Shown: positions 1 to 64,000 of the stretch, in pieces
How positions within the stretch are numbered: the stretch's first letter is position 1
Layout: every line of letters starts with the position of its first letter
Made by a program: the position numbers and the translations under genes
Assembly (NCBI RefSeq): GCF_002979865.1
Contig: NZ_PCPZ01000002.1
Span: 434,001-498,000 of the forward strand
DNA length: 64,000 nucleotides
Direction: 5' to 3'
DNA from: Arthrobacter sp. MYb214
GTDB lineage: Bacteria; Actinomycetota; Actinomycetes; Actinomycetales; Micrococcaceae
The notes under the pieces: generated by a model
What the model was told of the DNA's origin: nothing
The model's database searches: none
The model's input: the letters and a program-made list of their open reading frames with translations, nothing else

Positions 1-548
1 TGCTGGTTGCTGCCATCTTGGGATTGGTTGGATATGCCAAGGTCAAGAAGGCACTGCCGCTGAAGCCGGAAGCAGCTATTCGCGGACTCCGCCACGACTT
101 GGGCGTGCTCAAGGACGGCAGCGCCTTCGATGTCAGCACTCTTGATGAGCCGCTGAAGAAGAAGTCGGCTGAGGATGACGAGAAGGCTGAAAAGAAGAAG
201 GAACCGAAGCCTCCGGCACCGAGTGCCGATGAGCTGATCCTTCGCACCAAGCGTCGCCGCCGCCAGATCCAGGCTCTGCGTGACAACCTGGGCGAGAGCG
301 TGCAAGCGCCACTGGCCAAGATCGACAAGATTCGTTCCTTCACCCAGGGAGCTGGGGAAAAGTTCTCCGGAGCAGCTGCCAAGGCGAAGGGATTCGTTCG
401 CCCTTCCTCGTCTTCGTCTTCCGAAGACCAATCGGAGGCTGACAGAGCCGGCTCAAACCGCTTAGAGCAGGCACGACCGTATATCGTGATGGCAGGTTCC
501 GGGCTGGCGCTGATGGCTGTTGTCCGCGCATTGTTCAAGCGCTCCTAG
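1..548 (+). CDS. Membrane protein, holin-like (DUF1469) with DUF3618-like part, 5' truncated
   Basis: The reading frame is open from base 3, so the start lies upstream of the window. The visible part begins inside a hydrophobic helix (LVAAILGLVGYA), continues with a basic segment rich in Lys/Glu/Pro, then a DUF3618-like stretch (around LRDNLGESVQAPLAKI) that is probably helical, a Ser/Glu linker and a second membrane helix (YIVMAGSGLALMAVVRALF) ending in a basic tail. Actinobacteria often encode a phage-holin-superfamily-III-like (DUF1469) protein next to a DUF3618 protein; here both parts seem to be in one chain. The function is unknown, presumably envelope-associated. The family call is from pattern only. 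Confidence 0.6.
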   Translation, partial: LVAAILGLVGYAKVKKALPLKPEAAIRGLRHDLGVLKDGSAFDVSTLDEPLKKKSAEDDEKAEKKKEPKPPAPSADELILRTKRRRRQIQALRDNLGESVQAPLAKIDKIRSFTQGAGEKFSGAAAKAKGFVRPSSSSSSEDQSEADRAGSNRLEQARPYIVMAGSGLALMAVVRALFKRS

Positions 549-634
549 GTCTTTCGCCGACGGGGCCAGGCATTAGCCGTACCAAGCGTGCGCGTGCCCC
601 GTCGTATGAAAACTTAGGCTAGAAAGGCACTGAC

Positions 635-1546
635 ATGGTTTGGATCGCTATTGCAGCGGCACTATGCAGTGCCTTTTGTCTTGCCTTTGGAGCGCACTTC
701 CAATCGCAGGCAGTCCGCAGTGCTGTTGGCGGTCTGGACCTGACAATTAAGAATGTCGGGAAGCTGGCCCGCAATAAACGCTGGATGAGCGGACTGGGGC
801 TGATGGCTCTTGGCATGGCCTTGAATGTTTTCGCGCTAGCCAGCGCGCCCTTGACGGTGGTTCAGCCAATTGGTGCCATTGCATTGGTGATCACTGCGAT
901 GGTCAATGCCAAGGAAACCGACCTGACGATGAATCGTCCCACCGTATTGGCGATCATCAGCTGCATGGTGGGTTCGGTTGGCTTCGTGCTTCTGGCCGTC
1001 ACTGCCACTAGCAGCAACCAGGAGGTAAACGACTACGAAGCGCACTTGATTGAAATGATCTTGGCGGTAGTCGTTGCCATCGTGGGATTGGCCACCATCT
1101 TCTTCCACAAGAAGCTCGGTGCGTTCTTCTTCATCCTCGGTGCTGGCGTTCTATTCGGATTCGTCGCCGTACTGGTTCGAACCATTGCAATCGCCGTGAT
1201 GAATATCGGCGACGGCAGCTTTGTCCAGCTGCCTTGGCTGGCTGGCCTAGCGGTAGTTGTAGCTGGCCTTCTCGGCTCGTATTTTGTGCAAAAGGCCTAC
1301 TCAAAGGGACCTCCTGACCTTGTCATCGCAGGGTTGACGGTGATTGACCCAATAATTGGCATTGCCATTGGAATCGGCATCCTCGGGGAGCTGCGTCCTG
1401 ATGTTCCGGTACTGGTCACCGTGCTGATGCTGGTGGCTGCTGGTTTGGCTATCGTCGGTGTGACCGCACTGTCCAGACATCACCCGGATGTTATTGAACG
1501 CCGGAACCAGTCTGAAGCAGAAAAATCCATGCCTGATTCCAAATAG
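635..1546 (+). CDS. DMT-superfamily (NIPA/EamA-like) membrane transporter
   Basis: A 303-residue polytopic membrane protein with about nine or ten hydrophobic helices. The segment ASAPLTVVQPIGAIALVITA (about residues 69-88) resembles the first-repeat signature of drug/metabolite and NIPA-type transporters, and the C-terminal half repeats the fold. The substrate cannot be read from the sequence; related families move metabolites or divalent cations. The ATG is preceded by AAAGG at a spacing of eight. A hydrophilic tail of about 25 residues follows the last helix. The next gene, a glycosyltransferase, lies 57 bp downstream on the same strand. Confidence 0.8.
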   Translation: MVWIAIAAALCSAFCLAFGAHFQSQAVRSAVGGLDLTIKNVGKLARNKRWMSGLGLMALGMALNVFALASAPLTVVQPIGAIALVITAMVNAKETDLTMNRPTVLAIISCMVGSVGFVLLAVTATSSNQEVNDYEAHLIEMILAVVVAIVGLATIFFHKKLGAFFFILGAGVLFGFVAVLVRTIAIAVMNIGDGSFVQLPWLAGLAVVVAGLLGSYFVQKAYSKGPPDLVIAGLTVIDPIIGIAIGIGILGELRPDVPVLVTVLMLVAAGLAIVGVTALSRHHPDVIERRNQSEAEKSMPDSK

Positions 1547-1603
1547 ACTGAAGCTGCAGATTTTAATAGAAACTACAACGCGTGTGAACGCCGAAGGATG
1601 CTC

Positions 1604-2785
1604 GTGGCCAAGGAAAAACCGCTGACCATCGTCATTGCTGCTGACACTTATCCGCCAGACGTCAACGGTGCAGCGATGTTTTGCTACCGGTTGGCTACTG
1701 CGATGCATGCACGCGGCCACCGGGTGCATGTGCTGGCGGCCCGTGGAGATAAGGGCAAGACCTACACCGAGATCCGTGATGAAGCAATTGTGCATCGTCT
1801 GGAATCGCATTCGGTACCTACCCACGAGTACTTCCGCATCGTGTTCCCGTGGGAAGTCAATCGGCAGATCAGCAAGCTGCTCTCGGATATCAAGCCCGAT
1901 GTAGTCCACGCCCAGAGCCACTATATGATTGGCCAGCGCACGATCGGATGGGCTCGCAAGAACAAGGTTCGTTCCATCGCCACGAACCACTTCATGCCGG
2001 AAAACCTTGACCCCTTCCTGCCTTTCCCGCAGTGGTTCAAGCGAATTGTCGCGCAGAATTCGTGGAGAGACATGGGGAAGATCTTTGGGCGGGCAGACGC
2101 CGTCACGACCCCGACTCCACTGGCGGCCAAGGCAATGCGTGAGCGTGCCAAACTGAACCGGGTGCTTCCGCTGTCTAACGGGATCGAGATCGGCAACTAC
2201 GAGCTGGCGGCAGGGGAAGAAATCATTAAAAACGAGTTCCCCACGATCTTGTTCGCAGGCCGTCTTGCCGTTGAGAAGAACATCAATGAACTCATCGAGG
2301 CATTGCCTTTAATGAGCAAGGTGCCGGATGCCATCATTGAAATTGTTGGCGGGGGAGAGCAGCGCGCTCACTTGGAGAAGATCGCCGACGAATTGCAGCT
2401 GCGAGACCGTGTCCGTTTCCTTGGGCATGTAAGTGATGAACAACTGCGCCAGGCCTACCTGCGTTGCGATGTGTTCTGCCAACCAGGCACCGCCGAACTG
2501 CAGTCATTGGTAACCCTGGAAGCACTCTCGGCTTCCAAACCCGTCGTTCTGGCCAACGCGATGGCCCTGCCGCACCTGGTAGACGAAGGCATCAATGGTT
2601 ACATGTTCACGCCGGGAGACCGGCAGGATCTGGCCAACAAGCTAGACCAGGTTCTGGCCTTGGATGAGCAGCGCCGTGCCAAGATGGGTGAAGCCGGGCA
2701 TGAAAAGGTGAAGAACCACGCGCAGGAAAAGACGATGAACTCCTTCGAAGCCCTTTACCGCGGCCACGAAGTTTCCAGCCATTAA
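1604..2785 (+). CDS. GT4-family glycosyltransferase
   Basis: A GT-B fold glycosyltransferase of about 393 residues. The N-terminal domain opens with IVIAADTYPPDVNGAAMFC, the usual glycine-containing acceptor-side loop of GT4 enzymes. The C-terminal nucleotide-sugar domain carries FAGRLAVEKN and an E-x7-E element (AELQSLVTLEAL) followed by the usual motifs of retaining enzymes. Related actinobacterial proteins are mannosyltransferases of the PimB/MgtA kind that act on membrane lipids, but donor and acceptor are not provable here. An ATG at 1598 is in frame, but the ribosome binding site GAAGGA (1591-1596) is correctly spaced only for the GTG at 1604, so I chose that start. Confidence 0.85.
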   Translation: MAKEKPLTIVIAADTYPPDVNGAAMFCYRLATAMHARGHRVHVLAARGDKGKTYTEIRDEAIVHRLESHSVPTHEYFRIVFPWEVNRQISKLLSDIKPDVVHAQSHYMIGQRTIGWARKNKVRSIATNHFMPENLDPFLPFPQWFKRIVAQNSWRDMGKIFGRADAVTTPTPLAAKAMRERAKLNRVLPLSNGIEIGNYELAAGEEIIKNEFPTILFAGRLAVEKNINELIEALPLMSKVPDAIIEIVGGGEQRAHLEKIADELQLRDRVRFLGHVSDEQLRQAYLRCDVFCQPGTAELQSLVTLEALSASKPVVLANAMALPHLVDEGINGYMFTPGDRQDLANKLDQVLALDEQRRAKMGEAGHEKVKNHAQEKTMNSFEALYRGHEVSSH

Positions 2786-2884
2786 TAGGTTCATCGTCAT
2801 CGGGTGCGTCAAATCGGTGTTTCGGCTAGTGATGCCCTAGAATATTTCGAGTGTGGTTACACCGCTTCGGCGATGGGCCCATGT

Positions 2885-2959
<75 letters not shown>

Positions 2960-2964
2960 AAAAT

Positions 2965-3012
2965 AGGCCCCTATAAAACCTAGGCTGACTAGGTGATATA
3001 GGGGCCTTTTCT
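2965..3012 (+). terminator. Terminator supplied by the element downstream of the tRNA
   Basis: The arms AGGCCCCTATA (2965-2975) and TATAGGGGCCT (2997-3007) pair perfectly and are followed by a T run; the loop contains a second small CCTAGG...CTAGG pairing. It lies just inside the element, so after integration it ends tRNA transcription, and it can also act on the integrase transcript from the other side. Confidence 0.8.
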
Positions 3013-3098
3013 ATGCCCGAAAAATAATACTGGACAGTATGGCACTCTTATGCGGGTCATTCAGTTCGGATAAGTTTTGTTCGTGATGGTAATTTTTT

Positions 3099-3106
3099 GG
3101 TAAGTC
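3099..3106 (+). repeat. GGTAAGTC motif, left end of element (candidate integrase arm site)
   Basis: The octamer GGTAAGTC lies 140 bp inside the left attachment site and occurs twice near the right end (8837-8844 and 8849-8856). Paired short repeats near both ends are the usual pattern of arm-type integrase sites. No binding data exist, so this is inference. Confidence 0.35.
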
Positions 3107-3116
3107 TGGAGCATCC

Positions 3117-4445
3117 TTATCCCAAGAGAGTGGACAATTCCGCGTCCAGTCGCTTGGCGCTATCCGCTAGATCATCGGCGAATAGATCGCCGTAAACATC
3201 CAGCGTCATGGTTGCCGACTTGTGCCCAGCAATGCGCTGCACGACCTTGATATTCGCCCCCGCCCTAATTGCCAGCGATACGGCTGTATGCCGCAGGTTG
3301 TGGAACGTGGGAGGGATGAAGTCACTATCACCAAGGGCTAGCGTCATAGCTCCGTATTCTTCCAGCCCCAGAGCGGCCCACACAGGCCGCGTAACGGCCC
3401 CGGTAGCCTCCAGCCCCTCGGTCTCCTGAAAAGCTCTTACAGCGGCTTGTGTGCGCTCGCCGTACCGGCCGAGCTGCACCGCATTGCCGTTGCTTGTCTC
3501 GCGCTTAGTCTCACCCTTGACACCTAGGCGGCGCTGCACAGCGCCCACGGCGCTGGCTGCTGCCTTGGCTGCCGGGTCATAGTGCCGCTCGTGAAAGTTG
3601 GAACTGTTCAGTTGCCCACCGCGCGGCGAGCGGAATACTAGATCCTCTGGTCCGGCCTCCAGTGTGAGCGCTTCCAGCTCCGTGGCTATCGTTGCCGGTA
3701 TCGGTACGGTGCGCTCCTCATGGTTCTTGGCTACGCTCGCCTCCACTAGCGCAGTCGGTATCTCGCCGTAGTCCAAGTGCTTTCGGCGCAGCGTTGTAAC
3801 CTCGCTCCAGCGCAGCCCGGTCAATCCTGTCAGAAGCACAAGCAAGCGATAGTCTCTGCTGGCATCAGCCACACGGATTAGCTGGGCCATGGTGAGCCGC
3901 ACTTGTGAGCGTGTCGGCTTAGGTGTCGGCGTGGCCATGACGCGCCCGGCGCGGTTGCGTGCTGGGTTCTTCCCTAACAGCCCCTCGGTAACGGCATAGT
4001 CAAACATCCGTGAGAACTGTTTCAGCGCCTTGGACTTGGCGCTCGCGCTCGCAGGGCTACCGTTGGCCATGCTCATGGCCTCCAGCCAGTCGGTAACATC
4101 GCCGTGCTTGATACTCGCAATGGGGCGATACTCCCAATGGGGCTTGATCTGGTTGCGGTAGATCTTTTCGTAAGTCTCCTTGGTGGATAGCGTGCAGCCT
4201 CGTCGCCCTGTCGCGCCATTGGCGGCAATGACCTTGAGCCAGCGGCTGTGCAACGCCGCTACGGTAATTCCCTTGGCGTTGTTCGGGTCTACATAGCTGC
4301 CGTCTCGGGTGGCTGCTGCTACCTCGGTTAGGTGGGCCTCGGCCTCGCGCTTGAGCTTGAACACTCGGCGCTTTCGCTTGCCCTCGGGCGTGTAGTAGTC
4401 GGCAATGTATCCATTGCCGTTCGGATTCTTGACTACTGCTGCCAT
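3117..4445 (-). CDS. int: Tyrosine-family integrase with inserted peptidoglycan-binding-like domain
   Basis: A 442-residue site-specific tyrosine recombinase for element insertion and excision at the tRNA. Residues 1-50 look like an arm-binding domain, about 60-165 is the SAM-like core-binding domain, and the catalytic domain starts near 180. The catalytic residues visible are R212 (GLRWSEV), K240 (AKNHEER), H382 and R385 (HNLRHT), H408 (GHKS) and nucleophile Y418 (LDVYGDL). Between the beta-strand region (SSNFHERHYDP, to 291) and FHNLRHT there is an extra segment of about 65 residues (299-361: AVQRRLGV ... GRYGERTQAAVRAFQ ... GAVTRPVWAALG) that reads as a PG_binding_1-type repeat. Since all catalytic residues are kept, the enzyme is probably active. 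The gene's stop lies near the left attachment site. Confidence 0.95.
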   Translation of the reverse strand: MAAVVKNPNGNGYIADYYTPEGKRKRRVFKLKREAEAHLTEVAAATRDGSYVDPNNAKGITVAALHSRWLKVIAANGATGRRGCTLSTKETYEKIYRNQIKPHWEYRPIASIKHGDVTDWLEAMSMANGSPASASAKSKALKQFSRMFDYAVTEGLLGKNPARNRAGRVMATPTPKPTRSQVRLTMAQLIRVADASRDYRLLVLLTGLTGLRWSEVTTLRRKHLDYGEIPTALVEASVAKNHEERTVPIPATIATELEALTLEAGPEDLVFRSPRGGQLNSSNFHERHYDPAAKAAASAVGAVQRRLGVKGETKRETSNGNAVQLGRYGERTQAAVRAFQETEGLEATGAVTRPVWAALGLEEYGAMTLALGDSDFIPPTFHNLRHTAVSLAIRAGANIKVVQRIAGHKSATMTLDVYGDLFADDLADSAKRLDAELSTLLG

Positions 4446-4496
4446 GGCCCGGCCCTCCTGTTAGGTCTGTACTGGCTGAACGCCGCTAGGCGTGCA

Positions 4497-5165
4497 TTAA
4501 TTCCCGTGCAGCGTCTTGGACGTTGCGGACTCTAGAACTGCCTTGACTGTGGAGGCGTACCACTTGCCGCCGTTGGCGGTTGGCACCTCGCGTTCAGTAA
4601 GTGCCTGGGCGATGCCGCGTAGGCTCTTGCCCTCGGCCTTGAGTGCATGGATAAGCTCGCGAGTCTCGGTTGGCAGTTCGGATGAACGGCCCATGTGCTT
4701 GCCCTCGGTGGCCTTGATTTTTGCCATGCCCTCGCGGGTGCGCTCGCCAATACGCTTGCGCTCCATCTCCGCGACTGCCGCCGTGATCTGCGCAGTAAAC
4801 GCTCCAGTCGTGGAACTGGTATCTATTCCTAGGTCAAGGGATACCAAGGCCCACCGCTGGCGGCTTGCAGTCTCCAGCATGGCGGCGAAGTCGGCAACGT
4901 TACGGGATAGCCTGTCTAGCTTGGCGACGGCGAGCGCGTCGGCTCGTCCTGCCTTGAGGTCGGCCAATGCCTCGGCTAGTACGGGCCTGTTCGCCAAGCT
5001 CTTGGCGCTGGCGGCGTTCTCTCGCCGTATGTCCAGTGTCCAGCCCTTGAGTGTCGCCTCGGCCTGCAAGCGCTCTACTTGCACCTCTGGGCCTATCTCC
5101 TGCTTGTCGGTGGATACGCGCACGTATCCGATGACCTTGAGCGGTTCCTCTGTGATCTGTTTCAT
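4497..5165 (-). CDS. Serine recombinase (resolvase/invertase family)
   Basis: A 222-residue small serine recombinase. The N-terminal catalytic domain shows GYVRVSTDKQ with nucleophile S18 and the arginine cluster KLDRLSRN (R85, R88). The central region EMERKRIGERTREGM matches the E-helix of resolvases. The C-terminal part (about 172-215) is a helix-turn-helix DNA-binding domain (KAEGKSLRGIAQALTEREV). The length fits Tn3-type resolvases and invertases. It is unusual beside a complete tyrosine integrase in so small an element; possible jobs are multimer resolution, inversion or gene regulation. A 28-bp palindrome lies just upstream of its start. No clear ribosome binding site precedes the ATG, so leaderless or near-leaderless translation is possible. 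Confidence 0.93.
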   Translation of the reverse strand: MKQITEEPLKVIGYVRVSTDKQEIGPEVQVERLQAEATLKGWTLDIRRENAASAKSLANRPVLAEALADLKAGRADALAVAKLDRLSRNVADFAAMLETASRQRWALVSLDLGIDTSSTTGAFTAQITAAVAEMERKRIGERTREGMAKIKATEGKHMGRSSELPTETRELIHALKAEGKSLRGIAQALTEREVPTANGGKWYASTVKAVLESATSKTLHGN

Positions 5166-5173
5166 AGTCTAAG

Positions 5174-5201
5174 TGTACATAAAGGGTTCCCTTTTTGTAC
5201 A
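5174..5201. promoter_or_regulatory. 28-bp near-perfect palindrome at the recombinase start
   Basis: The arms TGTACATAAAGGG (5174-5186) and CCCTTTTTGTACA (5189-5201) are complementary except at one position and are separated by TT. It begins 8 bp upstream of the recombinase start codon, so it should overlap the promoter. Likely an operator bound by the recombinase itself or by the excisionase-like protein, or a crossover site. Confidence 0.7.
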
Positions 5202-5313
5202 TACCTCAGTCGTTTTCGCTGGAATGTAGTGGGTGGGGAGGTACCCCCTTTACGCGCAGAAGCATTTCCCGGCGGTGATAGCGGCTCAAAAGTTGGCACA
5301 TTACAAAGCTTTG

Positions 5314-5328
5314 GTTGCATCATGCAAC
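5314..5328. promoter_or_regulatory. Small perfect palindrome in the 300-bp gap before the recombinase
   Basis: GTTGCA-TCA-TGCAAC is a perfect inverted repeat in the otherwise gene-free stretch 5202-5464. A second operator or recombination half-site is possible. Nothing else in this gap has coding character. Confidence 0.35.
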
Positions 5329-5464
5329 TACCTCTAAGGGGTGGGGTCTGGTGCCGCCGCTCCGAATTTGCGCAGTAAAGGCGTTCAGAAAAATTGGGCG
5401 GCATATCTCCAGAAGTTTTGGGCAGCGTCAAGGCCGGGGCCAACTAAGCCCCGGCCCTGCCGCG

Positions 5465-6277
5465 TTACTCGGTTCGGCTCCAGCCCTCTGGGTAAATGAC
5501 ATCCGCTTCTCGATTGACCGTTGGGAGCGTATAGGCAACAGCGGTCGCATACTCTTGAACGGTCAAGGTTCGATTAGGTGGCTTCATCTCCCAACCTGCT
5601 GGCGGCTCTCGCCGCCGCGCCGCAACCATGGCGCTATTCAGACTGTTGCTCACTTGCTGCATATGCCCCGGCCTGACGCATAGGGTATTGCGGCAAATGT
5701 GATCAATCACTAGAGCTGTGTCGCGTTCCAGCCCTGCTATGTTTTCCCACGCCCAAATGTGCGCACGCACATCCCGGTTCCCAATGTAGAAAAAGCCATA
5801 TTCAGCAGCCCAGTCCTTGCCGTTGGTCTTCACGCCGCCTGTCCAGTTCCAGCAACCTGTGACCGTATCGGCTTCTACGTTCTCCATGAAGCGTTCCAGC
5901 GGGTCGCGGCTCCGCTGCCGGTTGCGCTCTATTGCCGCCTCGCTGAGCGGCTCCAGTTCAGGTTCAAGTGCTGGACTCCATGGCCCGGTAACTCCCTGCT
6001 CCCAACGTGTGTGGCCATGGCTCTTGCAGAGCATGTACCCGACCGGCGACAACACGCGTTCAGCGTCACGGGTGCAGTCTGTAGCCTGGCACGTATTGGC
6101 CACGGTGCCCAGGGTCTCCACTCGCAACGAGTGGTAGGCGCACAGCGGCACGCCCTCCAGTAGGCCGACCGCTTCAACGGCGCAGCGCCATGCAGCACAG
6201 AGGCCGCGCTTTACGCCCTTGTTGCTCGCTGCCTTGAGCCTGCCGCTGAAGCTCGGCTGAGGTCTAGCTATTGTCAC
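5465..6277 (-). CDS. HNH endonuclease (HNH_3-like) with two N-terminal zinc modules
   Basis: A 270-residue protein. The N-terminus has two probable zinc modules of form C-x4-C ... C-x2-H (C27, C32, C46, H49 and C63, C68, C84, H87). A linker follows, then CWNWTGG (142-148) and the core motif D192-H193-I-C195-R-N197 ... C200 ... P-x-H205, as in HNH_3-type phage and homing endonucleases. The expected activity is metal-dependent DNA nicking or cleavage. The GTG start has GGAAG seven bases upstream and overlaps the preceding coiled-coil gene by 14 bp, so the two are translationally coupled. The same architecture recurs in the protein at 7015-7764. Confidence 0.85.
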   Translation of the reverse strand: MTIARPQPSFSGRLKAASNKGVKRGLCAAWRCAVEAVGLLEGVPLCAYHSLRVETLGTVANTCQATDCTRDAERVLSPVGYMLCKSHGHTRWEQGVTGPWSPALEPELEPLSEAAIERNRQRSRDPLERFMENVEADTVTGCWNWTGGVKTNGKDWAAEYGFFYIGNRDVRAHIWAWENIAGLERDTALVIDHICRNTLCVRPGHMQQVSNSLNSAMVAARRREPPAGWEMKPPNRTLTVQEYATAVAYTLPTVNREADVIYPEGWSRTE

Positions 6278-6899
6278 GGCTTGACTTCCATTCCCTCTCG
6301 AAGTCTTTGGTCACATCCCCAATCGCTGCCGCTATGGAACGCAAGGGGTAGACCCTTGCACCCTCGGGATGATTGACAATCACCTCCCTGTTAGGGGTAA
6401 GCCGCACGCCGTGGCGTTCGGCGCTCGGGTAATTGCCCGCGTAAACGGGGCCGCCGTTTAGCTCCACCTCCAGCGCTTCCCGCTGCTTGCTGTCAAGCTC
6501 CAGCTTGTCGGCAAAAGCGAACAGGATTGGCCTCAACGCTTCACGCACCTCGGCTTTCAAGCGTTCCATTTCAGGGCCAGTCATTAGTGCCGGGTGTGTG
6601 GCCTGCTGGATAAGTTGCAGATGTGCCGCCGCCTCGTTCAGAGCCTGCGCTGTTGCTTCATGATCGCGCTCGCGCTCGCCGTACAGTTCGCGGTACCCCT
6701 CAAGCTCCTGCCGCGCGTGAATGAGTTCCGTTCGTGCGCTTGGATCAGCCTTGGCCTTGGTCTCGAGTTCGCTGACGGCGGTCTCGGCCTTGGCCAGTTC
6801 CTCGCGTGCTTGGGTCTCGCGCTGTGCGGCGTTGGCCTCATCGTTGGCACATGCCGCGACAATCGCGGCTAGGGAATCGGTATTCATGGTGTCAGTCAT
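6264..6899 (-). CDS. Coiled-coil protein of unknown function
   Basis: A 211-residue acidic protein. Residues about 15-100 form a long Ala/Glu/Arg-rich helical region with heptad character (QREELAKAETAVSELETKAK; ELIHARQELEGYRELYGERERD), followed by a helical middle and a compact C-terminus (GVRLTPNREVIVNHPEGARVYPL). I recognise no family. An upstream in-frame start is possible, but AAGGAGG sits eight bases before the ATG at 6899, which fixes the start. It lies between two HNH genes and overlaps the next one, so a shared function with the HNH proteins is a reasonable inference, not shown. Confidence 0.75.
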   Translation of the reverse strand: MTDTMNTDSLAAIVAACANDEANAAQRETQAREELAKAETAVSELETKAKADPSARTELIHARQELEGYRELYGERERDHEATAQALNEAAAHLQLIQQATHPALMTGPEMERLKAEVREALRPILFAFADKLELDSKQREALEVELNGGPVYAGNYPSAERHGVRLTPNREVIVNHPEGARVYPLRSIAAAIGDVTKDFEREWKSSRDNS

Positions 6900-7014
6900 T
6901 CGTTGCCCCTCCTTGGGCGTGCTGGCCACAGGTTGCCGCCTGTGGCGCTAGTGTGTTCTCGGGCGTTGGTTGCCCGTATCCATGCCGCTAGGCGCTCAGA
7001 ATGAAGCGCAGCGC

Positions 7015-7764
7015 CTAAGCGCGGCGGTTCCTCCTGCGCGGCCCTGCGTGGCCGCTAGGCTCCTCCGGCATGGTTGGTATCGGTAGCCCGTATTCACGGG
7101 CGAACTGCTGCACACTCGGCGATTCAATCGCCTCGCGGTTGAACCAAGGGCCAGTGCCCTTGACGGTTAGCTCCACCTCGCCACGCCTCCACATGTTGCG
7201 CCGCGCTCGCCGGCGCCCGTGCAGGGTCTTGCTTACCGGCTGGAGGTGGCACGGGCTAGCGCAACCCGGGCCTACCTCGCACCCTGTCAAGTGGTCTAGT
7301 TGCTCGCGTTGCTTATGGCCGCCCATGAGTAACCCCCATGCCACACGGTGGGCCAGCCAAGTAGCATCGGCGGATAGGTAGGTGTACATCCATGGATAGC
7401 CGCTAGGGTTGGCACCCGCTGACCCCTCATAGACCCAGCACGTGCCTTGTACCGTAATCCCTGCCGCCAAGCGGCGGCGGTTCTCCTGTTCGACAAGCTT
7501 GGACTGTTCGGGGTCTCGGTGCTCGGTTAGGTGTAGGTATTCATGTTCTCGGCAGAGCCGCCGATACTTGACGTGATAGCCGCGCCGCCCTTGGCGGTCG
7601 GCTAAGTGGTTTGCACAGTCGGGATAATCGCAGCGCTGTGTATCGGCTTTATTGCGTAGCCACCATTGGTAATGAGCGCCGCACATCTGCCGGGTTTGGG
7701 CGGCCCTGCTGCACCCTGCGCGGGTACAGGCTCCGGCATTGATTCCAGTCGTATAAACCTCCAA
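7015..7764 (-). CDS. Second HNH endonuclease-like protein, same architecture
   Basis: A protein of up to 249 residues with two C-x4-C ... C-x2-H modules (C13, C18, C28, H31 and C45, C50, C71, H74), a CWVYEG motif near 109-114 and an HNH-like core (D157-H158 ... C162 ... C168 ... P171-C-H173). The order matches the HNH protein at 5465-6277, so the two are probably old paralogues or mosaic relatives. The start is unclear: the only canonical codon before the first cysteine is a TTG at 7764, but the strong GGAGG site lies just downstream of it, and the codon at a proper spacing from that site is ACG. The C-terminus is rich in Arg. Confidence 0.75.
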   Translation of the reverse strand: MEVYTTGINAGACTRAGCSRAAQTRQMCGAHYQWWLRNKADTQRCDYPDCANHLADRQGRRGYHVKYRRLCREHEYLHLTEHRDPEQSKLVEQENRRRLAAGITVQGTCWVYEGSAGANPSGYPWMYTYLSADATWLAHRVAWGLLMGGHKQREQLDHLTGCEVGPGCASPCHLQPVSKTLHGRRRARRNMWRRGEVELTVKGTGPWFNREAIESPSVQQFAREYGLPIPTMPEEPSGHAGPRRRNRRA

Positions 7765-7955
7765 AAAATGGGGTCATAGGGATGTCATAAAAAAATCCTC
7801 TTAGAACGGGTTCGGGAATAGGCTGCTCTCAAATTTCCCGCCAATACTGGGGAGTTTTCAGGCGCTGACTATGAGAAGGTGCCAGCAATCGGTATTAGGT
7901 AAGCGGTACCATTTCGGCTCGGTTCGACAGCCCTTGGCAACGGCCCTAGCGTGCC

Positions 7956-8168
7956 CTATGCGCGCTGCTGTGAAGCCCACCTGTCAACCTCGGTTCGGTT
8001 GTATCGGCATTGGTGCCCGAACTTGTAGAACGGGATACAGGCGCGGCCCTCGGCGCTGGCCAGCCAGCGCACCGAGATGTTCAAATACTCGGCGCATTCA
8101 GGCCGGGTCATCCAAACAGCATCGTTGGCAATTGATCGGCCCTCATAGGCCGTATTCGCAATTGTCAT
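7956..8168 (-). CDS. Excisionase-like winged-helix DNA-binding protein
   Basis: A 70-residue protein with a MerR/HTH_17-like motif (MTRPECAEYLNISVRWLASAEG ... IPFYKFGHQCRYNRTEVDRWA). The pattern of a helix pair followed by a basic F-G-x-x-x-R-Y wing and a D-x-W ending is typical of excisionases and small regulators of integrative elements. AAAGGA precedes the ATG with a seven-base spacer. It probably directs integrase toward excision and may bind the palindromes upstream of the recombinase. It is the first gene of the minus-strand series. Confidence 0.8.
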   Translation of the reverse strand: MTIANTAYEGRSIANDAVWMTRPECAEYLNISVRWLASAEGRACIPFYKFGHQCRYNRTEVDRWASQQRA

Positions 8169-8374
8169 TCATCCATCCTTTCAATTAGAAATCGGGCAGC
8201 ATAAAGTAATAGCCGTTTTCTTTCTAATTGTTTTCCCGATAAGTAGGGCCGGGGTCATAGCTCTAGTTATCGGGAATAAGGATGGCACCCTCCTGCGCGC
8301 GAAAAGCACCCAACGCGCAGCGACATCCATTTGGCGTTACCACCCTGCATGGCAGATTGCCCAGATACGCAGGG

Positions 8375-8521
8375 ATGACAACACAAGAAATAACATTAGC
8401 ACCCGTGGACTTGTTTGTCAAGTGCCAATGTGGTATCGCGCGCGAAATAAAATGTCCGGACCCTATTAATTCAGCGCCAACAGGCGCATACTGGGCGGCA
8501 TGGAACCTGAATATCTCGTAA
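8375..8521 (+). CDS. Possible small protein of 48 residues
   Basis: A short plus-strand frame (MTTQEITLAP...) with a CQC...C cysteine cluster. It overlaps the start of the next plus-strand frame by 22 bp, as in coupled genes. No good ribosome binding site is present (AGGG abuts the ATG). It also conflicts with an ATG-less frame on the minus strand (8263-8586). Support is weak. Confidence 0.2.
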   Translation: MTTQEITLAPVDLFVKCQCGIAREIKCPDPINSAPTGAYWAAWNLNIS

Positions 8522-8835
8522 CAGTGCTGGAGCTTGACGGCCTGCTCATAGGCCGCAGTCAGTCCGGGCAATTGGTTTTCTTTCAAGACTCCGCCAAGGT
8601 GTCCGATACCCGCCTCGTGGAGGTGCTTGGCACGCTTGGCATGGAAGACTTCGACGTAGACCCATTGGAGGGTACAGGCTCGGCGCTGGCTGGATACCTC
8701 CAGCCGTGCGCCCCATACTCCGACCTTGCCAAGGCAGTAGACTTAGCGCTCCGTCTCGGCTCCGCAGCTCCAGACGTGCAGCCAGAGGTAACCGGCAATG
8801 ACTTCACGGCTTTGGATTGGGCACCGCCGAGCTAG
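8500..8835 (+). CDS. Small hypothetical protein at the right end of the element
   Basis: A 111-residue acidic protein beginning MEPEYLVTVLELDGLLIG. It has regular secondary-structure alternation (strand-rich start, helix PYSDLAKAVDLALRLGSAA) and no low complexity, and its codon choice resembles real genes, but I recognise no family and the ribosome binding site is poor (GGGCGGC directly before the ATG). It is the only plausible gene of the element on the plus strand and ends about 60 bp from the right attachment site, the place where cargo genes are often found. Confidence 0.45.
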   Translation: MEPEYLVTVLELDGLLIGRSQSGQLVFFQDSAKVSDTRLVEVLGTLGMEDFDVDPLEGTGSALAGYLQPCAPYSDLAKAVDLALRLGSAAPDVQPEVTGNDFTALDWAPPS

Positions 8836-8836
8836 T

Positions 8837-8856
8837 GGTAAGTCCTCGGTAAGTCA
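8837..8856 (+). repeat. Two GGTAAGTC motifs, right end of element
   Basis: Two copies of the octamer, starting at 8837 and 8849 (12 bp apart), lie 40-60 bp inside the right attachment site and match the single copy at 3099-3106. Candidate integrase arm sites. Confidence 0.35.
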
Positions 8857-8896
8857 TGGCTGATATTTCCGCATAAACACGGCGTTATAAGTGGGT

Positions 8897-8939
8897 CTCA
8901 TAATCCCTTGGTCATGGGTTCAAGTCCCATACTCCCTAC
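8897..8939 (+). repeat. Right attachment site (43-bp repeat)
   Basis: A perfect copy of 2917-2959 in the same orientation. It is a tRNA 3' fragment without a 5' half, so it is not a functional tRNA. Confidence 0.95.
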
Positions 8940-8947
8940 CAAACAAG

Positions 8948-8989
8948 ATCGTCCAGCAGCTTATGCAAAAAAGCTGCTGGGCGATTTTT
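8948..8989 (+). terminator. Ancestral tRNA terminator, displaced by the element
   Basis: ATCGTCCAGCAGCTT (8948-8962) pairs with AAGCTGCTGGGCGAT (8971-8985), followed by a T run. Its position just after the right attachment site shows it ended the tRNA transcript before insertion. Confidence 0.85.
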
Positions 8990-9197
8990 CGTTCCGGGGT
9001 CTGGAAACTGGAAGAAGCCAGTTCCCGGCCCATTGCGCGGTGCCAACTTGCAACTCTCATGGCAGTCCAAGGAACAGGCCACGCGGCTGCGCGGCATGGA
9101 GCTCTCGCCAGGGGCAAGAACACGCAGAGGATCCGGTCTGCAAGACCCGCGACAGTAACCGTGGCCCTTCTTGGTGCACCCCTGGGAGCCTTCACGG
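8990..9197. other. Non-coding stretch between element and M23 gene
   Basis: No credible gene, repeat or RNA is visible here. Short open frames overlapping it have no ribosome binding site and no recognisable product. Confidence 0.5.
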
Positions 9198-9731
9198 TCA
9201 TTCGTGCAGCGGCAAGAGTATTGATGGACGCATGTCGCGGATCAGCAACACCGGGTCAATGTATTCTCCTTCGAGCCGCACGCCCCAGTGAATGCATCGG
9301 CCCGAGCAGTGCGCCCCGGTTGCTACCTGTCCCACCTTCGCGCCAGCCTCGACCCAATCGCCCACCGAGACTCCGGCGGCTACCGGTTCGATGCTGGTCT
9401 TGAATCCGGAACCGTGGTCGATGACCAGCACGGGTCGATCCACGATCACTGAAGCGAAGGCGACTTGGCCGCGCTGGGGCGCGAAGACCGAGTCTCCGGA
9501 GCTGGCAGCCAAATCCACGCCGCGATGACCGGGAAGCCAATTCTCCTCCGGCTTATCGAAGGGCTCCAGAATTTCCGGTTCGCCAGCTAGCGGCCAACGC
9601 CAGCCGTTGCCGGCGGCGAGTGCAGCTTGTGCTTGGACTGGTTGTGGCGCCGCAGTCAGGGGCGAGGCCGGAGGACCACTGAAGGCCAGCAGCAAAACCT
9701 GCAGCCCGGCGACTAGATACTTGGATTTCAT
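9198..9731 (-). CDS. Secreted M23-family (LytM-like) peptidase
   Basis: A 177-residue protein with an N-terminal signal segment (residues about 5-28), a short Ala/Pro linker and an M23 domain. Visible metal-site elements are H69-R-G-V-D73 and H148 in RCIHWGVR. In classical LytM enzymes the last motif is H-x-H; here the first of these is C146, leaving the zinc ligand but replacing the catalytic-base histidine. Family members cut peptidoglycan peptides or act as activators. Actinobacteria, including mycobacteria, keep an M23 gene divergent from rpsB, as here. A longer in-frame extension upstream has no starts that fit, so I took the ATG before the signal peptide. Confidence 0.85.
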   Translation of the reverse strand: MKSKYLVAGLQVLLLAFSGPPASPLTAAPQPVQAQAALAAGNGWRWPLAGEPEILEPFDKPEENWLPGHRGVDLAASSGDSVFAPQRGQVAFASVIVDRPVLVIDHGSGFKTSIEPVAAGVSVGDWVEAGAKVGQVATGAHCSGRCIHWGVRLEGEYIDPVLLIRDMRPSILLPLHE

Positions 9732-10127
9732 CCTCTCAGGATGGACCCAATAGCCGGATCTTGAGCAGTTGGAAGAGCGAATTGTGGGCAAGCGAATGGG
9801 CTGCAGATCACCGATATCGCCGTGTAAAGCGTTGAGTTCTCTGTAGTACACTTGAAACAGCAGTGTCCTGTCACAGGTGTGTCCAAAACTGGGTGCGTCG
9901 GGCAGGGGATTGACTTCGCGTATGAGTATCCACAGCTTCATGAGCTGTGGCCTGAGGTTCCAGTGGTCCGAGAGAATCGGTGGACCGAAGGCGAGATGCC
10001 AAGCATCTATCGGTATTCATGCCAGGGCGGATATCCACAATGGCTATCTGCATCAACCCGAACAAACAAGAGCAGTTACCGCGGGCGCATGCGCGCCCGG
10101 TCCGCCACTGCTGAAAGGAGTTGCGAC
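9732..10127. promoter_or_regulatory. Divergent promoter region and rpsB leader
   Basis: About 400 bp between the divergent M23 gene and rpsB. It contains a hairpin CCACAGCT-tcatg-AGCTGTGG (9930-9950) in what should be the long rpsB leader. Leaders of rpsB often bind S2 for feedback control, but I cannot match a known S2-binding structure. No gene is apparent; the frame that extends rpsB upstream has no ribosome binding site. Confidence 0.4.
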
Positions 10128-10979
10128 ATGCCAGTCGTAACCATGCGAGAGCTGCTTGACAGCGGCGTCCACTTCGGCCACCAGACCCGTCGCTGGAACC
10201 CAAAGATGAAGCGCTTCATTTTCACCGAGCGCAACGGCATCTACATCATCGACCTGCAGCAGTCGCTGTCGTTCATCGACCGCGCTTACGAGTTCGTCAA
10301 GCAGACCGTTGCCCACGGCGGCACCGTACTGTTCGTCGGTACCAAGAAGCAGGCTCAGGAATCGATCGCCGAGCAGGCTAACCGCGTTGGCCAGCCATAC
10401 GTGAACCAGCGTTGGCTCGGCGGTATGCTGACCAACTTCCAGACCGTCTCCAAGCGCGTTCAGCGCATGAAGGAACTGGAAGAGATCAACTTCGAGGACG
10501 TTGCTGGCTCCGGTCACACCAAGAAGGAACTGCTGCTGCTGAAGCGCGAGCTGACCAAGCTGCAGAACAACCTCGGTGGTATCCGTAACCTGACCCGCAC
10601 CCCTTCCGCTATCTGGATCGTTGACACCAAGAAGGAACACTTGGCTATCGACGAAGCACAGAAGCTGGGCATCCCAGTTGTGGCCATCCTGGACACCAAC
10701 TGCGATCCGGACGAAGTTACCTACCCAATCCCAGGCAACGACGACGCAATCCGCTCCGTCAACCTGCTGACCCGCGTTGTTGCTGACGCTGTGGCCGAAG
10801 GCCTCATCGCCAAGAACAACAAGGCTGCCGGCAAGACCGAGGGTGCTGCTGAGCCAATGGCTGAGTGGGAGCGCGAGCTGCTTGAGGGCGAGAAGGCCAA
10901 GGCCGAAGCTCCAGCTGCAGAAGCTGCAACTGAAGCACCAGCTGCAGACGATGCAACTGAGGCACCAGAAGCCAAGTAG
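10128..10979 (+). CDS. rpsB: 30S ribosomal protein S2
   Basis: A 283-residue S2 beginning [19 protein letters not shown], with the family motifs [36 protein letters not shown] and [13 protein letters not shown]. The C-terminal 40 residues or so are an Ala/Glu/Lys-rich tail, as in other high-GC Gram-positives. The open frame extends much further upstream, but GAAAGGAG lies seven bases before the ATG at 10128 and homologues start there. It forms an operon with tsf. Confidence 0.98.
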
Positions 10980-11051
10980 TCACCTCGGTGACTCCAGAAG
11001 TTTGCCTGGGCCCACTAGCGTGTAGCTCGGGGTGAACTTCACCAAGTCTTG

Positions 11052-11081
11052 TGGGACGGGCCGGAAATCCGACCCGTCCCA
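11052..11081 (+). terminator. Hairpin between rpsB and tsf
   Basis: TGGGACGGG (11052-11060) pairs with CCCGTCCCA (11073-11081), with CGG/CCG pairing inside. There is no T run, so it is more likely an attenuator or RNA-stability element than a full stop. Confidence 0.55.
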
Positions 11082-11124
11082 TAAGCAAAATAAACTTGAA
11101 ACTCCTAGCTGAATGGGATTGCAC

Positions 11125-11961
11125 GTGGCAAACTACACCGCTGCTGATATCAAGGCACTGCGCGAGCGCACTGGCGCCGGCATGATGGACGTTAAGAAGG
11201 CACTGGACGAGGCTAACGGCGACGCCGAGAAGGCCATCGAGATCATCCGCGTCAAGGGCCTGAAGGGCGCTACCAAGCGCGAAGGCCGTTCGACCGCTGA
11301 AGGCCTGGTTGCTGCCAAGGTTGAAGGCAACGTCGGCGTCATGATCGAGATCAACTGCGAGACCGACTTCGTTGCCAAGAACGAGAAGTTCATCGCACTG
11401 GCCAACAAGGTCCTGGATGCCGCTGTGGCTTCCGGTGCTGCAGATGCAGAAGCACTGCTGGCTTACGAGCTGGACGGCAAGACCGTTGGCGACATCGTTA
11501 TCGAAGAGGGCGCAATCCTCGGCGAGAAGGTTGTTGTACGCCGTGTTGCACGCATCGAGGGTGCCAAGGTTGCTTCGTACCTGCACAAGACCAGCAAGGA
11601 CCTGCCAGCTCAGGTTGGCGTTCTGATGGCTGTTGACGCTGACAGCGAAGCTGCCGCAACCGTCGCACACGACGTTGCTGTCCACACCGCTGCAATGGCT
11701 CCTACCTTCCTGTCCCGCGAGGAGGTTCCAGCTGACAAGGTTGCCGACGAGCGCCGCATCGCAGACGAAACCGCTCGCGCGGAGGGCAAGCCAGAAGCTG
11801 CACTCACCAAGATCGTTGAAGGCCGCCTGACCGGTTTCTTCAAGGAAATCGTCTTGGTTGACCAGGCTTTCGCCAAGGACGCAAAGAAGTCCGTAGGCAA
11901 GGTCTTCGAAGAAGCTGGCACCAAGCCAGTTGCCTTCGCACGCTTCCGCGTTGGTGCCTAA
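11125..11961 (+). CDS. tsf: Translation elongation factor Ts
   Basis: A 278-residue EF-Ts, the nucleotide exchange factor of EF-Tu. It starts ANYTAADIKALRERTGAGMMDVKKAL, contains the second signature region (VMIEINCETDFVAKNEKF), and ends with the dimerisation/C-terminal module (DQAFAKDAKKSVGKVF). An ATG four codons upstream (11113) is in frame, but the family starts at the GTG 11125. No strong ribosome binding site is visible for either. Confidence 0.97.
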   Translation: MANYTAADIKALRERTGAGMMDVKKALDEANGDAEKAIEIIRVKGLKGATKREGRSTAEGLVAAKVEGNVGVMIEINCETDFVAKNEKFIALANKVLDAAVASGAADAEALLAYELDGKTVGDIVIEEGAILGEKVVVRRVARIEGAKVASYLHKTSKDLPAQVGVLMAVDADSEAAATVAHDVAVHTAAMAPTFLSREEVPADKVADERRIADETARAEGKPEAALTKIVEGRLTGFFKEIVLVDQAFAKDAKKSVGKVFEEAGTKPVAFARFRVGA

Positions 11962-12035
11962 GCTTTTACAGCTCTAAGCATTAGCCGTACGCATTAAGCG
12001 AACCGCGTTCAGGGCAACCTGAGTGCACAAGATCA

Positions 12036-12083
12036 AAGGGAGGTGAGCACCGAGAGAAAACTCGGTGACTCGCCTCCCTTTTC
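12036..12083 (+). terminator. Terminator after tsf
   Basis: AAGGGAGGTGAG...CACCGAG pairs with CTCGGTG...CTCGCCTCCCTT around a GAAAA loop and runs into TTTTCTT. It separates the rpsB-tsf unit from pyrH. Confidence 0.85.
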
Positions 12084-12165
12084 TTGAGCCCGGATCTCAC
12101 GATAGCTTGGGATCTGGGAAGTAGTACCCCCAGCTTGATTCCGACCTCCAGGAGTAAGACACCTC

Positions 12166-12888
12166 ATGCCAAGCACCCCAGAAACCAAACGACGCCGCGT
12201 ACTGCTCAAGCTCTCCGGTGAAGTATTCGGCGGCGGCAAGATCGGCGTTGACCCGGATACCGTTCGCGGCATCGCCAAGCAGATCGCTGAAACCGTAGGC
12301 GAAGTAGAGGTCGCAATCGTGGTTGGCGGCGGCAATTTCTTCCGCGGCGCAGAACTCTCGGCCTCCGGCATGGACCGCTCGCGCGCAGACTACATGGGCA
12401 TGCTTGGCACCGTCATGAACTGCCTGGCACTGCAGGACTTCCTGGAACAATGCGGCGTCGAAACCCGCGTCCAGTCGGCCATCGCCATGGCCCAGGTCGC
12501 AGAAAACTACATCCCACGCCGTGCCATCCGCCACATGGAAAAGGACCGCGTTGTCATCTTCGGCGCTGGCGCAGGCCTGCCGTACTTCTCCACCGACACC
12601 GTGGCCGCGCAGCGTGCCCTGGAAGTCGATGCTGACGAAGTTCTGATGGCCAAGTCGGGCGTCGATGGCGTGTACACCGCGGATCCGAAGAAGGATCCGA
12701 CCGCCAAGAAGCTGGAGACCTTGACCTACAGCGACGCGCTGGTCAACGACATCCGCGTGATGGACCAGACCGCCATGACCATGTGCCAGGACAACAAGCT
12801 CAATATGCTGGTCTTCGGCATGGAAGGCGAAGGAAACGTGGCCGCGGCAATTCGCGGCGAGCGGATTGGCACCACTGTCACCGTCTAA
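12166..12888 (+). CDS. pyrH: UMP kinase
   Basis: A 240-residue amino-acid-kinase-fold enzyme converting UMP to UDP with ATP. Motifs: [11 protein letters not shown] at the start, [10 protein letters not shown], the bacterial UMPK loop [30 protein letters not shown] and [12 protein letters not shown]. An AGGAGT site precedes the ATG. pyrH-frr-cdsA is the usual bacterial order. Confidence 0.98.
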
Positions 12889-12966
12889 TCGGTGATCGTG
12901 GCTTAGGATTGAAGTAGATTTAATTTCCCGTAGCGGAAACACAGATGAAGTACTTGAGGAGTACCG

Positions 12967-13524
12967 GTGATTGACGAAACGCTGGCGGAAACCGCCGAAA
13001 AGATGGAACGCACCATTGAGGCCGCCAAGGAGGACTTCGCGACGATCCGTACCGGTCGCGCCCACCCAGGCATGTACTCGAAGGTCATGGTGGACTACTA
13101 CGGTTCCCCGACCCCACTGCAGCAGTTGGCTTCCTTTGCAGTGCCAGAAGCACGCACCATCACCATCACCCCATTCGATGTGACCGCTATGCGCGCAATC
13201 GAAAAGGCTCTGGGCGATCCAGAAGTTGGGGCAAACCCATCTTCGGACGGAAAGATGATCCGCGTTGTCCTTCCAGTGCTGACCGAAGAACGCCGCAAGG
13301 AATACGTCAAGCTGGCCAAGGCCAAGGGTGAGGACGCCCGCGTTGCGCTGCGTAACCACCGCCGCAAGGCCAAGGACTCCATCGACAAGTTGGTCAAGGA
13401 TGGCGAAATTGGCGAGGACGAGGGCACCCGTGCAGAAAAGGACCTCGACGCGCTGACCAAGAAGCACGTTGACGCAGTTGACGAGATCTTGAAGAAAAAA
13501 GAAGCAGAGCTGCTGGAAGTCTAA
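12967..13524 (+). CDS. frr: Ribosome recycling factor
   Basis: A 185-residue RRF, which with EF-G splits post-termination ribosomes. It is the full family length with FATIRTGRAHPGM, the VDYYGSPTPLQQLA domain-II junction and C-terminal EILKKKEAELLEV. The GTG start has GAGGA six bases upstream. Its TAA overlaps the cdsA ATG (TAATG), so the two are coupled. Confidence 0.98.
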   Translation: MIDETLAETAEKMERTIEAAKEDFATIRTGRAHPGMYSKVMVDYYGSPTPLQQLASFAVPEARTITITPFDVTAMRAIEKALGDPEVGANPSSDGKMIRVVLPVLTEERRKEYVKLAKAKGEDARVALRNHRRKAKDSIDKLVKDGEIGEDEGTRAEKDLDALTKKHVDAVDEILKKKEAELLEV

Positions 13525-15080
13525 TGCCAGGCTCGACAGACAACACTGAGGGCAACGCTTCGGCGGTGCCCTCAGTGGCATCCGGAGAATCCCAGCCCCT
13601 GACCCGACGTGAAGCTCGTGCCCAGCGCGAGGCTGCCGCCAAGGGGAAAAAACGCGGTTTCATGAAGAACCGCGCGGCTAGGGAAACTCCAGAACCTGCC
13701 ACTGGAATCCAAGAACCGGTCACGACTGAACCGGCCAATCCGGTAGCTGCTCCAATGGCCACGCCAGCACCGGCACCAGCCGTGGAGCAAGTTGCCGGCA
13801 CCGATGGCGTTTTGCCGACCCCTCAGCCAGGGGCTGGCGCGAACCCGGCAGCCGAGGTTTCCCCAGGCAAGGATGCAGCCGCTACGGCTGATACCGGGCA
13901 AGCGAAAGAGCGTGCCAAGGCAGCCTTCAAGGCTGATACGTCCAAGTCGGTGGCGGCCCCGGGGCCGGTCGCTGCCCAGCAGGCCGGACCAGCAGAGGAA
14001 CCGGCTGAGCCCGTAGAATCGGCGGAACCCGGCAAAGCCAAGATCTTAGCGGCCCCAGCTGCCCAGGGTGGTATGCCAGCGAAGGGCGAAGCGACCAAAC
14101 CGGAAGCCGAATCAGCGGCGCAGAATCCAGCGCCTGCCGAGGGCAAGATGCCTGCTCCACCGGTTTCCGACTCCACGGACCTGGCCGAGACCGGCCAGCC
14201 CGACGCGGCAGAAGCAGACATCCCTGCCGAGCTGTTGATAGGAACCCCGGAGCCGAAGAAATCGCGCGCCGGACGCAACCTGCCCGCGGCAATCGGCGTA
14301 GGCTTGCTGATGCTCGGCGTCGTCCTCGTTGGCCTGATGTGGTCGCAGCCATTGTTGGTCATCGCGCTGATTGCCCTCAGCGGCATTGGCTGCTGGGAAG
14401 TTGCGAGAGCTACTACTCACGCCAAGACCGCGGTGCCTCAATTGCCGTTGTACCTGTCCTCGGTCTTGCTGCCGGTCAGTGCCATTTGGGGCGGGGTGGA
14501 AGCCCTTGGATTCAGCTACATTGCCTGTATCCTCATCGCTCTGCTCTTCCGGCTCATGGAAGGACTAAAGGGTGCTGTGGCCTCGGTGATGAGCAGCGTG
14601 TTCATCATCAGCTGGGTGCCGCTGCTGCTTTCCTTCGCCCTGCTGATTCTTGATTCCGAGAATGGCCAATGGCTCATTGCCACGCTTTTGCTGCTCGCGG
14701 TCGCCAACGACACCTTCGGCTACATCGTGGGTGTGCTAATAGGCAAGCATCCGATGGCGCCAAAGATTTCTCCGAAAAAGTCCTGGGAGGGCTTCGCCGG
14801 ATCAATGATTGGTTCGATGGCTATTGGTGCTTGCGCAATGCACTTCTGGCTGGAAATGCCATGGTGGACGGGCGTCATCTTGGCGTTCTTCACCACCATT
14901 GCCGCGACCACTGGCGACTTCGCGGAATCCATGGTCAAACGTGAACTGGGCATCAAGGACATGAGCAACTTGCTGCCGGGCCATGGCGGAATCATGGATC
15001 GCTTGGACTCGATATTGTTTGTCATTCCTCTGGGCTACGTGATTTCGCATGTGTTGGCCTGGAGCGTCGAAGTCTTCTGA
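13524..15080 (+). CDS. cdsA: Phosphatidate cytidylyltransferase with long disordered N-terminal extension
   Basis: A 518-residue protein. The C-terminal half (from about 253) is a multi-helix membrane enzyme making CDP-diacylglycerol from CTP and phosphatidate. The CDS signature is present near the end (KRELGIKDMSNLLPGHGGIMDRLD). The first 250 residues are low-complexity Pro/Ala/Glu/Lys with no helices, much longer than in typical enzymes of 260-300 residues. Some actinobacteria have shorter acidic/proline N-terminal regions; the role is unknown. The ATG overlaps the frr stop. Confidence 0.95.
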   Translation: MPGSTDNTEGNASAVPSVASGESQPLTRREARAQREAAAKGKKRGFMKNRAARETPEPATGIQEPVTTEPANPVAAPMATPAPAPAVEQVAGTDGVLPTPQPGAGANPAAEVSPGKDAAATADTGQAKERAKAAFKADTSKSVAAPGPVAAQQAGPAEEPAEPVESAEPGKAKILAAPAAQGGMPAKGEATKPEAESAAQNPAPAEGKMPAPPVSDSTDLAETGQPDAAEADIPAELLIGTPEPKKSRAGRNLPAAIGVGLLMLGVVLVGLMWSQPLLVIALIALSGIGCWEVARATTHAKTAVPQLPLYLSSVLLPVSAIWGGVEALGFSYIACILIALLFRLMEGLKGAVASVMSSVFIISWVPLLLSFALLILDSENGQWLIATLLLLAVANDTFGYIVGVLIGKHPMAPKISPKKSWEGFAGSMIGSMAIGACAMHFWLEMPWWTGVILAFFTTIAATTGDFAESMVKRELGIKDMSNLLPGHGGIMDRLDSILFVIPLGYVISHVLAWSVEVF

Positions 15081-15229
15081 CCGGTCCCGCCAGCGGGTGT
15101 GATCCTCTACTGGAATGCACTGGCTGGTGTGGCCATTAAGCCAACTATTGGCCCAAGCCAATAGAATATGAGGGGTATCGCCTTACCGGGGTACCCAACT
15201 GATATCTCTCTAGAGAAAAAGGAACTGTC

Positions 15230-15802
15230 GTGTCGCAGCAGCAAGATGCTCCGTTTTCCCGCGTACCGGACTCGGAATTCGGCTACAACGCAAAGCAAGT
15301 TGATGCATTCCTGAGCCGTGCCCGCGCCACCTTCAACGGTGGAGGAAACGACGACAGTGTGGTCACCAGCCACCTGATCCGCCGCACCACTTTTGCGCCG
15401 CAGAAGGGCGGGTACCAGGCCCGCGAAGTCGATGGTGCGCTGGACCGCTTGGAAGATGTCTTTGCCAAGCGCGAGCGCGACGACTTGATTGCCCATCAGG
15501 GCGAGGAGGTCTGGCTGCAGCAGGTAGGCCGCCTGGCCGCGATCCTGCGTGGCCGCCTGCACCGTGCCAAGGGTGAGCGTTTCCGTCGCCCGTCGCGTTC
15601 CAACGCGTCGAGCTACAACATCGAAGATGTCGATCGCCTATGCGATCAGCTCATCGACTATTTCGAGAACGACGTGCCCATGGCCGTTGACACCGTACGC
15701 CGCGTGGAATTCCGCTCTTCGCAGGGAACCGATGGCTACGAGGAATCGCAGGTCGATGCATTCCTTGACCGCGTGGTCGAGCTGATGGCTTCGATCGACT
15801 AG
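15230..15802 (+). CDS. Protein of four DivIVA-type motif repeats
   Basis: A 190-residue protein with four copies of the G-Y-x4-V-D-x-[AL]-[FL] motif that starts DivIVA-like proteins (18-29, 61-72, about 129-138 and 169-180). Each is preceded by a short [FR]-x-F-rich lead. The long coiled coil of true DivIVA/Wag31 is missing. In DivIVA this motif lies in the membrane-binding crossed-helix head, so this protein may bind membrane curvature or DivIVA itself; that is inference. The GTG start has AAGGA six bases upstream. A strong terminator follows. Confidence 0.85.
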   Translation: MSQQQDAPFSRVPDSEFGYNAKQVDAFLSRARATFNGGGNDDSVVTSHLIRRTTFAPQKGGYQAREVDGALDRLEDVFAKRERDDLIAHQGEEVWLQQVGRLAAILRGRLHRAKGERFRRPSRSNASSYNIEDVDRLCDQLIDYFENDVPMAVDTVRRVEFRSSQGTDGYEESQVDAFLDRVVELMASID

Positions 15803-15827
15803 CAGCTGTCTCCAGCGCAAACGCATT

Positions 15828-15877
15828 GCCGCGCAGGGCAGTGGGAAATTCTCCCCGCTGCCCTGCGCGGCTTTTTG
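15828..15877. terminator. Bidirectional terminator after the DivIVA-motif gene
   Basis: GCCGCGCAGGGCAG (15828-15841) pairs with CTGCCCTGCGCGGC (15858-15871), followed by TTTTT. It stands between two convergent genes. Confidence 0.9.
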
Positions 15878-15906
15878 CATTCTTGGCGACGCGCTGGCCG
15901 ATAAGG

Positions 15907-16410
15907 CTAGGGCCGGGTCTGTTCATAGTGGGCCAACCAGTTTCGCAGCATTTCTTCGAGCACAGGACGATCAGCGGGGGCCAGCTGGTCCACGAGGCGC
16001 TTTTCGTTGCGCATGTGGGCGGTAAACGCTTCATCGATTTTCTTCTTGCCGCTAGCCGTCAAGGAGATGCGGCGCCCACGCCTGTCATCACCGGATAGCG
16101 CGCGGGTGACCCAGCCGTTGCTGACCAGCTTGTCGAGCCGCTTGGTCATGGCTCCGGTAGTCACCATCGTCTGCTGTGCCAGCTCGCCGGGGGCCAGGGA
16201 GTGGGGTTCTCCTGCCCGCCGCAAGGCCGCGAGCACATCGAATTCAGCTTCGGTCAGCCCATGCTCTGCATAAACCGTGCAGAGCTCCTCGGTCAGGTAA
16301 TTAGCCAAGCGATGCAGCCGGCCGATGATTCCCTGGGGCGCTGGGTCGAGATCCGGCCGTTGTTCTGCCCACTGCTGTTGAATGCGCGATACGTGGTCGT
16401 TTTGCTCCAT
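15907..16410 (-). CDS. MarR-family transcriptional regulator
   Basis: A 167-residue MarR protein with the dimer helices, a winged helix (LAPGELAQQTMVTTGAMTKRLDKLVSNGWV) and the wing motif DRRGRRISLT. It starts MEQNDHVSR; an upstream in-frame extension runs through the shared promoter and is not likely. It is divergent from an EamA-type exporter, with two matching palindromes between them, the usual arrangement for a repressor and its exporter target. The ligand is unknown. Confidence 0.9.
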   Translation of the reverse strand: MEQNDHVSRIQQQWAEQRPDLDPAPQGIIGRLHRLANYLTEELCTVYAEHGLTEAEFDVLAALRRAGEPHSLAPGELAQQTMVTTGAMTKRLDKLVSNGWVTRALSGDDRRGRRISLTASGKKKIDEAFTAHMRNEKRLVDQLAPADRPVLEEMLRNWLAHYEQTRP

Positions 16411-16420
16411 GCCTTTATTA

Positions 16421-16459
16421 TATCTTCCAAGGAAGCTAAAGTATCTTCCATGGAAGATA
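16421..16459. promoter_or_regulatory. Two MarR operator palindromes
   Basis: Box 2, TATCTTCCATGGAAGATA (16442-16459), is a perfect 18-bp palindrome. Box 1 (16421-16438) has the same arms with one mismatch and an AA centre. The starts are 21 bp apart, two helical turns, so two dimers would bind the same face. Box 2 contains the exporter's first possible start codon. Confidence 0.8.
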
Positions 16460-17400
16460 TTTTGAATTCCGCGGGGCACCGGCTTCGAACGCTGGGCTGG
16501 GTAGCACTGACCGCGATAGCCCCGATCGCGTGGGGCTCCAATTACTATGTCACCAAGGAATTTCTTCCCGACGGCTCAGCGCTCTGGGGTGCGGCGATCC
16601 GTGCATTGCCGGCGGGCTTGGTGTTGCTGGGGCTAGCCAGGAAACTCCCGCAGGGCAGCTGGTGGTGGAAATCCGCGGTTCTGGGCGTGCTGAATATCGG
16701 TGCCTTCTTTGCCCTGATCTACGTGGTGGCGCAACTTTTGCCATCGGGTGTCGCTGCTACGACCATGGCGATTTCTGCCGGTGTGCTCATGCTGTTCGCA
16801 TGGCTATTGCTCGGTGAACGTCCTGCACGTTGGCCTTTGGTTGGGGCCCTCTTGGGCTTCGTCGGCGTGGGCATCATGGTATTCGATGCACAGGCCGGCA
16901 TCGATATCCTGGGGATCGTGTTGTCGCTGGTAGCAATGGTCCTATCCAGTGCCGGGTTCATCCTGACCAAACGATGGTCTGAAGGGATGCCGATTATCCG
17001 TGTCACCGCGTGGCAGCTGGTGGCCGGAGGGGCAGTACTGGTCCCCTGCGCGCTGTTCGTGCATGGAGCACCCCCTGCGCTTGACCTGCAGGCGATGACG
17101 GGCTTCGGCTATGTCAGCCTCATTGCCACCGCGGCTGCCTATCTTGCCTGGTTCACCGGGCTGCGCCATCTCCCTGCATCGTCAGTTGGCCTCATTGGCC
17201 TGCTCAATCCAGTGACAGGGGTCCTGCTGGGAACATTGTTGGCAGCGGAAAGCCTCGGCCTCCAAAGCCTGATCGGGATGGGCTTGGTTCTCGGCGGAGT
17301 CCTTCTGGGGCTGGCCAAGGGATCCCGGCGCAGATCAGCTTCGGCACGCGAAGCATCTGGCCGCGACGCGCCTGCCGGAGAATCCGTGGAGACTGGCTAG
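16450..17400 (+). CDS. EamA/DMT-family transporter, MarR-controlled
   Basis: A protein of up to 316 residues with ten predicted membrane helices in two EamA repeats (IAPIAWGSNYYVTKEFLPDGS near the start; second repeat from about residue 150). Such RhaT/YdcZ-like proteins export metabolites or drugs; the substrate is unknown. The ATG at 16450 lies inside the operator. A TTG at 16462 has GGAAG five bases upstream and gives a protein shorter by four residues; I cannot decide between them. The stop overlaps the convergent symporter's stop by 4 bp. The C-terminal tail is hydrophilic. Confidence 0.85.
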   Translation: MEDILNSAGHRLRTLGWVALTAIAPIAWGSNYYVTKEFLPDGSALWGAAIRALPAGLVLLGLARKLPQGSWWWKSAVLGVLNIGAFFALIYVVAQLLPSGVAATTMAISAGVLMLFAWLLLGERPARWPLVGALLGFVGVGIMVFDAQAGIDILGIVLSLVAMVLSSAGFILTKRWSEGMPIIRVTAWQLVAGGAVLVPCALFVHGAPPALDLQAMTGFGYVSLIATAAAYLAWFTGLRHLPASSVGLIGLLNPVTGVLLGTLLAAESLGLQSLIGMGLVLGGVLLGLAKGSRRRSASAREASGRDAPAGESVETG

Positions 17401-18899
17401 AACTTCGCCCGCCAGTCCGGGACATGGAGCAACGCCATGACGCGTTCAACGTTGGCGGGCACGCTCCGCTTGGTGCTACGCGATACGAAGATCATCACCA
17501 TGAAGGCCAAGGGAACGCTCCACGCCGCAGGCTGGCGCAAGAGGTGGATCCAGATCTCATCTTCCTGGGGCAGGAAGGCGCCGGTCATCAAGGCCAGCCC
17601 GCAGGAGATGCCGCCAGCCAGCAGTCCGGCAACAGCACCTCGAGCGGTCAGCGAACGCCACCAAATGCCCAAGAGCAGCAGCGGGCAGATGGTGGATGCA
17701 GTGAAGGCGAAGACGTTTCCAATGGCGCCCGCCAAGGCCAATGAATTGGTCACCACCGCGACCAGGACGGGCAGGGCGGTGGCCAGCACGGTAGAGATCC
17801 TGAAGCCCCGCACGGTACCCGAGAAGAATTCCTGGGACAGCGCACCAGCCAGGGATACCACCAAACCGGAGGTGGTGGAGAGGAAAGCTGCGAATGCGCC
17901 ACCGACGACAATTGCGGTCAAGGCGTCGCCCAGGAATCCGTCGAAGAGGCGCCCGGGCAAGAGCAGGATGGTGGCATCGGTTTCATTGGTGGCACCGAGC
18001 TCCGGGGTGTAGAGCAAGCCCAGCACGCCCAAAGTCGTCGGCAAGAGGTAGAACGCGGAGAGCAGGCACAGCACAATCACCGTGGTGGTACGCGCAGCCT
18101 GGCCTGTGGGGTTCGTGTAGAAGCGCACCAGCACATGCGGCAGCCCCAGGGTGCCGAAGAGCAATGCCAAGATGATGGATACCGTCTCGTAGAGGTTCAT
18201 CGCGTTCACGGACTCCAGCTGCGCATACAGGGCCTGGGCATGCCCGGATGCCGAATGCTCGGGGATGGCCCGCCCCAGCAGGAAAATCGTGGGAATAACC
18301 AAGGCCGCCAGCTTGAACCAGTACTGGAAGGCCTGGACGAAGGTCACCGAGCGCATCCCGCCGGACAGCACCGTCACGCAGACAACCGCGGCAACAATGA
18401 CCGGACCGGCCCAACTCGGGAATCCGGTAGCGATGGATAGGGTCAGGGCTGCTCCGTGCATTTGCGGAACGATATAGAGCCAGCAGATCACCACCACCAG
18501 ATAGGTGGTGATTTTCCGCAGCATCGGCGAGCCTTCGAAACGGATCTGCGCGAAATCGGGAATTGTGTATGCCCGGGAACGTCGCAGGGGAGCGGCAACA
18601 AACAGGAGCAGCATCAAGTAGCCTGCGGTGTAGCCGATGGGGAACCACAAACCTGATTGCCCAGAGAGCACAATCAGTCCGGCAACGCCCAGGAACGAAG
18701 CCGCCGACAGGTATTCGCCGCCAATAGCAGAGGCATTCCACCACGGGCGTACGGTGCGTGAAGCTACGTAGAAGTCGGAAGTCGTGCGGGACAGGCGCAG
18801 GCCGTGGAAGGCGATCAGCATGGTCGTGAGGCAAACGATCACCAGGGAGGAAACGGACAGCAAGCTAGCCACGGCTGATGCTCCGATACCGTTCTTCAT
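17397..18899 (-). CDS. Sodium:solute symporter (SSS family), acetate/monocarboxylate type
   Basis: A 500-residue membrane protein with about 13 helices. It shares with ActP-type transporters the segments SDFYVASRTVRPWWNASAIGGEYLSAASFLG and LLFGTLGLPHVLVRFYTNPT. It is a diverged relative of the symporter at 21760-23385, which keeps AAD-YYAGGRS and GDYLSAASFLG. Probable role: sodium- or proton-coupled uptake of a short-chain carboxylate. The gene overlaps the preceding small membrane protein by 35 bp and lies downstream of the LytTR regulator, in line with regulation by that system. Confidence 0.9.
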   Translation of the reverse strand: MKNGIGASAVASLLSVSSLVIVCLTTMLIAFHGLRLSRTTSDFYVASRTVRPWWNASAIGGEYLSAASFLGVAGLIVLSGQSGLWFPIGYTAGYLMLLLFVAAPLRRSRAYTIPDFAQIRFEGSPMLRKITTYLVVVICWLYIVPQMHGAALTLSIATGFPSWAGPVIVAAVVCVTVLSGGMRSVTFVQAFQYWFKLAALVIPTIFLLGRAIPEHSASGHAQALYAQLESVNAMNLYETVSIILALLFGTLGLPHVLVRFYTNPTGQAARTTTVIVLCLLSAFYLLPTTLGVLGLLYTPELGATNETDATILLLPGRLFDGFLGDALTAIVVGGAFAAFLSTTSGLVVSLAGALSQEFFSGTVRGFRISTVLATALPVLVAVVTNSLALAGAIGNVFAFTASTICPLLLLGIWWRSLTARGAVAGLLAGGISCGLALMTGAFLPQEDEIWIHLLRQPAAWSVPLAFMVMIFVSRSTKRSVPANVERVMALLHVPDWRAKF

Positions 18900-19272
18900 T
18901 GCGTCCCGCGGCCCTGTTGTAGAGCATTCCGGCCACGATGATCAGTGGATACATGCCGATGCCCAAAACCCACCATGGCAGGGGCAGGCCCAGCAGATGG
19001 ATGTCCTCGAAGACCGGCCAAAAGACGAGCAATGCACTGATGCCTACCAGCATCGCCAGCAGGCCCGCCGCCACGGCACAGGCCAGCCGCAGCTGGGAGC
19101 GGATCAGCTGGCGAACATAGAATTCTTCTGCTGTGTGCTCGGGACGGTCGGGGGAGACAGTCAAGGATGCATCCTGCGGAGCCTGGACACGCACGCGTTT
19201 TGGACGCTGCTCAGCGAAACGTCCGGGCATGAGGGGCTCTCGCCGGCTGTTGTCTTGGGGAAGTTGCTCCAC
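18865..19272 (-). CDS. Small two-helix membrane protein, symporter partner
   Basis: A 135-residue protein: an Arg/Pro-rich N-terminus, then two membrane helices (about 66-86 and 96-118) and a short basic tail. It plays the position that DUF485 proteins hold before acetate symporters and resembles solute:sodium symporter small subunits, but the sequence is not close to the DUF485 protein at 21415. The reading frame overlaps the symporter gene, so the two are translated together. An internal ATG (MPGRFAEQR, residue 15) could be the true start. Confidence 0.7.
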   Translation of the reverse strand: MEQLPQDNSRREPLMPGRFAEQRPKRVRVQAPQDASLTVSPDRPEHTAEEFYVRQLIRSQLRLACAVAAGLLAMLVGISALLVFWPVFEDIHLLGLPLPWWVLGIGMYPLIIVAGMLYNRAAGRNEERYRSISRG

Positions 19273-19289
19273 GGAAGGCCAGCAGCTTC

Positions 19290-20006
19290 CTACAGCGGGC
19301 GGACGCGGTTGGCAGCCAAGCGTTCCCGCAGGTATGGCAACGCGCGACGAGAAATCGGAAGTTCGGTGCTGTTGACCAGCACAGCGGCCTTGCCGGTCTG
19401 CAAGCGAACGGTTTCGATCTTATCCATGCACACCAGGTAGGAACGGTGGATCCGAACGAAACCGGACTCGCCCCACTGCTGTTCCAGATCGTTGAGCGGA
19501 ACCCGGATGAGATAGCTCGAATCCTTGGTGTGCAGCCGGGCGTAGTCTCCCTGGGCTTGAACGTAGGCGATATCCGCCCGAGGGATCAGCTTGGTGATGC
19601 CTCCCTGGTCCACCGTGATCATTTCCGGCTTGGCAGGGGTCTCCTCGACCAGCTCGCAGATGCGGCGAACGGATTCGGCCAGGCGCTGCGGGCGAATGGG
19701 CTTGAGCACGTAGTCGATGGCGGCCAACTCGAATGCTTGCAGCGCTTGATCTTCATCGGCGGTGACAAAAACAATCAGTGGGGGATTGGTGAAGCGGGAG
19801 ATGACGCGGGCAATATCCAAGCCTGACAAAGCCGGCATGTGGATGTCGAGGAAAAGTGCGTCGACAGTATTTTCCTCCAGCGCCTTCAGCGCCGCGGCAC
19901 CAGAGGTGGCGCGGTGAATTTTCCCGATGCGGGAATCCTGGCTGAGCAGAAAAGCGATTTCTTCTACCGCTGGAAGTTCATCATCGGCGACCACCACGTT
20001 AATCAT
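19290..20006 (-). CDS. LytTR-family response regulator
   Basis: A 238-residue protein. The receiver domain (1-120) has acidic residues D8/D9, phosphoacceptor D54 (LFLDIHMP) and K102 (DYVLKPI). The LytTR DNA-binding domain (about 132-235) shows the typical start ITVDQGGITKLIPRADIAYVQAQGDYARLHT and RIHRSYLV. LytTR regulators bind direct repeats near target promoters. The cognate kinase gene is 29 bp upstream. Symporter genes on both sides are the likely targets. Confidence 0.93.
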   Translation of the reverse strand: MINVVVADDELPAVEEIAFLLSQDSRIGKIHRATSGAAALKALEENTVDALFLDIHMPALSGLDIARVISRFTNPPLIVFVTADEDQALQAFELAAIDYVLKPIRPQRLAESVRRICELVEETPAKPEMITVDQGGITKLIPRADIAYVQAQGDYARLHTKDSSYLIRVPLNDLEQQWGESGFVRIHRSYLVCMDKIETVRLQTGKAAVLVNSTELPISRRALPYLRERLAANRVRPL

Positions 20007-20035
20007 GCGAAAATTCTACCGTTTATTGGATTTTT

Positions 20036-21226
20036 CTATGCATCGGAAGTGATCGTGTTGGGCGGACGGAACTTCGGGACACGCAAAGTGATCAGCGTTC
20101 CGGCCCCCGGCGCGGTCTCCACCACCAGTCCATTGGAATTGCCGTAGAGCTGGCGCATGCGCAGGTCGACGTTGCGCAGGCCTACGTGCATATTCGGGGT
20201 ATCGCCAGCTAGCACACTGGACAGCTGCTCGGGATCCATGCCCATGCCGTCATCTTCCACGCTGATGACTGCGTGCATTCCGTCTTCGGTGGCCGTGATG
20301 GAGATGACTCCGCCATCTGGCCGGGCTTCGAGTCCATGGCGTACCGCGTTTTCAACCAGCGGCTGCAAGGCCAGGAAGGGAATTTGCGTGGGCAGCACCT
20401 CGGGAGCGATCTGCAAGGAGACCTTGATGCGCTCACCGAAACGGGCCTTTTCCAGCAACAGGTAGCGGTCAATCGCTTCCAGTTCTTCGGCCAGGGTGGT
20501 GAATTCACCGCGGCGGCGGAAAGAGTACCGGGTGAAGTCGGCGAATTCTATGACCAGCTCACGGGCTCGAGCGGGATCAGTATTGATGAACGAGGCGATC
20601 GCATTCAGCGAGTTGTAGATGAAGTGCGGGGAGATCTGAGCGCGCAAGGCACGCATCTGCGCTTCGAGCAGCATGGCCTTGGATTCATCGAGCTGGGCGG
20701 TGGAAACTTGCGCGGATACAAAGACCGCTACCTCGGAAACTGCCCGAACGAAGCTGGCGCCGGCCCTGCGTGATAGCGCGGTCACCGTTCCCACGCTTTG
20801 ATCTCCTACGGTGATCGGCGCGGACACGAAGTCCATGCCGGAGGAACGTTCTACCTGGGTTTTGCCGGTTGCCAGCGCGCTTTTGGAAACCTTGGAGGCT
20901 GCTTCTTCGAGTTCCGCGGTGAAATCGGCCCCTGCATCGGTGGCCAGCACATGGGTGGTGTCGCTGATCAGCAATACCTGGCAGTTCAAGAGCCTGCGCA
21001 GCGCCTTGGCGCTTTTGGCCGCCCCGTCCTCAGTCAGGCCGCGCTCCAAATGGGGAACCGCAACGGACATGTGGTGCAACGTCTTGTAGGTGGCTTCCTC
21101 GACGTCGGTACCCATTTCCTTGGTGGAGCGGGAAATCCTGAAACCGATGTAGCCGACAAGAGCGATTCCGACCATCGCAATGGCGACGATCAGGGTGACT
21201 TGCAGCGCTGGAGACATGTATCCCAT
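20036..21226 (-). CDS. LytS-type sensor histidine kinase
   Basis: A 396-residue kinase. One N-terminal membrane helix (about 8-29), a GAF-like sensor region (about 72-175) and a His_kinase domain with phosphoacceptor H201 (QISPHFIYNSLNAI), N293 in LVENAVRHGL and the G-boxes EDDGMGM and GLRNVDLRMRQLYG. It lacks the five-helix LytS membrane sensor, so the signal is probably intracellular or perceived at the membrane by the GAF part. It is the first gene of the minus-strand unit and divergent from the DUF485-actP operon. Either of two starts (MGYMSP) is possible. Confidence 0.93.
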   Translation of the reverse strand: MGYMSPALQVTLIVAIAMVGIALVGYIGFRISRSTKEMGTDVEEATYKTLHHMSVAVPHLERGLTEDGAAKSAKALRRLLNCQVLLISDTTHVLATDAGADFTAELEEAASKVSKSALATGKTQVERSSGMDFVSAPITVGDQSVGTVTALSRRAGASFVRAVSEVAVFVSAQVSTAQLDESKAMLLEAQMRALRAQISPHFIYNSLNAIASFINTDPARARELVIEFADFTRYSFRRRGEFTTLAEELEAIDRYLLLEKARFGERIKVSLQIAPEVLPTQIPFLALQPLVENAVRHGLEARPDGGVISITATEDGMHAVISVEDDGMGMDPEQLSSVLAGDTPNMHVGLRNVDLRMRQLYGNSNGLVVETAPGAGTLITLRVPKFRPPNTITSDA

Positions 21227-21326
21227 CTTAGGGCCCTGCCTGATCTGCCGACCGTTCAGCGCGCCATGCTGCGCCGTTGGGCGCAGAAAGCAGTCCGTTG
21301 AGCCACGAGCTGTGCAAGACCCCTAG

Positions 21327-21348
21327 TCGCCAACGGGTTTATCGCCAA
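21327..21348 (+). promoter_or_regulatory. Direct repeat TCGCCAA, candidate LytTR site
   Basis: TCGCCAA occurs at 21327-21333 and 21342-21348 in the divergent promoter region between the kinase and the DUF485 gene. LytTR proteins bind paired direct repeats, but the spacing here (15 bp) is shorter than in the best-known cases. Confidence 0.3.
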
Positions 21349-21414
21349 TAGTGAACTTAGTCACAAAACCGATGTGCGCCCAGTCACATCATCAACTCGC
21401 TCAAGGAGGGCATC

Positions 21415-21759
21415 ATGAGTGCCAACCCGGAACACGGCGTCGCTGCTGACGTTGATTTCGTCAAGGAGAGCCAATCCGAGGAATTCCAGGAACTGCGAAA
21501 GACCCACCGCAGTTTTGTTTTCCCGATGGCAGTCTTCTTCCTCGTCTGGTATTTCGCCTATGTGCTGCTAGCCGACTACTTCCATGACTTCATGTCCATC
21601 AAGGTTCTCGGCAATATCAACATGGGTATTGTTCTCGGGTTGCTGCAGTTCGTGTCGACCTTCGCGATCACCGCGGCCTACGTCAGTTTCTCGAATAAGA
21701 AGCTCGACCCCAAGGCAACCAAGATCCGTGAACGCCTAGAGAGCGAGGGAGTGAACTAA
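21415..21759 (+). CDS. DUF485 membrane protein
   Basis: A 114-residue YjcH-like protein with two membrane helices (about 38-57 and 70-90) and the family pattern FQELRKTHRSFVFPM. The family pairs almost always with ActP-type symporters, as here, where the next gene starts immediately after its stop. An AAGGAGGG site precedes the ATG. Likely an accessory or small subunit of the symporter. Confidence 0.93.
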   Translation: MSANPEHGVAADVDFVKESQSEEFQELRKTHRSFVFPMAVFFLVWYFAYVLLADYFHDFMSIKVLGNINMGIVLGLLQFVSTFAITAAYVSFSNKKLDPKATKIRERLESEGVN

Positions 21760-23385
21760 ATGAACCAGCTCAGCATCCTGGCCCAGGCCGCGGGAGAGTC
21801 GACCCAGGTCGGCAACCCCTTGGTCAATATCGCCATCTTCCTGGCCTTCGTGGGCGTCACCATGGTGATCGTGCTCCGCGCCTCCAAGAACAACAAGACC
21901 GCTGCGGATTACTATGCAGGCGGCCGTTCCTTCACGGGAACGCAGAACGGCACCGCAATTGCCGGTGACTACCTCTCGGCAGCCTCCTTCCTGGGCATCG
22001 TTGGCGCTATCGCCATCCAGGGCTACGACGGCTTCCTCTACTCGATCGGCTTCCTGGTTGCTTGGCTGGTTGCCTTGCTGCTGGTTGCGGAGCTGCTGCG
22101 CAACACCGGCAAATTCACCATGGCCGATGTGCTGTCCTTCCGGCTCAAGCAGCGTCCGGTGCGCATCGCCGCGGCCATCTCCACGCTGGCAGTGTGCGTC
22201 TTCTACCTGCTGGCGCAGATGGCTGGCGCCGGCGCGCTGGTTTCCCTGTTGCTGGGTATTGACGAGAAGCTGGGACAGTCGCTGGTGATCGTTATCGTTG
22301 GCGCATTGATGATCCTCTATGTGCTGGTTGGCGGCATGAAGGGCACCACCTGGGTGCAGATCATCAAGGCCTGCCTGCTGATCGCCGGCGCGCTGATCAT
22401 GACCGTGTGGACGCTGGCCATGTTCGGCTTCAACTTCTCCGACCTGCTGGGCAAGGCAGCTGAAGTAGCCGGCAACCCCGAGATCCTGAATCCGGGCATG
22501 AAGTACGGTGTTTCTGAAACTGCCAAGCTGGACTTCATCTCGCTGGCCCTGGCCTTGGTGCTTGGCACCGCCGGCCTGCCGCACGTGCTGATGCGCTTCT
22601 ACACCGTTCCTACCGCGAAGGAAGCCCGCAAGTCCGTCGTCTGGGCTATCTGGCTGATCGGCGCCTTCTACCTGTTCACCCTGGTGCTGGGCTTCGGCGC
22701 CGGTGCACTGATTGGCCCGGATCGAATCCAGGCGGCTCCAGGCGGCGTGAACTCTGCGGCACCGCTGCTGGCCTACGAATTGGGCGGCACAGTGCTGCTG
22801 GGCCTGATCTCTGCAGTGGCCTTCGCAACCATCCTTGCTGTAGTGGCGGGCTTGACCATCACCGCGGCGGCATCCTTCGCCCATGACGTGTACGCGTCGG
22901 TGATTGCCAAGGGCAAGTCGACTCCAGAGAAGGAAATGAAGATTGCCCGCCGCACGGTCTTGGTTATCGGAGTCTTCGCTATCGCTGGCGGCATCGGTGC
23001 CCAGGGGCAGAACGTGGCCTTCCTGGTGGCATTGGCCTTCGCGGTGGCCGCTTCGGCTAACCTGCCAACCATCTTGTACTCGCTGTTCTGGAAGGGCTTC
23101 AAGACCCGCGGCGCAGTGTGGTCCATGTACGGCGGCCTGGGTTCGGCTTTGCTGCTGATCATCTTCTCGCCAGTGTTCTCGGGCTCGGAGACCGCAATGA
23201 TCCCAAGCATCGATATGGTGATCTTCCCGCTGGCTAACCCGGGTATCGTCTCCATTCCGCTGGCCTTCTTCCTAGGCTGGCTGGGCTCGGTTACCGACAA
23301 ACGTGTCGAGGACATTACCAAGCAGGCGGAAATGGAAGTTCGTTCGCTGACCGGTGTCGGTGCCGAGAAGGCAGTCGACCACTAA
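21760..23385 (+). CDS. actP: Cation:acetate symporter (ActP/MctC-like)
   Basis: A 541-residue SSS-family protein with about 13 helices. It has the acetate-symporter start KTAADYYAGGRSFTGTQNGTAIAGDYLSAASFLG and LVLGTAGLPHVLMRFYTVPTAKEARKS, very like ActP of proteobacteria and MctC of corynebacteria. Expected substrates are acetate, propionate or pyruvate, driven by sodium or protons. It directly follows the DUF485 gene and faces the LytS/LytTR genes, so induction by that pair is likely. A perfect 18-bp stem terminator follows. Confidence 0.93.
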   Translation: MNQLSILAQAAGESTQVGNPLVNIAIFLAFVGVTMVIVLRASKNNKTAADYYAGGRSFTGTQNGTAIAGDYLSAASFLGIVGAIAIQGYDGFLYSIGFLVAWLVALLLVAELLRNTGKFTMADVLSFRLKQRPVRIAAAISTLAVCVFYLLAQMAGAGALVSLLLGIDEKLGQSLVIVIVGALMILYVLVGGMKGTTWVQIIKACLLIAGALIMTVWTLAMFGFNFSDLLGKAAEVAGNPEILNPGMKYGVSETAKLDFISLALALVLGTAGLPHVLMRFYTVPTAKEARKSVVWAIWLIGAFYLFTLVLGFGAGALIGPDRIQAAPGGVNSAAPLLAYELGGTVLLGLISAVAFATILAVVAGLTITAAASFAHDVYASVIAKGKSTPEKEMKIARRTVLVIGVFAIAGGIGAQGQNVAFLVALAFAVAASANLPTILYSLFWKGFKTRGAVWSMYGGLGSALLLIIFSPVFSGSETAMIPSIDMVIFPLANPGIVSIPLAFFLGWLGSVTDKRVEDITKQAEMEVRSLTGVGAEKAVDH

Positions 23386-23413
23386 GGCGAAGAATTCATA
23401 AAACTCAATAGCG

Positions 23414-23457
23414 AAGTTCCGGGAACCAGCCAGCAGGCTGGTTCCCGGAACTTTTTG
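23414..23457. terminator. Bidirectional terminator between actP and the Lrp gene
   Basis: A perfect 18-bp stem, AAGTTCCGGGAACCAGCC (23414-23431) with its complement (23436-23453), loop AGCA, then TTTTT. Confidence 0.95.
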
Positions 23458-23469
23458 CTGCCCTGTGCG

Positions 23470-23952
23470 CTACGCGTTATTGGCTAGCGAGTGCTGAAGC
23501 AAAGCGGTGGTGCGGTAGGGGACGAGCTCGGCCATGGATAGTGCCGAGTCCGCACGATTCACTCCGTCTATATGCAGCAGCTGTCCATGGACCCGAAACA
23601 GCTCCTCGGCGTCTTTGGCCGCTACCCGCACCAAGATGTCGGCAGAGCCGGTGAGCCCGTGTGCTTCAAGCACCTCGGGGATGGCTTCGAGCTTGGCGGC
23701 GATGTCCCCGAGATGGCGTTGCTCAACATGCAGCTCGACAAAGGAAAGCAGCCCGTAGCCCAGCACTTCGGGCGGGATGCGGCGGTCAATGGAATCAAGA
23801 ACTTCATTCTCCAGGCGGGTCATCCGCGTCTGCACGGTATTTCGCCCGAGGTTCAAAGCCGTGGCGATAGCCGAGCCGGTGCGCTTGGCTGCGGTCGAGA
23901 GGGCCAGCAGGATGCGCCGGTCGGTAGTGTCCAGAAGTTGCATAATGTGCAC
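23470..23952 (-). CDS. Lrp/AsnC-family regulator (BkdR-like)
   Basis: A 160-residue protein: N-terminal helix-turn-helix (DTTDRRILLALSTAAKRTGSAIATALNLGRNTVQTRMTRLE) and C-terminal RAM/AsnC ligand-binding domain (GSADILVRVAAKDAEELFRVHGQLLHIDGV). It is divergent from the 2-oxoacid dehydrogenase operon, the position of BkdR, which senses branched-chain amino acids. No clear ribosome binding site precedes the GTG at 23952 or the ATG at 23943. The intergenic region contains AAACACC (24002) and GGTGTTT (24049), inverted half-sites that could form a looping or paired Lrp operator. Confidence 0.9.
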   Translation of the reverse strand: MHIMQLLDTTDRRILLALSTAAKRTGSAIATALNLGRNTVQTRMTRLENEVLDSIDRRIPPEVLGYGLLSFVELHVEQRHLGDIAAKLEAIPEVLEAHGLTGSADILVRVAAKDAEELFRVHGQLLHIDGVNRADSALSMAELVPYRTTALLQHSLANNA

Positions 23953-24102
23953 GTTAGCACTGACCGGTTCTCATAAACAGTGCGTTTTGCTCTAATTCCA
24001 AAAACACCATTGTGCATCCTGCCTTGCGTGAGTAGCATCACATTAAGCGGTGTTTGTGAATGAAAACCCGCAACCGACTACGTGAGAGTAAGGATGCCGA
24101 TC

Positions 24103-25209
24103 GTGTCCACACAGCACATTGACGTAGCCGCCGGATGCCTACCCACGCATCAGCTGCTGAACGTCGACGGGAAACGAATCCCGGACGAAGAACTTGACCA
24201 TTATCTGAAGGACCTCAAAGAAGCGGACCTTGCAGATTTCCTTCGCGACATGGTGGTCCTGCGCCGCATGGACAATGAAGCCACCGCATTGCAGCGCCAG
24301 GGCCAGCTAGGACTCTGGGCCCCGTTGCTCGGCCAGGAAGCCGCACAAATCGGCTCGGTCCGCGCCACCGAAGCGGATGACTTCATTTTCCCTTCCTACC
24401 GCGAGCATGGCGTCGCATGGGCCAGGGGAGTGAAAGCAGAAGATCTGCTCAGCGTGTGGCGCGGGGCCCAGGCCAGCGGCTGGGATCCGAATGAAGTCAA
24501 TATTGCTTGCCAGCAGATTGTCATTGGCTCCCAGGCTTTGCACGCAGCCGGATACGGAATGGGAATCAAATTCGACGGGGGCAAGCAAGTTTCTGTGGCC
24601 TACTTTGGCGATGGCGCCACCAGCCAGGGCGACGTGAGCGAAGCCATGGTCTTCGCCGCCAGCTACCAGGCGCCAGTGCTGTTCTTCTGCCAGAACAACC
24701 AGTGGGCCATTTCCGAACCAGTCCACCTGCAAAGCCGCACCCAGATTGCCGACCGTGCCCACGGCTTCGGGCTGAAGACCTGGCGGGTGGATGGCAATGA
24801 CATCCTTGCAGTCTACGCAGCCACCAAGGCCGCCCTGAATCACGCGCGCAACGGCCTGGGCCCAACCTTCATTGAAGCGGTCACCTATCGCATGGGGTCG
24901 CACACCACCGCCGATGATCCAACCCGCTACCGCAAGAGCGAGCAGCTCGAAGAGTGGAAAGCCAAGGACCCTATCGACCGCCTGGTGAAGTACCTGCATG
25001 AGATGGGTGCCGATGTGCAGTCCTACGAGCAGCGTGCCCAGAACGCAGCCGATGATCTGGCCGCGAAGCTTCGCGCCGCGATCACCACCATGGAGGACCC
25101 CAAGGTGGAAGAGCTGTTCACCAATGTATATGCCGAGAAGCACGAACCAACCGAACGCGCAGCCAAGAACTATCTGGACTACTTGGCAGATTTTGAAGGT
25201 GGAGAGTAA
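24103..25209 (+). CDS. bkdA: 2-oxoacid dehydrogenase E1 alpha subunit (branched-chain type)
   Basis: About 368 residues, thiamin-diphosphate enzyme subunit. The ThDP-binding stretch is visible (GDGATSQGDVSEAMVFAAS ... NNQWAIS), with FPSYREHG and the phosphorylation-loop region YRMGSHTTADDPTRYR. With the beta subunit it decarboxylates 2-oxoacids onto lipoyl-E2. Adjacent E1beta and E2 and a divergent Lrp gene favour branched-chain ketoacids, although pyruvate cannot be excluded. The longer frame starts at 24082, but AAGGA (24090-24094) is well spaced only for the GTG at 24103. Confidence 0.9.
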   Translation: MSTQHIDVAAGCLPTHQLLNVDGKRIPDEELDHYLKDLKEADLADFLRDMVVLRRMDNEATALQRQGQLGLWAPLLGQEAAQIGSVRATEADDFIFPSYREHGVAWARGVKAEDLLSVWRGAQASGWDPNEVNIACQQIVIGSQALHAAGYGMGIKFDGGKQVSVAYFGDGATSQGDVSEAMVFAASYQAPVLFFCQNNQWAISEPVHLQSRTQIADRAHGFGLKTWRVDGNDILAVYAATKAALNHARNGLGPTFIEAVTYRMGSHTTADDPTRYRKSEQLEEWKAKDPIDRLVKYLHEMGADVQSYEQRAQNAADDLAAKLRAAITTMEDPKVEELFTNVYAEKHEPTERAAKNYLDYLADFEGGE

Positions 25210-25211
25210 CT

Positions 25212-26213
25212 GTGGCAACCACCATGCTCAAGGCGCTGAACAAGTCGCTGCACGATGCCCTAGACGAGGACGAGAAAGTCATCCTGCTTGGTGAAGACAT
25301 CGGAACCCTCGGCGGCGTCTTCCGGGTCACCGATGGCCTGAAATCCAAATTCGGCGAGCACCGCGTCGTCGATACCCCGCTGGCAGAATCCGGCATTGTC
25401 GGCAGCGCCATCGGCCTGGCCTACCGAGGCTATCGCCCAGTAGTGGAGATCCAGTTTGACGGCTTCACCTACCCGGCCTTTGACCAGCTAGTATCCCAGC
25501 TGGCTAAATTGCATTACCGTTCCCGGGGCCGTGTGAAGATGCCGGTGACAGTTCGAATTCCCTACGGCGGAGGAATCGGTTCACCGGAGCACCACTCCGA
25601 ATCGCCGGAAGCATATTTCGCCCACACCGCCGGTCTGCGCGTCTTCGCGCCTTCAAGTGTCGAAGATGCCTATAGCATGTTGCGCCAGGCCATCGATTGC
25701 GATGATCCGGTCATCTTCTTCGAGCCGAAGCGCCGCTACCACGAGAAAAGCACAGCCGAACTTCTGGCTCCAACGCCAGACGGATCGCCAAAGGCCAAGA
25801 TCATCCGACCCGGTGAAGATGTCACCGTGGTCGGCTATGGCCCGACCACTTACACCTTGGTGGATGCGGCCAAGGCCGCAGAAGATGAAGGTACCAGTCT
25901 GGAGGTCATCGACCTGCGCACCTTGGATCCGTTGGATATCGACACCGTGGCCGAATCCGTCAAGCGCACCGGCAAGCTGGTTGTAGTCCATGAAGCCAGC
26001 CGCACCAGCGGTATCGGTGCAGAAATCTGTGCCGAAATCACCGAGCGCTGCTTCGACTATCTGGAGCACGCCCCATTGCGCGTCACCGGATTCGATATTC
26101 CGTATCCGCCATCGCGGCTCGAAAGCCACCACCTGCCCGATTTGGATCGAGTGATGCACGCGGTCGATACCGTGATGCGCCACAACGAGGCAACCGAAGG
26201 AGCTGCCAAGTGA
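25212..26213 (+). CDS. bkdB: 2-oxoacid dehydrogenase E1 beta subunit
   Basis: A 333-residue transketolase-like beta subunit with the motif LGEDIGTLGGVFRVTDGL, AESGIVGSAIGLAYRGYRPVVEIQFDGF, and the C-terminal domain DLRTLDPLD and VVVHEASRTSG. It pairs with the upstream alpha subunit (2-bp gap) to form the E1 heterotetramer. A GGTGGAGAG site lies inside the end of the alpha gene. It probably supports isoleucine, leucine and valine catabolism and supplies branched acyl-CoA primers for fatty acid synthesis. Confidence 0.93.
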   Translation: MATTMLKALNKSLHDALDEDEKVILLGEDIGTLGGVFRVTDGLKSKFGEHRVVDTPLAESGIVGSAIGLAYRGYRPVVEIQFDGFTYPAFDQLVSQLAKLHYRSRGRVKMPVTVRIPYGGGIGSPEHHSESPEAYFAHTAGLRVFAPSSVEDAYSMLRQAIDCDDPVIFFEPKRRYHEKSTAELLAPTPDGSPKAKIIRPGEDVTVVGYGPTTYTLVDAAKAAEDEGTSLEVIDLRTLDPLDIDTVAESVKRTGKLVVVHEASRTSGIGAEICAEITERCFDYLEHAPLRVTGFDIPYPPSRLESHHLPDLDRVMHAVDTVMRHNEATEGAAK

Positions 26214-27562
26214 TGACCGCCCACACATTCAAACTCCCGGACCTCGGCGAAGGGCTCACCGAGTCCGAGGTGCTGAATTGGAAAATCAAGGTTGGCGAGC
26301 ATGTTGCGCTCAACCAGATCATTGCCGAAGTTGAAACCGCCAAGGCAGTGGTTGAACTGCCCTCGCCGTATGCCGGCTTCGTTCAGGCTCTGCATGCCAC
26401 CGAAGGTGAAACAGTGCAGGTTGGCGGTCCGCTGGTCACTTTTGATCAGGAGCCAGGCGCTTCCGGCGGGCAGCCGCCAGTAGCAGGTCCCGGAAATCAT
26501 GGGGAAAGTGCGGCCGTCGAGCGCACCCCAACCCTCGTTGGCTACGGTGCCCCGGCAGACACCGGCAACCGTCCAACGCGAAAAGCTCGTGGCTCCCGCA
26601 ACGGGGGAGCGGCGCAATTGGCGGAACCAGTTGCATCCGCACCGGATGCCGCGCCGGCCAGTCCTGAGCGCGAACAACATGAGACGACTCGATGCACACC
26701 GCCCGTACGCAAGCTGGCACGCGATCATGGAGTCGATATTTCGGCGCTCGCCGGCAGCGGCGAGGGTGGGCTGGTGCTGCGTAGGGATGTTCAGCAGGCC
26801 ATCGATTCCGTAGGTACCAGCACCTCATCGGCAAGGGGAAATGAGCCAGCGTCCTCGCCGGATGTGGACCGCCATGTGAAGATCACCGCCGTCCGCAGAG
26901 CCACAGCCAAAGCGATGGTGCAGTCGGCGTTTACTGCACCGCATGCCACCGAGTTCCTCACTATTGACGTCACCGAATCCATGGCGTTGGTGGAAAGAAT
27001 GCGTTCGCATCGCTTGCTGAAGGACCGGAAACTCAACATCACAACGTTGGCGGCGCTCGTGGTGACGAGATTGCTGAAGACTTATCCTGCGCTGAACTCG
27101 ACGTGGGATGAAAAGGCTGACGAAATCATTGAGTTCGGGTCAGTGAATCTGGGCATGGCTGTGGCAAGTGACCGCGGCTTGCTGGTTCCGGTGCTGAAAA
27201 ATGCCCAAGCCAAGACGTTGCCCGTATTGGCAACTGAACTCAGCGAGATTATTCTCCAGGGCCGCGAAGGAACGTTGTCACCAGCCCAATTGACCGGTGG
27301 CACATTCTCCATTACCAATGTGGGGGTTTTCGGCGTGGATGCCGGGACCCCGATTCTACCTCCGGGGCAGGCTGGAATCCTGGCATTAGGCCAAGTGAAA
27401 CGAAGGCCTTGGGAATACCAAGACCAAGTTGCCCTTCGCCATACCATGACTTTGGCTTTGTCCTTCGATCACAGAGTGGTTGACGGCAAGGAAGCAAGCG
27501 AGTTCCTCGCAGGTGTCGGCTCGGTATTGGAAGACCCCGGAATGATGAATATTTTTATTTGA
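26210..27562 (+). CDS. bkdC: 2-oxoacid dehydrogenase E2 (dihydrolipoyl acyltransferase)
   Basis: A 450-residue E2 with one N-terminal lipoyl domain (lipoyl-lysine K45 in ETAKAVVELPS), a long Pro/Ala linker, an E3-binding domain (PPVRKLARDHGVDISALAGSGEGGLVLRRDV, about 165-195) and the acyltransferase core ending LSFDHRVVDGKEASEF with the catalytic His. The start is GTG at 26210 or ATG at 26213; AAGGAG upstream suits the GTG. It overlaps the E1beta stop. No E3 gene is near; a lipoamide dehydrogenase must come from elsewhere. Confidence 0.95.
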   Translation: MMTAHTFKLPDLGEGLTESEVLNWKIKVGEHVALNQIIAEVETAKAVVELPSPYAGFVQALHATEGETVQVGGPLVTFDQEPGASGGQPPVAGPGNHGESAAVERTPTLVGYGAPADTGNRPTRKARGSRNGGAAQLAEPVASAPDAAPASPEREQHETTRCTPPVRKLARDHGVDISALAGSGEGGLVLRRDVQQAIDSVGTSTSSARGNEPASSPDVDRHVKITAVRRATAKAMVQSAFTAPHATEFLTIDVTESMALVERMRSHRLLKDRKLNITTLAALVVTRLLKTYPALNSTWDEKADEIIEFGSVNLGMAVASDRGLLVPVLKNAQAKTLPVLATELSEIILQGREGTLSPAQLTGGTFSITNVGVFGVDAGTPILPPGQAGILALGQVKRRPWEYQDQVALRHTMTLALSFDHRVVDGKEASEFLAGVGSVLEDPGMMNIFI

Positions 27563-27578
27563 GCTTAAATAAAAACTG

Positions 27579-27605
27579 ACCCGGCTGAAGTTATTTCAGT
27601 CGGGT
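27579..27605 (+). terminator. Hairpin after the dehydrogenase operon
   Basis: ACCCGGCTGAA (27579-27589) pairs with TTCAGTCGGGT (27595-27605). There is no good T run downstream, though an A run precedes it. Confidence 0.6.
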
Positions 27606-27758
27606 GAGTAACCCGATTTCAAGCATTGCTTTCATGACTATTCATTGGTTGTTTCGCAATGTTTGATGTAATCTCATTCACTACGTGCTATAGCTCACGC
27701 TTGCCTGCACGGCTCTGCGAAATGCAGAAGCAGCAACGATCTGTTGAGGAGAAATAGG

Positions 27759-29390
27759 ATGCGATACTCGCACGCATCTAAGGCTGTCGTTTTATCTGCA
27801 GCCTTGGCGCTGACCCTGTCCGCTTGTGGCGGCGGTTCAAATGAAACCGCCGGTGGCGAAGGTGACGGCTCGTACGTCGTCACCGCAAACACCACCGAAC
27901 CGCAGAATGGCCTTCTGCCGGCTAACACCAACGAAGTTGGCGGCGGCCGCGTAATGGACCTGATCTTCACCGGTTTGGTCAGCTATGACGCAAAGGGCGC
28001 TCCGGTCAATGAACTCGCTGAGTCCATCGAAACCGAAGACTCCCAGAACTACACCATCAAGCTGAAGGCCGGACATACCTTCTCGGATGGTTCCCCAGTA
28101 ACTGCTGCTTCGTTCGTGGATGCCTGGAACTTCGGCGCCGCGGCAAAGAACGCACAGCTGAACTCGTACTTCTTCGAATCCATCAAGGGCTTCGATGAGG
28201 TCAACAAGGAAGGCTCCAAGAAGGAAGAGATGGAAGGCCTGAAGGTAGTGGATGACACCACCTTCACCGTCGAGCTGTCCCAGCCTGAGTCCGACTTCCC
28301 GCTGCGCTTGGGCTACACGGCGTTCATGCCGTTGCCTGAAGCGGCCTTCGAAGATCCAAAGGCCTTTGGCGAAAAGCCAATCGGCAACGGCCCATACACG
28401 TTGACCGAGTGGAACCACGATGTGAACCTGAAGCTGGACGTCAACGAGAGCTACGACGGTCCACGCAAGGCGGCTAACGCCGGCATCGACTTCAAGGTCT
28501 ACCAGTCCACCGACTCGGCGTACAGCGATCTGCAGTCCAACAACTTGGACGTCCTCGACCAGATCCCGCCAAGCCAGCTGGCTTCCTACGAGTCTGACCT
28601 GGGCGATCGTTCAGTCAACTCGCCATATGCCGGCAACGCAACCATCACCATCCCGGGCTACCTGGACCACTTCAAGCAGGACGAAGAGGGCAACCTGCGC
28701 CGTGCCGCGATCTCCCGTGCCATTGACCGCCAGCTGATCATCGACAAGGTGTACCAGGGTGGCAAGGTCAAGGCCGATGACTTCACCGCACCAGTGCTCG
28801 AAGGCTACAGCGCCGACGTTCCAGGCAGCGAAGTCCTCGACTTCGACGGGGCTGAAGCCAAGAAGCTGTGGGAACAGGCTGATGAAATCAGTAAGTGGGA
28901 GTCCGGCGATGAATTCTCTGTCGGCTACAACGTTGATGGCGCGGGCAACAAGGAATACGTCGAAGCTGTCGTCAACCAGCTGAAGAGCAACCTGGGCATC
29001 AACGCAGTGGCTCAGCCATTCTCTTCATTCAAGGAATTGCGCGAGAAGGTCACCAGCTACAAGATGACCGGTGCATTCCGTACCGGTTGGCAGGCCGACT
29101 ACCCGTCGCTGTACAACTTCCTTGGTCCACTATTTGGCACCGGGGCCGGTTCGAATGACGGCAAGTACTCCAGCAAGGAATTCGATGACAAGCTGGCCGA
29201 AGGCCTGTCTGCCACGGATCCGGCCGAGGGTGCAAAGATCTTCAACGAAGCACAGGAGATCCTGTTCAAGGATTTGCCGGCCATCCCTCTGTGGTACCAA
29301 GCAGTCCAGGGTGGTTGGAGCGAAAACGTTGATAACGTCGAGTTCGGGTGGAACGGTGTTCCTATGTACCAGCAAATCACTGGCAAATAA
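27759..29390 (+). CDS. Oligopeptide ABC transporter, substrate-binding lipoprotein (operon 1)
   Basis: A 543-residue family-5 extracellular solute-binding protein (OppA/DppA type). The lipobox LSAC places the lipid-bearing C23. The mature part shows NTTEPQNGLLPANTNEVGG and the family pattern VNELAESIETEDSQNYTIKLKAGHTFSDGSPVTA. Peptides are the probable ligands. GAGGAG eight bases upstream fixes the ATG at 27759 rather than an upstream frame start. First gene of operon 1; a hairpin separates it from the permease genes. Confidence 0.93.
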   Translation: MRYSHASKAVVLSAALALTLSACGGGSNETAGGEGDGSYVVTANTTEPQNGLLPANTNEVGGGRVMDLIFTGLVSYDAKGAPVNELAESIETEDSQNYTIKLKAGHTFSDGSPVTAASFVDAWNFGAAAKNAQLNSYFFESIKGFDEVNKEGSKKEEMEGLKVVDDTTFTVELSQPESDFPLRLGYTAFMPLPEAAFEDPKAFGEKPIGNGPYTLTEWNHDVNLKLDVNESYDGPRKAANAGIDFKVYQSTDSAYSDLQSNNLDVLDQIPPSQLASYESDLGDRSVNSPYAGNATITIPGYLDHFKQDEEGNLRRAAISRAIDRQLIIDKVYQGGKVKADDFTAPVLEGYSADVPGSEVLDFDGAEAKKLWEQADEISKWESGDEFSVGYNVDGAGNKEYVEAVVNQLKSNLGINAVAQPFSSFKELREKVTSYKMTGAFRTGWQADYPSLYNFLGPLFGTGAGSNDGKYSSKEFDDKLAEGLSATDPAEGAKIFNEAQEILFKDLPAIPLWYQAVQGGWSENVDNVEFGWNGVPMYQQITGK

Positions 29391-29442
29391 GTTTCCTTCA
29401 GCATTCGGCCTAATCAGAGCGAATAGAAGCTGAAAACTCGTC

Positions 29443-29474
29443 AAGGGAGATCCGAGCAGCTCAGGGTCTCCCTT
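29443..29474 (+). terminator. Hairpin between binding protein and permeases, operon 1
   Basis: AAGGGAGA (29443-29450) pairs with TCTCCCTT (29467-29474). Such hairpins between the abundant binding protein and the membrane genes usually reduce downstream expression or protect the upstream mRNA. Confidence 0.5.
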
Positions 29475-29580
29475 TGGCGTGTCCGTCCTGCCTCGCAAAA
29501 ATAAACGTCGAGATATTTATCGACGGAAAGAGGATGAAAATGGCCCTGTGCCCTCATGTGTCTCGAGGTGAGATGCAAGC

Positions 29581-30507
29581 ATGTTAAGTTTTACCCTGAA
29601 GCGAATCGTGCAGCTGATTCCGGTGTTCATCGGAGCTACGCTGCTGGTGTACTTCCTGGTTTTCGCAACACCGGGTAACCCCATCGCCGCACTTTCCGGT
29701 GGCAAGCCAATGAGCCCCGCTACCGAAGCGGCCCTGACCGCACAATACAACTTGGATAAGCCTTTCTGGGTCCAATATGGCCTGTACCTGAAGAATCTGG
29801 TGACCTTGGATCTGGGAACCTCGTTCTCCGGCCAGGAAGTTCGAGACTTGCTGGCTCGGGCCTTCCCGGTCACCGCACGCCTGGCGATCCTCGCGTTGTT
29901 GATCGAATCTGTCTTCGGCATCATCTTCGGCGTCATCGCCGGCATGCGCAAGGGCAAATTGTTCGACTCGACCGTCCTGATCGCATCGCTGCTGGTCATC
30001 GCAGTTCCAACCTTCGTACTGGGCTTCCTGCTCCAGTACGTGGTCGGAGTCAAGCTCGAATGGGCAAAGCCAACCGTTTCCGGTTCGGCAACCTGGGGCG
30101 AACTGATCCTGCCGGCCTTGGTCCTGGGACTCGTTTCTCTGGCTTACGTTTTGCGACTGACGCGTACCTCCATCATTGAGAACAAAACCGCTGACTATGT
30201 GCGCACCGCAACTGCCAAGGGCCTGAGCCGCAACCGCGTTGTCACCGTGCACATCTTGCGCAACTCGCTGATTCCAGTCGTGACCTACCTTGGCGCCGAC
30301 TTGGGCGCACTCATGGGCGGCGCCATTGTTACCGAGGGTATCTTCAATGTCCCCGGTGTCGGCCACTTGCTCTACCAGGCAATCCAGAAGGGCGAAACCC
30401 CGACGGTGGTTGCCGTTGTAGGCGTCTTGGTGATCGTCTTCGTGATCGCCAACCTGATCGTGGATATGCTGTACGCACTGCTTGACCCAAGGATCCGTTA
30501 TGCCTGA
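29581..30507 (+). CDS. Oligopeptide ABC permease, DppB type (operon 1)
   Basis: A 308-residue permease with six helices. The first-helix signature MLSFTLKRIVQLIPVFIGATLLVYFLV and the EAA loop TADYVRTATAKGLSRNRVVTVHILRNSLIPV are typical of the DppB/OppB family. It forms a dimer of domains with the following permease. The GAGGTGAG site lies eight bases before the ATG. Its stop overlaps the next gene by eight bases. Confidence 0.95.
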   Translation: MLSFTLKRIVQLIPVFIGATLLVYFLVFATPGNPIAALSGGKPMSPATEAALTAQYNLDKPFWVQYGLYLKNLVTLDLGTSFSGQEVRDLLARAFPVTARLAILALLIESVFGIIFGVIAGMRKGKLFDSTVLIASLLVIAVPTFVLGFLLQYVVGVKLEWAKPTVSGSATWGELILPALVLGLVSLAYVLRLTRTSIIENKTADYVRTATAKGLSRNRVVTVHILRNSLIPVVTYLGADLGALMGGAIVTEGIFNVPGVGHLLYQAIQKGETPTVVAVVGVLVIVFVIANLIVDMLYALLDPRIRYA

Positions 30508-31522
30508 GAACCAGAACTTTAATCCCGAAGACGGCCTTCCCATCCGAAACACCCGTGCCGGCAAAGTTTCCAAGTACAAAATTGAGCACTACGTGGCCCC
30601 ATTGGAGGAGACTCCGCTGCAGGCGGTGGATTCTGTCAAGGAAACCGGCAAGCCATTGTCCATGTGGGCTGAAGCATGGCGTTCACTGCGCAAGCAGCCG
30701 CTGTTCATCATCTCCACGCTTCTGATCATCGCCGTCATGGTTGTAGCTGCGTTCCCGCAGCTGTTCACGTCCATTGATCCGACTGGCAACCAGGCATGCT
30801 TACTGGAAAATTCCAATGAGCCAGCACGCCAGGGACATATCATGGGCTTCAACCTGCAGGGTTGCGACATCTACGCCCGTACGATCTACGGCACGCGTGC
30901 TTCGCTGCTCGTAGGCGTATTCACTACCCTCATCGTGGTGCTGCTCGGCGGTGCCATTGGCGCGCTGGCAGGCTACTACGGCGGCTGGATCGACACCATC
31001 CTGGCTCGTCTGGGCGATATCTTCTTCGCGCTGCCGCTGATCCTCGGAGCCATCATCGTGATGCAGCTTCCTGCCTTCCGTGAAAACCGAAGCGTTTGGA
31101 CGGTTATCATCACCCTTGCGATCTTCGGCTGGCCGCAGCTGGCACGCATTACCCGCGGCGCAGTGATCGAGGCCCGCAACGCGGACTTCGTGAAGGCCTC
31201 GCGCGCGTTGGGCCTGTCCAAGTTCAGCGCTTTGGTCAAGCACGTCATCCCGAACTCGTTGGCACCGATCATTGTTGTTGCCACGGTGAACCTCGGCGTA
31301 TACATCGTTGCCGAGGCCACGCTGTCCTTCCTGGGCGTCGGGCTTCCGCCAGACGTCATGAGCTGGGGCAACGATATTTCCTCCGCACGTACCCAGCTGC
31401 GCAATAACCCGACCATGCTGATGTGGCCAGCACTGTTCCTTTCGGTAACGGTATTGAGCTTCATCATGCTCGGCGATGCAGTGCGCGACGCACTGGATCC
31501 GAAGGCCCGGAAGGGAGCCTAA
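30500..31522 (+). CDS. Oligopeptide ABC permease, DppC type (operon 1)
   Basis: A 340-residue permease. It has an N-terminal hydrophilic extension of about 60 residues, a first helix (LFIISTLLIIAVMVVAAFPQLF), a periplasmic-type DppC loop with HIMGFNLQGCDIYARTIYGTRASLLVG, the EAA loop RNADFVKASRALGLSKFSALVKHVIPNSLAP and a final helix ending GDAVRDALDPKAR. The frame is open from 30482, but AAGGA six bases before the ATG at 30500 sets the start. Confidence 0.95.
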   Translation: MPENQNFNPEDGLPIRNTRAGKVSKYKIEHYVAPLEETPLQAVDSVKETGKPLSMWAEAWRSLRKQPLFIISTLLIIAVMVVAAFPQLFTSIDPTGNQACLLENSNEPARQGHIMGFNLQGCDIYARTIYGTRASLLVGVFTTLIVVLLGGAIGALAGYYGGWIDTILARLGDIFFALPLILGAIIVMQLPAFRENRSVWTVIITLAIFGWPQLARITRGAVIEARNADFVKASRALGLSKFSALVKHVIPNSLAPIIVVATVNLGVYIVAEATLSFLGVGLPPDVMSWGNDISSARTQLRNNPTMLMWPALFLSVTVLSFIMLGDAVRDALDPKARKGA

Positions 31523-31525
31523 GCA

Positions 31526-33169
31526 ATGACTCAGAGTGCAACTCCCAAGCCTCTGCTGGAAGTCAAGGACCTGGCGATCACTTTCTCCACTCCTGACGGT
31601 CCAGTGCACGCAGTGCGCGACGCCAACTTCACCGTGATGCCCGGGGAAACCGTGGCCATCGTGGGCGAGTCCGGTTCCGGCAAGTCAACTTCGGCACTGG
31701 CTGCTATCGGCCTGTTGGCCGGCAACGGCAAGGTCTCATCCGGCCAGATTCTTTTTGACGGCGAGGACATCGCCCAAGCGAGCGAAAAGCGATTCGTAGA
31801 GCTGCGCGGCAACCATATTGGCATGGTTCCGCAGGATCCGATGTCCAACTTGAACCCGGTCTGGAAGATCGGGTTCCAGGTCAAGGAAACCCTGAAAGCC
31901 AACGGCTTGGCGGGGGATAACCCGAACAAGCGTGTAGCCCAGGTCTTGGCCGATGCAGGTTTGCCCGATCCGGAGACGCGTGCGAGGCAGTACCCGCACG
32001 AATTCTCCGGTGGCATGCGTCAGCGTGCGCTGATCGCCATTGGCCTGGCCTGCCGCCCGCGCCTGCTGATTGCCGATGAGCCAACCAGCGCACTGGACGT
32101 CACCGTGCAGCAGCAGATCCTGGACCATCTGGACACCATGACCAGTGAACTGGGCACCGCCGTGCTGCTGATTACCCACGACCTGGGCTTGGCAGCAGAG
32201 CGTGCCGAGAAGGTCGTCGTGATGTACAAGGGGCGTGTCGTCGAATATGGCCCAGCGCTGGAGATTCTGCGCAACCCCAAGCACCCGTACACCCAGCGCC
32301 TGATCAACTCGGCTCCATCGTTGTCAGCACAGCGTGGAGACAAGCACGAGGCGATTGTTGATGAGGTAATTCCGGGCAAGGCCGAGCCGCTGCTGAAGGT
32401 CAGCAACCTGACGAAGGTCTTCGATATCCGCAAGGGGTTCGGCAAGAAGGAGAAGTTCACCGCGGTGGACAACGTGTCCTTCGAGATCCCCAAGGGCACC
32501 ACCACCGCCGTGGTAGGCGAGTCCGGTTCCGGCAAGTCCACCATCGCCCAGATGGTGCTCAACCTGTTGGACAAGACCGAGGGCGAGATCATCTTTGATG
32601 GCGAACAGATTGGCAACCTGAGCGAGAAGCACTTGTTCAAGTACCGCCGACGTGTCCAGCCGATTTTCCAGGATCCGTACGGATCCTTGGATCCGATGTA
32701 CTCGATATTCCGAACCATCGAAGAACCACTGCGCATTCACGGTATTGGTAACGCGGCATCACGGGAGAAGAAGGTCAAGGAACTGCTGGATCAGGTTTCC
32801 ATGCCGGCATCCACCATGCACCGCTTCCCGAACGAGCTGTCCGGCGGACAGCGCCAGCGCATCGCGATCGCGCGTGCTCTGGCCTTGCAGCCGGAAATGA
32901 TCGTTTGCGATGAGGCTGTTTCGGCGTTGGACGTGCTGGTGCAGGCCCAGGTGCTTGAGCTGCTTGATGAGCTGCAACGCGAAATGGGCCTTACCTACCT
33001 GTTCATTACCCACGACCTGGCTGTAGTCCGCCAGATCGCGGACAACGTATGCGTGATGGAACACGGAAAGATCGTCGAACAGGGAACGACGGACGAGATT
33101 TTCGATGCGCCAAAGAGTGCATATACCCGCAACCTGCTGGCTGCGATCCCTGGAGCTTCGCTGATCTAG
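31526..33169 (+). CDS. Oligopeptide ABC transporter, fused double ATPase (operon 1)
   Basis: A 547-residue protein with two ABC ATPase domains, a DppD-DppF fusion. The first has Walker [10 protein letters not shown], the signature FSGGMRQRA and Walker [12 protein letters not shown]. The second, from about 290, has Walker [10 protein letters not shown], the signature [15 protein letters not shown] and Walker [12 protein letters not shown]. Each domain keeps the oligopeptide-type C-terminal region. Powers uptake through the two permeases. Confidence 0.95.
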
Positions 33170-33186
33170 CAGCTCGGAAATCCGCT

Positions 33187-33226
33187 GAATGGGCCGGTGA
33201 AACCGTAAGGTTTCACCGTCCCATTC
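33187..33226 (+). terminator. Hairpin terminator after operon 1
   Basis: GAATGGGCCGGTGAAACC (33187-33204) and GGTTTCACCGTCCCATTC (33209-33226) pair with one G-T wobble; loop GTAA. No T run. Confidence 0.7.
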
Positions 33227-33268
33227 TGCGCTTAACCTGAGCTCAAGCAACGTCATATTCAACGAATA

Positions 33269-33291
33269 TTTCAGATTTAATCAATCTGAAA
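33269..33291. promoter_or_regulatory. Inverted repeat in the promoter region of operon 2
   Basis: TTTCAGATT (33269-33277) and AATCTGAAA (33283-33291) are perfect complements with a five-base loop; a third copy AATCTGAAA follows at 33366-33374. The 380-bp gap 33227-33606 is AT-rich and has no gene, which fits a regulated promoter. Confidence 0.4.
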
Positions 33292-33606
33292 CAAACGTTG
33301 CAAAAATGTTATAAATCACTCCGCGAGTCAACATGCATGAAACAGTTGCCCGATTGATTTTTCCCAATCTGAAAGAAATCCTTGAAATCTCGGGGGTGTG
33401 AGCTGGATCTCGTAAACCCGCGGGTAACAAGCGCGTTGCGAATGACTCTCAGGGGGAGGATTGCAGCAATATCTGAAGCGCTTCTTTCTATATCCAAGCC
33501 AGAAAATTCGGGTTAGTCTATTGCTCAATGGATTGATCATGTGATCTGGTCCACATTGGATCCCCCGATCCAGCACTCGTATCGTTCAAGAACTCAAGGA
33601 GGCGAA

Positions 33607-35415
33607 ATGCGGTTTCAGCGCGTTTCGAAAGCAGTAGCTGTAGGCGCAGCACTGGCCCTGGCCCTTTCGGCTTGTGCACCAGGCGGCGGAGACACAGGCG
33701 CCGATGCATCAAAGGATGCTGGCGCAGGTGGCGGCAACGGTTCGGCAGAAGCAGCAAACAGCGGCAAAGCCGATCTGGGTGATATCAAGACTGCCGAAGA
33801 CAATATCAACGTCACCGTAGGTGCCCCGGAATTCCTGAGCTACAACGGCTTTACTCCGAACACCTATTCCACCTACAACTCGGCCATCGTGGACCGGATG
33901 TTCGCTGGGTTCAGCTACTTCGGTACTGACGGCACGCTGTACCCCAACGAGGCCTTGGGCAGCTATGAGAAGGTGAGCGACGATCCGCTCACCATCAAGT
34001 ACACCATCAATGAAGAAGCCAAATGGTCCGATGGCACGCCGATCACCGTAGCCGACTCCGTGCTGGCATGGGCAGTGCAGAACCTGAACCTCAACGAAGG
34101 TTCCAAGGACAAGCCGCTGTTCAACTCGGTCTCAGTTGATCTCGGCGACACTGTTCCAGCTGGTCCGCAGGGCGACTGGGATGGCAAGGAATTCACTGTT
34201 GAATTCGCCGAGCCTGATCCGGACTGGGCCCTCCAGTCCTGGATGCTCCACCCAGCACATGTGGTGGCCGAAGAGTCGGGCATGAGCACCGAAGAGCTCG
34301 TCAAAGCCATTCTCGCTGGGGAATCCGACAAGCTGAAGAAGGCTGCCGATTTCTGGAACGAAGGCTGGATGACTGACCCGGGCAAGCTGCCCGATGAGAA
34401 GATCTCGCCTGTATCCGGCCCCTACAAGCTGGGCAGCTGGAAAGCTGGAGAGTCCGTAACCCTGGTTGCCAATGAGAACTACTATGGCCCCGCGCCTGCA
34501 ACCAAGGAACTGACCTTCCGCTTCCTTGAAGACGCAAGCATGGTCCAGGCATTGCAGAATAAGGACGTTGACGTCATTAACCCGCAGCCCACCGTTGATA
34601 CGCTCGCGCAGCTGGAGAATCTTGGCGACGCTGTAGCAATCCAGAAGGGCGACACCCTGACCTGGGAGCACCTTGACTTCAACTTCGCCAAGGGCAACGA
34701 AATGACCAATCTGGAACTGCGCAAGGCCTTTGCCATGTGTGTTCCACGTCAGCAGATTGTTGACAACCTGATCAAGCCGCTGAACCCCGACGCCATCGTG
34801 ATGAACTCCCGCGAAGTCTTCCCGTTCCAGGATAACTACCAGGAAGTAGTGGACGCATCCTACGACGGCCGCTATGACCAGGTGGATATCGAAGGCGCCA
34901 AGAAGATCCTTGAAGAGCAGGACGCTGTGGGTACCGAAGTACGCATCGGCTACTCGGCACCTAACGAACGCCGCGCCAACCAGGTCTCGGCCATCAAGTC
35001 CTCCTGCGATGAAGCGGGCTTCAAGATCGAGGACACCGGTTCGGCTGACTTCTTCTCGCCAAACGGTGCGCAAGACCGTGGCGACTACGAAGTAGCACTG
35101 TTCGCTTGGGCAGGTTCCGGCCAGATCAGTTCCGGCCAGAACATCTACGCCACCGGCAAGCCGCAGAACTTCGGCCAGTACTCGAACGCTGAAGTCGATG
35201 CAGCATGGGCGACCCTGGCAAGCTCGCTGGACCCGGCTGTCCATGCCGAGCAGACCAAGAAGATCGAGAAGCTGTTGTGGGATGACCTGTTCGGCATCCC
35301 GGTATTCGCCCACCCAGGCTTGAGCGCCTCGGGTTCGGATATCCAAAATGTCCGTCACACCGCAACGCAGGACCAGATCGTCTGGAACGCCGAGCAGTGG
35401 GTACGTGCTGAGTAA
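33607..35415 (+). CDS. Oligopeptide ABC transporter, substrate-binding lipoprotein (operon 2)
   Basis: A 602-residue family-5 solute-binding protein, lipobox ALSAC with C23, followed by a Gly/Ala-rich acidic linker of about 40 residues. The mature protein has LTIKYTINEEAKWSDGTPITVADSVLAW and the usual peptide-binding fold pattern, ending in a conserved WNAEQWVRAE-type end. AAGGAGG precedes the ATG. It is only distantly related to the operon-1 binding protein, so the two systems likely take different peptides. Confidence 0.93.
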   Translation: MRFQRVSKAVAVGAALALALSACAPGGGDTGADASKDAGAGGGNGSAEAANSGKADLGDIKTAEDNINVTVGAPEFLSYNGFTPNTYSTYNSAIVDRMFAGFSYFGTDGTLYPNEALGSYEKVSDDPLTIKYTINEEAKWSDGTPITVADSVLAWAVQNLNLNEGSKDKPLFNSVSVDLGDTVPAGPQGDWDGKEFTVEFAEPDPDWALQSWMLHPAHVVAEESGMSTEELVKAILAGESDKLKKAADFWNEGWMTDPGKLPDEKISPVSGPYKLGSWKAGESVTLVANENYYGPAPATKELTFRFLEDASMVQALQNKDVDVINPQPTVDTLAQLENLGDAVAIQKGDTLTWEHLDFNFAKGNEMTNLELRKAFAMCVPRQQIVDNLIKPLNPDAIVMNSREVFPFQDNYQEVVDASYDGRYDQVDIEGAKKILEEQDAVGTEVRIGYSAPNERRANQVSAIKSSCDEAGFKIEDTGSADFFSPNGAQDRGDYEVALFAWAGSGQISSGQNIYATGKPQNFGQYSNAEVDAAWATLASSLDPAVHAEQTKKIEKLLWDDLFGIPVFAHPGLSASGSDIQNVRHTATQDQIVWNAEQWVRAE

Positions 35416-35459
35416 TTGCCCCTAGGCAACGTACTTGCACAATGTGAGTGAGCACATGT

Positions 35460-35484
35460 GGGGCCCGATCAAAAATCGGGCCCC
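35460..35484 (+). terminator. Hairpin between binding protein and permeases, operon 2
   Basis: GGGGCCCGAT (35460-35469) pairs perfectly with ATCGGGCCCC (35475-35484), loop CAAAA. Same position as the hairpin in operon 1. Confidence 0.75.
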
Positions 35485-35556
35485 GCAGTGTGTTCAAAGG
35501 TCCCCAACCTCAAGGGCCGGCTCACTTCCGTGAGATGAAAGTAGGACATTAGAACC

Positions 35557-37074
35557 GTGTGGAAATTTATCGCCAAGAGACTAGGCTCAGCACTTGCCGT
35601 GCTGTTCGCCGCATCGCTCTTGCTCTACGTACTGGTAATCAATTCAGGTGACCCGCTCAAGGACCTCCGCGAAAGCAACGCGGATAACCGCGAGTACTTG
35701 ATGGCCCAGCGTGTGGAATACATGAACCTGGATGCACCCTGGTACGGACGCTACTGGGACTGGCTGACCGGCGCCAGCAAATGCCTGATTGGCCAATGCG
35801 ACCTGGGACAGAATATCAACGGCGTAGAGGTCTCCGGCTTGCTGGCCAACGCCGCATCGTCCACCTTGCGGCTGGTAGTGCTCGCTACGGTGATCGCCGC
35901 GGTTCTGGGTATCGCCATTGGCGTTTTGACTGCAATCCGCCAGTACTCCGGCCTGGATTACATCGTTACCTTCATGACCTTCCTCTTCTTCTCGCTTCCC
36001 GTCTTCTGGGCAGCTGTGCTGCTCAAGGAGTACCTGGCAATCAGCTACAACGACTGGCTGGCGGATCCGCAGATATCCCTGGGGTCATCCATAGCCATAG
36101 GCATCGTCGTCGGACTCGTCCTGCAGATGTTCCTCGGGGGCTCCTTGAAGCGCCGTGGCATCACCTTCATAGCTGCCGCTGTTTTCGTCCCGCTGGTGCT
36201 GCAGTACAGCATTTGGCTGAATTTCTACCGCTACCCGCAAATGGGCCCCGCAATCATCATCGTGCTGACGGCACTCGTGGCCTTGAGCGCCACTGCCATG
36301 AGCGTTGGCCTGAAGGAAAAGCGCGTGCTGTACCCGGCGCTGATTACCGTCGTACTGGTCTTGGCCATGTACTACGCGACCTTCTACATGCTGCTGGAAC
36401 CAAACGCATGGATCCTCTTGTTCGGACTGGTCCTCGCGGTAGCGATTCCGGCAGTAGTCGGGCGCTTCATGGGCGGCCGCTTGCGCAAAGCAGCGATGTC
36501 CGTCTCCGTAGCCACCGGTGTTGTCGGTGCAGGATTGACCGTTGTCGATCACATGTTCCGCGCTTGGCCTGGTTTCCTGGACGTCAAGGGACGCCCCATC
36601 GCGACCATCGGGTCGTCCACTGCTAACCTCGAAGGCGGTTTCTGGGATCACTTCCTGGATAACGGCACCCAGTTGCTGATGCCGACCATCCTGCTTGCAG
36701 TGATTTCTTTGGCTAGCTATTCGCGCTACACGCGTTCTTCCATGCTCGAAGTGCAGCGCCAGGACTACATTCGCACCGCCCGTTCCAAGGGATTGAGCGA
36801 ACGCACCGTGATTTTCCGGCACGCGTTCCGCAACGCGATGATCCCCATCGCCACCATTGCAGCCTTCGACTTCGCCGGCCTGATCGGCGGTGCCGTGATC
36901 ACCGAGCGCGTCTTCGGCTGGAAGGGCATGGGCGAAATGTTCGCAACCGGCCTGGATCATGTCGACCCGGCACCTGTGATGGCGTTCTTCCTGGTTACCG
37001 GTACCGCCGCAATCATTTTCAACTTGCTGGCGGATATCGTTTACGCCCTGCTTGACCCACGAATCCGAGTCTAG
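35557..37074 (+). CDS. Oligopeptide ABC permease, DppB type with extra helices (operon 2)
   Basis: A 505-residue permease, about 200 residues longer than usual. The N-terminal helix, the SLPVFWAAVLLKEYL segment (146-160) and the EAA loop QDYIRTARSKGLSERTVIFRHAFRNAMIPI (from 402) fit the family. Between about 173 and 335 lies an insert of about 165 residues with five or six additional hydrophobic segments. Start GTG at 35557, with AGGA ten bases upstream. The stretch 71-86 contains two cysteines, C76 and C81, which could bond outside the membrane. Confidence 0.93.
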   Translation: MWKFIAKRLGSALAVLFAASLLLYVLVINSGDPLKDLRESNADNREYLMAQRVEYMNLDAPWYGRYWDWLTGASKCLIGQCDLGQNINGVEVSGLLANAASSTLRLVVLATVIAAVLGIAIGVLTAIRQYSGLDYIVTFMTFLFFSLPVFWAAVLLKEYLAISYNDWLADPQISLGSSIAIGIVVGLVLQMFLGGSLKRRGITFIAAAVFVPLVLQYSIWLNFYRYPQMGPAIIIVLTALVALSATAMSVGLKEKRVLYPALITVVLVLAMYYATFYMLLEPNAWILLFGLVLAVAIPAVVGRFMGGRLRKAAMSVSVATGVVGAGLTVVDHMFRAWPGFLDVKGRPIATIGSSTANLEGGFWDHFLDNGTQLLMPTILLAVISLASYSRYTRSSMLEVQRQDYIRTARSKGLSERTVIFRHAFRNAMIPIATIAAFDFAGLIGGAVITERVFGWKGMGEMFATGLDHVDPAPVMAFFLVTGTAAIIFNLLADIVYALLDPRIRV

Positions 37075-37125
37075 GAGGCATGGACCAATGAACATCCTTC
37101 ATGCCTGCAACCCTAAGGACCAGCG

Positions 37126-38196
37126 ATGAGCACCCCGAACAAGAACTTGAACGAGAACGAGCCGCAGAACCTGAATTCCGTGGCCGAGGTGGAAGACGCC
37201 AAGCTGGCCCAAATCCACGAAAAGCCGAAGAGCCAGGGACGCATTGTTCTCGAGCGCTTCGTCAGCCACAAGCCGGCGATGATTTCCGCGGTGATCCTGG
37301 TCGTCATCACCGTTTTCGCTTTCAGCTCCATTGGCTGGGGACCGATCCCCGGCTGGTGGGGACAGAACTTCTACCACGCTGGTGCCGTTGTGGATGGCGG
37401 CAAACCGACCTTGAGCCTGGTCCCCGCCTGGCTCGGCGGCGAAGGCATCCGCATCGGAGAGCACCCCTTCGGGCAGGACTCGGTCGGCAAGGACTACTTC
37501 GCCCTGGTCATGAACGGCACGCAGAAGTCCATCATTATCGGCGTTGTGGTTGGCTTGGTCGCCACTGTCCTGGGAACCGTCATCGGTGCTGTTGCCGGCT
37601 ACTTCCGCGGATGGGTCGACGAAATCCTGATGCGCATCACTGACCTGTTCATCGTGATCCCATTGCTGGTCCTGGCCGCTGTTCTGGGCAAGATGGCTGG
37701 TGCATCCACCGGTTCCATCATCATCCTGGCCCTCGTGCTCGGCCTGGTGACCTGGACCGGCTTGGCCCGACTGGTGCGCGGTGAAATCCTTTCGCTGCGC
37801 GAACGCGAATACGTTGCTGCCGCCCAGGCCATGGGTTCGAAGACCAGCCGCGTGATCTTCAAGCACCTGATCCCCAACACCATGGGTGTGATCATCGTGA
37901 ACGCAACCTTCGCGATCGCTGGCGCGATCCTGCTGGAGTCCTCGCTGTCCTACCTGGGCTTCGGCGTGAAGGCTCCAGAATCCTCGCTGGGCCTGCTGAT
38001 CAGCCAGTACCAGAACGCCTTCACCACCCGCCCGTATTTGTTCTGGTGGCCAGGCATGATCATCGTTACCATCGCCCTGTCGGTGAACTTCTTGGGTGAC
38101 GGCTTGCGCGATGCGTTCGACCCGCGCCAAATCGGAAAGAAGCGCCGCCGCCGCGCCGGCCTGTTCGCCCTTCCAACCCGCAAGGAGAAGCCATGA
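37126..38196 (+). CDS. Oligopeptide ABC permease, DppC type (operon 2)
   Basis: A 356-residue permease. It has a hydrophilic N-terminus of about 50 residues, a first helix (KPAMISAVILVVITVFAF), the DppC-type segment HPFGQDSVGKDYFALVMNGTQKSIIIGVV, the EAA loop REYVAAAQAMGSKTSRVIFKHLIPNTMG and the final GDGLRDAFDPRQ. AAGGA lies six bases before the ATG. The stop overlaps the ATPase start (ATGA). Confidence 0.95.
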   Translation: MSTPNKNLNENEPQNLNSVAEVEDAKLAQIHEKPKSQGRIVLERFVSHKPAMISAVILVVITVFAFSSIGWGPIPGWWGQNFYHAGAVVDGGKPTLSLVPAWLGGEGIRIGEHPFGQDSVGKDYFALVMNGTQKSIIIGVVVGLVATVLGTVIGAVAGYFRGWVDEILMRITDLFIVIPLLVLAAVLGKMAGASTGSIIILALVLGLVTWTGLARLVRGEILSLREREYVAAAQAMGSKTSRVIFKHLIPNTMGVIIVNATFAIAGAILLESSLSYLGFGVKAPESSLGLLISQYQNAFTTRPYLFWWPGMIIVTIALSVNFLGDGLRDAFDPRQIGKKRRRRAGLFALPTRKEKP

Positions 38197-39890
38197 GCCA
38201 CGCAGCACCAATGAACGAACAAGGCTCAGACGGCTACGCGCTGAGCTTCACCGACCTCAACGTCGTCTTTGCCACCGGTGGTGCAGACGTCCACGCAGTC
38301 AAGGGCTTGTCCTTGACCGTCCGCCCCGGGCAGGTCGTGGCGCTGGTTGGCGAGTCCGGTTCCGGCAAGTCCGTCACCTCAACTGCGGCGATGGGCCTGC
38401 TGCCGGAAAACGCCAATGTCTCAGGTGCCGCCAAGGTCGGCAACGTCAACGTGGTTGGCCTGGACGAAGGCAAGCTGCGCAAGATGCGTGCCACCGACAT
38501 CGCGATGGTCTTCCAGGAGCCCATGACTGCGCTGAACCCGGTGCTGACCATTGAGCGGCAGTTGACTGAAGCGCTGGAACTGCACGACATCGCCTATGGC
38601 AAGGAAGCAACCGACCGGGCCATCGAGCTGCTGGACATGGTGGGCATCCCGGATCCCGCCAAGCGCGTCAAGCAGTACCCGCACCAGTTTTCCGGCGGCC
38701 AGCGCCAGCGTATCGTCATTGCCATGGCGATATCCTGCGATCCCAAGGTGATCATCGCCGATGAGCCAACCACCGCACTGGATGTAACGGTGCAGGCAGA
38801 AATTCTCGATCTGCTGCGCGAGCTCAAGGATCGACTGAATACCGGCATCTTGCTGATCACCCACAACATGGGTGTTGTCGCGGATATGGCCGATGAAGTG
38901 GCCGTGATGTTCCAGGGCAACCTCGTCGAGACCGGCACCGTGGAGCAAGTTCTGCTGCGCCCGGAACATCCATACACCCAGCGTCTGCTGGCCGCGGTAC
39001 CGCGCCTGTCTGCTCCGGCTGTTACTACTGCGACGCCCCCGCACAGCTCCGAAACTGCGCCTCCAGGACGCGAGCTGGTGCTGGAAGCCAAGGACCTCGT
39101 GCTGGAATACGACATGCGGGGAAAGATCTTCCGCGCCGTGGAAGAGGTGAGCTTCGATATTGCCAAGGGCGAAGTCCTAGGCATTGTGGGCGAGTCCGGC
39201 TCTGGCAAATCCACCATCGCCAAGGCGGTGCTCGGCTTGTTGCCTGTGGCTAGCGGCAGCTTGTCGGTCCAGGGCCATGATCTGCCGAAACTTTCCCCGA
39301 AGGAAGCCCGTGCGGTTCGCAAGAGAATCGGCGTCATCTTCCAGGACCCGGCAGCATCCTTGAACCCGCGTTTCCCTATTGGCGATTGCATCACCGAACC
39401 AATGGTGGTTCACAAGGTTGGCAGCAAAGCAGGGCGCATCAAGCGTGCTGAAGAACTGCTCGATGCGGTGAAGCTGCCGCGCAACGTGATCAACCGATAC
39501 CCCCACGAGCTCTCAGGCGGCCAGCGTCAACGTGTTTGCATTGCTCGCGCGTTGACCTTGAACCCCGAGCTGCTGATTGCCGATGAGCCAACTAGTGCTT
39601 TGGATGTTTCGGTTCAGGCAGTCGTATTGGAAATGCTGCAGGACCTGCAACGGGACTTCAACTTCGCGTGCCTCTTTGTCAGCCATGATCTGGCTGTCGT
39701 TGACATGCTGGCTGATGCGGTCGTAGTGATGCAGTCAGGCAGGGCGGTTGAGCAGGGCATGGTGGATACCGTGCTGCATGCCCCAACGCACGACTACACC
39801 AAACGCCTGTTGGCCGCGGCTCCGGTGCCGGATCCGCATGAGCAGGCAGTACGCCGTGCGGCTTGGCGCTTGCTGAACAGCACGAAGTAG
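38193..39890 (+). CDS. Oligopeptide ABC transporter, fused double ATPase (operon 2)
   Basis: A 565-residue DppD-DppF fusion. Domain 1: Walker [11 protein letters not shown], signature [15 protein letters not shown], Walker B VIIADEPTTAL. Domain 2, from about 290: Walker [10 protein letters not shown], signature [15 protein letters not shown], Walker [12 protein letters not shown]. The domains are joined by a short Pro/Thr linker (TTATPPHSSETAPPG). It completes the second transporter; a terminator follows. Confidence 0.95.
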   Translation: MSHAAPMNEQGSDGYALSFTDLNVVFATGGADVHAVKGLSLTVRPGQVVALVGESGSGKSVTSTAAMGLLPENANVSGAAKVGNVNVVGLDEGKLRKMRATDIAMVFQEPMTALNPVLTIERQLTEALELHDIAYGKEATDRAIELLDMVGIPDPAKRVKQYPHQFSGGQRQRIVIAMAISCDPKVIIADEPTTALDVTVQAEILDLLRELKDRLNTGILLITHNMGVVADMADEVAVMFQGNLVETGTVEQVLLRPEHPYTQRLLAAVPRLSAPAVTTATPPHSSETAPPGRELVLEAKDLVLEYDMRGKIFRAVEEVSFDIAKGEVLGIVGESGSGKSTIAKAVLGLLPVASGSLSVQGHDLPKLSPKEARAVRKRIGVIFQDPAASLNPRFPIGDCITEPMVVHKVGSKAGRIKRAEELLDAVKLPRNVINRYPHELSGGQRQRVCIARALTLNPELLIADEPTSALDVSVQAVVLEMLQDLQRDFNFACLFVSHDLAVVDMLADAVVVMQSGRAVEQGMVDTVLHAPTHDYTKRLLAAAPVPDPHEQAVRRAAWRLLNSTK

Positions 39891-39911
39891 ATGCTGAGCT
39901 GAACGACGAAT

Positions 39912-39956
39912 AAGGGGGCTCGTTTCCAGATCTTTAACTGGAAGCGGGCCCCTTCC
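39912..39956 (+). terminator. Terminator after operon 2
   Basis: AAGGGGGCTCGTTTCCAG (39912-39929) pairs, with some G-T pairs, with CTGGAAGCGGGCCCCTTCC (39938-39956). Confidence 0.75.
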
Positions 39957-40281
39957 GTCTGCCCGGGAGAGCTGGACATGGCGAAAGCCGATTCCCCGGA
40001 TCCGGCCTCGGTCCGGGAAAGCGATACAAGTACTTGCGGGCCTACGAGCAGGTGCTGGGCGGCGGAACTTGGACCAGCTGAACGAGAGGGAATGCCTCGG
40101 GCTCAACACTCATCGCTGCAGGAATCACAGGATGACCCGCACTGGCGTTCTTGCACGGATCGTGCAGCAGAAAACCAGCTCGGGCGGAACCCGCAGACGC
40201 CTGCCTGGGGCTTTGCGCCGGGCGCGGGACGATGCTGATCCAGGAAAGGACCAAGGGAACCTCGGCGGTAGAGGCCCGTTA
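39957..40281 (+). pseudogene. Possible thiolase-like gene remnant, otherwise empty
   Basis: This 325-bp stretch has no intact gene. One plus-strand frame (40092-40277) reads GNASGSTLIAAGITG, a stop, then ...DACLGLCAGRGTMLIQER. This faintly resembles a thiolase end (NxxGxxxALGHPxGxTG ... LCxGxGxGxAxxxER). No upstream part is found. I treat it as a decayed fragment or chance. Confidence 0.2.
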
Positions 40282-40325
40282 ATAGGCAAAAGCTGGCTCT
40301 CTGCCGAGAGCCAGCTTTTGCCTAT
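40282..40325. terminator. Long perfect hairpin beside the GNAT gene
   Basis: ATAGGCAAAAGCTGGCTCT (40282-40300) pairs perfectly with AGAGCCAGCTTTTGCCTAT (40307-40325), loop CTGCCG, 19 bp of stem; CTTTT follows on the plus strand. It ends the minus-strand acetyltransferase and also acts on plus-strand read-through. Confidence 0.85.
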
Positions 40326-40335
40326 CTTTTGGAAT

Positions 40336-40797
40336 CTAGTCCAGCTGCATGACGTTTTCGGTAACGACCTCTGCGCGGGCGTTGGAGAAGATCTGCTCGG
40401 TGCCAACGGTCTTGAACCCTCGGCGTTCCAGGACCTTGATGGAACCTAGATTGTCCTGGACCACATGCGCGGTCAATGGGCGCTTGGTGTATTCGGCGAG
40501 GAAGGTGTCTACCGCGCTGGTGGTCAGTCCCTTGCCCCAGTACTTGGTCGAAGTCCAGAAATTGATCTCTGGTACTTCGCCGTCGAAGACCAGAATGGAT
40601 CCAACGACTTCGCCCTCATGCTCGATGGTGCGAACCAGAACATTCGGATCGTTCAGAATCGAGTTCCAGTGGTGGTCGAATACCGCGCGGTCGGCTGGGT
40701 TACGCGCTTGATAAGCGGCCATGAGGTTCGCCTCGGGTTCTTGCTGATGAGCGAAGAATGCGTCCAAGTCGGAAGGGCGGACTTCTCGTAGCTGCAC
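40336..40797 (-). CDS. GNAT-family N-acetyltransferase
   Basis: A 153-residue RimJ/RimL-like acetyltransferase: N-terminal MQLREVRPSDLDAFFAHQ, the acetyl-CoA region FWTSTKYWGKGLTTSAVDTFLAEY (the pyrophosphate loop is diverged) and the end HVVQDNLGSIKVLERRGFKTVG. The target amine is unknown. Small-molecule or alanine/serine N-terminal acetylation is usual for the family. The gene is monocistronic. Confidence 0.85.
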   Translation of the reverse strand: MQLREVRPSDLDAFFAHQQEPEANLMAAYQARNPADRAVFDHHWNSILNDPNVLVRTIEHEGEVVGSILVFDGEVPEINFWTSTKYWGKGLTTSAVDTFLAEYTKRPLTAHVVQDNLGSIKVLERRGFKTVGTEQIFSNARAEVVTENVMQLD

Positions 40798-40866
40798 GAT
40801 AAAGGCCTTTCAATCGTGTGGGTCAGCGTGCCGGTATTGGCACACCAGTGAACAATGGCTTGAAAC

Positions 40867-41487
40867 CTACACTACCGGGGAAGTGAGTGCGGCGAGTGCC
40901 ATGTTGGACAATAACGGCTTCAGGCCGGACTTTTTAGTCCTCGGCGAGTGGGCGGAATGAGCAGTCGAGTTCAGCAAGCCGAAGACGGCGTGCGCGCGGA
41001 ATCTGTGCGACTGCTTGCTTCCGGTGGGATGCAATTTGGCCAGTTCCGTAGTCCAAAGCCCGATATAGGAGTTCTGGAGTTTGCGGACTAATGCCAGTTC
41101 GGCCTTCGGGAGCGATTTCAAATCACGGTCCTGGACCTGCAAAATGTCCGGGCGGGACAGCGAGAAGTCAGTGTGGAAATCAACCAGACGCGAAAGCACC
41201 TCCAGGGGAGTGCCGCCGGCTTCCGTGGCCGTGCAGCCCCCGGCATAGATATCTTTGGACATATCTACTAGCAGAGCGATAAGCACTGCCTGCTTGCCGG
41301 CGAAATGCCGGTACACGGCCGGACCGGATATGCCGCAGGCAGCGCCCAGATCCTCCAGCGAAACACCCGCGTAGCCATTCAAGGCGAACAGTCGAGTGGC
41401 TTCGCGCAAGAGTGCTTCTCGTCGTTCAGCTTTGGCGCGCTCACGCTCTGTTGGTTCATTGAGCGACTGGTATTTGCTCGCCAACAC
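40867..41487 (-). CDS. TetR-family transcriptional regulator
   Basis: A 206-residue regulator. The helix-turn-helix GYAGVSLEDLGAACGISGPAVYRHFAGKQAVL is clear; the C-terminal ligand domain is helical with DFHTDFSLSRPDILQVQDRDLKSL. I chose the GTG at 41487, because AAGGAG is six bases upstream; the frame runs further. It is divergent from an acyl-CoA dehydrogenase, as in FadR/LiuR-like regulators that sense acyl-CoA. A perfect palindrome lies between the two genes. Confidence 0.9.
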   Translation of the reverse strand: MLASKYQSLNEPTERERAKAERREALLREATRLFALNGYAGVSLEDLGAACGISGPAVYRHFAGKQAVLIALLVDMSKDIYAGGCTATEAGGTPLEVLSRLVDFHTDFSLSRPDILQVQDRDLKSLPKAELALVRKLQNSYIGLWTTELAKLHPTGSKQSHRFRAHAVFGLLNSTAHSAHSPRTKKSGLKPLLSNMALAALTSPVV

Positions 41488-41587
41488 AATCAACTCCTTA
41501 CGTTTGCCAAGCCTCGGTCTGGACAAGTGTGACCGCTGCCACTAATGTCAAAAATGTAGCTGTTTACCCACCCGTAGGCAGCAACCA

Positions 41588-41603
41588 GTTAATAAATATT
41601 AAC
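41588..41603. promoter_or_regulatory. Candidate TetR operator
   Basis: GTTAATA-AA-TATTAAC is a perfect 16-bp inverted repeat between the divergent TetR and acyl-CoA dehydrogenase genes, 100 bp from the regulator start. Confidence 0.55.
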
Positions 41604-41724
41604 CATACGCGTCGCGGCGTGTGCTTCCAAGAAACTCACGCACCTGGCGCAGAACATGACCGCCACCGGTTTATGCACATCCCGCAGCCGATGCCGGTTC
41701 GTCCCTCAACGAAGAGAGAGCCTG

Positions 41725-42879
41725 ATGATTGATCTCGAACTCGACGACCAGTATCAAGACCTGGTCGACATGGTCCGCGAATTCGCCCAGGAAGTCGTAG
41801 CCCCGCAGAGCGCGCAGAACGATGCCAACCATGCGTTCCCCTATGACATCGTCAAGCAAATGGGGCAGATGGGTCTCTTCGGGCTGCCAGTCTCCGAAGA
41901 ATACGGCGGTTCCGGCGGCGACTACTTCCACCTCGCGCTGGCGCTCGAAGAACTGGGCAAGGTAGACCAGTCGGTAGCCATCACTCTCGAAGCCGGCGTC
42001 TCCCTGGGCGCGATGCCGATCTACCGCTTTGGCGGCGAGGGCCAGAAGCAGAAGTGGCTGCCAGCCCTGGCCGCCGGCGAACGCTTGGCCGGTTTTGGCC
42101 TGACCGAACCCGGTGCAGGCTCCGACGCCTCAGCTTCCTTGACCAAAGCGAAACTGGAAAATGGCGAATGGGTTATCGATGGCGCCAAAGAATTCATAAC
42201 CAACTCCGGTACCGACATCACTTCCCTCGTCACGGCCACCGCTGTCACCGGTGTCGACGAAGCAACCGGCAAGAAGGAAATCTCGGCAATCATCGTGCCG
42301 ACGGGAACCGAAGGATTCACCGCGGAGAAGGCCTACGACAAGGTGGGTTGGCGTGCCAGTGACACCCATCCGCTGAGCTTCAGCAGCGTGCGAGTTCCGG
42401 AGGAGAACCTGCTTGGCGAGCGCGGACGCGGATACGCCTACTTCTTGGAAATTCTCGATGAGGGACGTATCGCCATCGCGGCGTTGGCCACCGGAGCCGC
42501 CCAGGGTTGCCTCGATGAGGCGGTGAAGTATGCCAAGACACGGACTTCCTTCGGCCAGGCCATCGGCCAGTACCAGGGCATCTCCTTCATGATCGCTCGC
42601 ATGGCTTCGCGCGCCCACACGGCCCGTCTGGCCTACTACGCGGCGGCGGCGAAGATGCTCGCCGGCAAGGACTTCAAGATCGAAGCCGCGCATGCCAAGC
42701 TGATTGCCAGCGAAGCGGCGATGGATAACGCCCGTGATGCTACCCAGATCTTTGGCGGCTACGGATTCATGAATGAGTCATTGGTTGCACGGCACTACCG
42801 CGATTCGAAGATCCTGGAAATCGGCGAAGGAACCACGCAGGTCCAGCAGATGCTCATTGCCCGCAGCTTAGGTCTCTGA
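41725..42879 (+). CDS. Acyl-CoA dehydrogenase
   Basis: A 384-residue flavoprotein of the acyl-CoA dehydrogenase family. Motifs: GLTEPGAGSDASA, KEFITNSGTD, the second signature DATQIFGGYGFMNES and YRDSKILEIGEGTTQVQ, with the catalytic Glu region at the end. It introduces a trans-2 double bond and passes electrons to ETF. The exact chain length is not clear; branched short-chain acyl-CoA from the dehydrogenase at 24-27 kb is possible. The ATG at 41725, not the earlier frame start, matches the family N-terminus (MIDLELDDQYQDLVDMVREFA). A weak GAGAGAG site precedes it. Confidence 0.93.
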   Translation: MIDLELDDQYQDLVDMVREFAQEVVAPQSAQNDANHAFPYDIVKQMGQMGLFGLPVSEEYGGSGGDYFHLALALEELGKVDQSVAITLEAGVSLGAMPIYRFGGEGQKQKWLPALAAGERLAGFGLTEPGAGSDASASLTKAKLENGEWVIDGAKEFITNSGTDITSLVTATAVTGVDEATGKKEISAIIVPTGTEGFTAEKAYDKVGWRASDTHPLSFSSVRVPEENLLGERGRGYAYFLEILDEGRIAIAALATGAAQGCLDEAVKYAKTRTSFGQAIGQYQGISFMIARMASRAHTARLAYYAAAAKMLAGKDFKIEAAHAKLIASEAAMDNARDATQIFGGYGFMNESLVARHYRDSKILEIGEGTTQVQQMLIARSLGL

Positions 42880-42955
42880 TTCTTGCCAGAGGGGGCGCTG
42901 CATCCTGATTTTGGGGTGTGGCGCTCTTTGGGCGCTCACAGTAAAACGAACCATA

Positions 42956-44179
42956 ATGGGTAGGGTGAGCTCCCAGAAAACTTTCATTCCAGCCGGACAT
43001 CCCCGTCGCGTCAGCCTGATCGGTTCCACCGGTTCCATCGGCACGCAGGGACTGGACGTCATCGAAAACGCATCCGGACAATTCTCCGTGGCAGCGCTGT
43101 CCGGTGGGTACAACCTTGAATTACTGGCTCGCCAGGCAATTAAGCACCGCCCTGCGCTCGTTGGCAGCGCGGTGGAATCCAAGGAGGAGCTTGCCGCGGC
43201 CATTAAGCGAGCCGCAGAAGATGCATCGGTAACCGGATACACTCCCGAGCTGGTGGCCGGCGCGCATGCGGCAACCGAGGTTGCCGCTTTCGCCGAGGCC
43301 GACGTGGTGCTCAATGGCATCACCGGTGCCATTGGCCTAGCCCCGACCATTGCTGCCTTGGAAGCCGGCCACCTGCTGGCACTGGCCAATAAGGAATCCC
43401 TGATCATCGGAGGCCAGGTAGTCAAGCGGATCGCGGCACCAGGCCAGATCTCGCCCGTTGATTCCGAGCACTCCGCCCTCGCACAGGCCCTGCGCTCTGG
43501 CGCGCCCGAGGAAGTGGCCAAGCTGCTGGTGACTGCCTCTGGCGGTCCATTCTTCGGCTACAGCCATGAGCAGCTGCGTGATGTCACCCCCGCCCAGGCG
43601 CTGGCTCATCCAACCTGGGACATGGGGCGCATGGTCACCACCAACTCGGCCACCATGGTCAACAAGGCTTTGGAAGTCATCGAAGCCCACCTGCTGTTCG
43701 ACGTGCCACTGGAAAAGATCGAGCCTGTGGTGCATCGCCAGTCAATCATTCACTCGATGGTGGAGTTCATCGACGGTTCGGTGATCGCCCAGGCATCGCC
43801 GCCGGATATGCGCCTGCCGATCGCTTTGGGCATTAATTGGCCGCATCGGGTTGCCGGTGCCGCGAAGGCTTGCGATTTCTCCACCGCAGCAAGCTGGACC
43901 TTCGAACCACTGGATGAGGAGGTCTTCAGCGCTGTAAAGCTTGCCAAGCAGGCCGCAGCGTCGTCGGGAACGCATATGGCTGTCTATAACGCCGCCAACG
44001 AAATTGCAGTGGATGCCTTCCATGATGGAAAGATCCGCTTCACCGACATCGTTGAGACCGTGGAACGGGCCTTGGACGAGTACACCCCGATGAGCGCAGC
44101 GCTATCGGTCGAAACAGTGCTGGAAACAGACCGCTGGGCCCGCGCCCATGCAACGAAGATCATCGAGGCCAAAGCATGA
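42956..44179 (+). CDS. dxr: 1-deoxy-D-xylulose 5-phosphate reductoisomerase
   Basis: About 407 residues. NADPH-binding GSTGSIGTQGLDVI near residue 20, LANKESLIIGG, the metal/substrate motif PVDSEHSAL, TASGGPFFGYS, and the C-terminal helical domain. It makes 2-C-methyl-D-erythritol 4-phosphate, the committed step of the MEP isoprenoid pathway. The start may be ATG 42956 or GTG 42965; neither has a strong ribosome binding site. It overlaps the protease gene by 4 bp. Confidence 0.97.
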   Translation: MGRVSSQKTFIPAGHPRRVSLIGSTGSIGTQGLDVIENASGQFSVAALSGGYNLELLARQAIKHRPALVGSAVESKEELAAAIKRAAEDASVTGYTPELVAGAHAATEVAAFAEADVVLNGITGAIGLAPTIAALEAGHLLALANKESLIIGGQVVKRIAAPGQISPVDSEHSALAQALRSGAPEEVAKLLVTASGGPFFGYSHEQLRDVTPAQALAHPTWDMGRMVTTNSATMVNKALEVIEAHLLFDVPLEKIEPVVHRQSIIHSMVEFIDGSVIAQASPPDMRLPIALGINWPHRVAGAAKACDFSTAASWTFEPLDEEVFSAVKLAKQAAASSGTHMAVYNAANEIAVDAFHDGKIRFTDIVETVERALDEYTPMSAALSVETVLETDRWARAHATKIIEAKA

Positions 44180-45525
44180 GTGCATTGCTGTTCATCGGCG
44201 GCGTCCTATTCATGGTGGTAGCCGTCGGGCTGTCCATTGCGCTGCATGAAATCGGGCACCTGGTACCCGCGAAACTGTTCAAGCTGCGCGTTCCGCAGTA
44301 CATGATCGGTTTCGGCAAAACGCTGGTTTCCTTCAAGCGTGGCGAAACGCAATACGGCATCAAGGCCCTGCCCCTGGGCGGCTACATCTCGATGGTGGGC
44401 ATGTACCCGCCACGCGACCAGGTCGTCTCGGATGCTTCCGGGAAGAAGCCGAATCTCTTCCAGAAGGTCTTCGGACAGATGGTGGATGACGCACGCTCGC
44501 AGGCCAACGAGAACGTGCTGCCCAGCGATGAAGGCCGGCTGTTCTACCAGCTGCCGATCTACAAGCGCGTCATCATCATGCTCGGTGGCCCAATCATGAA
44601 CCTGGTCATCGGGTTCGTGGTGATCGGCATCGTGCTGACCAGCTTCGGCCAGGCTACGCCAACCACCACGGTCTCCGAGGTGTACCAGTGCATTGCCAGC
44701 GCACAGAACGCAGAGCAGGCCGAATGCACCGACAAGGATGTCCCAGCGCCGGCTTACGAGGCAGGCCTCCTGCCAGGGGACACGATCACCGCCGTAAACG
44801 GCACCGCTGTTGCGGAAGCTGAATGGAATAAGCTCACCGATGTCATCCGCGATCATCCAGGAGAACCCATCACCCTGGACTATGCCCGCGACGGGCAGAT
44901 TCGCACCACCGAGCTGACTCCGTACCTGACCGAACGCCCGGCGACCGACGAAAATGGCTACGTGCTGCTCGATGAGCAGGGCGAATACATCATGACCAAG
45001 GTCGGTTTCGTCGGGATGGGCTCCTTGCAGCGGGACCTGACCCAGCCGCTGAGCGCGGTTCCCGGCGTGATCGGGGATCAGTTGCTGAGAATTGGCGATG
45101 TCATCCTGCACCTGCCCCAGCGCATGGTGGATGTCGCCCAAGCTGCTTTTGGCAGCGAGGAACGCGACCCGAATGGGCCGGTGTCCATCGTGGGCGTTGG
45201 GCGCATTGCCGGAGAGATCAGCGCGGAGGATTCCATCTCGGTAGCTGACAAATTCGCAACCTTGCTGTCATTGGTGGGCGGTTTGAACTTGGCCCTGTTC
45301 GCCTTCAACCTGATCCCGCTGCTGCCGCTGGATGGCGGCCACGTGGTGGGCGCGCTGTATGAGGGGCTGAAGCGCACAGTTGCCAGGATCTTCAGGATCA
45401 AGAAGGTACGGCCTGTGGACACGGTCAAGCTTTTGCCGCTGACTTATGTCGTGGTGGTAGCGATGCTGGTCATGGGCGGGCTCTTAATATATGCGGATAT
45501 CTTCAAGCCGATACAGCTGTTCTAA
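44176..45525 (+). CDS. rip1: Site-2 intramembrane metalloprotease (Rip1/RseP-like)
   Basis: A 449-residue polytopic protease. H24-E-I-G-H28 forms the zinc site in the first helix, a PDZ region lies around 190-275, and the NLIPLLPLDGGH motif supplies the third zinc ligand near 380. Homologues cut anti-sigma factors and other membrane proteins. The location between dxr and ispG matches mycobacteria. The start overlaps dxr (ATGA). Confidence 0.95.
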   Translation: MSALLFIGGVLFMVVAVGLSIALHEIGHLVPAKLFKLRVPQYMIGFGKTLVSFKRGETQYGIKALPLGGYISMVGMYPPRDQVVSDASGKKPNLFQKVFGQMVDDARSQANENVLPSDEGRLFYQLPIYKRVIIMLGGPIMNLVIGFVVIGIVLTSFGQATPTTTVSEVYQCIASAQNAEQAECTDKDVPAPAYEAGLLPGDTITAVNGTAVAEAEWNKLTDVIRDHPGEPITLDYARDGQIRTTELTPYLTERPATDENGYVLLDEQGEYIMTKVGFVGMGSLQRDLTQPLSAVPGVIGDQLLRIGDVILHLPQRMVDVAQAAFGSEERDPNGPVSIVGVGRIAGEISAEDSISVADKFATLLSLVGGLNLALFAFNLIPLLPLDGGHVVGALYEGLKRTVARIFRIKKVRPVDTVKLLPLTYVVVVAMLVMGGLLIYADIFKPIQLF

Positions 45526-45548
45526 GCAGGGAGAAATATGCTGTAGGC

Positions 45549-45848
45549 ATGACTGTTTTTGCTGTTGAATACGCGTACGCCGAGAACTCCACCGAGCTGC
45601 GCAATGAACACCGTCCAGCACACCGCCAGTACCTTTGCGGCTTCCTCGGCGAAGGTGCGGTACGCCTTCTTGCTTCGGGGCCGACCCCGGTCAACGACGG
45701 CGCGCTGTTGATCTTCGCGGCAGAATCGCAAGCTGCGCTGGACGAAGTGCTTTCCAATGATCCTTTCCAGAAGGTTGGCGGAATCGGCGCGGCCACCGTC
45801 ACCGAATGGAACCCGGTAATTGGCCTGCTGGAGGATTTCGCGTCCTAG
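45549..45848 (+). CDS. YciI-family protein
   Basis: A 99-residue YCII-type ferredoxin-like protein (MTVFAVEYAYAENSTELRNEHRPAHRQYL). It has the family His (HRPAHRQYL) and Asp-containing segment (NDPFQKVGGIG). These proteins are often small hydrolases or stress proteins; the substrate is unknown. It is placed within the MEP cluster, between the protease and the release factor. Confidence 0.85.
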   Translation: MTVFAVEYAYAENSTELRNEHRPAHRQYLCGFLGEGAVRLLASGPTPVNDGALLIFAAESQAALDEVLSNDPFQKVGGIGAATVTEWNPVIGLLEDFAS

Positions 45849-45866
45849 GCGATAGGTACCTTGCAC

Positions 45867-45904
45867 CAGCCTCCGCTGTTCTTTTCCGAGAACAGCGGAG
45901 GCTG
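45867..45904. terminator. Hairpin after the YciI gene
   Basis: CAGCCTCCGCTGTTCT (45867-45882) pairs perfectly with AGAACAGCGGAGGCTG (45889-45904); six-base loop, no T run. Confidence 0.75.
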
Positions 45905-45962
45905 CCTGCATTAAACAGCTCGGATGGCGCAGACTGGTAGGGGAGAGGAAGTGGAAAACATC

Positions 45963-46385
45963 ATGGATGTGCAGATCACGTCAACGCTGGCGATCCCTGC
46001 AGCCGAGCTGAACTGGCATTTCTCCCGTTCCTCGGGCCCCGGCGGGCAGCATGTGAATACCTCGGACTCACGGGTGGAACTCACCTGGGTAATTGGCGCT
46101 TCGCGGGCCTTGTCCGACTGGCAGCGTCAGCGCTTGCTGGCGAAGCTCGGACCTCGCTTGGTGGCCGGGGCCATCGTCGTGACTGCTTCCGAAGAGCGAT
46201 CGCAATGGCGCAACCGCCAGCTCGCCCAAGAGAAGTTGGGGCGCATCGTGGAAAAAGCGCTGGCGCCGGATGCACCGGCACGCAAGGCAACGAAACCTAC
46301 CCGCGGTTCTCACCGGCGCAGGCTGAGTGCCAAAGCTACTCGCTCAGCCACCAAGCAACTTCGCCGCAAACCAGGGATGGACTGA
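45963..46385 (+). CDS. arfB: Ribosome rescue peptidyl-tRNA hydrolase ArfB (YaeJ/ICT1-like)
   Basis: About 140 residues. The catalytic GGQ motif sits in SSGPGGQHVNTSDSRVEL, and the C-terminus is long, basic and disordered (KPTRGSHRRRLSAKATRS...), as needed to enter the empty mRNA channel of a stalled ribosome. It releases the nascent chain without a stop codon. The start at ATG 45963 follows an imperfect AGAGGAA site 12 bases upstream; the frame is open from 45924, with another possible GTG start. Confidence 0.93.
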   Translation: MDVQITSTLAIPAAELNWHFSRSSGPGGQHVNTSDSRVELTWVIGASRALSDWQRQRLLAKLGPRLVAGAIVVTASEERSQWRNRQLAQEKLGRIVEKALAPDAPARKATKPTRGSHRRRLSAKATRSATKQLRRKPGMD

Positions 46386-46507
46386 TCCCAGCGATCAGCT
46401 ACTGTGCTTCATGTCACTTTGCTGCACGGAATGGTTGGGGTGGGGAAACGGTTGAAAGTAGGTGAAGCGTCAGCTTTTCTATTATTTTGCCTTTAGGAGA
46501 ACACCCT

Positions 46508-47062
46508 ATGACCACCAAGGTCCTCACCCTCGTCGGTTCCCTGCGCAACGGTTCGACCAACCAGCAGCTGGCCGAAGCCACTTCGCACAACGCACCTGAA
46601 GGCATGGAAGTTTCCGTGTTCAGCGGCTTGGAGAACATTCCTTTCTACAACGAGGACCACGACGTGGAAGGTGGCGTTCCTGCCGCCGCCCAGGCCCTGC
46701 GCGACGCAGCCGGTGACGCCGATGCGCTGATGCTGGTCACTCCTGAGTACAACGGCACCATGCCAGCTGTCCTGAAGAACGCCATTGACTGGCTGTCCCG
46801 CCCCTTCGGTGCCGGTGCGCTCAAGGACATGCCAACCGTGGTCGTTGGCACCGCTTTCGGACAGTACGGTGGCGTCTGGGCGCAGGACGAAGCGCGCAAG
46901 GCACTGAACATCGCCGGCGCCAACGTGCTGGAAAACGTCAAGCTGGCTATCCCTAACTCGGTAGTACGCTTCGCTGAACTGCACCCGAAGGATGACGCTG
47001 AAGTTGTCGAGCAGGTCTCTGGCGTGCTGAGCAGCATCAAGGAAATCGCCGAAGCCAACTAG
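46508..47062 (+). CDS. NADPH-dependent FMN reductase
   Basis: A 184-residue flavodoxin-like oxidoreductase. The FMN phosphate loop GSLRNGSTN is near the start, TPEYNGTMPAVLKNAIDWLSR is the family signature, and GTAFGQYGGVW follows. It reduces quinones, azo dyes or metals in relatives; the physiological substrate is not known. AGGAG lies nine bases before the ATG. A hairpin terminator follows. Confidence 0.93.
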   Translation: MTTKVLTLVGSLRNGSTNQQLAEATSHNAPEGMEVSVFSGLENIPFYNEDHDVEGGVPAAAQALRDAAGDADALMLVTPEYNGTMPAVLKNAIDWLSRPFGAGALKDMPTVVVGTAFGQYGGVWAQDEARKALNIAGANVLENVKLAIPNSVVRFAELHPKDDAEVVEQVSGVLSSIKEIAEAN

Positions 47063-47095
47063 GTTTTCACGATCCCCGGAAGCTCAATAGTGCAA

Positions 47096-47123
47096 GAAAG
47101 GCCACGGTAACCGTGGCCTTTCT
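47096..47123. terminator. Terminator after the FMN reductase
   Basis: AGAAAGGCCACGG pairs with CCGTGGCCTTTCT around TAA; no long T run. Confidence 0.75.
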
Positions 47124-47201
47124 CGCATGAGTACCCGCTCACCGCGATACGGTGACATACTTGGACTAGAGAAATACCCACAATCTATTCGGAGGCGTCC
47201 A

Positions 47202-48368
47202 TTGACTTCGGTCAGCCTAGGCATGCCGGCAGGCCCACCGCCGGTACTCGCACCACGTCGCAAGACTCGCCAGTTCCAGGTTGGATCCGTAGGTGTCGGC
47301 TCCGACTCGCCGATTTCGGTTCAGTCGATGACTACCACCAAGACCCACGACATCAACGCCACCTTGCAGCAGATTGCCGAGCTGACCGCTGCCGGCTGCG
47401 ACATCGTGCGTGTGGCCTGCCCAACGGATAAGGATGCGGAAGCGCTGAAGATCATTGCGATGAAGTCGCAGATCCCGGTGATCGCCGATATCCACTTCCA
47501 GCCAAAGTACGTCTACGCTGCCATCGAAGCAGGCTGTGGCGCGGTGCGCGTGAACCCCGGCAATATCCGCCAGTTCGATGACCAGGTCAAGGAAATCGCG
47601 CAGGCCGCCAAGGACCACGGCACCTCCATTCGCATCGGCGTCAATGCTGGCTCGCTGGATCGCCGCTTGCTGCAGAAGTACGGCAAGGCCACCCCTGAAG
47701 CGCTGGTTGAATCAGCTGTTTGGGAAGCTTCCCTGTTTGAAGAGCATGGATTCCATGACTTCAAGATCTCGGTAAAGCACAACGACCCTGTGATCATGGT
47801 CCGTGCCTACGAGATGCTGGCCGAACGCGGGGACTGGCCACTGCACCTGGGCGTGACCGAAGCCGGTCCAGCATTCCAGGGCACCATCAAGTCCGCCACC
47901 GCTTTCGGTGCACTGCTCTCCAAGGGCATTGGCGACACCATTCGCGTATCGCTGTCCGCTCCACCGGTAGAAGAGGTGAAGGTCGGCAACCAGATTCTGG
48001 AATCGCTGAACCTGCGCCCCCGCAAGCTGGACATCGTTTCTTGCCCGTCCTGCGGTCGTGCCCAGGTGGATGTTTACACCTTGGCCGAGCAGGTTACCGC
48101 TGGGCTCGAAGGCATGAAGGCTCCATTGCGCGTGGCAGTAATGGGCTGCGTTGTCAACGGACCGGGCGAAGCCCGCGACGCTGACCTCGGCGTTGCCTCC
48201 GGCAATGGCAAGGGGCAGATCTTCGTTAAGGGCGAAGTCATCAAGACCGTCCCGGAAGATCAAATTGTTGAGACTTTGATTGAAGAAGCCAACCGTTTGG
48301 CAGCAGAAATGGGACTGGACAATGACGAGAATCCTTCCTCGGGTTCTCCCATGGTCTCCGTCAGCTAG
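47202..48368 (+). CDS. ispG: (E)-4-hydroxy-3-methylbut-2-enyl-diphosphate synthase
   Basis: A 388-residue iron-sulfur enzyme of the MEP pathway. TIM-barrel start ([20 protein letters not shown]), and C-terminal 4Fe-4S ligands CPSCGR (two Cys), [17 protein letters not shown] (third Cys and the Glu). Start is TTG at 47202: GGAGG lies six bases upstream, and the frame's upstream extension has no ribosome binding site. The gene end overlaps the start of the following acetyltransferase if that begins at 48322. Confidence 0.97.
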
Positions 48369-49218
48369 AACTAGCCGCCGGAGCGTCGAGGGAGAGCCGC
48401 GCATCTTGGGCCGTCGTGATACGACAGCCCTCATTGAGCTGCTCGATCGCGACCCCGTCGCCAATATATTCACCCGTTCGCAGGTGAGCATCCACCGGTC
48501 AGCAGTCCCAGACGGGTTTGCGCACATCGTTGGCTTGGACGGCAGCGAAGGTCTTGAATCGGCATGCTGGGTGGGCGCTAATATGGCGCCCACCGCCATG
48601 CCGGAGTCCGATGCCCAGAAGTACGCCATGCATGCCATCGATTCCCGACAGCGATTCGCCTCGGTATTCGGACCGGCAGAAACAGTTCTGGCCATGCATG
48701 ACGTCTTGCGGGGTGGTCCGCAAGAAATTTTTGATGTCCGGGAAAATCAGCCATTAATGGCCATCACCCAAATCCCGGAGGGAATTCGCCGCAACCGGAT
48801 TCGGCCGGCTCAGGTTCAGGAATTCGACCTAGTCCTGCCTGCCAGCGCTGCCATGTTCGAAGAAGAACTTGGATATTCGCCGTTGGAAAACGGGGGAAGC
48901 TTCTACCGCAACCGTGTACGCCAGTTAATTCGTGAGGGGCACACGCTCATGGACTGCGACCAGCGCGGCAACGTGATTTTCAAGGCTGATTTAGGCACCG
49001 TCACCGACGAAGTAGTGCAAATCCAAGGTGTTTGGGTGAACCCGATGTATCGCGGCCAAGGCTTGGCTGCCGGCTACATGGCCTCCACGGTGGACTACGC
49101 GATGCAGTTCGCTCCTGTAGTGAGCCTGTACGTCAACGACTACAACACCGCTGCAATCAAGACTTATCAGCGCATCGGCTTTGAACAGGTCGGCACCTTC
49201 GCAACGATCCTGTTCTAG
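48322..49218 (+). CDS. GNAT-family acetyltransferase (tandem type)
   Basis: About 298 residues. The C-terminal half carries the acetyl-CoA motif [25 protein letters not shown] and [24 protein letters not shown]. The N-terminal half ([27 protein letters not shown]) looks like a degenerate GNAT domain. Actinobacteria keep such a gene directly after ispG. The start could be ATG 48322 (overlapping ispG by 47 bp) or TTG 48406, which has a GAGGGAGA site. The substrate is unknown. Confidence 0.88.
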
Positions 49219-49317
49219 CGTGCCGCTGGTTAAATGTCCCTGAGGCTTCTTAATGCGGGGCAAGCGCATCCGAATCTCATACACTCGTAGGTGTTATAAC
49301 CACGGACGGGGAGAATA

Positions 49318-50007
49318 GTGTCAGCAGCAATCACTATCAAGAAGATTCCGGCCGTGCTCGCCTTGCTGGCAATCCCGATGTTAGCATCGTGCTCCGTTGG
49401 AGGAGAAAGCTCTCCATCTCCGAACTCGCTGCCGCTGGTGCAAATGGATGCCCAGCAACTTGAGACCAGGCTTACCGAATTCGGAAACGGTTTGCCCAAG
49501 GCCAAAGTCTTCGATGACCGGGCGCTCCGCTCCAGCATTCCCGTAGCGCAAGAGTGGATGGAAAATATGGAAGTCAATCCCAGCAAATGCGGCGTGACTT
49601 TTGCAGCTCCGATTACAGAGCAATTGAAGAATTCCACGATGGGAGCCATCGAATATCAACATGGCTATTTGACCGTGGCCCTGTTCAACGACGAGGAAAC
49701 CTTGAAGGAACAGTGGAAAGCCAAATTGGAAGAGAACGCCGGATGCTCCCGGTACACCGTGAAATCCGGCAATGAATCGCGGGCCTACCACCTGGCGAAG
49801 CAGCCGATCGATTCTCCAGCCGAGATGAGTGAAAGCTATGTAGTAACCAGTAGCAACGGCTCGTCGACGGAACAGCAACTGATTGTCCGTTCGGCAACAT
49901 CGAACGTGTTGATTGGCCTGCAAGAACCGACTTCGAAGGACTCGGCGGCCGAGCAGCTGACGGCGGCAACTGAGACCATACACGCGTTGCTGGAACAATT
50001 GAACTAG
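49318..50007 (+). CDS. Lipoprotein, tandem family member 1
   Basis: A 229-residue predicted lipoprotein, lipobox LASC with C25. The mature part is a sensor-like domain with the conserved pair of cysteines (PSKCGVTF ... NAGCSRYTV) that recurs in the next two genes. The GTG start is preceded by GGGGAG. Similar domains are known as extracellular sensor domains of actinobacterial proteins such as PknH; I infer only a general similarity. Confidence 0.8.
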   Translation: MSAAITIKKIPAVLALLAIPMLASCSVGGESSPSPNSLPLVQMDAQQLETRLTEFGNGLPKAKVFDDRALRSSIPVAQEWMENMEVNPSKCGVTFAAPITEQLKNSTMGAIEYQHGYLTVALFNDEETLKEQWKAKLEENAGCSRYTVKSGNESRAYHLAKQPIDSPAEMSESYVVTSSNGSSTEQQLIVRSATSNVLIGLQEPTSKDSAAEQLTAATETIHALLEQLN

Positions 50008-50063
50008 AGCGCCACGCTGATCTTCACACGCATGTGCCGGTCGGCAACGACAGGAAGAAAACT

Positions 50064-50813
50064 ATGATTAAGCGTTCAGCCCTCTGGGCACTGCCTTTGG
50101 CCATTGCGATGGCTTTGACCAGCTGCTCATCGGGATCGAGTCCAGAGCCCTCCGCTTCCTTGGAATCGCAAGCACCATCGGCGGATCCCAGCCAGCCAGC
50201 GGAGCAGTCCGTCGGGGATGCGCTGTCGGCAGAGGAAGTCGAGAGCATCGCCTCCAAGATTGTAGAAGGCGACAAGGCTGTGCAGGTCATTGGCAACGAG
50301 CAAATGCAAAAGCAGTTAGCTGTTGCCAAGGATGCGAACTTGCCAAGCGGCATCAAGCCTGAGAAATGCGCCGACATGAATGCCGAATATACGGTCACGG
50401 ATCTGACCGGCTCTGTCGCAGCCACTGCAACCAGTTCCTCGGAGGCAGTGGGCAAGGTGGTGCAGGTGTTTTCCCTGACCGATGAGGTGACGCGAAAGAG
50501 AGTAGCGCAGGCCTTGACGCTGGATGATCTCGAAGACTGCAAGACGGTCGCCATCGATCAAGGGGGACAGGAAATCCAAGCCGAACGCCAGATCCTAGCA
50601 CTGGATGTGCAAGCAGAGCAGTCGTTGACAATGTCCACTCAAATGGATGCCGGTGGCGGCCAGATTTTGACCTCGGTTGCCGTGCAGGCCTTGGACGGAA
50701 ACGACTTCGTCCTGGTCACCTTGCAAACCGGCTCGCAACAGCCTGCAGAATTGGCTGGAGAGGCAGTAAACCTGGCGGATCGGGCATTCGCTGAGATCAA
50801 ATCGGTGCAATAG
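50064..50813 (+). CDS. Lipoprotein, tandem family member 2
   Basis: A 249-residue predicted lipoprotein with lipobox LTSC at C21, an acidic Ser/Pro linker and a domain containing PEKCADMNAEYTVTDL and DLEDCKTVAI. AGGAAG six bases before the ATG sets the start. It is most like the third gene (51315), including the signal peptide. Function unknown. Confidence 0.8.
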   Translation: MIKRSALWALPLAIAMALTSCSSGSSPEPSASLESQAPSADPSQPAEQSVGDALSAEEVESIASKIVEGDKAVQVIGNEQMQKQLAVAKDANLPSGIKPEKCADMNAEYTVTDLTGSVAATATSSSEAVGKVVQVFSLTDEVTRKRVAQALTLDDLEDCKTVAIDQGGQEIQAERQILALDVQAEQSLTMSTQMDAGGGQILTSVAVQALDGNDFVLVTLQTGSQQPAELAGEAVNLADRAFAEIKSVQ

Positions 50814-51314
50814 GACTGCGCTGAAGGCACCCGCGTGATCCCATCCGCAGCAGCGTTGGTGCATCTTTTGCGTCGACTCGAGCCATGGTTTAAGAACCTG
50901 GTTCCAACGTGAGCGCAACATGCCCAGCGCAGACGCGGACTTTCCTGGCCATGGCTACGCCATTGCCTTGCCGTGCGACATGGCAATGATTCTGCCCACC
51001 TGCCCGGGCGGAGCGGTTCGCAGATTTCCGAATCACCAATGCTGAGCAGAACCTGTAGCTTGTCCCTGGTCCATGCCCAATACTTTCGCGATACGTTCGT
51101 TTGCAGCCGCCGGGCGCTGACTGCCGCCCGCAGAGGGTGAGAGGCTTTGACGACGTGCCGTTCCGATCGTGCTACCGAGCTTTGCCAGTGCCGGCAACTG
51201 GGGTGAATACGTGCTCAAATCGAATCGCGGCATTACTCCCCGAAAGTACTTTTATTTCCAACGTATTGTGAAATACTGAAGATGATCAATTGTCGTCGAC
51301 GTGAGGAAGTCACC
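50814..51314. other. Gene-free stretch between lipoprotein genes
   Basis: About 500 bp. The only frame of note is a minus-strand one of 66 codons (51033-51233) with a poorly spaced GGGGAG site and no known relative in my reading. I see no RNA gene or repeat. Confidence 0.4.
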
Positions 51315-52040
51315 ATGAAGAAGCGCTCAATTTGGGTGTTGCCCGTAGCAATTGCCCTGGCTTTGACCGGATGCGCCAGTTCAGACACCGAAACCGGCGG
51401 CACTGCAGATTCCGCTGGAAGCAGTGAATCCGAGGGGGCGTCCGGTAAGGTTCTCGATGCCACGCAGGTCAAATCCGTCATCGACAAGGTAATGGAGGGC
51501 CAAGACAGCGCGCAGGTGTTCGACAACGACACGTTGCAGCAGCAGCAAGAAGGCTTGGACCTTAGCGCCTTGGCTGAAGGCGTCTCTCCCAAGGAATGCG
51601 CCGATCTGCAGAAGGAGAACAGCTTCACGGATCTCAGCAAGGCCTATGCGGCAGCAGGCGTCGTGGCTGAATCTGCAGGCAGTACCACGGTGCAGTTGCT
51701 GTCCTTGAAGGACGATGCAACAAGTCAAACCATTGCTAGTCTGCTGGAGTTCGACGACTTCGGCAAATGCTCCACGATGCAAGTGGAGTCCGGAGGCCAG
51801 AAGCTCGATATTGAGTCCAAGGTGCTGGATGCCGATACGCAGGCTCCACATGAATTGGCCATTTCCACGACCACTTTAATGAGCGGAAAAGCAGTCCAGG
51901 ACAGCGTGAATGTCCAGGCTTTGGACGGTTCGACCTATGTCCTGGTCAATGTCATTGGGCAACCAGGCTCCGAAGGACTGCAAGAGCAGGCAACGCAATT
52001 GGCCGAGAAGACTCTGGCTGAAGCCAAGAACGCCCAATAA
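51315..52040 (+). CDS. Lipoprotein, tandem family member 3
   Basis: A 241-residue predicted lipoprotein, lipobox LTGC at C20, a Ser/Glu/Gly linker, then PKECADLQKENSFTDLSKAY and FDDFGKCSTMQV, the same two-cysteine domain as members 1 and 2. GAGGAAG precedes the ATG. It ends in an Ala/Glu/Gln helix (ATQLAEKTLAEAKNAQ) that matches the end of member 2 (AVNLADRAFAEIKSVQ). Confidence 0.8.
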   Translation: MKKRSIWVLPVAIALALTGCASSDTETGGTADSAGSSESEGASGKVLDATQVKSVIDKVMEGQDSAQVFDNDTLQQQQEGLDLSALAEGVSPKECADLQKENSFTDLSKAYAAAGVVAESAGSTTVQLLSLKDDATSQTIASLLEFDDFGKCSTMQVESGGQKLDIESKVLDADTQAPHELAISTTTLMSGKAVQDSVNVQALDGSTYVLVNVIGQPGSEGLQEQATQLAEKTLAEAKNAQ

Positions 52041-52143
52041 TCAGTTTCGGCGCTGAGGCGTCGCTGATGAGGCCATGGGCCCCGGGAAGTTGATCCTGAA
52101 TCAGCATCTCGGGGCCTTCACCATGTCGTGATTTGAAAGAGAA

Positions 52144-53361
52144 GTGGCTGAATTCCTTTTCATCGCCTCGTCGACATGGCATTCTCAATGGATGACCCTG
52201 GAACACGGTGCGCCACGCAAATCCATCGAGGCTGCCTTGACTGCGGGCGAGGATCCGACGCGCAAAGCCCGAAGCTTGAAGTCCCTGCATCAGCTCTGGG
52301 CCGAAGGTGCGTGCATCCCTGAAGTGGTTCGGCCAGTGGTGGCGCGTTCATGGTCCAGGGCCGGCAAGCTTGAAACAGATATTGTTCCTTTGGATACGTC
52401 TGAAATACGCGAGCGCAGGCAGGCTAACGAAGAACTCAACGGACTGGTCGAGCTCTTCAAGGAGCGTTTGCTCTCCTTGGCCACCCAGGCGGGAAACCAG
52501 CTGGTCATCTCCGACGAGCAAGGATTCGTGCTCTGGGTGCTCGGGCCCTCTGCAGTACGCCGCCGAAGTGACGGCATCGGATTTGTCGCCGGTGCACGCT
52601 GGCGCGAAAGCGACGTGGGCACTAATGGGATCGGCGCGGCAATGGCCGAGCGTACCCCGGTGCAGATTTTCGGCCCGGAGCATGCCCGGGAAGAACAGCA
52701 CAACTGGGTCTGCACATCGGCGCCGGTCATGAATCCTGCCGCCTCGGCGCTGATTGGCACGATCACGCTGGCAGGCTCGTTCCGCACGGCGCATCCGCAC
52801 TCCTTGGCTCTGGTCTCATCCGTGGCCCGAGAAGCAGAATTATTCCTGCAAACCGAGCATGCCTTGAAAATGCAGACGCTCCAGCTTTCCACCCAACTGC
52901 CCGAAGGCGAGTACGTCCTAGTTGACGTGCAAGGCTCCATAGCCGCCGCCCAAGGCTACAGTGTTGGATCCAAGCTCAATTTGCCGATGTCCATGGAAGA
53001 AGGGCGGAACTGGATTTCCGGGCTGGGATCAATTGATGCGCGGCGGACACCGGGAGGCTGGCTGCTGCAAAGGGCAGAAGGCCAGGTGAGCCTCCAGCTG
53101 TACGCAGGAGCTTCACTGCAGGCTATTGTCCATTCGCCCGGTGGGGCGACGCGCATCAACTTGAGCGCGAAGCATTGGCAGATCCTTGAGCTGCTGGCTG
53201 CGAACCCTCACGGAGTGAGCTCAGGGCAGTTGGCGAGCCTGTGGCCTGCGGATACGCCGAACGTCACCATCCGCGCCGAAATATCCCGCTTGCGTTCCAA
53301 GCTGCGTGGCCTGATCGCCTCACGTCCCTACCGGATCGTGGTCCCGGTGAGCAGCCACTAG
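52144..53361 (+). CDS. GAF-domain transcriptional regulator (AcoR-like N-terminus, no AAA domain)
   Basis: About 405 residues. An AcoR-type N-terminus (VRPVVARSWSRAG), a GAF domain (about 105-235, with VISDEQGFVLWVLGPSAVRRR and ESDVGTNGIGAAMAER), and a winged/HTH C-terminus (LSAKHWQILELLAANPHGVSSGQLASLWP ... RAEISRLRSKLRGL). The sigma-54 AAA module of true AcoR is missing, as in many actinobacterial regulators of alcohol/aldehyde or monooxygenase genes. Start GTG 52144 has GAAAGAGAA upstream; an ATG at 52192 is the alternative. It is directly upstream of the monooxygenase, its likely target. Confidence 0.85.
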   Translation: MAEFLFIASSTWHSQWMTLEHGAPRKSIEAALTAGEDPTRKARSLKSLHQLWAEGACIPEVVRPVVARSWSRAGKLETDIVPLDTSEIRERRQANEELNGLVELFKERLLSLATQAGNQLVISDEQGFVLWVLGPSAVRRRSDGIGFVAGARWRESDVGTNGIGAAMAERTPVQIFGPEHAREEQHNWVCTSAPVMNPAASALIGTITLAGSFRTAHPHSLALVSSVAREAELFLQTEHALKMQTLQLSTQLPEGEYVLVDVQGSIAAAQGYSVGSKLNLPMSMEEGRNWISGLGSIDARRTPGGWLLQRAEGQVSLQLYAGASLQAIVHSPGGATRINLSAKHWQILELLAANPHGVSSGQLASLWPADTPNVTIRAEISRLRSKLRGLIASRPYRIVVPVSSH

Positions 53362-53485
53362 CAATCCCGGAGCAGCTGCAACCTATTGCAACGCTTTTCT
53401 TTTGTGACGCAGATCATATTCTTTCATTAGTCGCGGAGGGCCCGAATGGCCATCCATTGAATCCCGATGAAGAGATGAGACGCAA

Positions 53486-55276
53486 ATGACTGACAATGAT
53501 TGCTTGTTGCAAGCCCGGAGCTGGTTCCATTCCTTGCAGATAGCGTTGGAAGCGGGTGACGCGCCAGCAGCTGTGCAGCTATTTTCGGAGGAGTGCTACT
53601 GGCGGGATCTGGCCTCGATGACATGGAACCTTCACACCAGCGAGGGCCGTGACGGGATCGAGAAGATGCTGCTTGGCGTTGAACGAGGCGCGTGGCCGCG
53701 GAACATCGAAGTCACCAGCGCACAAGAGGCTGACGGCGTCATTGAAGCCTGGTACACGTTCGAGAACGACGCATTCAACGGGCTTGGATTACTCCGCTTG
53801 CGCGATGGGAAGGCCTGGACCCTGCTGAGCACCGCGCAGGGCCTGCGCAAATTCCCCGAACCTGCTGGTCCGCGCCGCGAACTGGGCGCCGAGCACGGCG
53901 TAGCGATGAGCAAGGAAAACTGGCTTGATCGACGTACCGCGCAGCAGCAGTCCCTGGGGATCACCGACCAGCCCTACACGCTGATTGTCGGCGGCGGCCA
54001 AGGCGGCATAGGCTTGGCCGCTCGGCTCAAGCGCATGGGTGTTCCTGCCCTGGTCATCGATAGGCATCCGCGTCCCGGTGACCAATGGCGTTCGCGCTAC
54101 CATTCCTTGGCGCTGCACGATCCGGTCTGGTATGACCATATGCCCTACATTGATTTCCCCGACCACTGGCCGGTGTTCACGCCCAAGGACAAGATGGGGG
54201 ATTGGCTGGAAAGCTACACCAAGCTCATGGAGCTGGACTATTGGTCACTGACTGAAGCGACCAGCGCCCGGCAGGATCCGGAAGGAGAGAGGTGGATCGT
54301 CGAGGTAGAACGCGACGGAGTACCGTTGACCCTGCGTCCCATCCAGCTGGTGCTGGCCACCGGCATGTCCGGTATTCCGAACATTCCCCAGTACCCGGGA
54401 GCCGAGATCTTCAAAGGCGAGCAGAACCATTCCTCCAAGCATCCAGGCGGCGAACGGTACGCGGGCAAGAACGTCGTGGTTATCGGCGCCAACAACTCCG
54501 CACACGATATCTGCGCGGATCTGGTGCAAAACGGGGCCAAGCCGACTATGGTCCAACGTTCCAGCACGCATATCGTGCGCTCCGAATCGCTGATGAAGCA
54601 TGTGCTGGGCGGACTGTACTCGGAAGAAGCCCTCGCTGCCGGCATAGACCACAACAAGGCAGACCTGATCTTCGCCTCCATCCCGTACAAAGTCCTCCCG
54701 GAATTCCATAAGCCGGTCTTCGAGAAAATCCAGCAGGAAGACGCGCACTTCTACAAGTCGCTGGCGGATGCGGGATTCGAGCTGGACTTCGGCGACGACG
54801 GTTCAGGGCTGTTCCTCAAGTACCTGCGCCGCGGCTCGGGGTACTACATCAACATCGGTGCCAGCGAGCTGGTGGCCGACGGATCGATTGCTTTGGCCCA
54901 TGGCGAGGTATCGCACTTGACCGAAGAATCGGTGGTGCTGGCCGATGGCACTCGGCTGCCGGCGGACGCGGTGGTCTACGCCACCGGTTACGGCTCGATG
55001 AACGGATGGGCGGCGAAGCTCATCTCCCAGGAAGTCGCGGATGAAGTCGGAAAATGCTGGGGCCTGGGGTCGGGGACCGCTAAGGATCCGGGTCCATGGC
55101 AGGGGGAACTGCGCAATATGTGGAAGCCCACCAAGGTCAAGAACCTCTGGTTCCACGGAGGCAACCTGCACCAGTCCAGGCATTATTCGAAGTATCTGGG
55201 CTTGCAGCTCAAGGCACGGTACGAGGGCATCGGAACTCCGGTGTATGCGCTCGCCGAAACCTATCATCAATCCTGA
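53486..55276 (+). CDS. FAD-dependent monooxygenase with N-terminal SnoaL-like domain
   Basis: A 596-residue protein. Residues 1-125 resemble a SnoaL/NTF2-like domain (HSLQIALEAGDAPAAVQLFSEECYWRDL). From about 165 an FMO/Baeyer-Villiger-like fold follows: FAD motif VGGGQGGIGLAARL, the stretch ALHDPVWYDHMPYIDFPDHWP, the NADPH-motif VVIGANNSAHDICADL, and YATGYGSM near the end. It probably hydroxylates or oxygenates an organic substrate with NAD(P)H. The ATG follows a GAAGAGATG region. The gene after it is more than 600 bp away. Confidence 0.9.
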   Translation: MTDNDCLLQARSWFHSLQIALEAGDAPAAVQLFSEECYWRDLASMTWNLHTSEGRDGIEKMLLGVERGAWPRNIEVTSAQEADGVIEAWYTFENDAFNGLGLLRLRDGKAWTLLSTAQGLRKFPEPAGPRRELGAEHGVAMSKENWLDRRTAQQQSLGITDQPYTLIVGGGQGGIGLAARLKRMGVPALVIDRHPRPGDQWRSRYHSLALHDPVWYDHMPYIDFPDHWPVFTPKDKMGDWLESYTKLMELDYWSLTEATSARQDPEGERWIVEVERDGVPLTLRPIQLVLATGMSGIPNIPQYPGAEIFKGEQNHSSKHPGGERYAGKNVVVIGANNSAHDICADLVQNGAKPTMVQRSSTHIVRSESLMKHVLGGLYSEEALAAGIDHNKADLIFASIPYKVLPEFHKPVFEKIQQEDAHFYKSLADAGFELDFGDDGSGLFLKYLRRGSGYYINIGASELVADGSIALAHGEVSHLTEESVVLADGTRLPADAVVYATGYGSMNGWAAKLISQEVADEVGKCWGLGSGTAKDPGPWQGELRNMWKPTKVKNLWFHGGNLHQSRHYSKYLGLQLKARYEGIGTPVYALAETYHQS

Positions 55277-55881
55277 TAACACCGTTTCCCTGCCCGTGAA
55301 TCGGTTTCCCGGACCCGGAGCAAGCGCTGTATGGCGCTTCCTCCGGGTCACCCGCGCGTCTGCCACGTGGCGGTTTTCGGGCCTTATCCGGACGTTTCGT
55401 TGAACTGCAACGGACTGGAAATCGCACAACGAATTGAACGGAAAGCCGGATGAACCATGACTCCCACGCTCCTGGCACCTGCGCAGTTTATGAATCGGCG
55501 CAGACCGCGGATGCCGCAACAACGCCGGTGCACCGGCCTGCGCGCCGCAGCCGACCCAGCTGCACCATGCTTCCGCGTAAGCCTCGCCATGGGTGCTGGC
55601 AAGTACAAATCGGCGGGGAACTGGCACCCGACTGGGATGTCCTTTGCTGGCAGCGACTCAACGAAACAGAACCCTGCAGCGCCCACCATCTATCCAGAGG
55701 CCCGCATCCGGCCCCGGGCACGCAACACGATTCCGCGCAAGCCCTTGAATTTATTGGGAAGTGGCCGAAAGCTGTAGCATTGATTAAGGCCAATTTTGCG
55801 GCCAAAACCCATTTGATTTTGCATAGCTAGTCGGCATCCGAAAATATTTCTGAAGTCGACGGACGGAAAAGGACACCCCGA
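55277..55881. other. 600-bp non-coding stretch before proS, with a hairpin
   Basis: It contains a hairpin (GACCCGGAG 55312-55320 with CTCCGGGTC 55341-55349, with AAGCGC/GCGCTT inside), probably the terminator of the monooxygenase. The remainder has several short frames on both strands without ribosome binding sites or family resemblance, and must hold the proS promoter. Confidence 0.5.
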
Positions 55882-57669
55882 GTGGTTTTGAAGCTTTCCA
55901 CTACCTTCTTGCGCACCTTGCGTGAAGATCCGGTTGACGCCGAAGTCGCCAGCCACAAGTTGTTGGTACGCGCCGGTTACATCCGTCGTGCGGCCCCGGG
56001 CATCTACACCTGGTTGCCGTTGGGTTTGAAGGTCCTTGCGCGCGTTGAAGCTATTGTTCGCGAGGAAATGAACGCTATCGGCGGCCAGGAAGTCCACTTC
56101 CCAGCGCTGCTGCCACGTGACCCTTACGAACAGACCGGCCGTTGGACCGAATACGGCGAAGGCCTGTTCCGTCTCAAGGACCGCAAAGATGCAGACTACC
56201 TCTTGGCACCGACCCATGAGGAAATGTTCACGCTGCTGGTGAAGGATCTGTACAACTCGTACAAGGATCTTCCGGTCTACCTGTACCAGATCCAGAACAA
56301 GTACCGCGACGAAGCACGTCCACGCGCGGGCCTGCTGCGTGGCCGCGAATTCATCATGAAGGATTCGTACTCCTTCAACATCGATGATGAAGGCCTGGAC
56401 GAAGCCTACATGGCTCACCGCGGCGCCTACCTGAAGATCTTCGAGCGCCTGGGTCTGGAAGTTATTCCGGTCTTCGCGCAGGCTGGTGCCATGGGCGGCT
56501 CCAAGTCCGAGGAATTCCTGCATCCAACAGCTATTGGCGAGGATACCTTCGTCCGTTCGGCCGGCGGTTACGCAGCCAACGTGGAAGCTGTCACCACCGT
56601 AGTGCCAGCGTCCATCGATTACGCCAACGCACCTGCGTTCGAAGTTGTCGATACCCCGGATACCCCGACCATCGAGACGCTGGTTGCCGCGGCCAACGAG
56701 CTGCGCCCACGCGAGTCCGGTGCTTGGGAAGCCAAGGACACCCTGAAAAACGTTGTCCTGGCGGTCACCGATCCAGAAGGCAACCGCCAGTTGGTAGTCA
56801 TCGGTGTTCCAGGCGACCGCCAGGTGGACCTGAAGCGTGTCGAAGCTACCGTGGGTGCCCCGCTGGGCATCATCGGCGAGGTCCAGGTTGAAGCCGCTAG
56901 CGGTGAAGACTTGGCCAAGCACCCGGAATTGATTGCCGGCTACATCGGCCCAGGCAACGGCCTGGATCAGGCTGTTCTGGGTACCGAAGGCACCAGCGGC
57001 ATCACCTACCTGGTTGATCCTCGCGTAGTATCCGGTACCTCGTGGATCACCGGCGCCAACGAAAAGGGCAAGCACGTTTTCGGCTTGGTGGCCGAGCGCG
57101 ACTTCGGCTTTGACGGCACCATCGAGTCGGTCAACGTGCTAGAGGGCGACCCGGCACCGGACGGCTCGGGCCCATTGCGCACCGAACGCGGTATCGAAAT
57201 GGGTCATATCTTCCAGCTTGGCCGCAAGTACGCTGAGGCTCTGGATCTGCGGGTCCTGGACCAGAACGGCAAGCTGAAGGTTGTCACCATGGGCTCCTAC
57301 GGCATTGGCGTCACCCGTGCGGTAGCAGCACTGGCCGAGGCTTACCATGACGAAAACGGTCTGGCATGGCCAAAGCAGGTTGCTCCAGCCGACGTCCACA
57401 TGGTCGTTACCGGCAAGGGCCCAGAACTGCTTGAGGCTGCTGAGAAGTTGGCCTCAGAACTAGAATCGGCCGGTTTGGAAGTTATCTTGGATGACCGTCC
57501 AAAGGTGTCCGCGGGCGTGAAGTTCTCGGATGCAGAACTGATCGGCATTCCAACCATCGTTGTTGTGGGCCGTGGACTTGCTGAGGGCGTAGTTGAGGTC
57601 AAGGATCGTGCCACCGGCGAACGCCGCGATGTCAAGGTCGAGGACGTTGTCGCTGAGCTGAGCGCCTAA
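55882..57669 (+). CDS. proS: Prolyl-tRNA synthetase, bacterial type
   Basis: A 595-residue class II synthetase charging tRNA-Pro. Motif 2 region [25 protein letters not shown], an editing (INS) domain about 220-400 typical of bacterial ProRS, motif 3 [16 protein letters not shown], and an anticodon-binding C-terminus. GTG start with AAGGA eight bases upstream. Its order near nusA/infB matches other actinobacteria. Confidence 0.98.
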
Positions 57670-57706
57670 AAGGCTGTAGCCAATAACTCAATAGGGGAGT
57701 AGCGCG

Positions 57707-58519
57707 GTGCAAGAGTTCTTGGAATTGCTGTCCGTCAACGGTGAACCCGTCTCCTTCTGGCCCCTGGTGTTGCTGCTTCTTGCAGCTTTGGGCGCTGGAT
57801 GGATTGACGCGGTAGTTGGCGGTGGCGGCCTGATTCAATTGCCCGCGCTGCTTCTTTTCCCCGGCATCACCCCGGTGCAGGCGCTGGCCACGAATAAGCT
57901 GGGCTCAATCTTCGGAACGGCTACCAGCGCGGTGACGTACTACCGGCGCACCAGCCCGGATTTGAAGACCGCTATTCCGATGGCATTGACTGCCATGCTC
58001 GGTGCCTTCGGCGGAGCTGCGCTGGCCACAATTCTTCCCTCTGGAGCCATTCAGCCCATCATTATCGCAGCGCTCATTGCGGTGCTGCTGTTCACGATCC
58101 TGAAGCCCAAAGCCGGGGAGCTGTCGCGCCTGCGCTACGCCGGGCATGGGCATTATCTTCGAGCCATCCTGATTGGGCTGCTGATTGGCGGCTACGACGG
58201 GATGATCGGTCCCGGGACTGGATCGTTCTTGATCATCGCCATGGTGACAGTGCTGGGCTACAACTTCTTGCAGTCCTCCGCCAAGGCGAAGATCGTTAAC
58301 CTTTGCACCAACGCAGGTGCTCTGCTGCTCTTCATCCCCACGGGGCACGTCCTAGTCGCATTAGGCCTGGCCATGGGCGTGATGAATATGCTTGGCGGTT
58401 ATCTCGGGGCGCGCATGGCGATCTCAAAGGGCAGCGCCTTTATTCGCATTGTTTTCGTGATCGTCGTTTCGGCACTGATTATCAAGCTCGGCTCGGACCT
58501 GATCCTCGCCGGCAAGTGA
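57707..58519 (+). CDS. TauE/SafE-family sulfite/organosulfonate exporter-like protein
   Basis: A 270-residue protein with about eight helices. The two family repeats are visible (GAGWIDAVVGGGGLIQLPALLLFPGITPVQALATNKL and IGGYDGMIGPGTGSFLIIAMV). Members export anions such as sulfite or act as general permeases. GTG start with GGGGAG seven bases upstream. It follows proS by 37 bp and may be cotranscribed. Confidence 0.9.
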   Translation: MQEFLELLSVNGEPVSFWPLVLLLLAALGAGWIDAVVGGGGLIQLPALLLFPGITPVQALATNKLGSIFGTATSAVTYYRRTSPDLKTAIPMALTAMLGAFGGAALATILPSGAIQPIIIAALIAVLLFTILKPKAGELSRLRYAGHGHYLRAILIGLLIGGYDGMIGPGTGSFLIIAMVTVLGYNFLQSSAKAKIVNLCTNAGALLLFIPTGHVLVALGLAMGVMNMLGGYLGARMAISKGSAFIRIVFVIVVSALIIKLGSDLILAGK

Positions 58520-58524
58520 GAGCT

Positions 58525-58971
58525 TTAGCGGCCGCTAGCCGCTGATGTGTCGATTGGCGGGTATCCGGCGTAGTGCTGGACATGCTGGGGTTCAATGGCA
58601 TGGACCATGGAACTGGTCGCCATTTGCGCGATCCTGAAAGTCAAGAAGCTGGAACCCATTGCAGTTTTGTAGAGTTGGGAAACCGTAGTGTGGCTTTCCA
58701 GGGGATCTACAACCTGCAACGCTGTGCAACCGATGGATACATACAGGAACCACAAATCGTTGTTCGCCGGATCGAGAGTAGCGATCAGCGCTGGCGGCTG
58801 ATGCGCGGCCACGAGCGACATGACGTCGTTGACTGTTTCCTCAGGTTGCGCAATGACAATAGGCATGCCCTGGACCCAACCATGTGAACTGAGTTGCGCC
58901 CGACCTTGCCTTGAACCGATCACTTCGCTGACCAGTTCTGCTGTCTTCGAACGCATGAATTGACCTGACAT
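58525..58971 (-). CDS. Protein of unknown function, 148 residues
   Basis: An orphan gene with a clear ribosome binding site (GGAGGTTGGGTA before the ATG at 58971). It has a helical start (FMRSKTAELVSEVIG), a strand-rich middle with LDPANNDLWFLYVSIGCTALQVVDP and a His-rich tail (MVHAIEPQHVQHYAGYPP). I recognise no family. It converges on the TauE gene (stop codons six bases apart), with no terminator between. Confidence 0.7.
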   Translation of the reverse strand: MSGQFMRSKTAELVSEVIGSRQGRAQLSSHGWVQGMPIVIAQPEETVNDVMSLVAAHQPPALIATLDPANNDLWFLYVSIGCTALQVVDPLESHTTVSQLYKTAMGSSFLTFRIAQMATSSMVHAIEPQHVQHYAGYPPIDTSAASGR

Positions 58972-59421
58972 TACCCAACCTCCAATTGACGACCTAGCCA
59001 CAAGTTGTTAGTTCCCCAATAAGTGGAAGAAAGCGGAGAATTCCGCTCCGTGTTATTGGAGCCAAATTCCGTATCTCAAGCACTTGTTATTCACGATAGC
59101 CCCTTTCGGCGCGAATATCGAGAGCCAGTGAATAGGAACGAGATTCATATATCTTTGGAGTCATTCCATGGCGGAGGAAATGGTGGTCGTTGATAAATTG
59201 GTTTCGAGTAATACCGCGCAAAACCCGCATGCCATATGCGGGTTATATCTTATAGTGCGGATGGAAATCACGGATCATCCGTGAATTTTAGTGCGCCTCG
59301 CGCTGTTTTGGCTCTACCCGAACCCGTGCTCTATTTCGACTCAGGGCAATTAGCAGTCGTGATTATTTCGTGATAATTCAACGAAACGTGAAATACGGCT
59401 GAATTCTAGCTGAATCCAAAA
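58972..59421. other. AT-rich 450-bp stretch with two hairpins
   Basis: No gene is visible. Two perfect small inverted repeats are seen: AACCCGCAT (59222-59230) with ATGCGGGTT (59236-59244), and TCACGGA (59268-59274) with TCCGTGA (59278-59284). The base composition is noticeably lower in GC than the surrounding genes, suggesting a promoter region, a foreign remnant, or a regulatory RNA. Confidence 0.5.
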
Positions 59422-60495
59422 CTATTTGCCGACTTCGCCAGTCTCCAAGATGCGGTATTCCTCATTCGATCCCTGCTGGCCATTGAGAGTCTGGAAAGCG
59501 ACGGCGGAAATTTTTGCGCCGGCTGCACCATCGCTAACGCCCGCTGCTACGACCAATGCATCAGCAAAATCCCCTTCGGCTTCCGCGGATAGGGCAGCCA
59601 GGTCTTCGAGGCCGCCTTCGGGTAGCGCATAGGCGGGTTCACGCAGGTCTGCGCACTGTTCGTCAACGGTCGCACGCAGGCCGCGAAGCTGGCGTCCCAG
59701 CTCGCTGCGTCGAGCTTCGACGGCTTCCTTGGCGCTGTCGGCACCACGTGCAGCCGTGAGCTGCAGAAGGAAATCTAGTGCATAGCCGCGGTCCAGGGCC
59801 CGGGCGACGGCCGTTGGTTCGATGTTCTGCGCTTCGGTGATTTCCTTCACGGGGTCCAGCAGCTCCTCATTAGGCAGGCAGGCTACTGGCTGGTCTTTCT
59901 GCTCTTCTTCACCCGAGACTGCACTCAGTGGCAAGGCCAAGTCCACATCACGCTCTTCTCCCAAAGATGCAACAGCGCTGCGGGCGTCCAGGTTGATCTG
60001 GAAAGCAATCTGGGCCAGCTTCGAATCCCTGGACAGCGATGGTTCTGCAAAGGCAGGCATCGCTGACGATGCGTCGGCGACATTCGTGGCAAGCGCAACC
60101 AGCGCGTCGGGGGAGAAGGTTTGCGGCAATGCCGCAGGCTCTTGGTCGTCGAAGCGCAATTCACCGAGCACCGCTGACCCCTGCGACAAGGAAGTCGCCA
60201 ATGCGGATAGCCTCGAAGCGTTATCCTCGGGTGCCAGCTGGGCCAAGGCATGGGCCTGAGATGCCAGGTCTGCCAGCTTTGCCCCGTATTCCCACATCAT
60301 GCGGGCATCGGCGCTGGCCTCATTGACCTGTTCGGGCAGGCCCCGCTCCACCAGGGCGCCTCGGAAGATGGTGCTGCCAATGCCCCACGTCACGGCAAGG
60401 GCAACTGCACCAGCCAGTACCGGAGCAATCCAGCCTGGAGCGCGGCGTACTTGCCTGTCGGTGCGACGGGCGGAATGGGGCGATTTTTCAGTCAT
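59422..60495 (-). CDS. Membrane-anchored protein of unknown function
   Basis: A 357-residue protein. A short basic N-terminus is followed by one membrane helix (about 22-44: IAPVLAGAVALAVTWGIGSTIF), then a long Ala/Glu-rich, probably helical outer part; a C-terminal helical region (about 230-330) resembles ferritin-like (DUF4439-type) domains by composition. Actinobacteria often have such a gene divergent from rimP. C-terminal residues AAGAKISAVAFQTL are ordinary. No function is assigned. Confidence 0.75.
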   Translation of the reverse strand: MTEKSPHSARRTDRQVRRAPGWIAPVLAGAVALAVTWGIGSTIFRGALVERGLPEQVNEASADARMMWEYGAKLADLASQAHALAQLAPEDNASRLSALATSLSQGSAVLGELRFDDQEPAALPQTFSPDALVALATNVADASSAMPAFAEPSLSRDSKLAQIAFQINLDARSAVASLGEERDVDLALPLSAVSGEEEQKDQPVACLPNEELLDPVKEITEAQNIEPTAVARALDRGYALDFLLQLTAARGADSAKEAVEARRSELGRQLRGLRATVDEQCADLREPAYALPEGGLEDLAALSAEAEGDFADALVVAAGVSDGAAGAKISAVAFQTLNGQQGSNEEYRILETGEVGK

Positions 60496-60670
60496 AGCGT
60501 TTCGATCATGCCATGATCAATGCAGGTAAAGAGGGCAATAGCGGTGTCGAGCGCCACGATGGATAGAAAATGGGCGTGAGTTCCTTCACCTGTGCCCGTT
60601 TAGATGTTCTCAATGAGCGGAACGCAATATAGGCTTAACGGACAACATCGAATAGCGTGGGAGGATATCC

Positions 60671-61237
60671 ATGACCGGAATGCCGGCCGATACCGAACAG
60701 GAAGCGCAGCGTCTGACTGCATTGCTCTCCAAGGAAGTAGAATCCCACGGGCTTCTCCTGGAGGAAGTCGCCTTGCGTCCCTCCGGCAAGCAGATGATCG
60801 TGCAGATCATCGTCGACAAGGCCGACGGTCACGAAACGCTGACTCTCGATGAACTTGGTGAAGTTACCACCACCATCTCCAACGCTCTGGACAAGGACGC
60901 CGTCTACGCATCGTCGGCTCCTTACGAACTCGAAGTCAGTTCCCCAGGACTCTCCCGCCCATTGACTGCCCAGCGCCACTGGATCCGCGCCCTCAACCGC
61001 ATGGTCAAGATTTCGCTGGCCGACGGCACGAAGCTTCGCGGGCGCCTGCTTGAGGTCAACGACGGCGACGTGTTGATTGCTGAGCACCGCGAGCCGGCCA
61101 AGAAGGGCATGAAGGTCAAGGTGCTCGATCCTGCGGCCTATGCCTTTGAAAATATCCGTAAAGCTGTTGTCGATCCAGAGCTGAACTTCGATGACGCACT
61201 ATTTGACACTGCCGATACTGAAGATTTGGAGGGCTAA
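60671..61237 (+). CDS. rimP: Ribosome maturation factor RimP
   Basis: A 188-residue RimP needed for 30S maturation. Motifs GLLLEEVALRPSGKQMIVQIIVDKADGH and SPGLSRPLTAQRHWIRALNR are clear. GGAGG lies six bases upstream of the ATG. rimP-nusA-ylxR-infB is the common bacterial order; the nusA GTG follows two bases after its stop. Confidence 0.97.
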   Translation: MTGMPADTEQEAQRLTALLSKEVESHGLLLEEVALRPSGKQMIVQIIVDKADGHETLTLDELGEVTTTISNALDKDAVYASSAPYELEVSSPGLSRPLTAQRHWIRALNRMVKISLADGTKLRGRLLEVNDGDVLIAEHREPAKKGMKVKVLDPAAYAFENIRKAVVDPELNFDDALFDTADTEDLEG

Positions 61238-61239
61238 GC

Positions 61240-62223
61240 GTGGATATCGATCTGAATGCGCTGCGCATCCTGGAAAAAGACCGCGACATCCCAATGGATG
61301 TTTTGATTCCGACCATCGAGTCGGCACTGCTGCTGGCTTACAACAAGACCGAAGGCGCCATGCCTGGCGCCCGCGCGCACATTGAGCGCAGCAACGGCCA
61401 TGTGGCGATCCTGGTAGAGGACCGCGACAACGCCGGCGTGCTGCTGGGCGAATTCGACGACACCCCGCACGGTTTCGGCCGCATCGCCGCCTCCACCGCC
61501 CGCCAGGTAATCATGCAGCGCCTGCGTGAAGCTGAAGATGCGCAGGTTGTCGGCGAGTTCGCAGCCCGCGTTGGCACCCTGATCTCCGGCGTCATCCAGC
61601 AGGGCTACTCCTCGCATATGGTGCAGGTCAAGATCGGTGATCTGGAAGCGCTGCTGCCACCAGTTGAGCAGTCCCCAGGCGAGAAGTACCAGCACGGAAA
61701 CCGCCTGCGCGCCTACGTTGTTTCCGCTGAGCGCGGCAACAAGGGCCCAGCCGTTACCCTGTCCCGTTCCCACCCGAACCTGGTTCGCCTGCTGTTCGAA
61801 ATGGAAGTTCCAGAAATCGCTGACGGCACCGTCACGGTCGAGGCACTGGCTCGTGAAGCTGGCCACCGTACCAAGATTGCTGTGCGCGCAACCAAGGCCG
61901 GTGTCAACGCCAAGGGCGCTTGCATCGGTGAAATGGGAACCCGCGTGCGCGCCGTGATGAACGAACTGAACGACGAGAAGATCGACATCGTTGACTACAA
62001 CGAGGATCCAGCGAAGTTCATCGCCGCGGCCCTGTCTCCATCGAAGGTCGTCTCGGTAGAGATCCTGGACGAAGCCGAACGCCGTGCTCGCGTGGTTGTT
62101 CCCGACTCCCAGCTCTCGCTGGCAATCGGCAAGGAAGGCCAGAACGCTCGCCTTGCTGCCAAGTTGACCGGCTGGCGCATTGACATCCTGGCTGCCTCGG
62201 GCGGCAAGGAACCGCAGCTCTAA
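61240..62223 (+). CDS. nusA: Transcription termination/antitermination factor NusA
   Basis: A 327-residue NusA: N-terminal RNA polymerase-binding domain, an S1 domain about 130-200, then two KH domains ([56 protein letters not shown] is the second). The length is that of actinobacterial NusA without the extra C-terminal repeats. GTG start overlaps the rimP end. Confidence 0.97.
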
Positions 62224-62364
62224 GCAGCTGCGGGAAATAATTCCAGTTCAGCGTGTTGGAAGCCTAGCTGCGTGTGAGCCACAACTCATGCGTGCTATGG
62301 CGTCCAAACGCGCTAGACTAGTAGATGGCTCGTAATAACTAGGGAAGGTGGCGACGGCGCTCGC

Positions 62365-62685
62365 ATGAAGCTGCATCAGCAACGCACGTGCATTGGCTGT
62401 CGAACCGTAACCAGTAAAAATGAGCTGCTCCGTTGGGTCCTGAAAGACGGTACACCGCTGCATGCGGTGAGTTTGGATCAACAGGGTTCCGCTTCCGGGC
62501 GGGGCACTTGGACCCACGGCACCGAAAAGTGTGTGCAGCAAGCGGTGCAGCGCCGGGCGTTCGCGCGGGCCTTCAGGTCTGCGGTAGACGATTCGCAGGT
62601 GCTGCAGGAATTCACTGCATACGAAGATCAGCTGGCAAGCAACCAGCTATCTGGCAAACATGATGAAAGCGGGTCAGAAATCTGA
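62365..62685 (+). CDS. ylxR: YlxR-family RNA-binding/nucleoid-associated protein
   Basis: A 106-residue DUF448 protein, with the family marks RTCIGCRTV and GSASGRGTW. YlxR proteins are RNA-binding or nucleoid-associated and often regulate metabolism. Start ATG 62365, with no obvious close ribosome binding site beyond GGGAAGG 17 bases upstream. Confidence 0.93.
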   Translation: MKLHQQRTCIGCRTVTSKNELLRWVLKDGTPLHAVSLDQQGSASGRGTWTHGTEKCVQQAVQRRAFARAFRSAVDDSQVLQEFTAYEDQLASNQLSGKHDESGSEI

Positions 62686-62861
62686 TGGCAACCCGATGAG
62701 TCGGCAATGCTGAGCGCACAACGATGAACAATCAGTTCTGCGTGATCCACCGTGCGACGGAAGAATTTCACGAATTACACAGCTGATCTGCCAGACCGCT
62801 GATCTAAAGATTTATCTTTTGATACCGGGGTTTGAGCAGATCACATCGACACAGGAGAGAT

Positions 62862-64000
62862 GTGGCTAAACCCCGCGTTCACGAGCTCGCTAAAGAGCTC
62901 GGAATCACTTCAAAAGAAGCACTAACCAAGTTGCAGGACATGGGCGAATTCGTTCGCTCGGCATCCTCGACCGTTGAACCGCCAGTAGCGCGCAAGCTGC
63001 GCGACGCATTCCCAGGTTCCAACGGTGCCGCTAAGCCAGCAGCTGCTGCCAAGCCAGCCGCCGCCAAGCCAGCGACCCCTGGAGCACCGAAGTCGGCTTC
63101 CAAGCCGGCTGCTACCCCAGGTGCCTCGGCCCCGAAGCCAGGCGTTAAGCCAGCTGCGGCAGCTCCGGCTCCTGCAGCCCCAGCCGCACCTGCGGCGCCT
63201 GCAGCTCCGGTCGCGAAGGCAACCCCTGGCGCTCCATTGCCAGGTGCAGCCCCGGCACCGAAGCCAGGTGCCAAGCCAGCTCCGAAGCCAGGCGCTCCAC
63301 GCCCAGGCAACAGCCCGTTCTCTTCCCAGCAGGGTATGCGCGGCGCTGAGTCCGGCGAACGCCGTGGTGGCGGCAACCGCGAAGGCGGTCGTGCCCCACG
63401 TCCAGGCGCACCTCGTCCGGGCGGTCCACGCCCAGGCAACAACCCGTTCTCCTCGCAGCAGGGTATGCGCGGCGAAGGCGGCCAGGGCGGTCCTCGCCCA
63501 CCACGCGACGGCCAGCGCGGTCCACGCCCAGCAGGTGCCGGCGGTCCACGTCCGGCTCGTGACGGCCAGGGCGGTCCACGTCCGGCACGTGACGGCCAGC
63601 GCGGTCCACGTCCAGCAGGTGCCGGCGGTCCACGCCCAGCAGGCCAGGGCGCTCCACGCCCAGCCGGCGCAGGTGGCCCACGCCCAGCAGGTGCCGGCGG
63701 TCCACGCCCAGGTGCTGGCGCAGGTACCACTGCAACCCCGCGCATGATGCCTAACCGCACCGATCGTCCAGCGCCAGCAGGCGGCGGACGTCCAGGTGCA
63801 GGTGCCGGCGGCCGCGGTCGCCCAGGTGGCGGCAGCGGTGGCGGCAGCGGTACCGGTGGCGGCTTCCGCCCAGGTGCACCACGCGGTCGCGGTGGCGTTG
63901 GCGGTGCTTTCGGCAAGGGAGGTGCCGGTCGCGGCAAGCAGCGCAAGTCCAAGCGCGCAAAGCGCCAGGAATTGGAGCAGATGAGTGCTCCGTCATTGGG
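62862..64000 (+). CDS. infB: Translation initiation factor IF-2, N-terminal part (cut by window end)
   Basis: The frame starts at GTG 62862 after AGGAGA and is open to the window end, so the G domains are not seen. It begins [50 protein letters not shown], the IF2 N-terminal domain that binds the 30S subunit. From about residue 55 it is a long Pro/Ala/Gly/Arg region with repeated modules ([10 protein letters not shown] twice; GGPRPAG many times), ending in a Lys/Arg-rich stretch. This long linker is typical of actinobacterial IF-2. Confidence 0.97.

Follow-up and report, generated by a model that had tools for sequence, protein, structure and literature searches.

A peptidoglycan-binding-type domain inserted ahead of the HxxR motif in tyrosine integrases of Arthrobacter and related actinobacteria

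Background

Tyrosine recombinases are usually described, in sections of PMC8138268, as being made of arm-binding, core-binding and catalytic parts together with short insertions. Some of these insertions matter for function, as portions of two papers report for the I2 segment of integron integrases (PMC4792948) and for the beta-hairpin of Tn916-type integrases (PMC5871717), and in both cases the insertion is of modest extent: I2 has about 20 residues, and the hairpin of the Tn916/Tn1549 integrase follows the second strand of the catalytic domain and precedes the third (a section of PMC8138268). The integrase described here differs from these in carrying a whole known domain elsewhere in the catalytic domain, after the helix of residues 281-297 and just before the HxxR motif, where Tn1549 Int and lambda Int, both solved relatives in PF00589, have no such domain.

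The inserted domain is of the PG_binding_1 type, which is otherwise found in proteins such as SleB (N-terminal domain, 6tci) and, as a PG-binding-like domain, at the C terminus of the protease CtpB, where it is the dimerization domain according to part of PMC3808539. The copy described here is instead an insertion in a recombinase that has no secretion-like hydrophobic start, and it has lost both aspartates of the peptidoglycan-binding motifs. A search of open-licence papers returned no description of a PG-binding domain inside a tyrosine integrase, and a text find for the word peptidoglycan in the tyrosine recombinase classification PMC8138268 gave nothing. Both Pfam families are named in a portion of PMC3581485, but in different proteins. 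We analyzed a stretch of 64,000 nucleotides from Arthrobacter sp. MYb214, referred to below as the window.

Results

The integrase and its inserted domain

The window integrase matched PF00589 (Phage_integrase) at an E value of 5.5e-17 in a Pfam scan and, within the same protein, PF01471 (PG_binding_1), with an E value of 4.5e-9 and a score of 36.8 bits where the gathering threshold is 23. A sequence-only reading of the locus had proposed a PG_binding_1-like segment at residues 299-361 (3360-3560), and the profile search bears this out; those positions correspond to the Pfam core, and the whole inserted segment is somewhat longer (Table 1). A PHROG endolysin family also matched residues 282-370 (7.9e-7), the NCBIfam SleB model matched the same stretch as the insert below its cutoff (1.3e-4), and a profile of four inserts searched against the PDB retrieved cell-wall proteins, the best being 5tv7 (7.4e-5).

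Table 1. Features of the integrative element and its integrase, in window coordinates
Feature	Position	Strand	Basis
tRNA-Met (cat), integration target	2885..2959	+	ARAGORN
Attachment-site repeat, tRNA side, 51 nt	2913..2963	+	49/51 identical to far copy
Tyrosine integrase with inserted PG-binding-type domain, 442 aa	3117..4445	-	PF00589 and PF01471 matches, predicted model
HxxR motif, aa 382-385, just past insert	3291..3302	-	sequence
Inserted segment, aa ~297-372, ~76 aa	3330..3557	-	gap in 42 insert-less relatives; VIA-align on insert model
PF01471 core of insert, aa 299-359	3369..3551	-	Pfam
Integrase helix, aa 281-297	3555..3605	-	secondary structure of predicted model
Serine resolvase/invertase	4497..5165	-	PF00239 1.4e-36; phrog_125
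HNH endonuclease-like protein	5465..6277	-	PF13392 7.9e-8; phrog_1872 1.4e-21
221-aa ORF	6264..6929	-	weak coiled-coil-type/tape-measure-type matches; phrog_10613 9.8e-4
Second HNH-like protein	7015..7764	-	phrog_826 1.4e-13; without Pfam HNH match
HTH_17 protein, excisionase-like	7956..8168	-	PF12728 29.1 bits, cutoff 27; phrog_66 2.7e-7
Attachment-site repeat, far side	8893..8943	+	repeat match and uninterrupted site in relatives

When aligned with insert-less relatives, the native integrase sequence breaks off near residue 296 and restarts near residue 373. In the insert-less integrase L006, DPDFPRPTFHDLRH begins within a few residues of the end of KRHYSPAIARL; in the window integrase about 76 residues stand between ERHYDPAAKAA and DSDFIPPTFHNLRH, and these flanks align with those of L006. 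Over the columns of window residues 293-378, the 42 insert-less rows (25 from chromosomes of the family and 17 viral) hold 7-29 residues and the 11 insert-bearing rows 72-97. All six catalytic residues are present in the window integrase (R212, K240, H382, R385, H408 and Y418), so that the earlier placement of the insert before HxxR in an otherwise complete active site agrees with both the predicted model and the residue check.

The predicted model of the integrase has a mean pLDDT of 91.4, with blocks of the insert at 88-97. The protein as a whole shows the recombinase fold and the insert a helical PG-binding fold rather than an ordinary loop of the recombinase, and the helix of residues 281-297 leads almost straight into helix 299-307, the first of the insert. 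A Foldseek search with a model of the insert alone gave no match at E <= 0.001; the fold assignment draws on the sequence profiles and on a second look with VIA-align, in which the top 12 rows were all PG-binding or PG-binding-like. A PG-binding-type domain is thus inserted in the loop between helix 281-297 and the HxxR helix of the integrase.

Distribution among relatives

We found 14 distinct integrase sequences, one of them frame-broken, with the insert at the identical point, all from actinobacteria of the same order. The six catalytic residues were complete in all 11 insert-bearing rows, and the Pfam PG_binding_1 cutoff was passed by seven of the ten insert-bearing integrases scanned, the exceptions being L072, L074 and the L032 piece. 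Counts from the genome samples are lower bounds because up to 12 candidates were scored per genome, and the order membership of sampled genomes is that assigned by the search tool. In the family sample, at least 16 of 395 genomes matched the insert profile at E <= 0.001, at full length only in the window and in G038, whose match coincides in contig and coordinates with L072 from Arthrobacter mobilis. Scanning the genome collection with a pattern returned L072 and two further Arthrobacter loci (L073 and L074). Arthrobacter sp. StoSoilB13 has a plasmid copy of the insert-bearing integrase (L032, 2656-4312) that is frame-broken into two overlapping pieces, through either decay or a sequencing error.

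At least 18 of 396 genomes in the order sample, the window counted, matched at E <= 1e-9. Eleven of the other 17 matches span most of the profile, and the ten of these that were read (L127-L135 and L136; G1113 was left out) are all integrases, nine of them distinct, in which the insert occupies the same position. Five of the six partial matches were read (L144-L148; G1123 was left out) and hold two to three ordinary PG-binding units, with an NlpC/P60-type end recognized by eye. The class sample of 394 genomes returned only the window and G794, and in the phylum sample at least 154 of 396 genomes matched a three-insert profile at E <= 0.001, the whole profile being covered by the window alone among the matches listed. 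The position of the domain is therefore unusual, as had been said from the sequence, but the arrangement recurs in relatives and is not a lone oddity.

Origin of the insertion

A quick tree, built without the insert columns and rooted at the midpoint, placed ten insert-bearing rows and 11 rows from the window's family that lack the insert in one half and a further insert-bearing integrase, L128, in the other. The insert-bearing integrases lie on at least two separated branches, and presence and absence of the insert alternate on the tree. A single clade of all insert-bearing integrases was rejected (p-AU 6e-35); the same test without L128 was borderline (p 0.038), for a group that was named after the tree had been seen. 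The pattern fits a history in which the domain was gained and lost and, on at least one occasion, transferred or captured anew. The L128 insert taken with its flanks scored 73.9 bits in its best domain, while ordinary PG-binding domains reached no more than 44.4; with the flanks trimmed it scored 50.0 bits against up to 54.6. Second capture of the domain by the L128 lineage and its receipt by transfer may both be reconciled with these profile tests.

Two other origins were considered and rejected. At third codon positions of the window gene, GC stands at 68.5% within the insert and 69.7% elsewhere, so nothing marks the insert as a recent foreign capture. A phage origin was set aside after the phage and viral scans yielded no insert-bearing integrase among the matches listed. 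The whole integrase had relatives in 71 phage records, and among the best 40 the spans covering most of the query were, judged from their coordinates, too short to hold the insert; the same was true of the best 20 of 145 and the best 15 of 323 records when two other insert-bearing integrases were the queries. The insert alone matched 17 phage records, none of which covered 80% of it. Forty of 41 viral-contig loci were read; in 39 the stretch that takes up 99 residues in the window integrase holds 20-41, and one stops before the loop. Further viral scans likewise gave no integrase with the insert.

The integrative element

The integrase adjoins the tRNA at one end of an element of 5,980 bp that lies between the direct repeats at tRNA-Met (window 2913-8943; Table 1). 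A 22-nt core of the repeats has two exact occurrences, with none expected in shuffles, and an uninterrupted site is present in nine of the 17 further genomes compared from the genus, the remaining eight matching the tRNA part only. Direct repeats from a tRNA end that enclose an integrase gene, together with an uninterrupted site in relatives, identify this as a tRNA-targeting integrative element. The predicted cleavage and exchange of strands at the att sites by the integrase is indirectly supported by the bounded element and the uninterrupted site. No capsid or portal match was found in the element, and the only tape-measure match is a single weak one (9.8e-4), in the 221-aa ORF, which has no Pfam family above its cutoff. 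A defence-system library gave no match for seven proteins.

Other integrases that carry a PG-binding domain also sit in small elements bounded by repeats or end near a tRNA. In L140 (2846-10476), 50-nt repeats 7.6 kb apart at tRNA-Met enclose resolvase, HNH-like and HTH_17-type genes; in L138 (1651-10422), a pair of 45-nt repeats at tRNA-Ser is separated by 8.7 kb; and the integrase of L139 (1441-3129) ends 20 bases from tRNA-Arg. HNH relatives occur near the integrases of L143, L137 and L142, and an HTH_17-type small protein is near the integrase in eight of ten neighbourhoods compared, as it is in the window.

Three further observations were made in the same genome. An inverted repeat with 22-nt arms (86% complementary) and a terminator-like form lies at 2962-3010, between the tRNA and the 3' end of the integrase gene. 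A 93-aa integrase remnant at another place in the genome (L002; G000:C15:208674-208865) shares 58% identity with the window integrase over residues 371-434 of the latter. Outside the element, window positions 21806-23295 are 74.6% identical to MT835675.1, an unannotated phage record from human faecal samples.

Motif aspartates

The last 38 residues of the 14 inserts were aligned by hand and compared with 43 ordinary units, which came from 32 of 37 actinobacterial loci found by insert-based searches, using a pattern that left both aspartate positions free. The aspartate that opens PG-binding motif 1 is present in none of the 14 inserts, which are related and so not independent, against 77% of the ordinary units, and the one that opens motif 2 in none against 65%. 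A core glutamine and a final leucine are retained in all 14 inserts and a threonine in 13. Portions of PMC12331253 report that changing these two aspartates in Bacillus cereus SleB disturbed its localisation, the variants being partly misfolded. Since both aspartates are gone from every insert and the window protein lacks a secretion-like start, binding of the insert to peptidoglycan or the wall is unlikely, and the suggestion in the sequence-only reading of a partner at the host surface or cell wall finds no backing.

Discussion

We put at about even the chance that the insert has given up peptidoglycan binding and now serves, in the cytoplasm, as a contact or scaffold module between proteins of the recombination complex. 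The insert would prolong the integrase helix beside the active site and would most likely make contacts within the complex that link integrase subunits to one another or to an accessory factor, for which the excisionase-like HTH_17 protein of the element is a candidate. Such contacts would help to set the assembly or the direction of recombination. In the predicted model the domain sits where the active site or subunit contacts could be influenced, and the dimerizing PG-binding-like domain of CtpB is a precedent for a contact role. The integron I2 segment and the Tn1549 hairpin indicate, in the portions of PMC4792948 and PMC5871717 concerned, that insertions can tune tyrosine recombinases. The high dN of the insert, described below, counts against a contact role. 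So does the nesting of insert-less relatives among insert-bearing ones, as it implies that such integrases manage without the insert. HTH_17 neighbours are common partners of integrases generally, so the presence of one near the integrase proves nothing.

It is unlikely, in our estimation, that the insert instead contacts DNA next to the active site and widens or shapes the contact with the core site, in the manner of the beta-hairpin of Tn1549 Int. It does directly follow a helix of the catalytic domain in the model, and helices alpha-I and alpha-J and the hairpin of Tn1549 Int touch DNA (a section of PMC5871717). The inserts of the window, L072, L073 and L074 also share a basic pair in the hairpin loop, but this pair is not conserved in the wider set and the insert is nearly neutral overall (9 K+R, 8 D+E).

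A tolerated passenger or spacer of little function is just as improbable, and here the rates of change cut both ways. The dN/dS of the insert is 0.087 for L073/L074, where dS is about 2 and near saturation, 0.30 and 0.36 in two closer pairs, in which the other integrase parts give 0.09-0.44, and 0.59 for L131/L135, in which they give 0.25 and 0.33. All computed pairs without saturation are thus below 1, which points to purifying selection, though by dN the insert is the fastest-changing part of the integrase in all four pairs compared. The high dN and a dN/dS of up to 0.59 are as expected of a weakly constrained part, and the variable length of the insert (72-97 residues over the same columns) and its alternating presence on the tree are in keeping with a passenger. 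Against this, core positions are retained down to 36-47% identity over the insert and flanks, the predicted fold is confident, and the insertion recurs at one position. A plain structural spacer, also raised from the sequence, is accordingly possible yet less likely, given the retained domain core and dN/dS below 1.

Least probable of all, and hardly credible, is a ligand sensor through which a cytoplasmic cell-wall precursor or recycled muropeptide would gate recombination by cell-wall state: peptidoglycan binding is known for the domain family and the insert adjoins the HxxR helix, a place from which a bound ligand could alter activity, but both motif aspartates are missing from all 14 inserts and a hairpin takes the place of the motif-1 loop in the model of the window protein.

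Conclusions

A whole domain of cell-wall enzymes is present inside the catalytic part of integrases in several families of one actinobacterial order. One might go further and speculate, with very little confidence, that a wall-recognition domain was captured by integrases, perhaps repeatedly at the same loop, and now acts as a control port at which a partner or a cytoplasmic wall metabolite toggles the enzyme from integration to excision or back, so that how readily small elements move would depend on the state of the host. The automatic label of peptidoglycan binding on such integrases can mislead. If the insert does control recombination, these proteins would be a natural case of a new input wired into an integrase with its catalytic residues intact.
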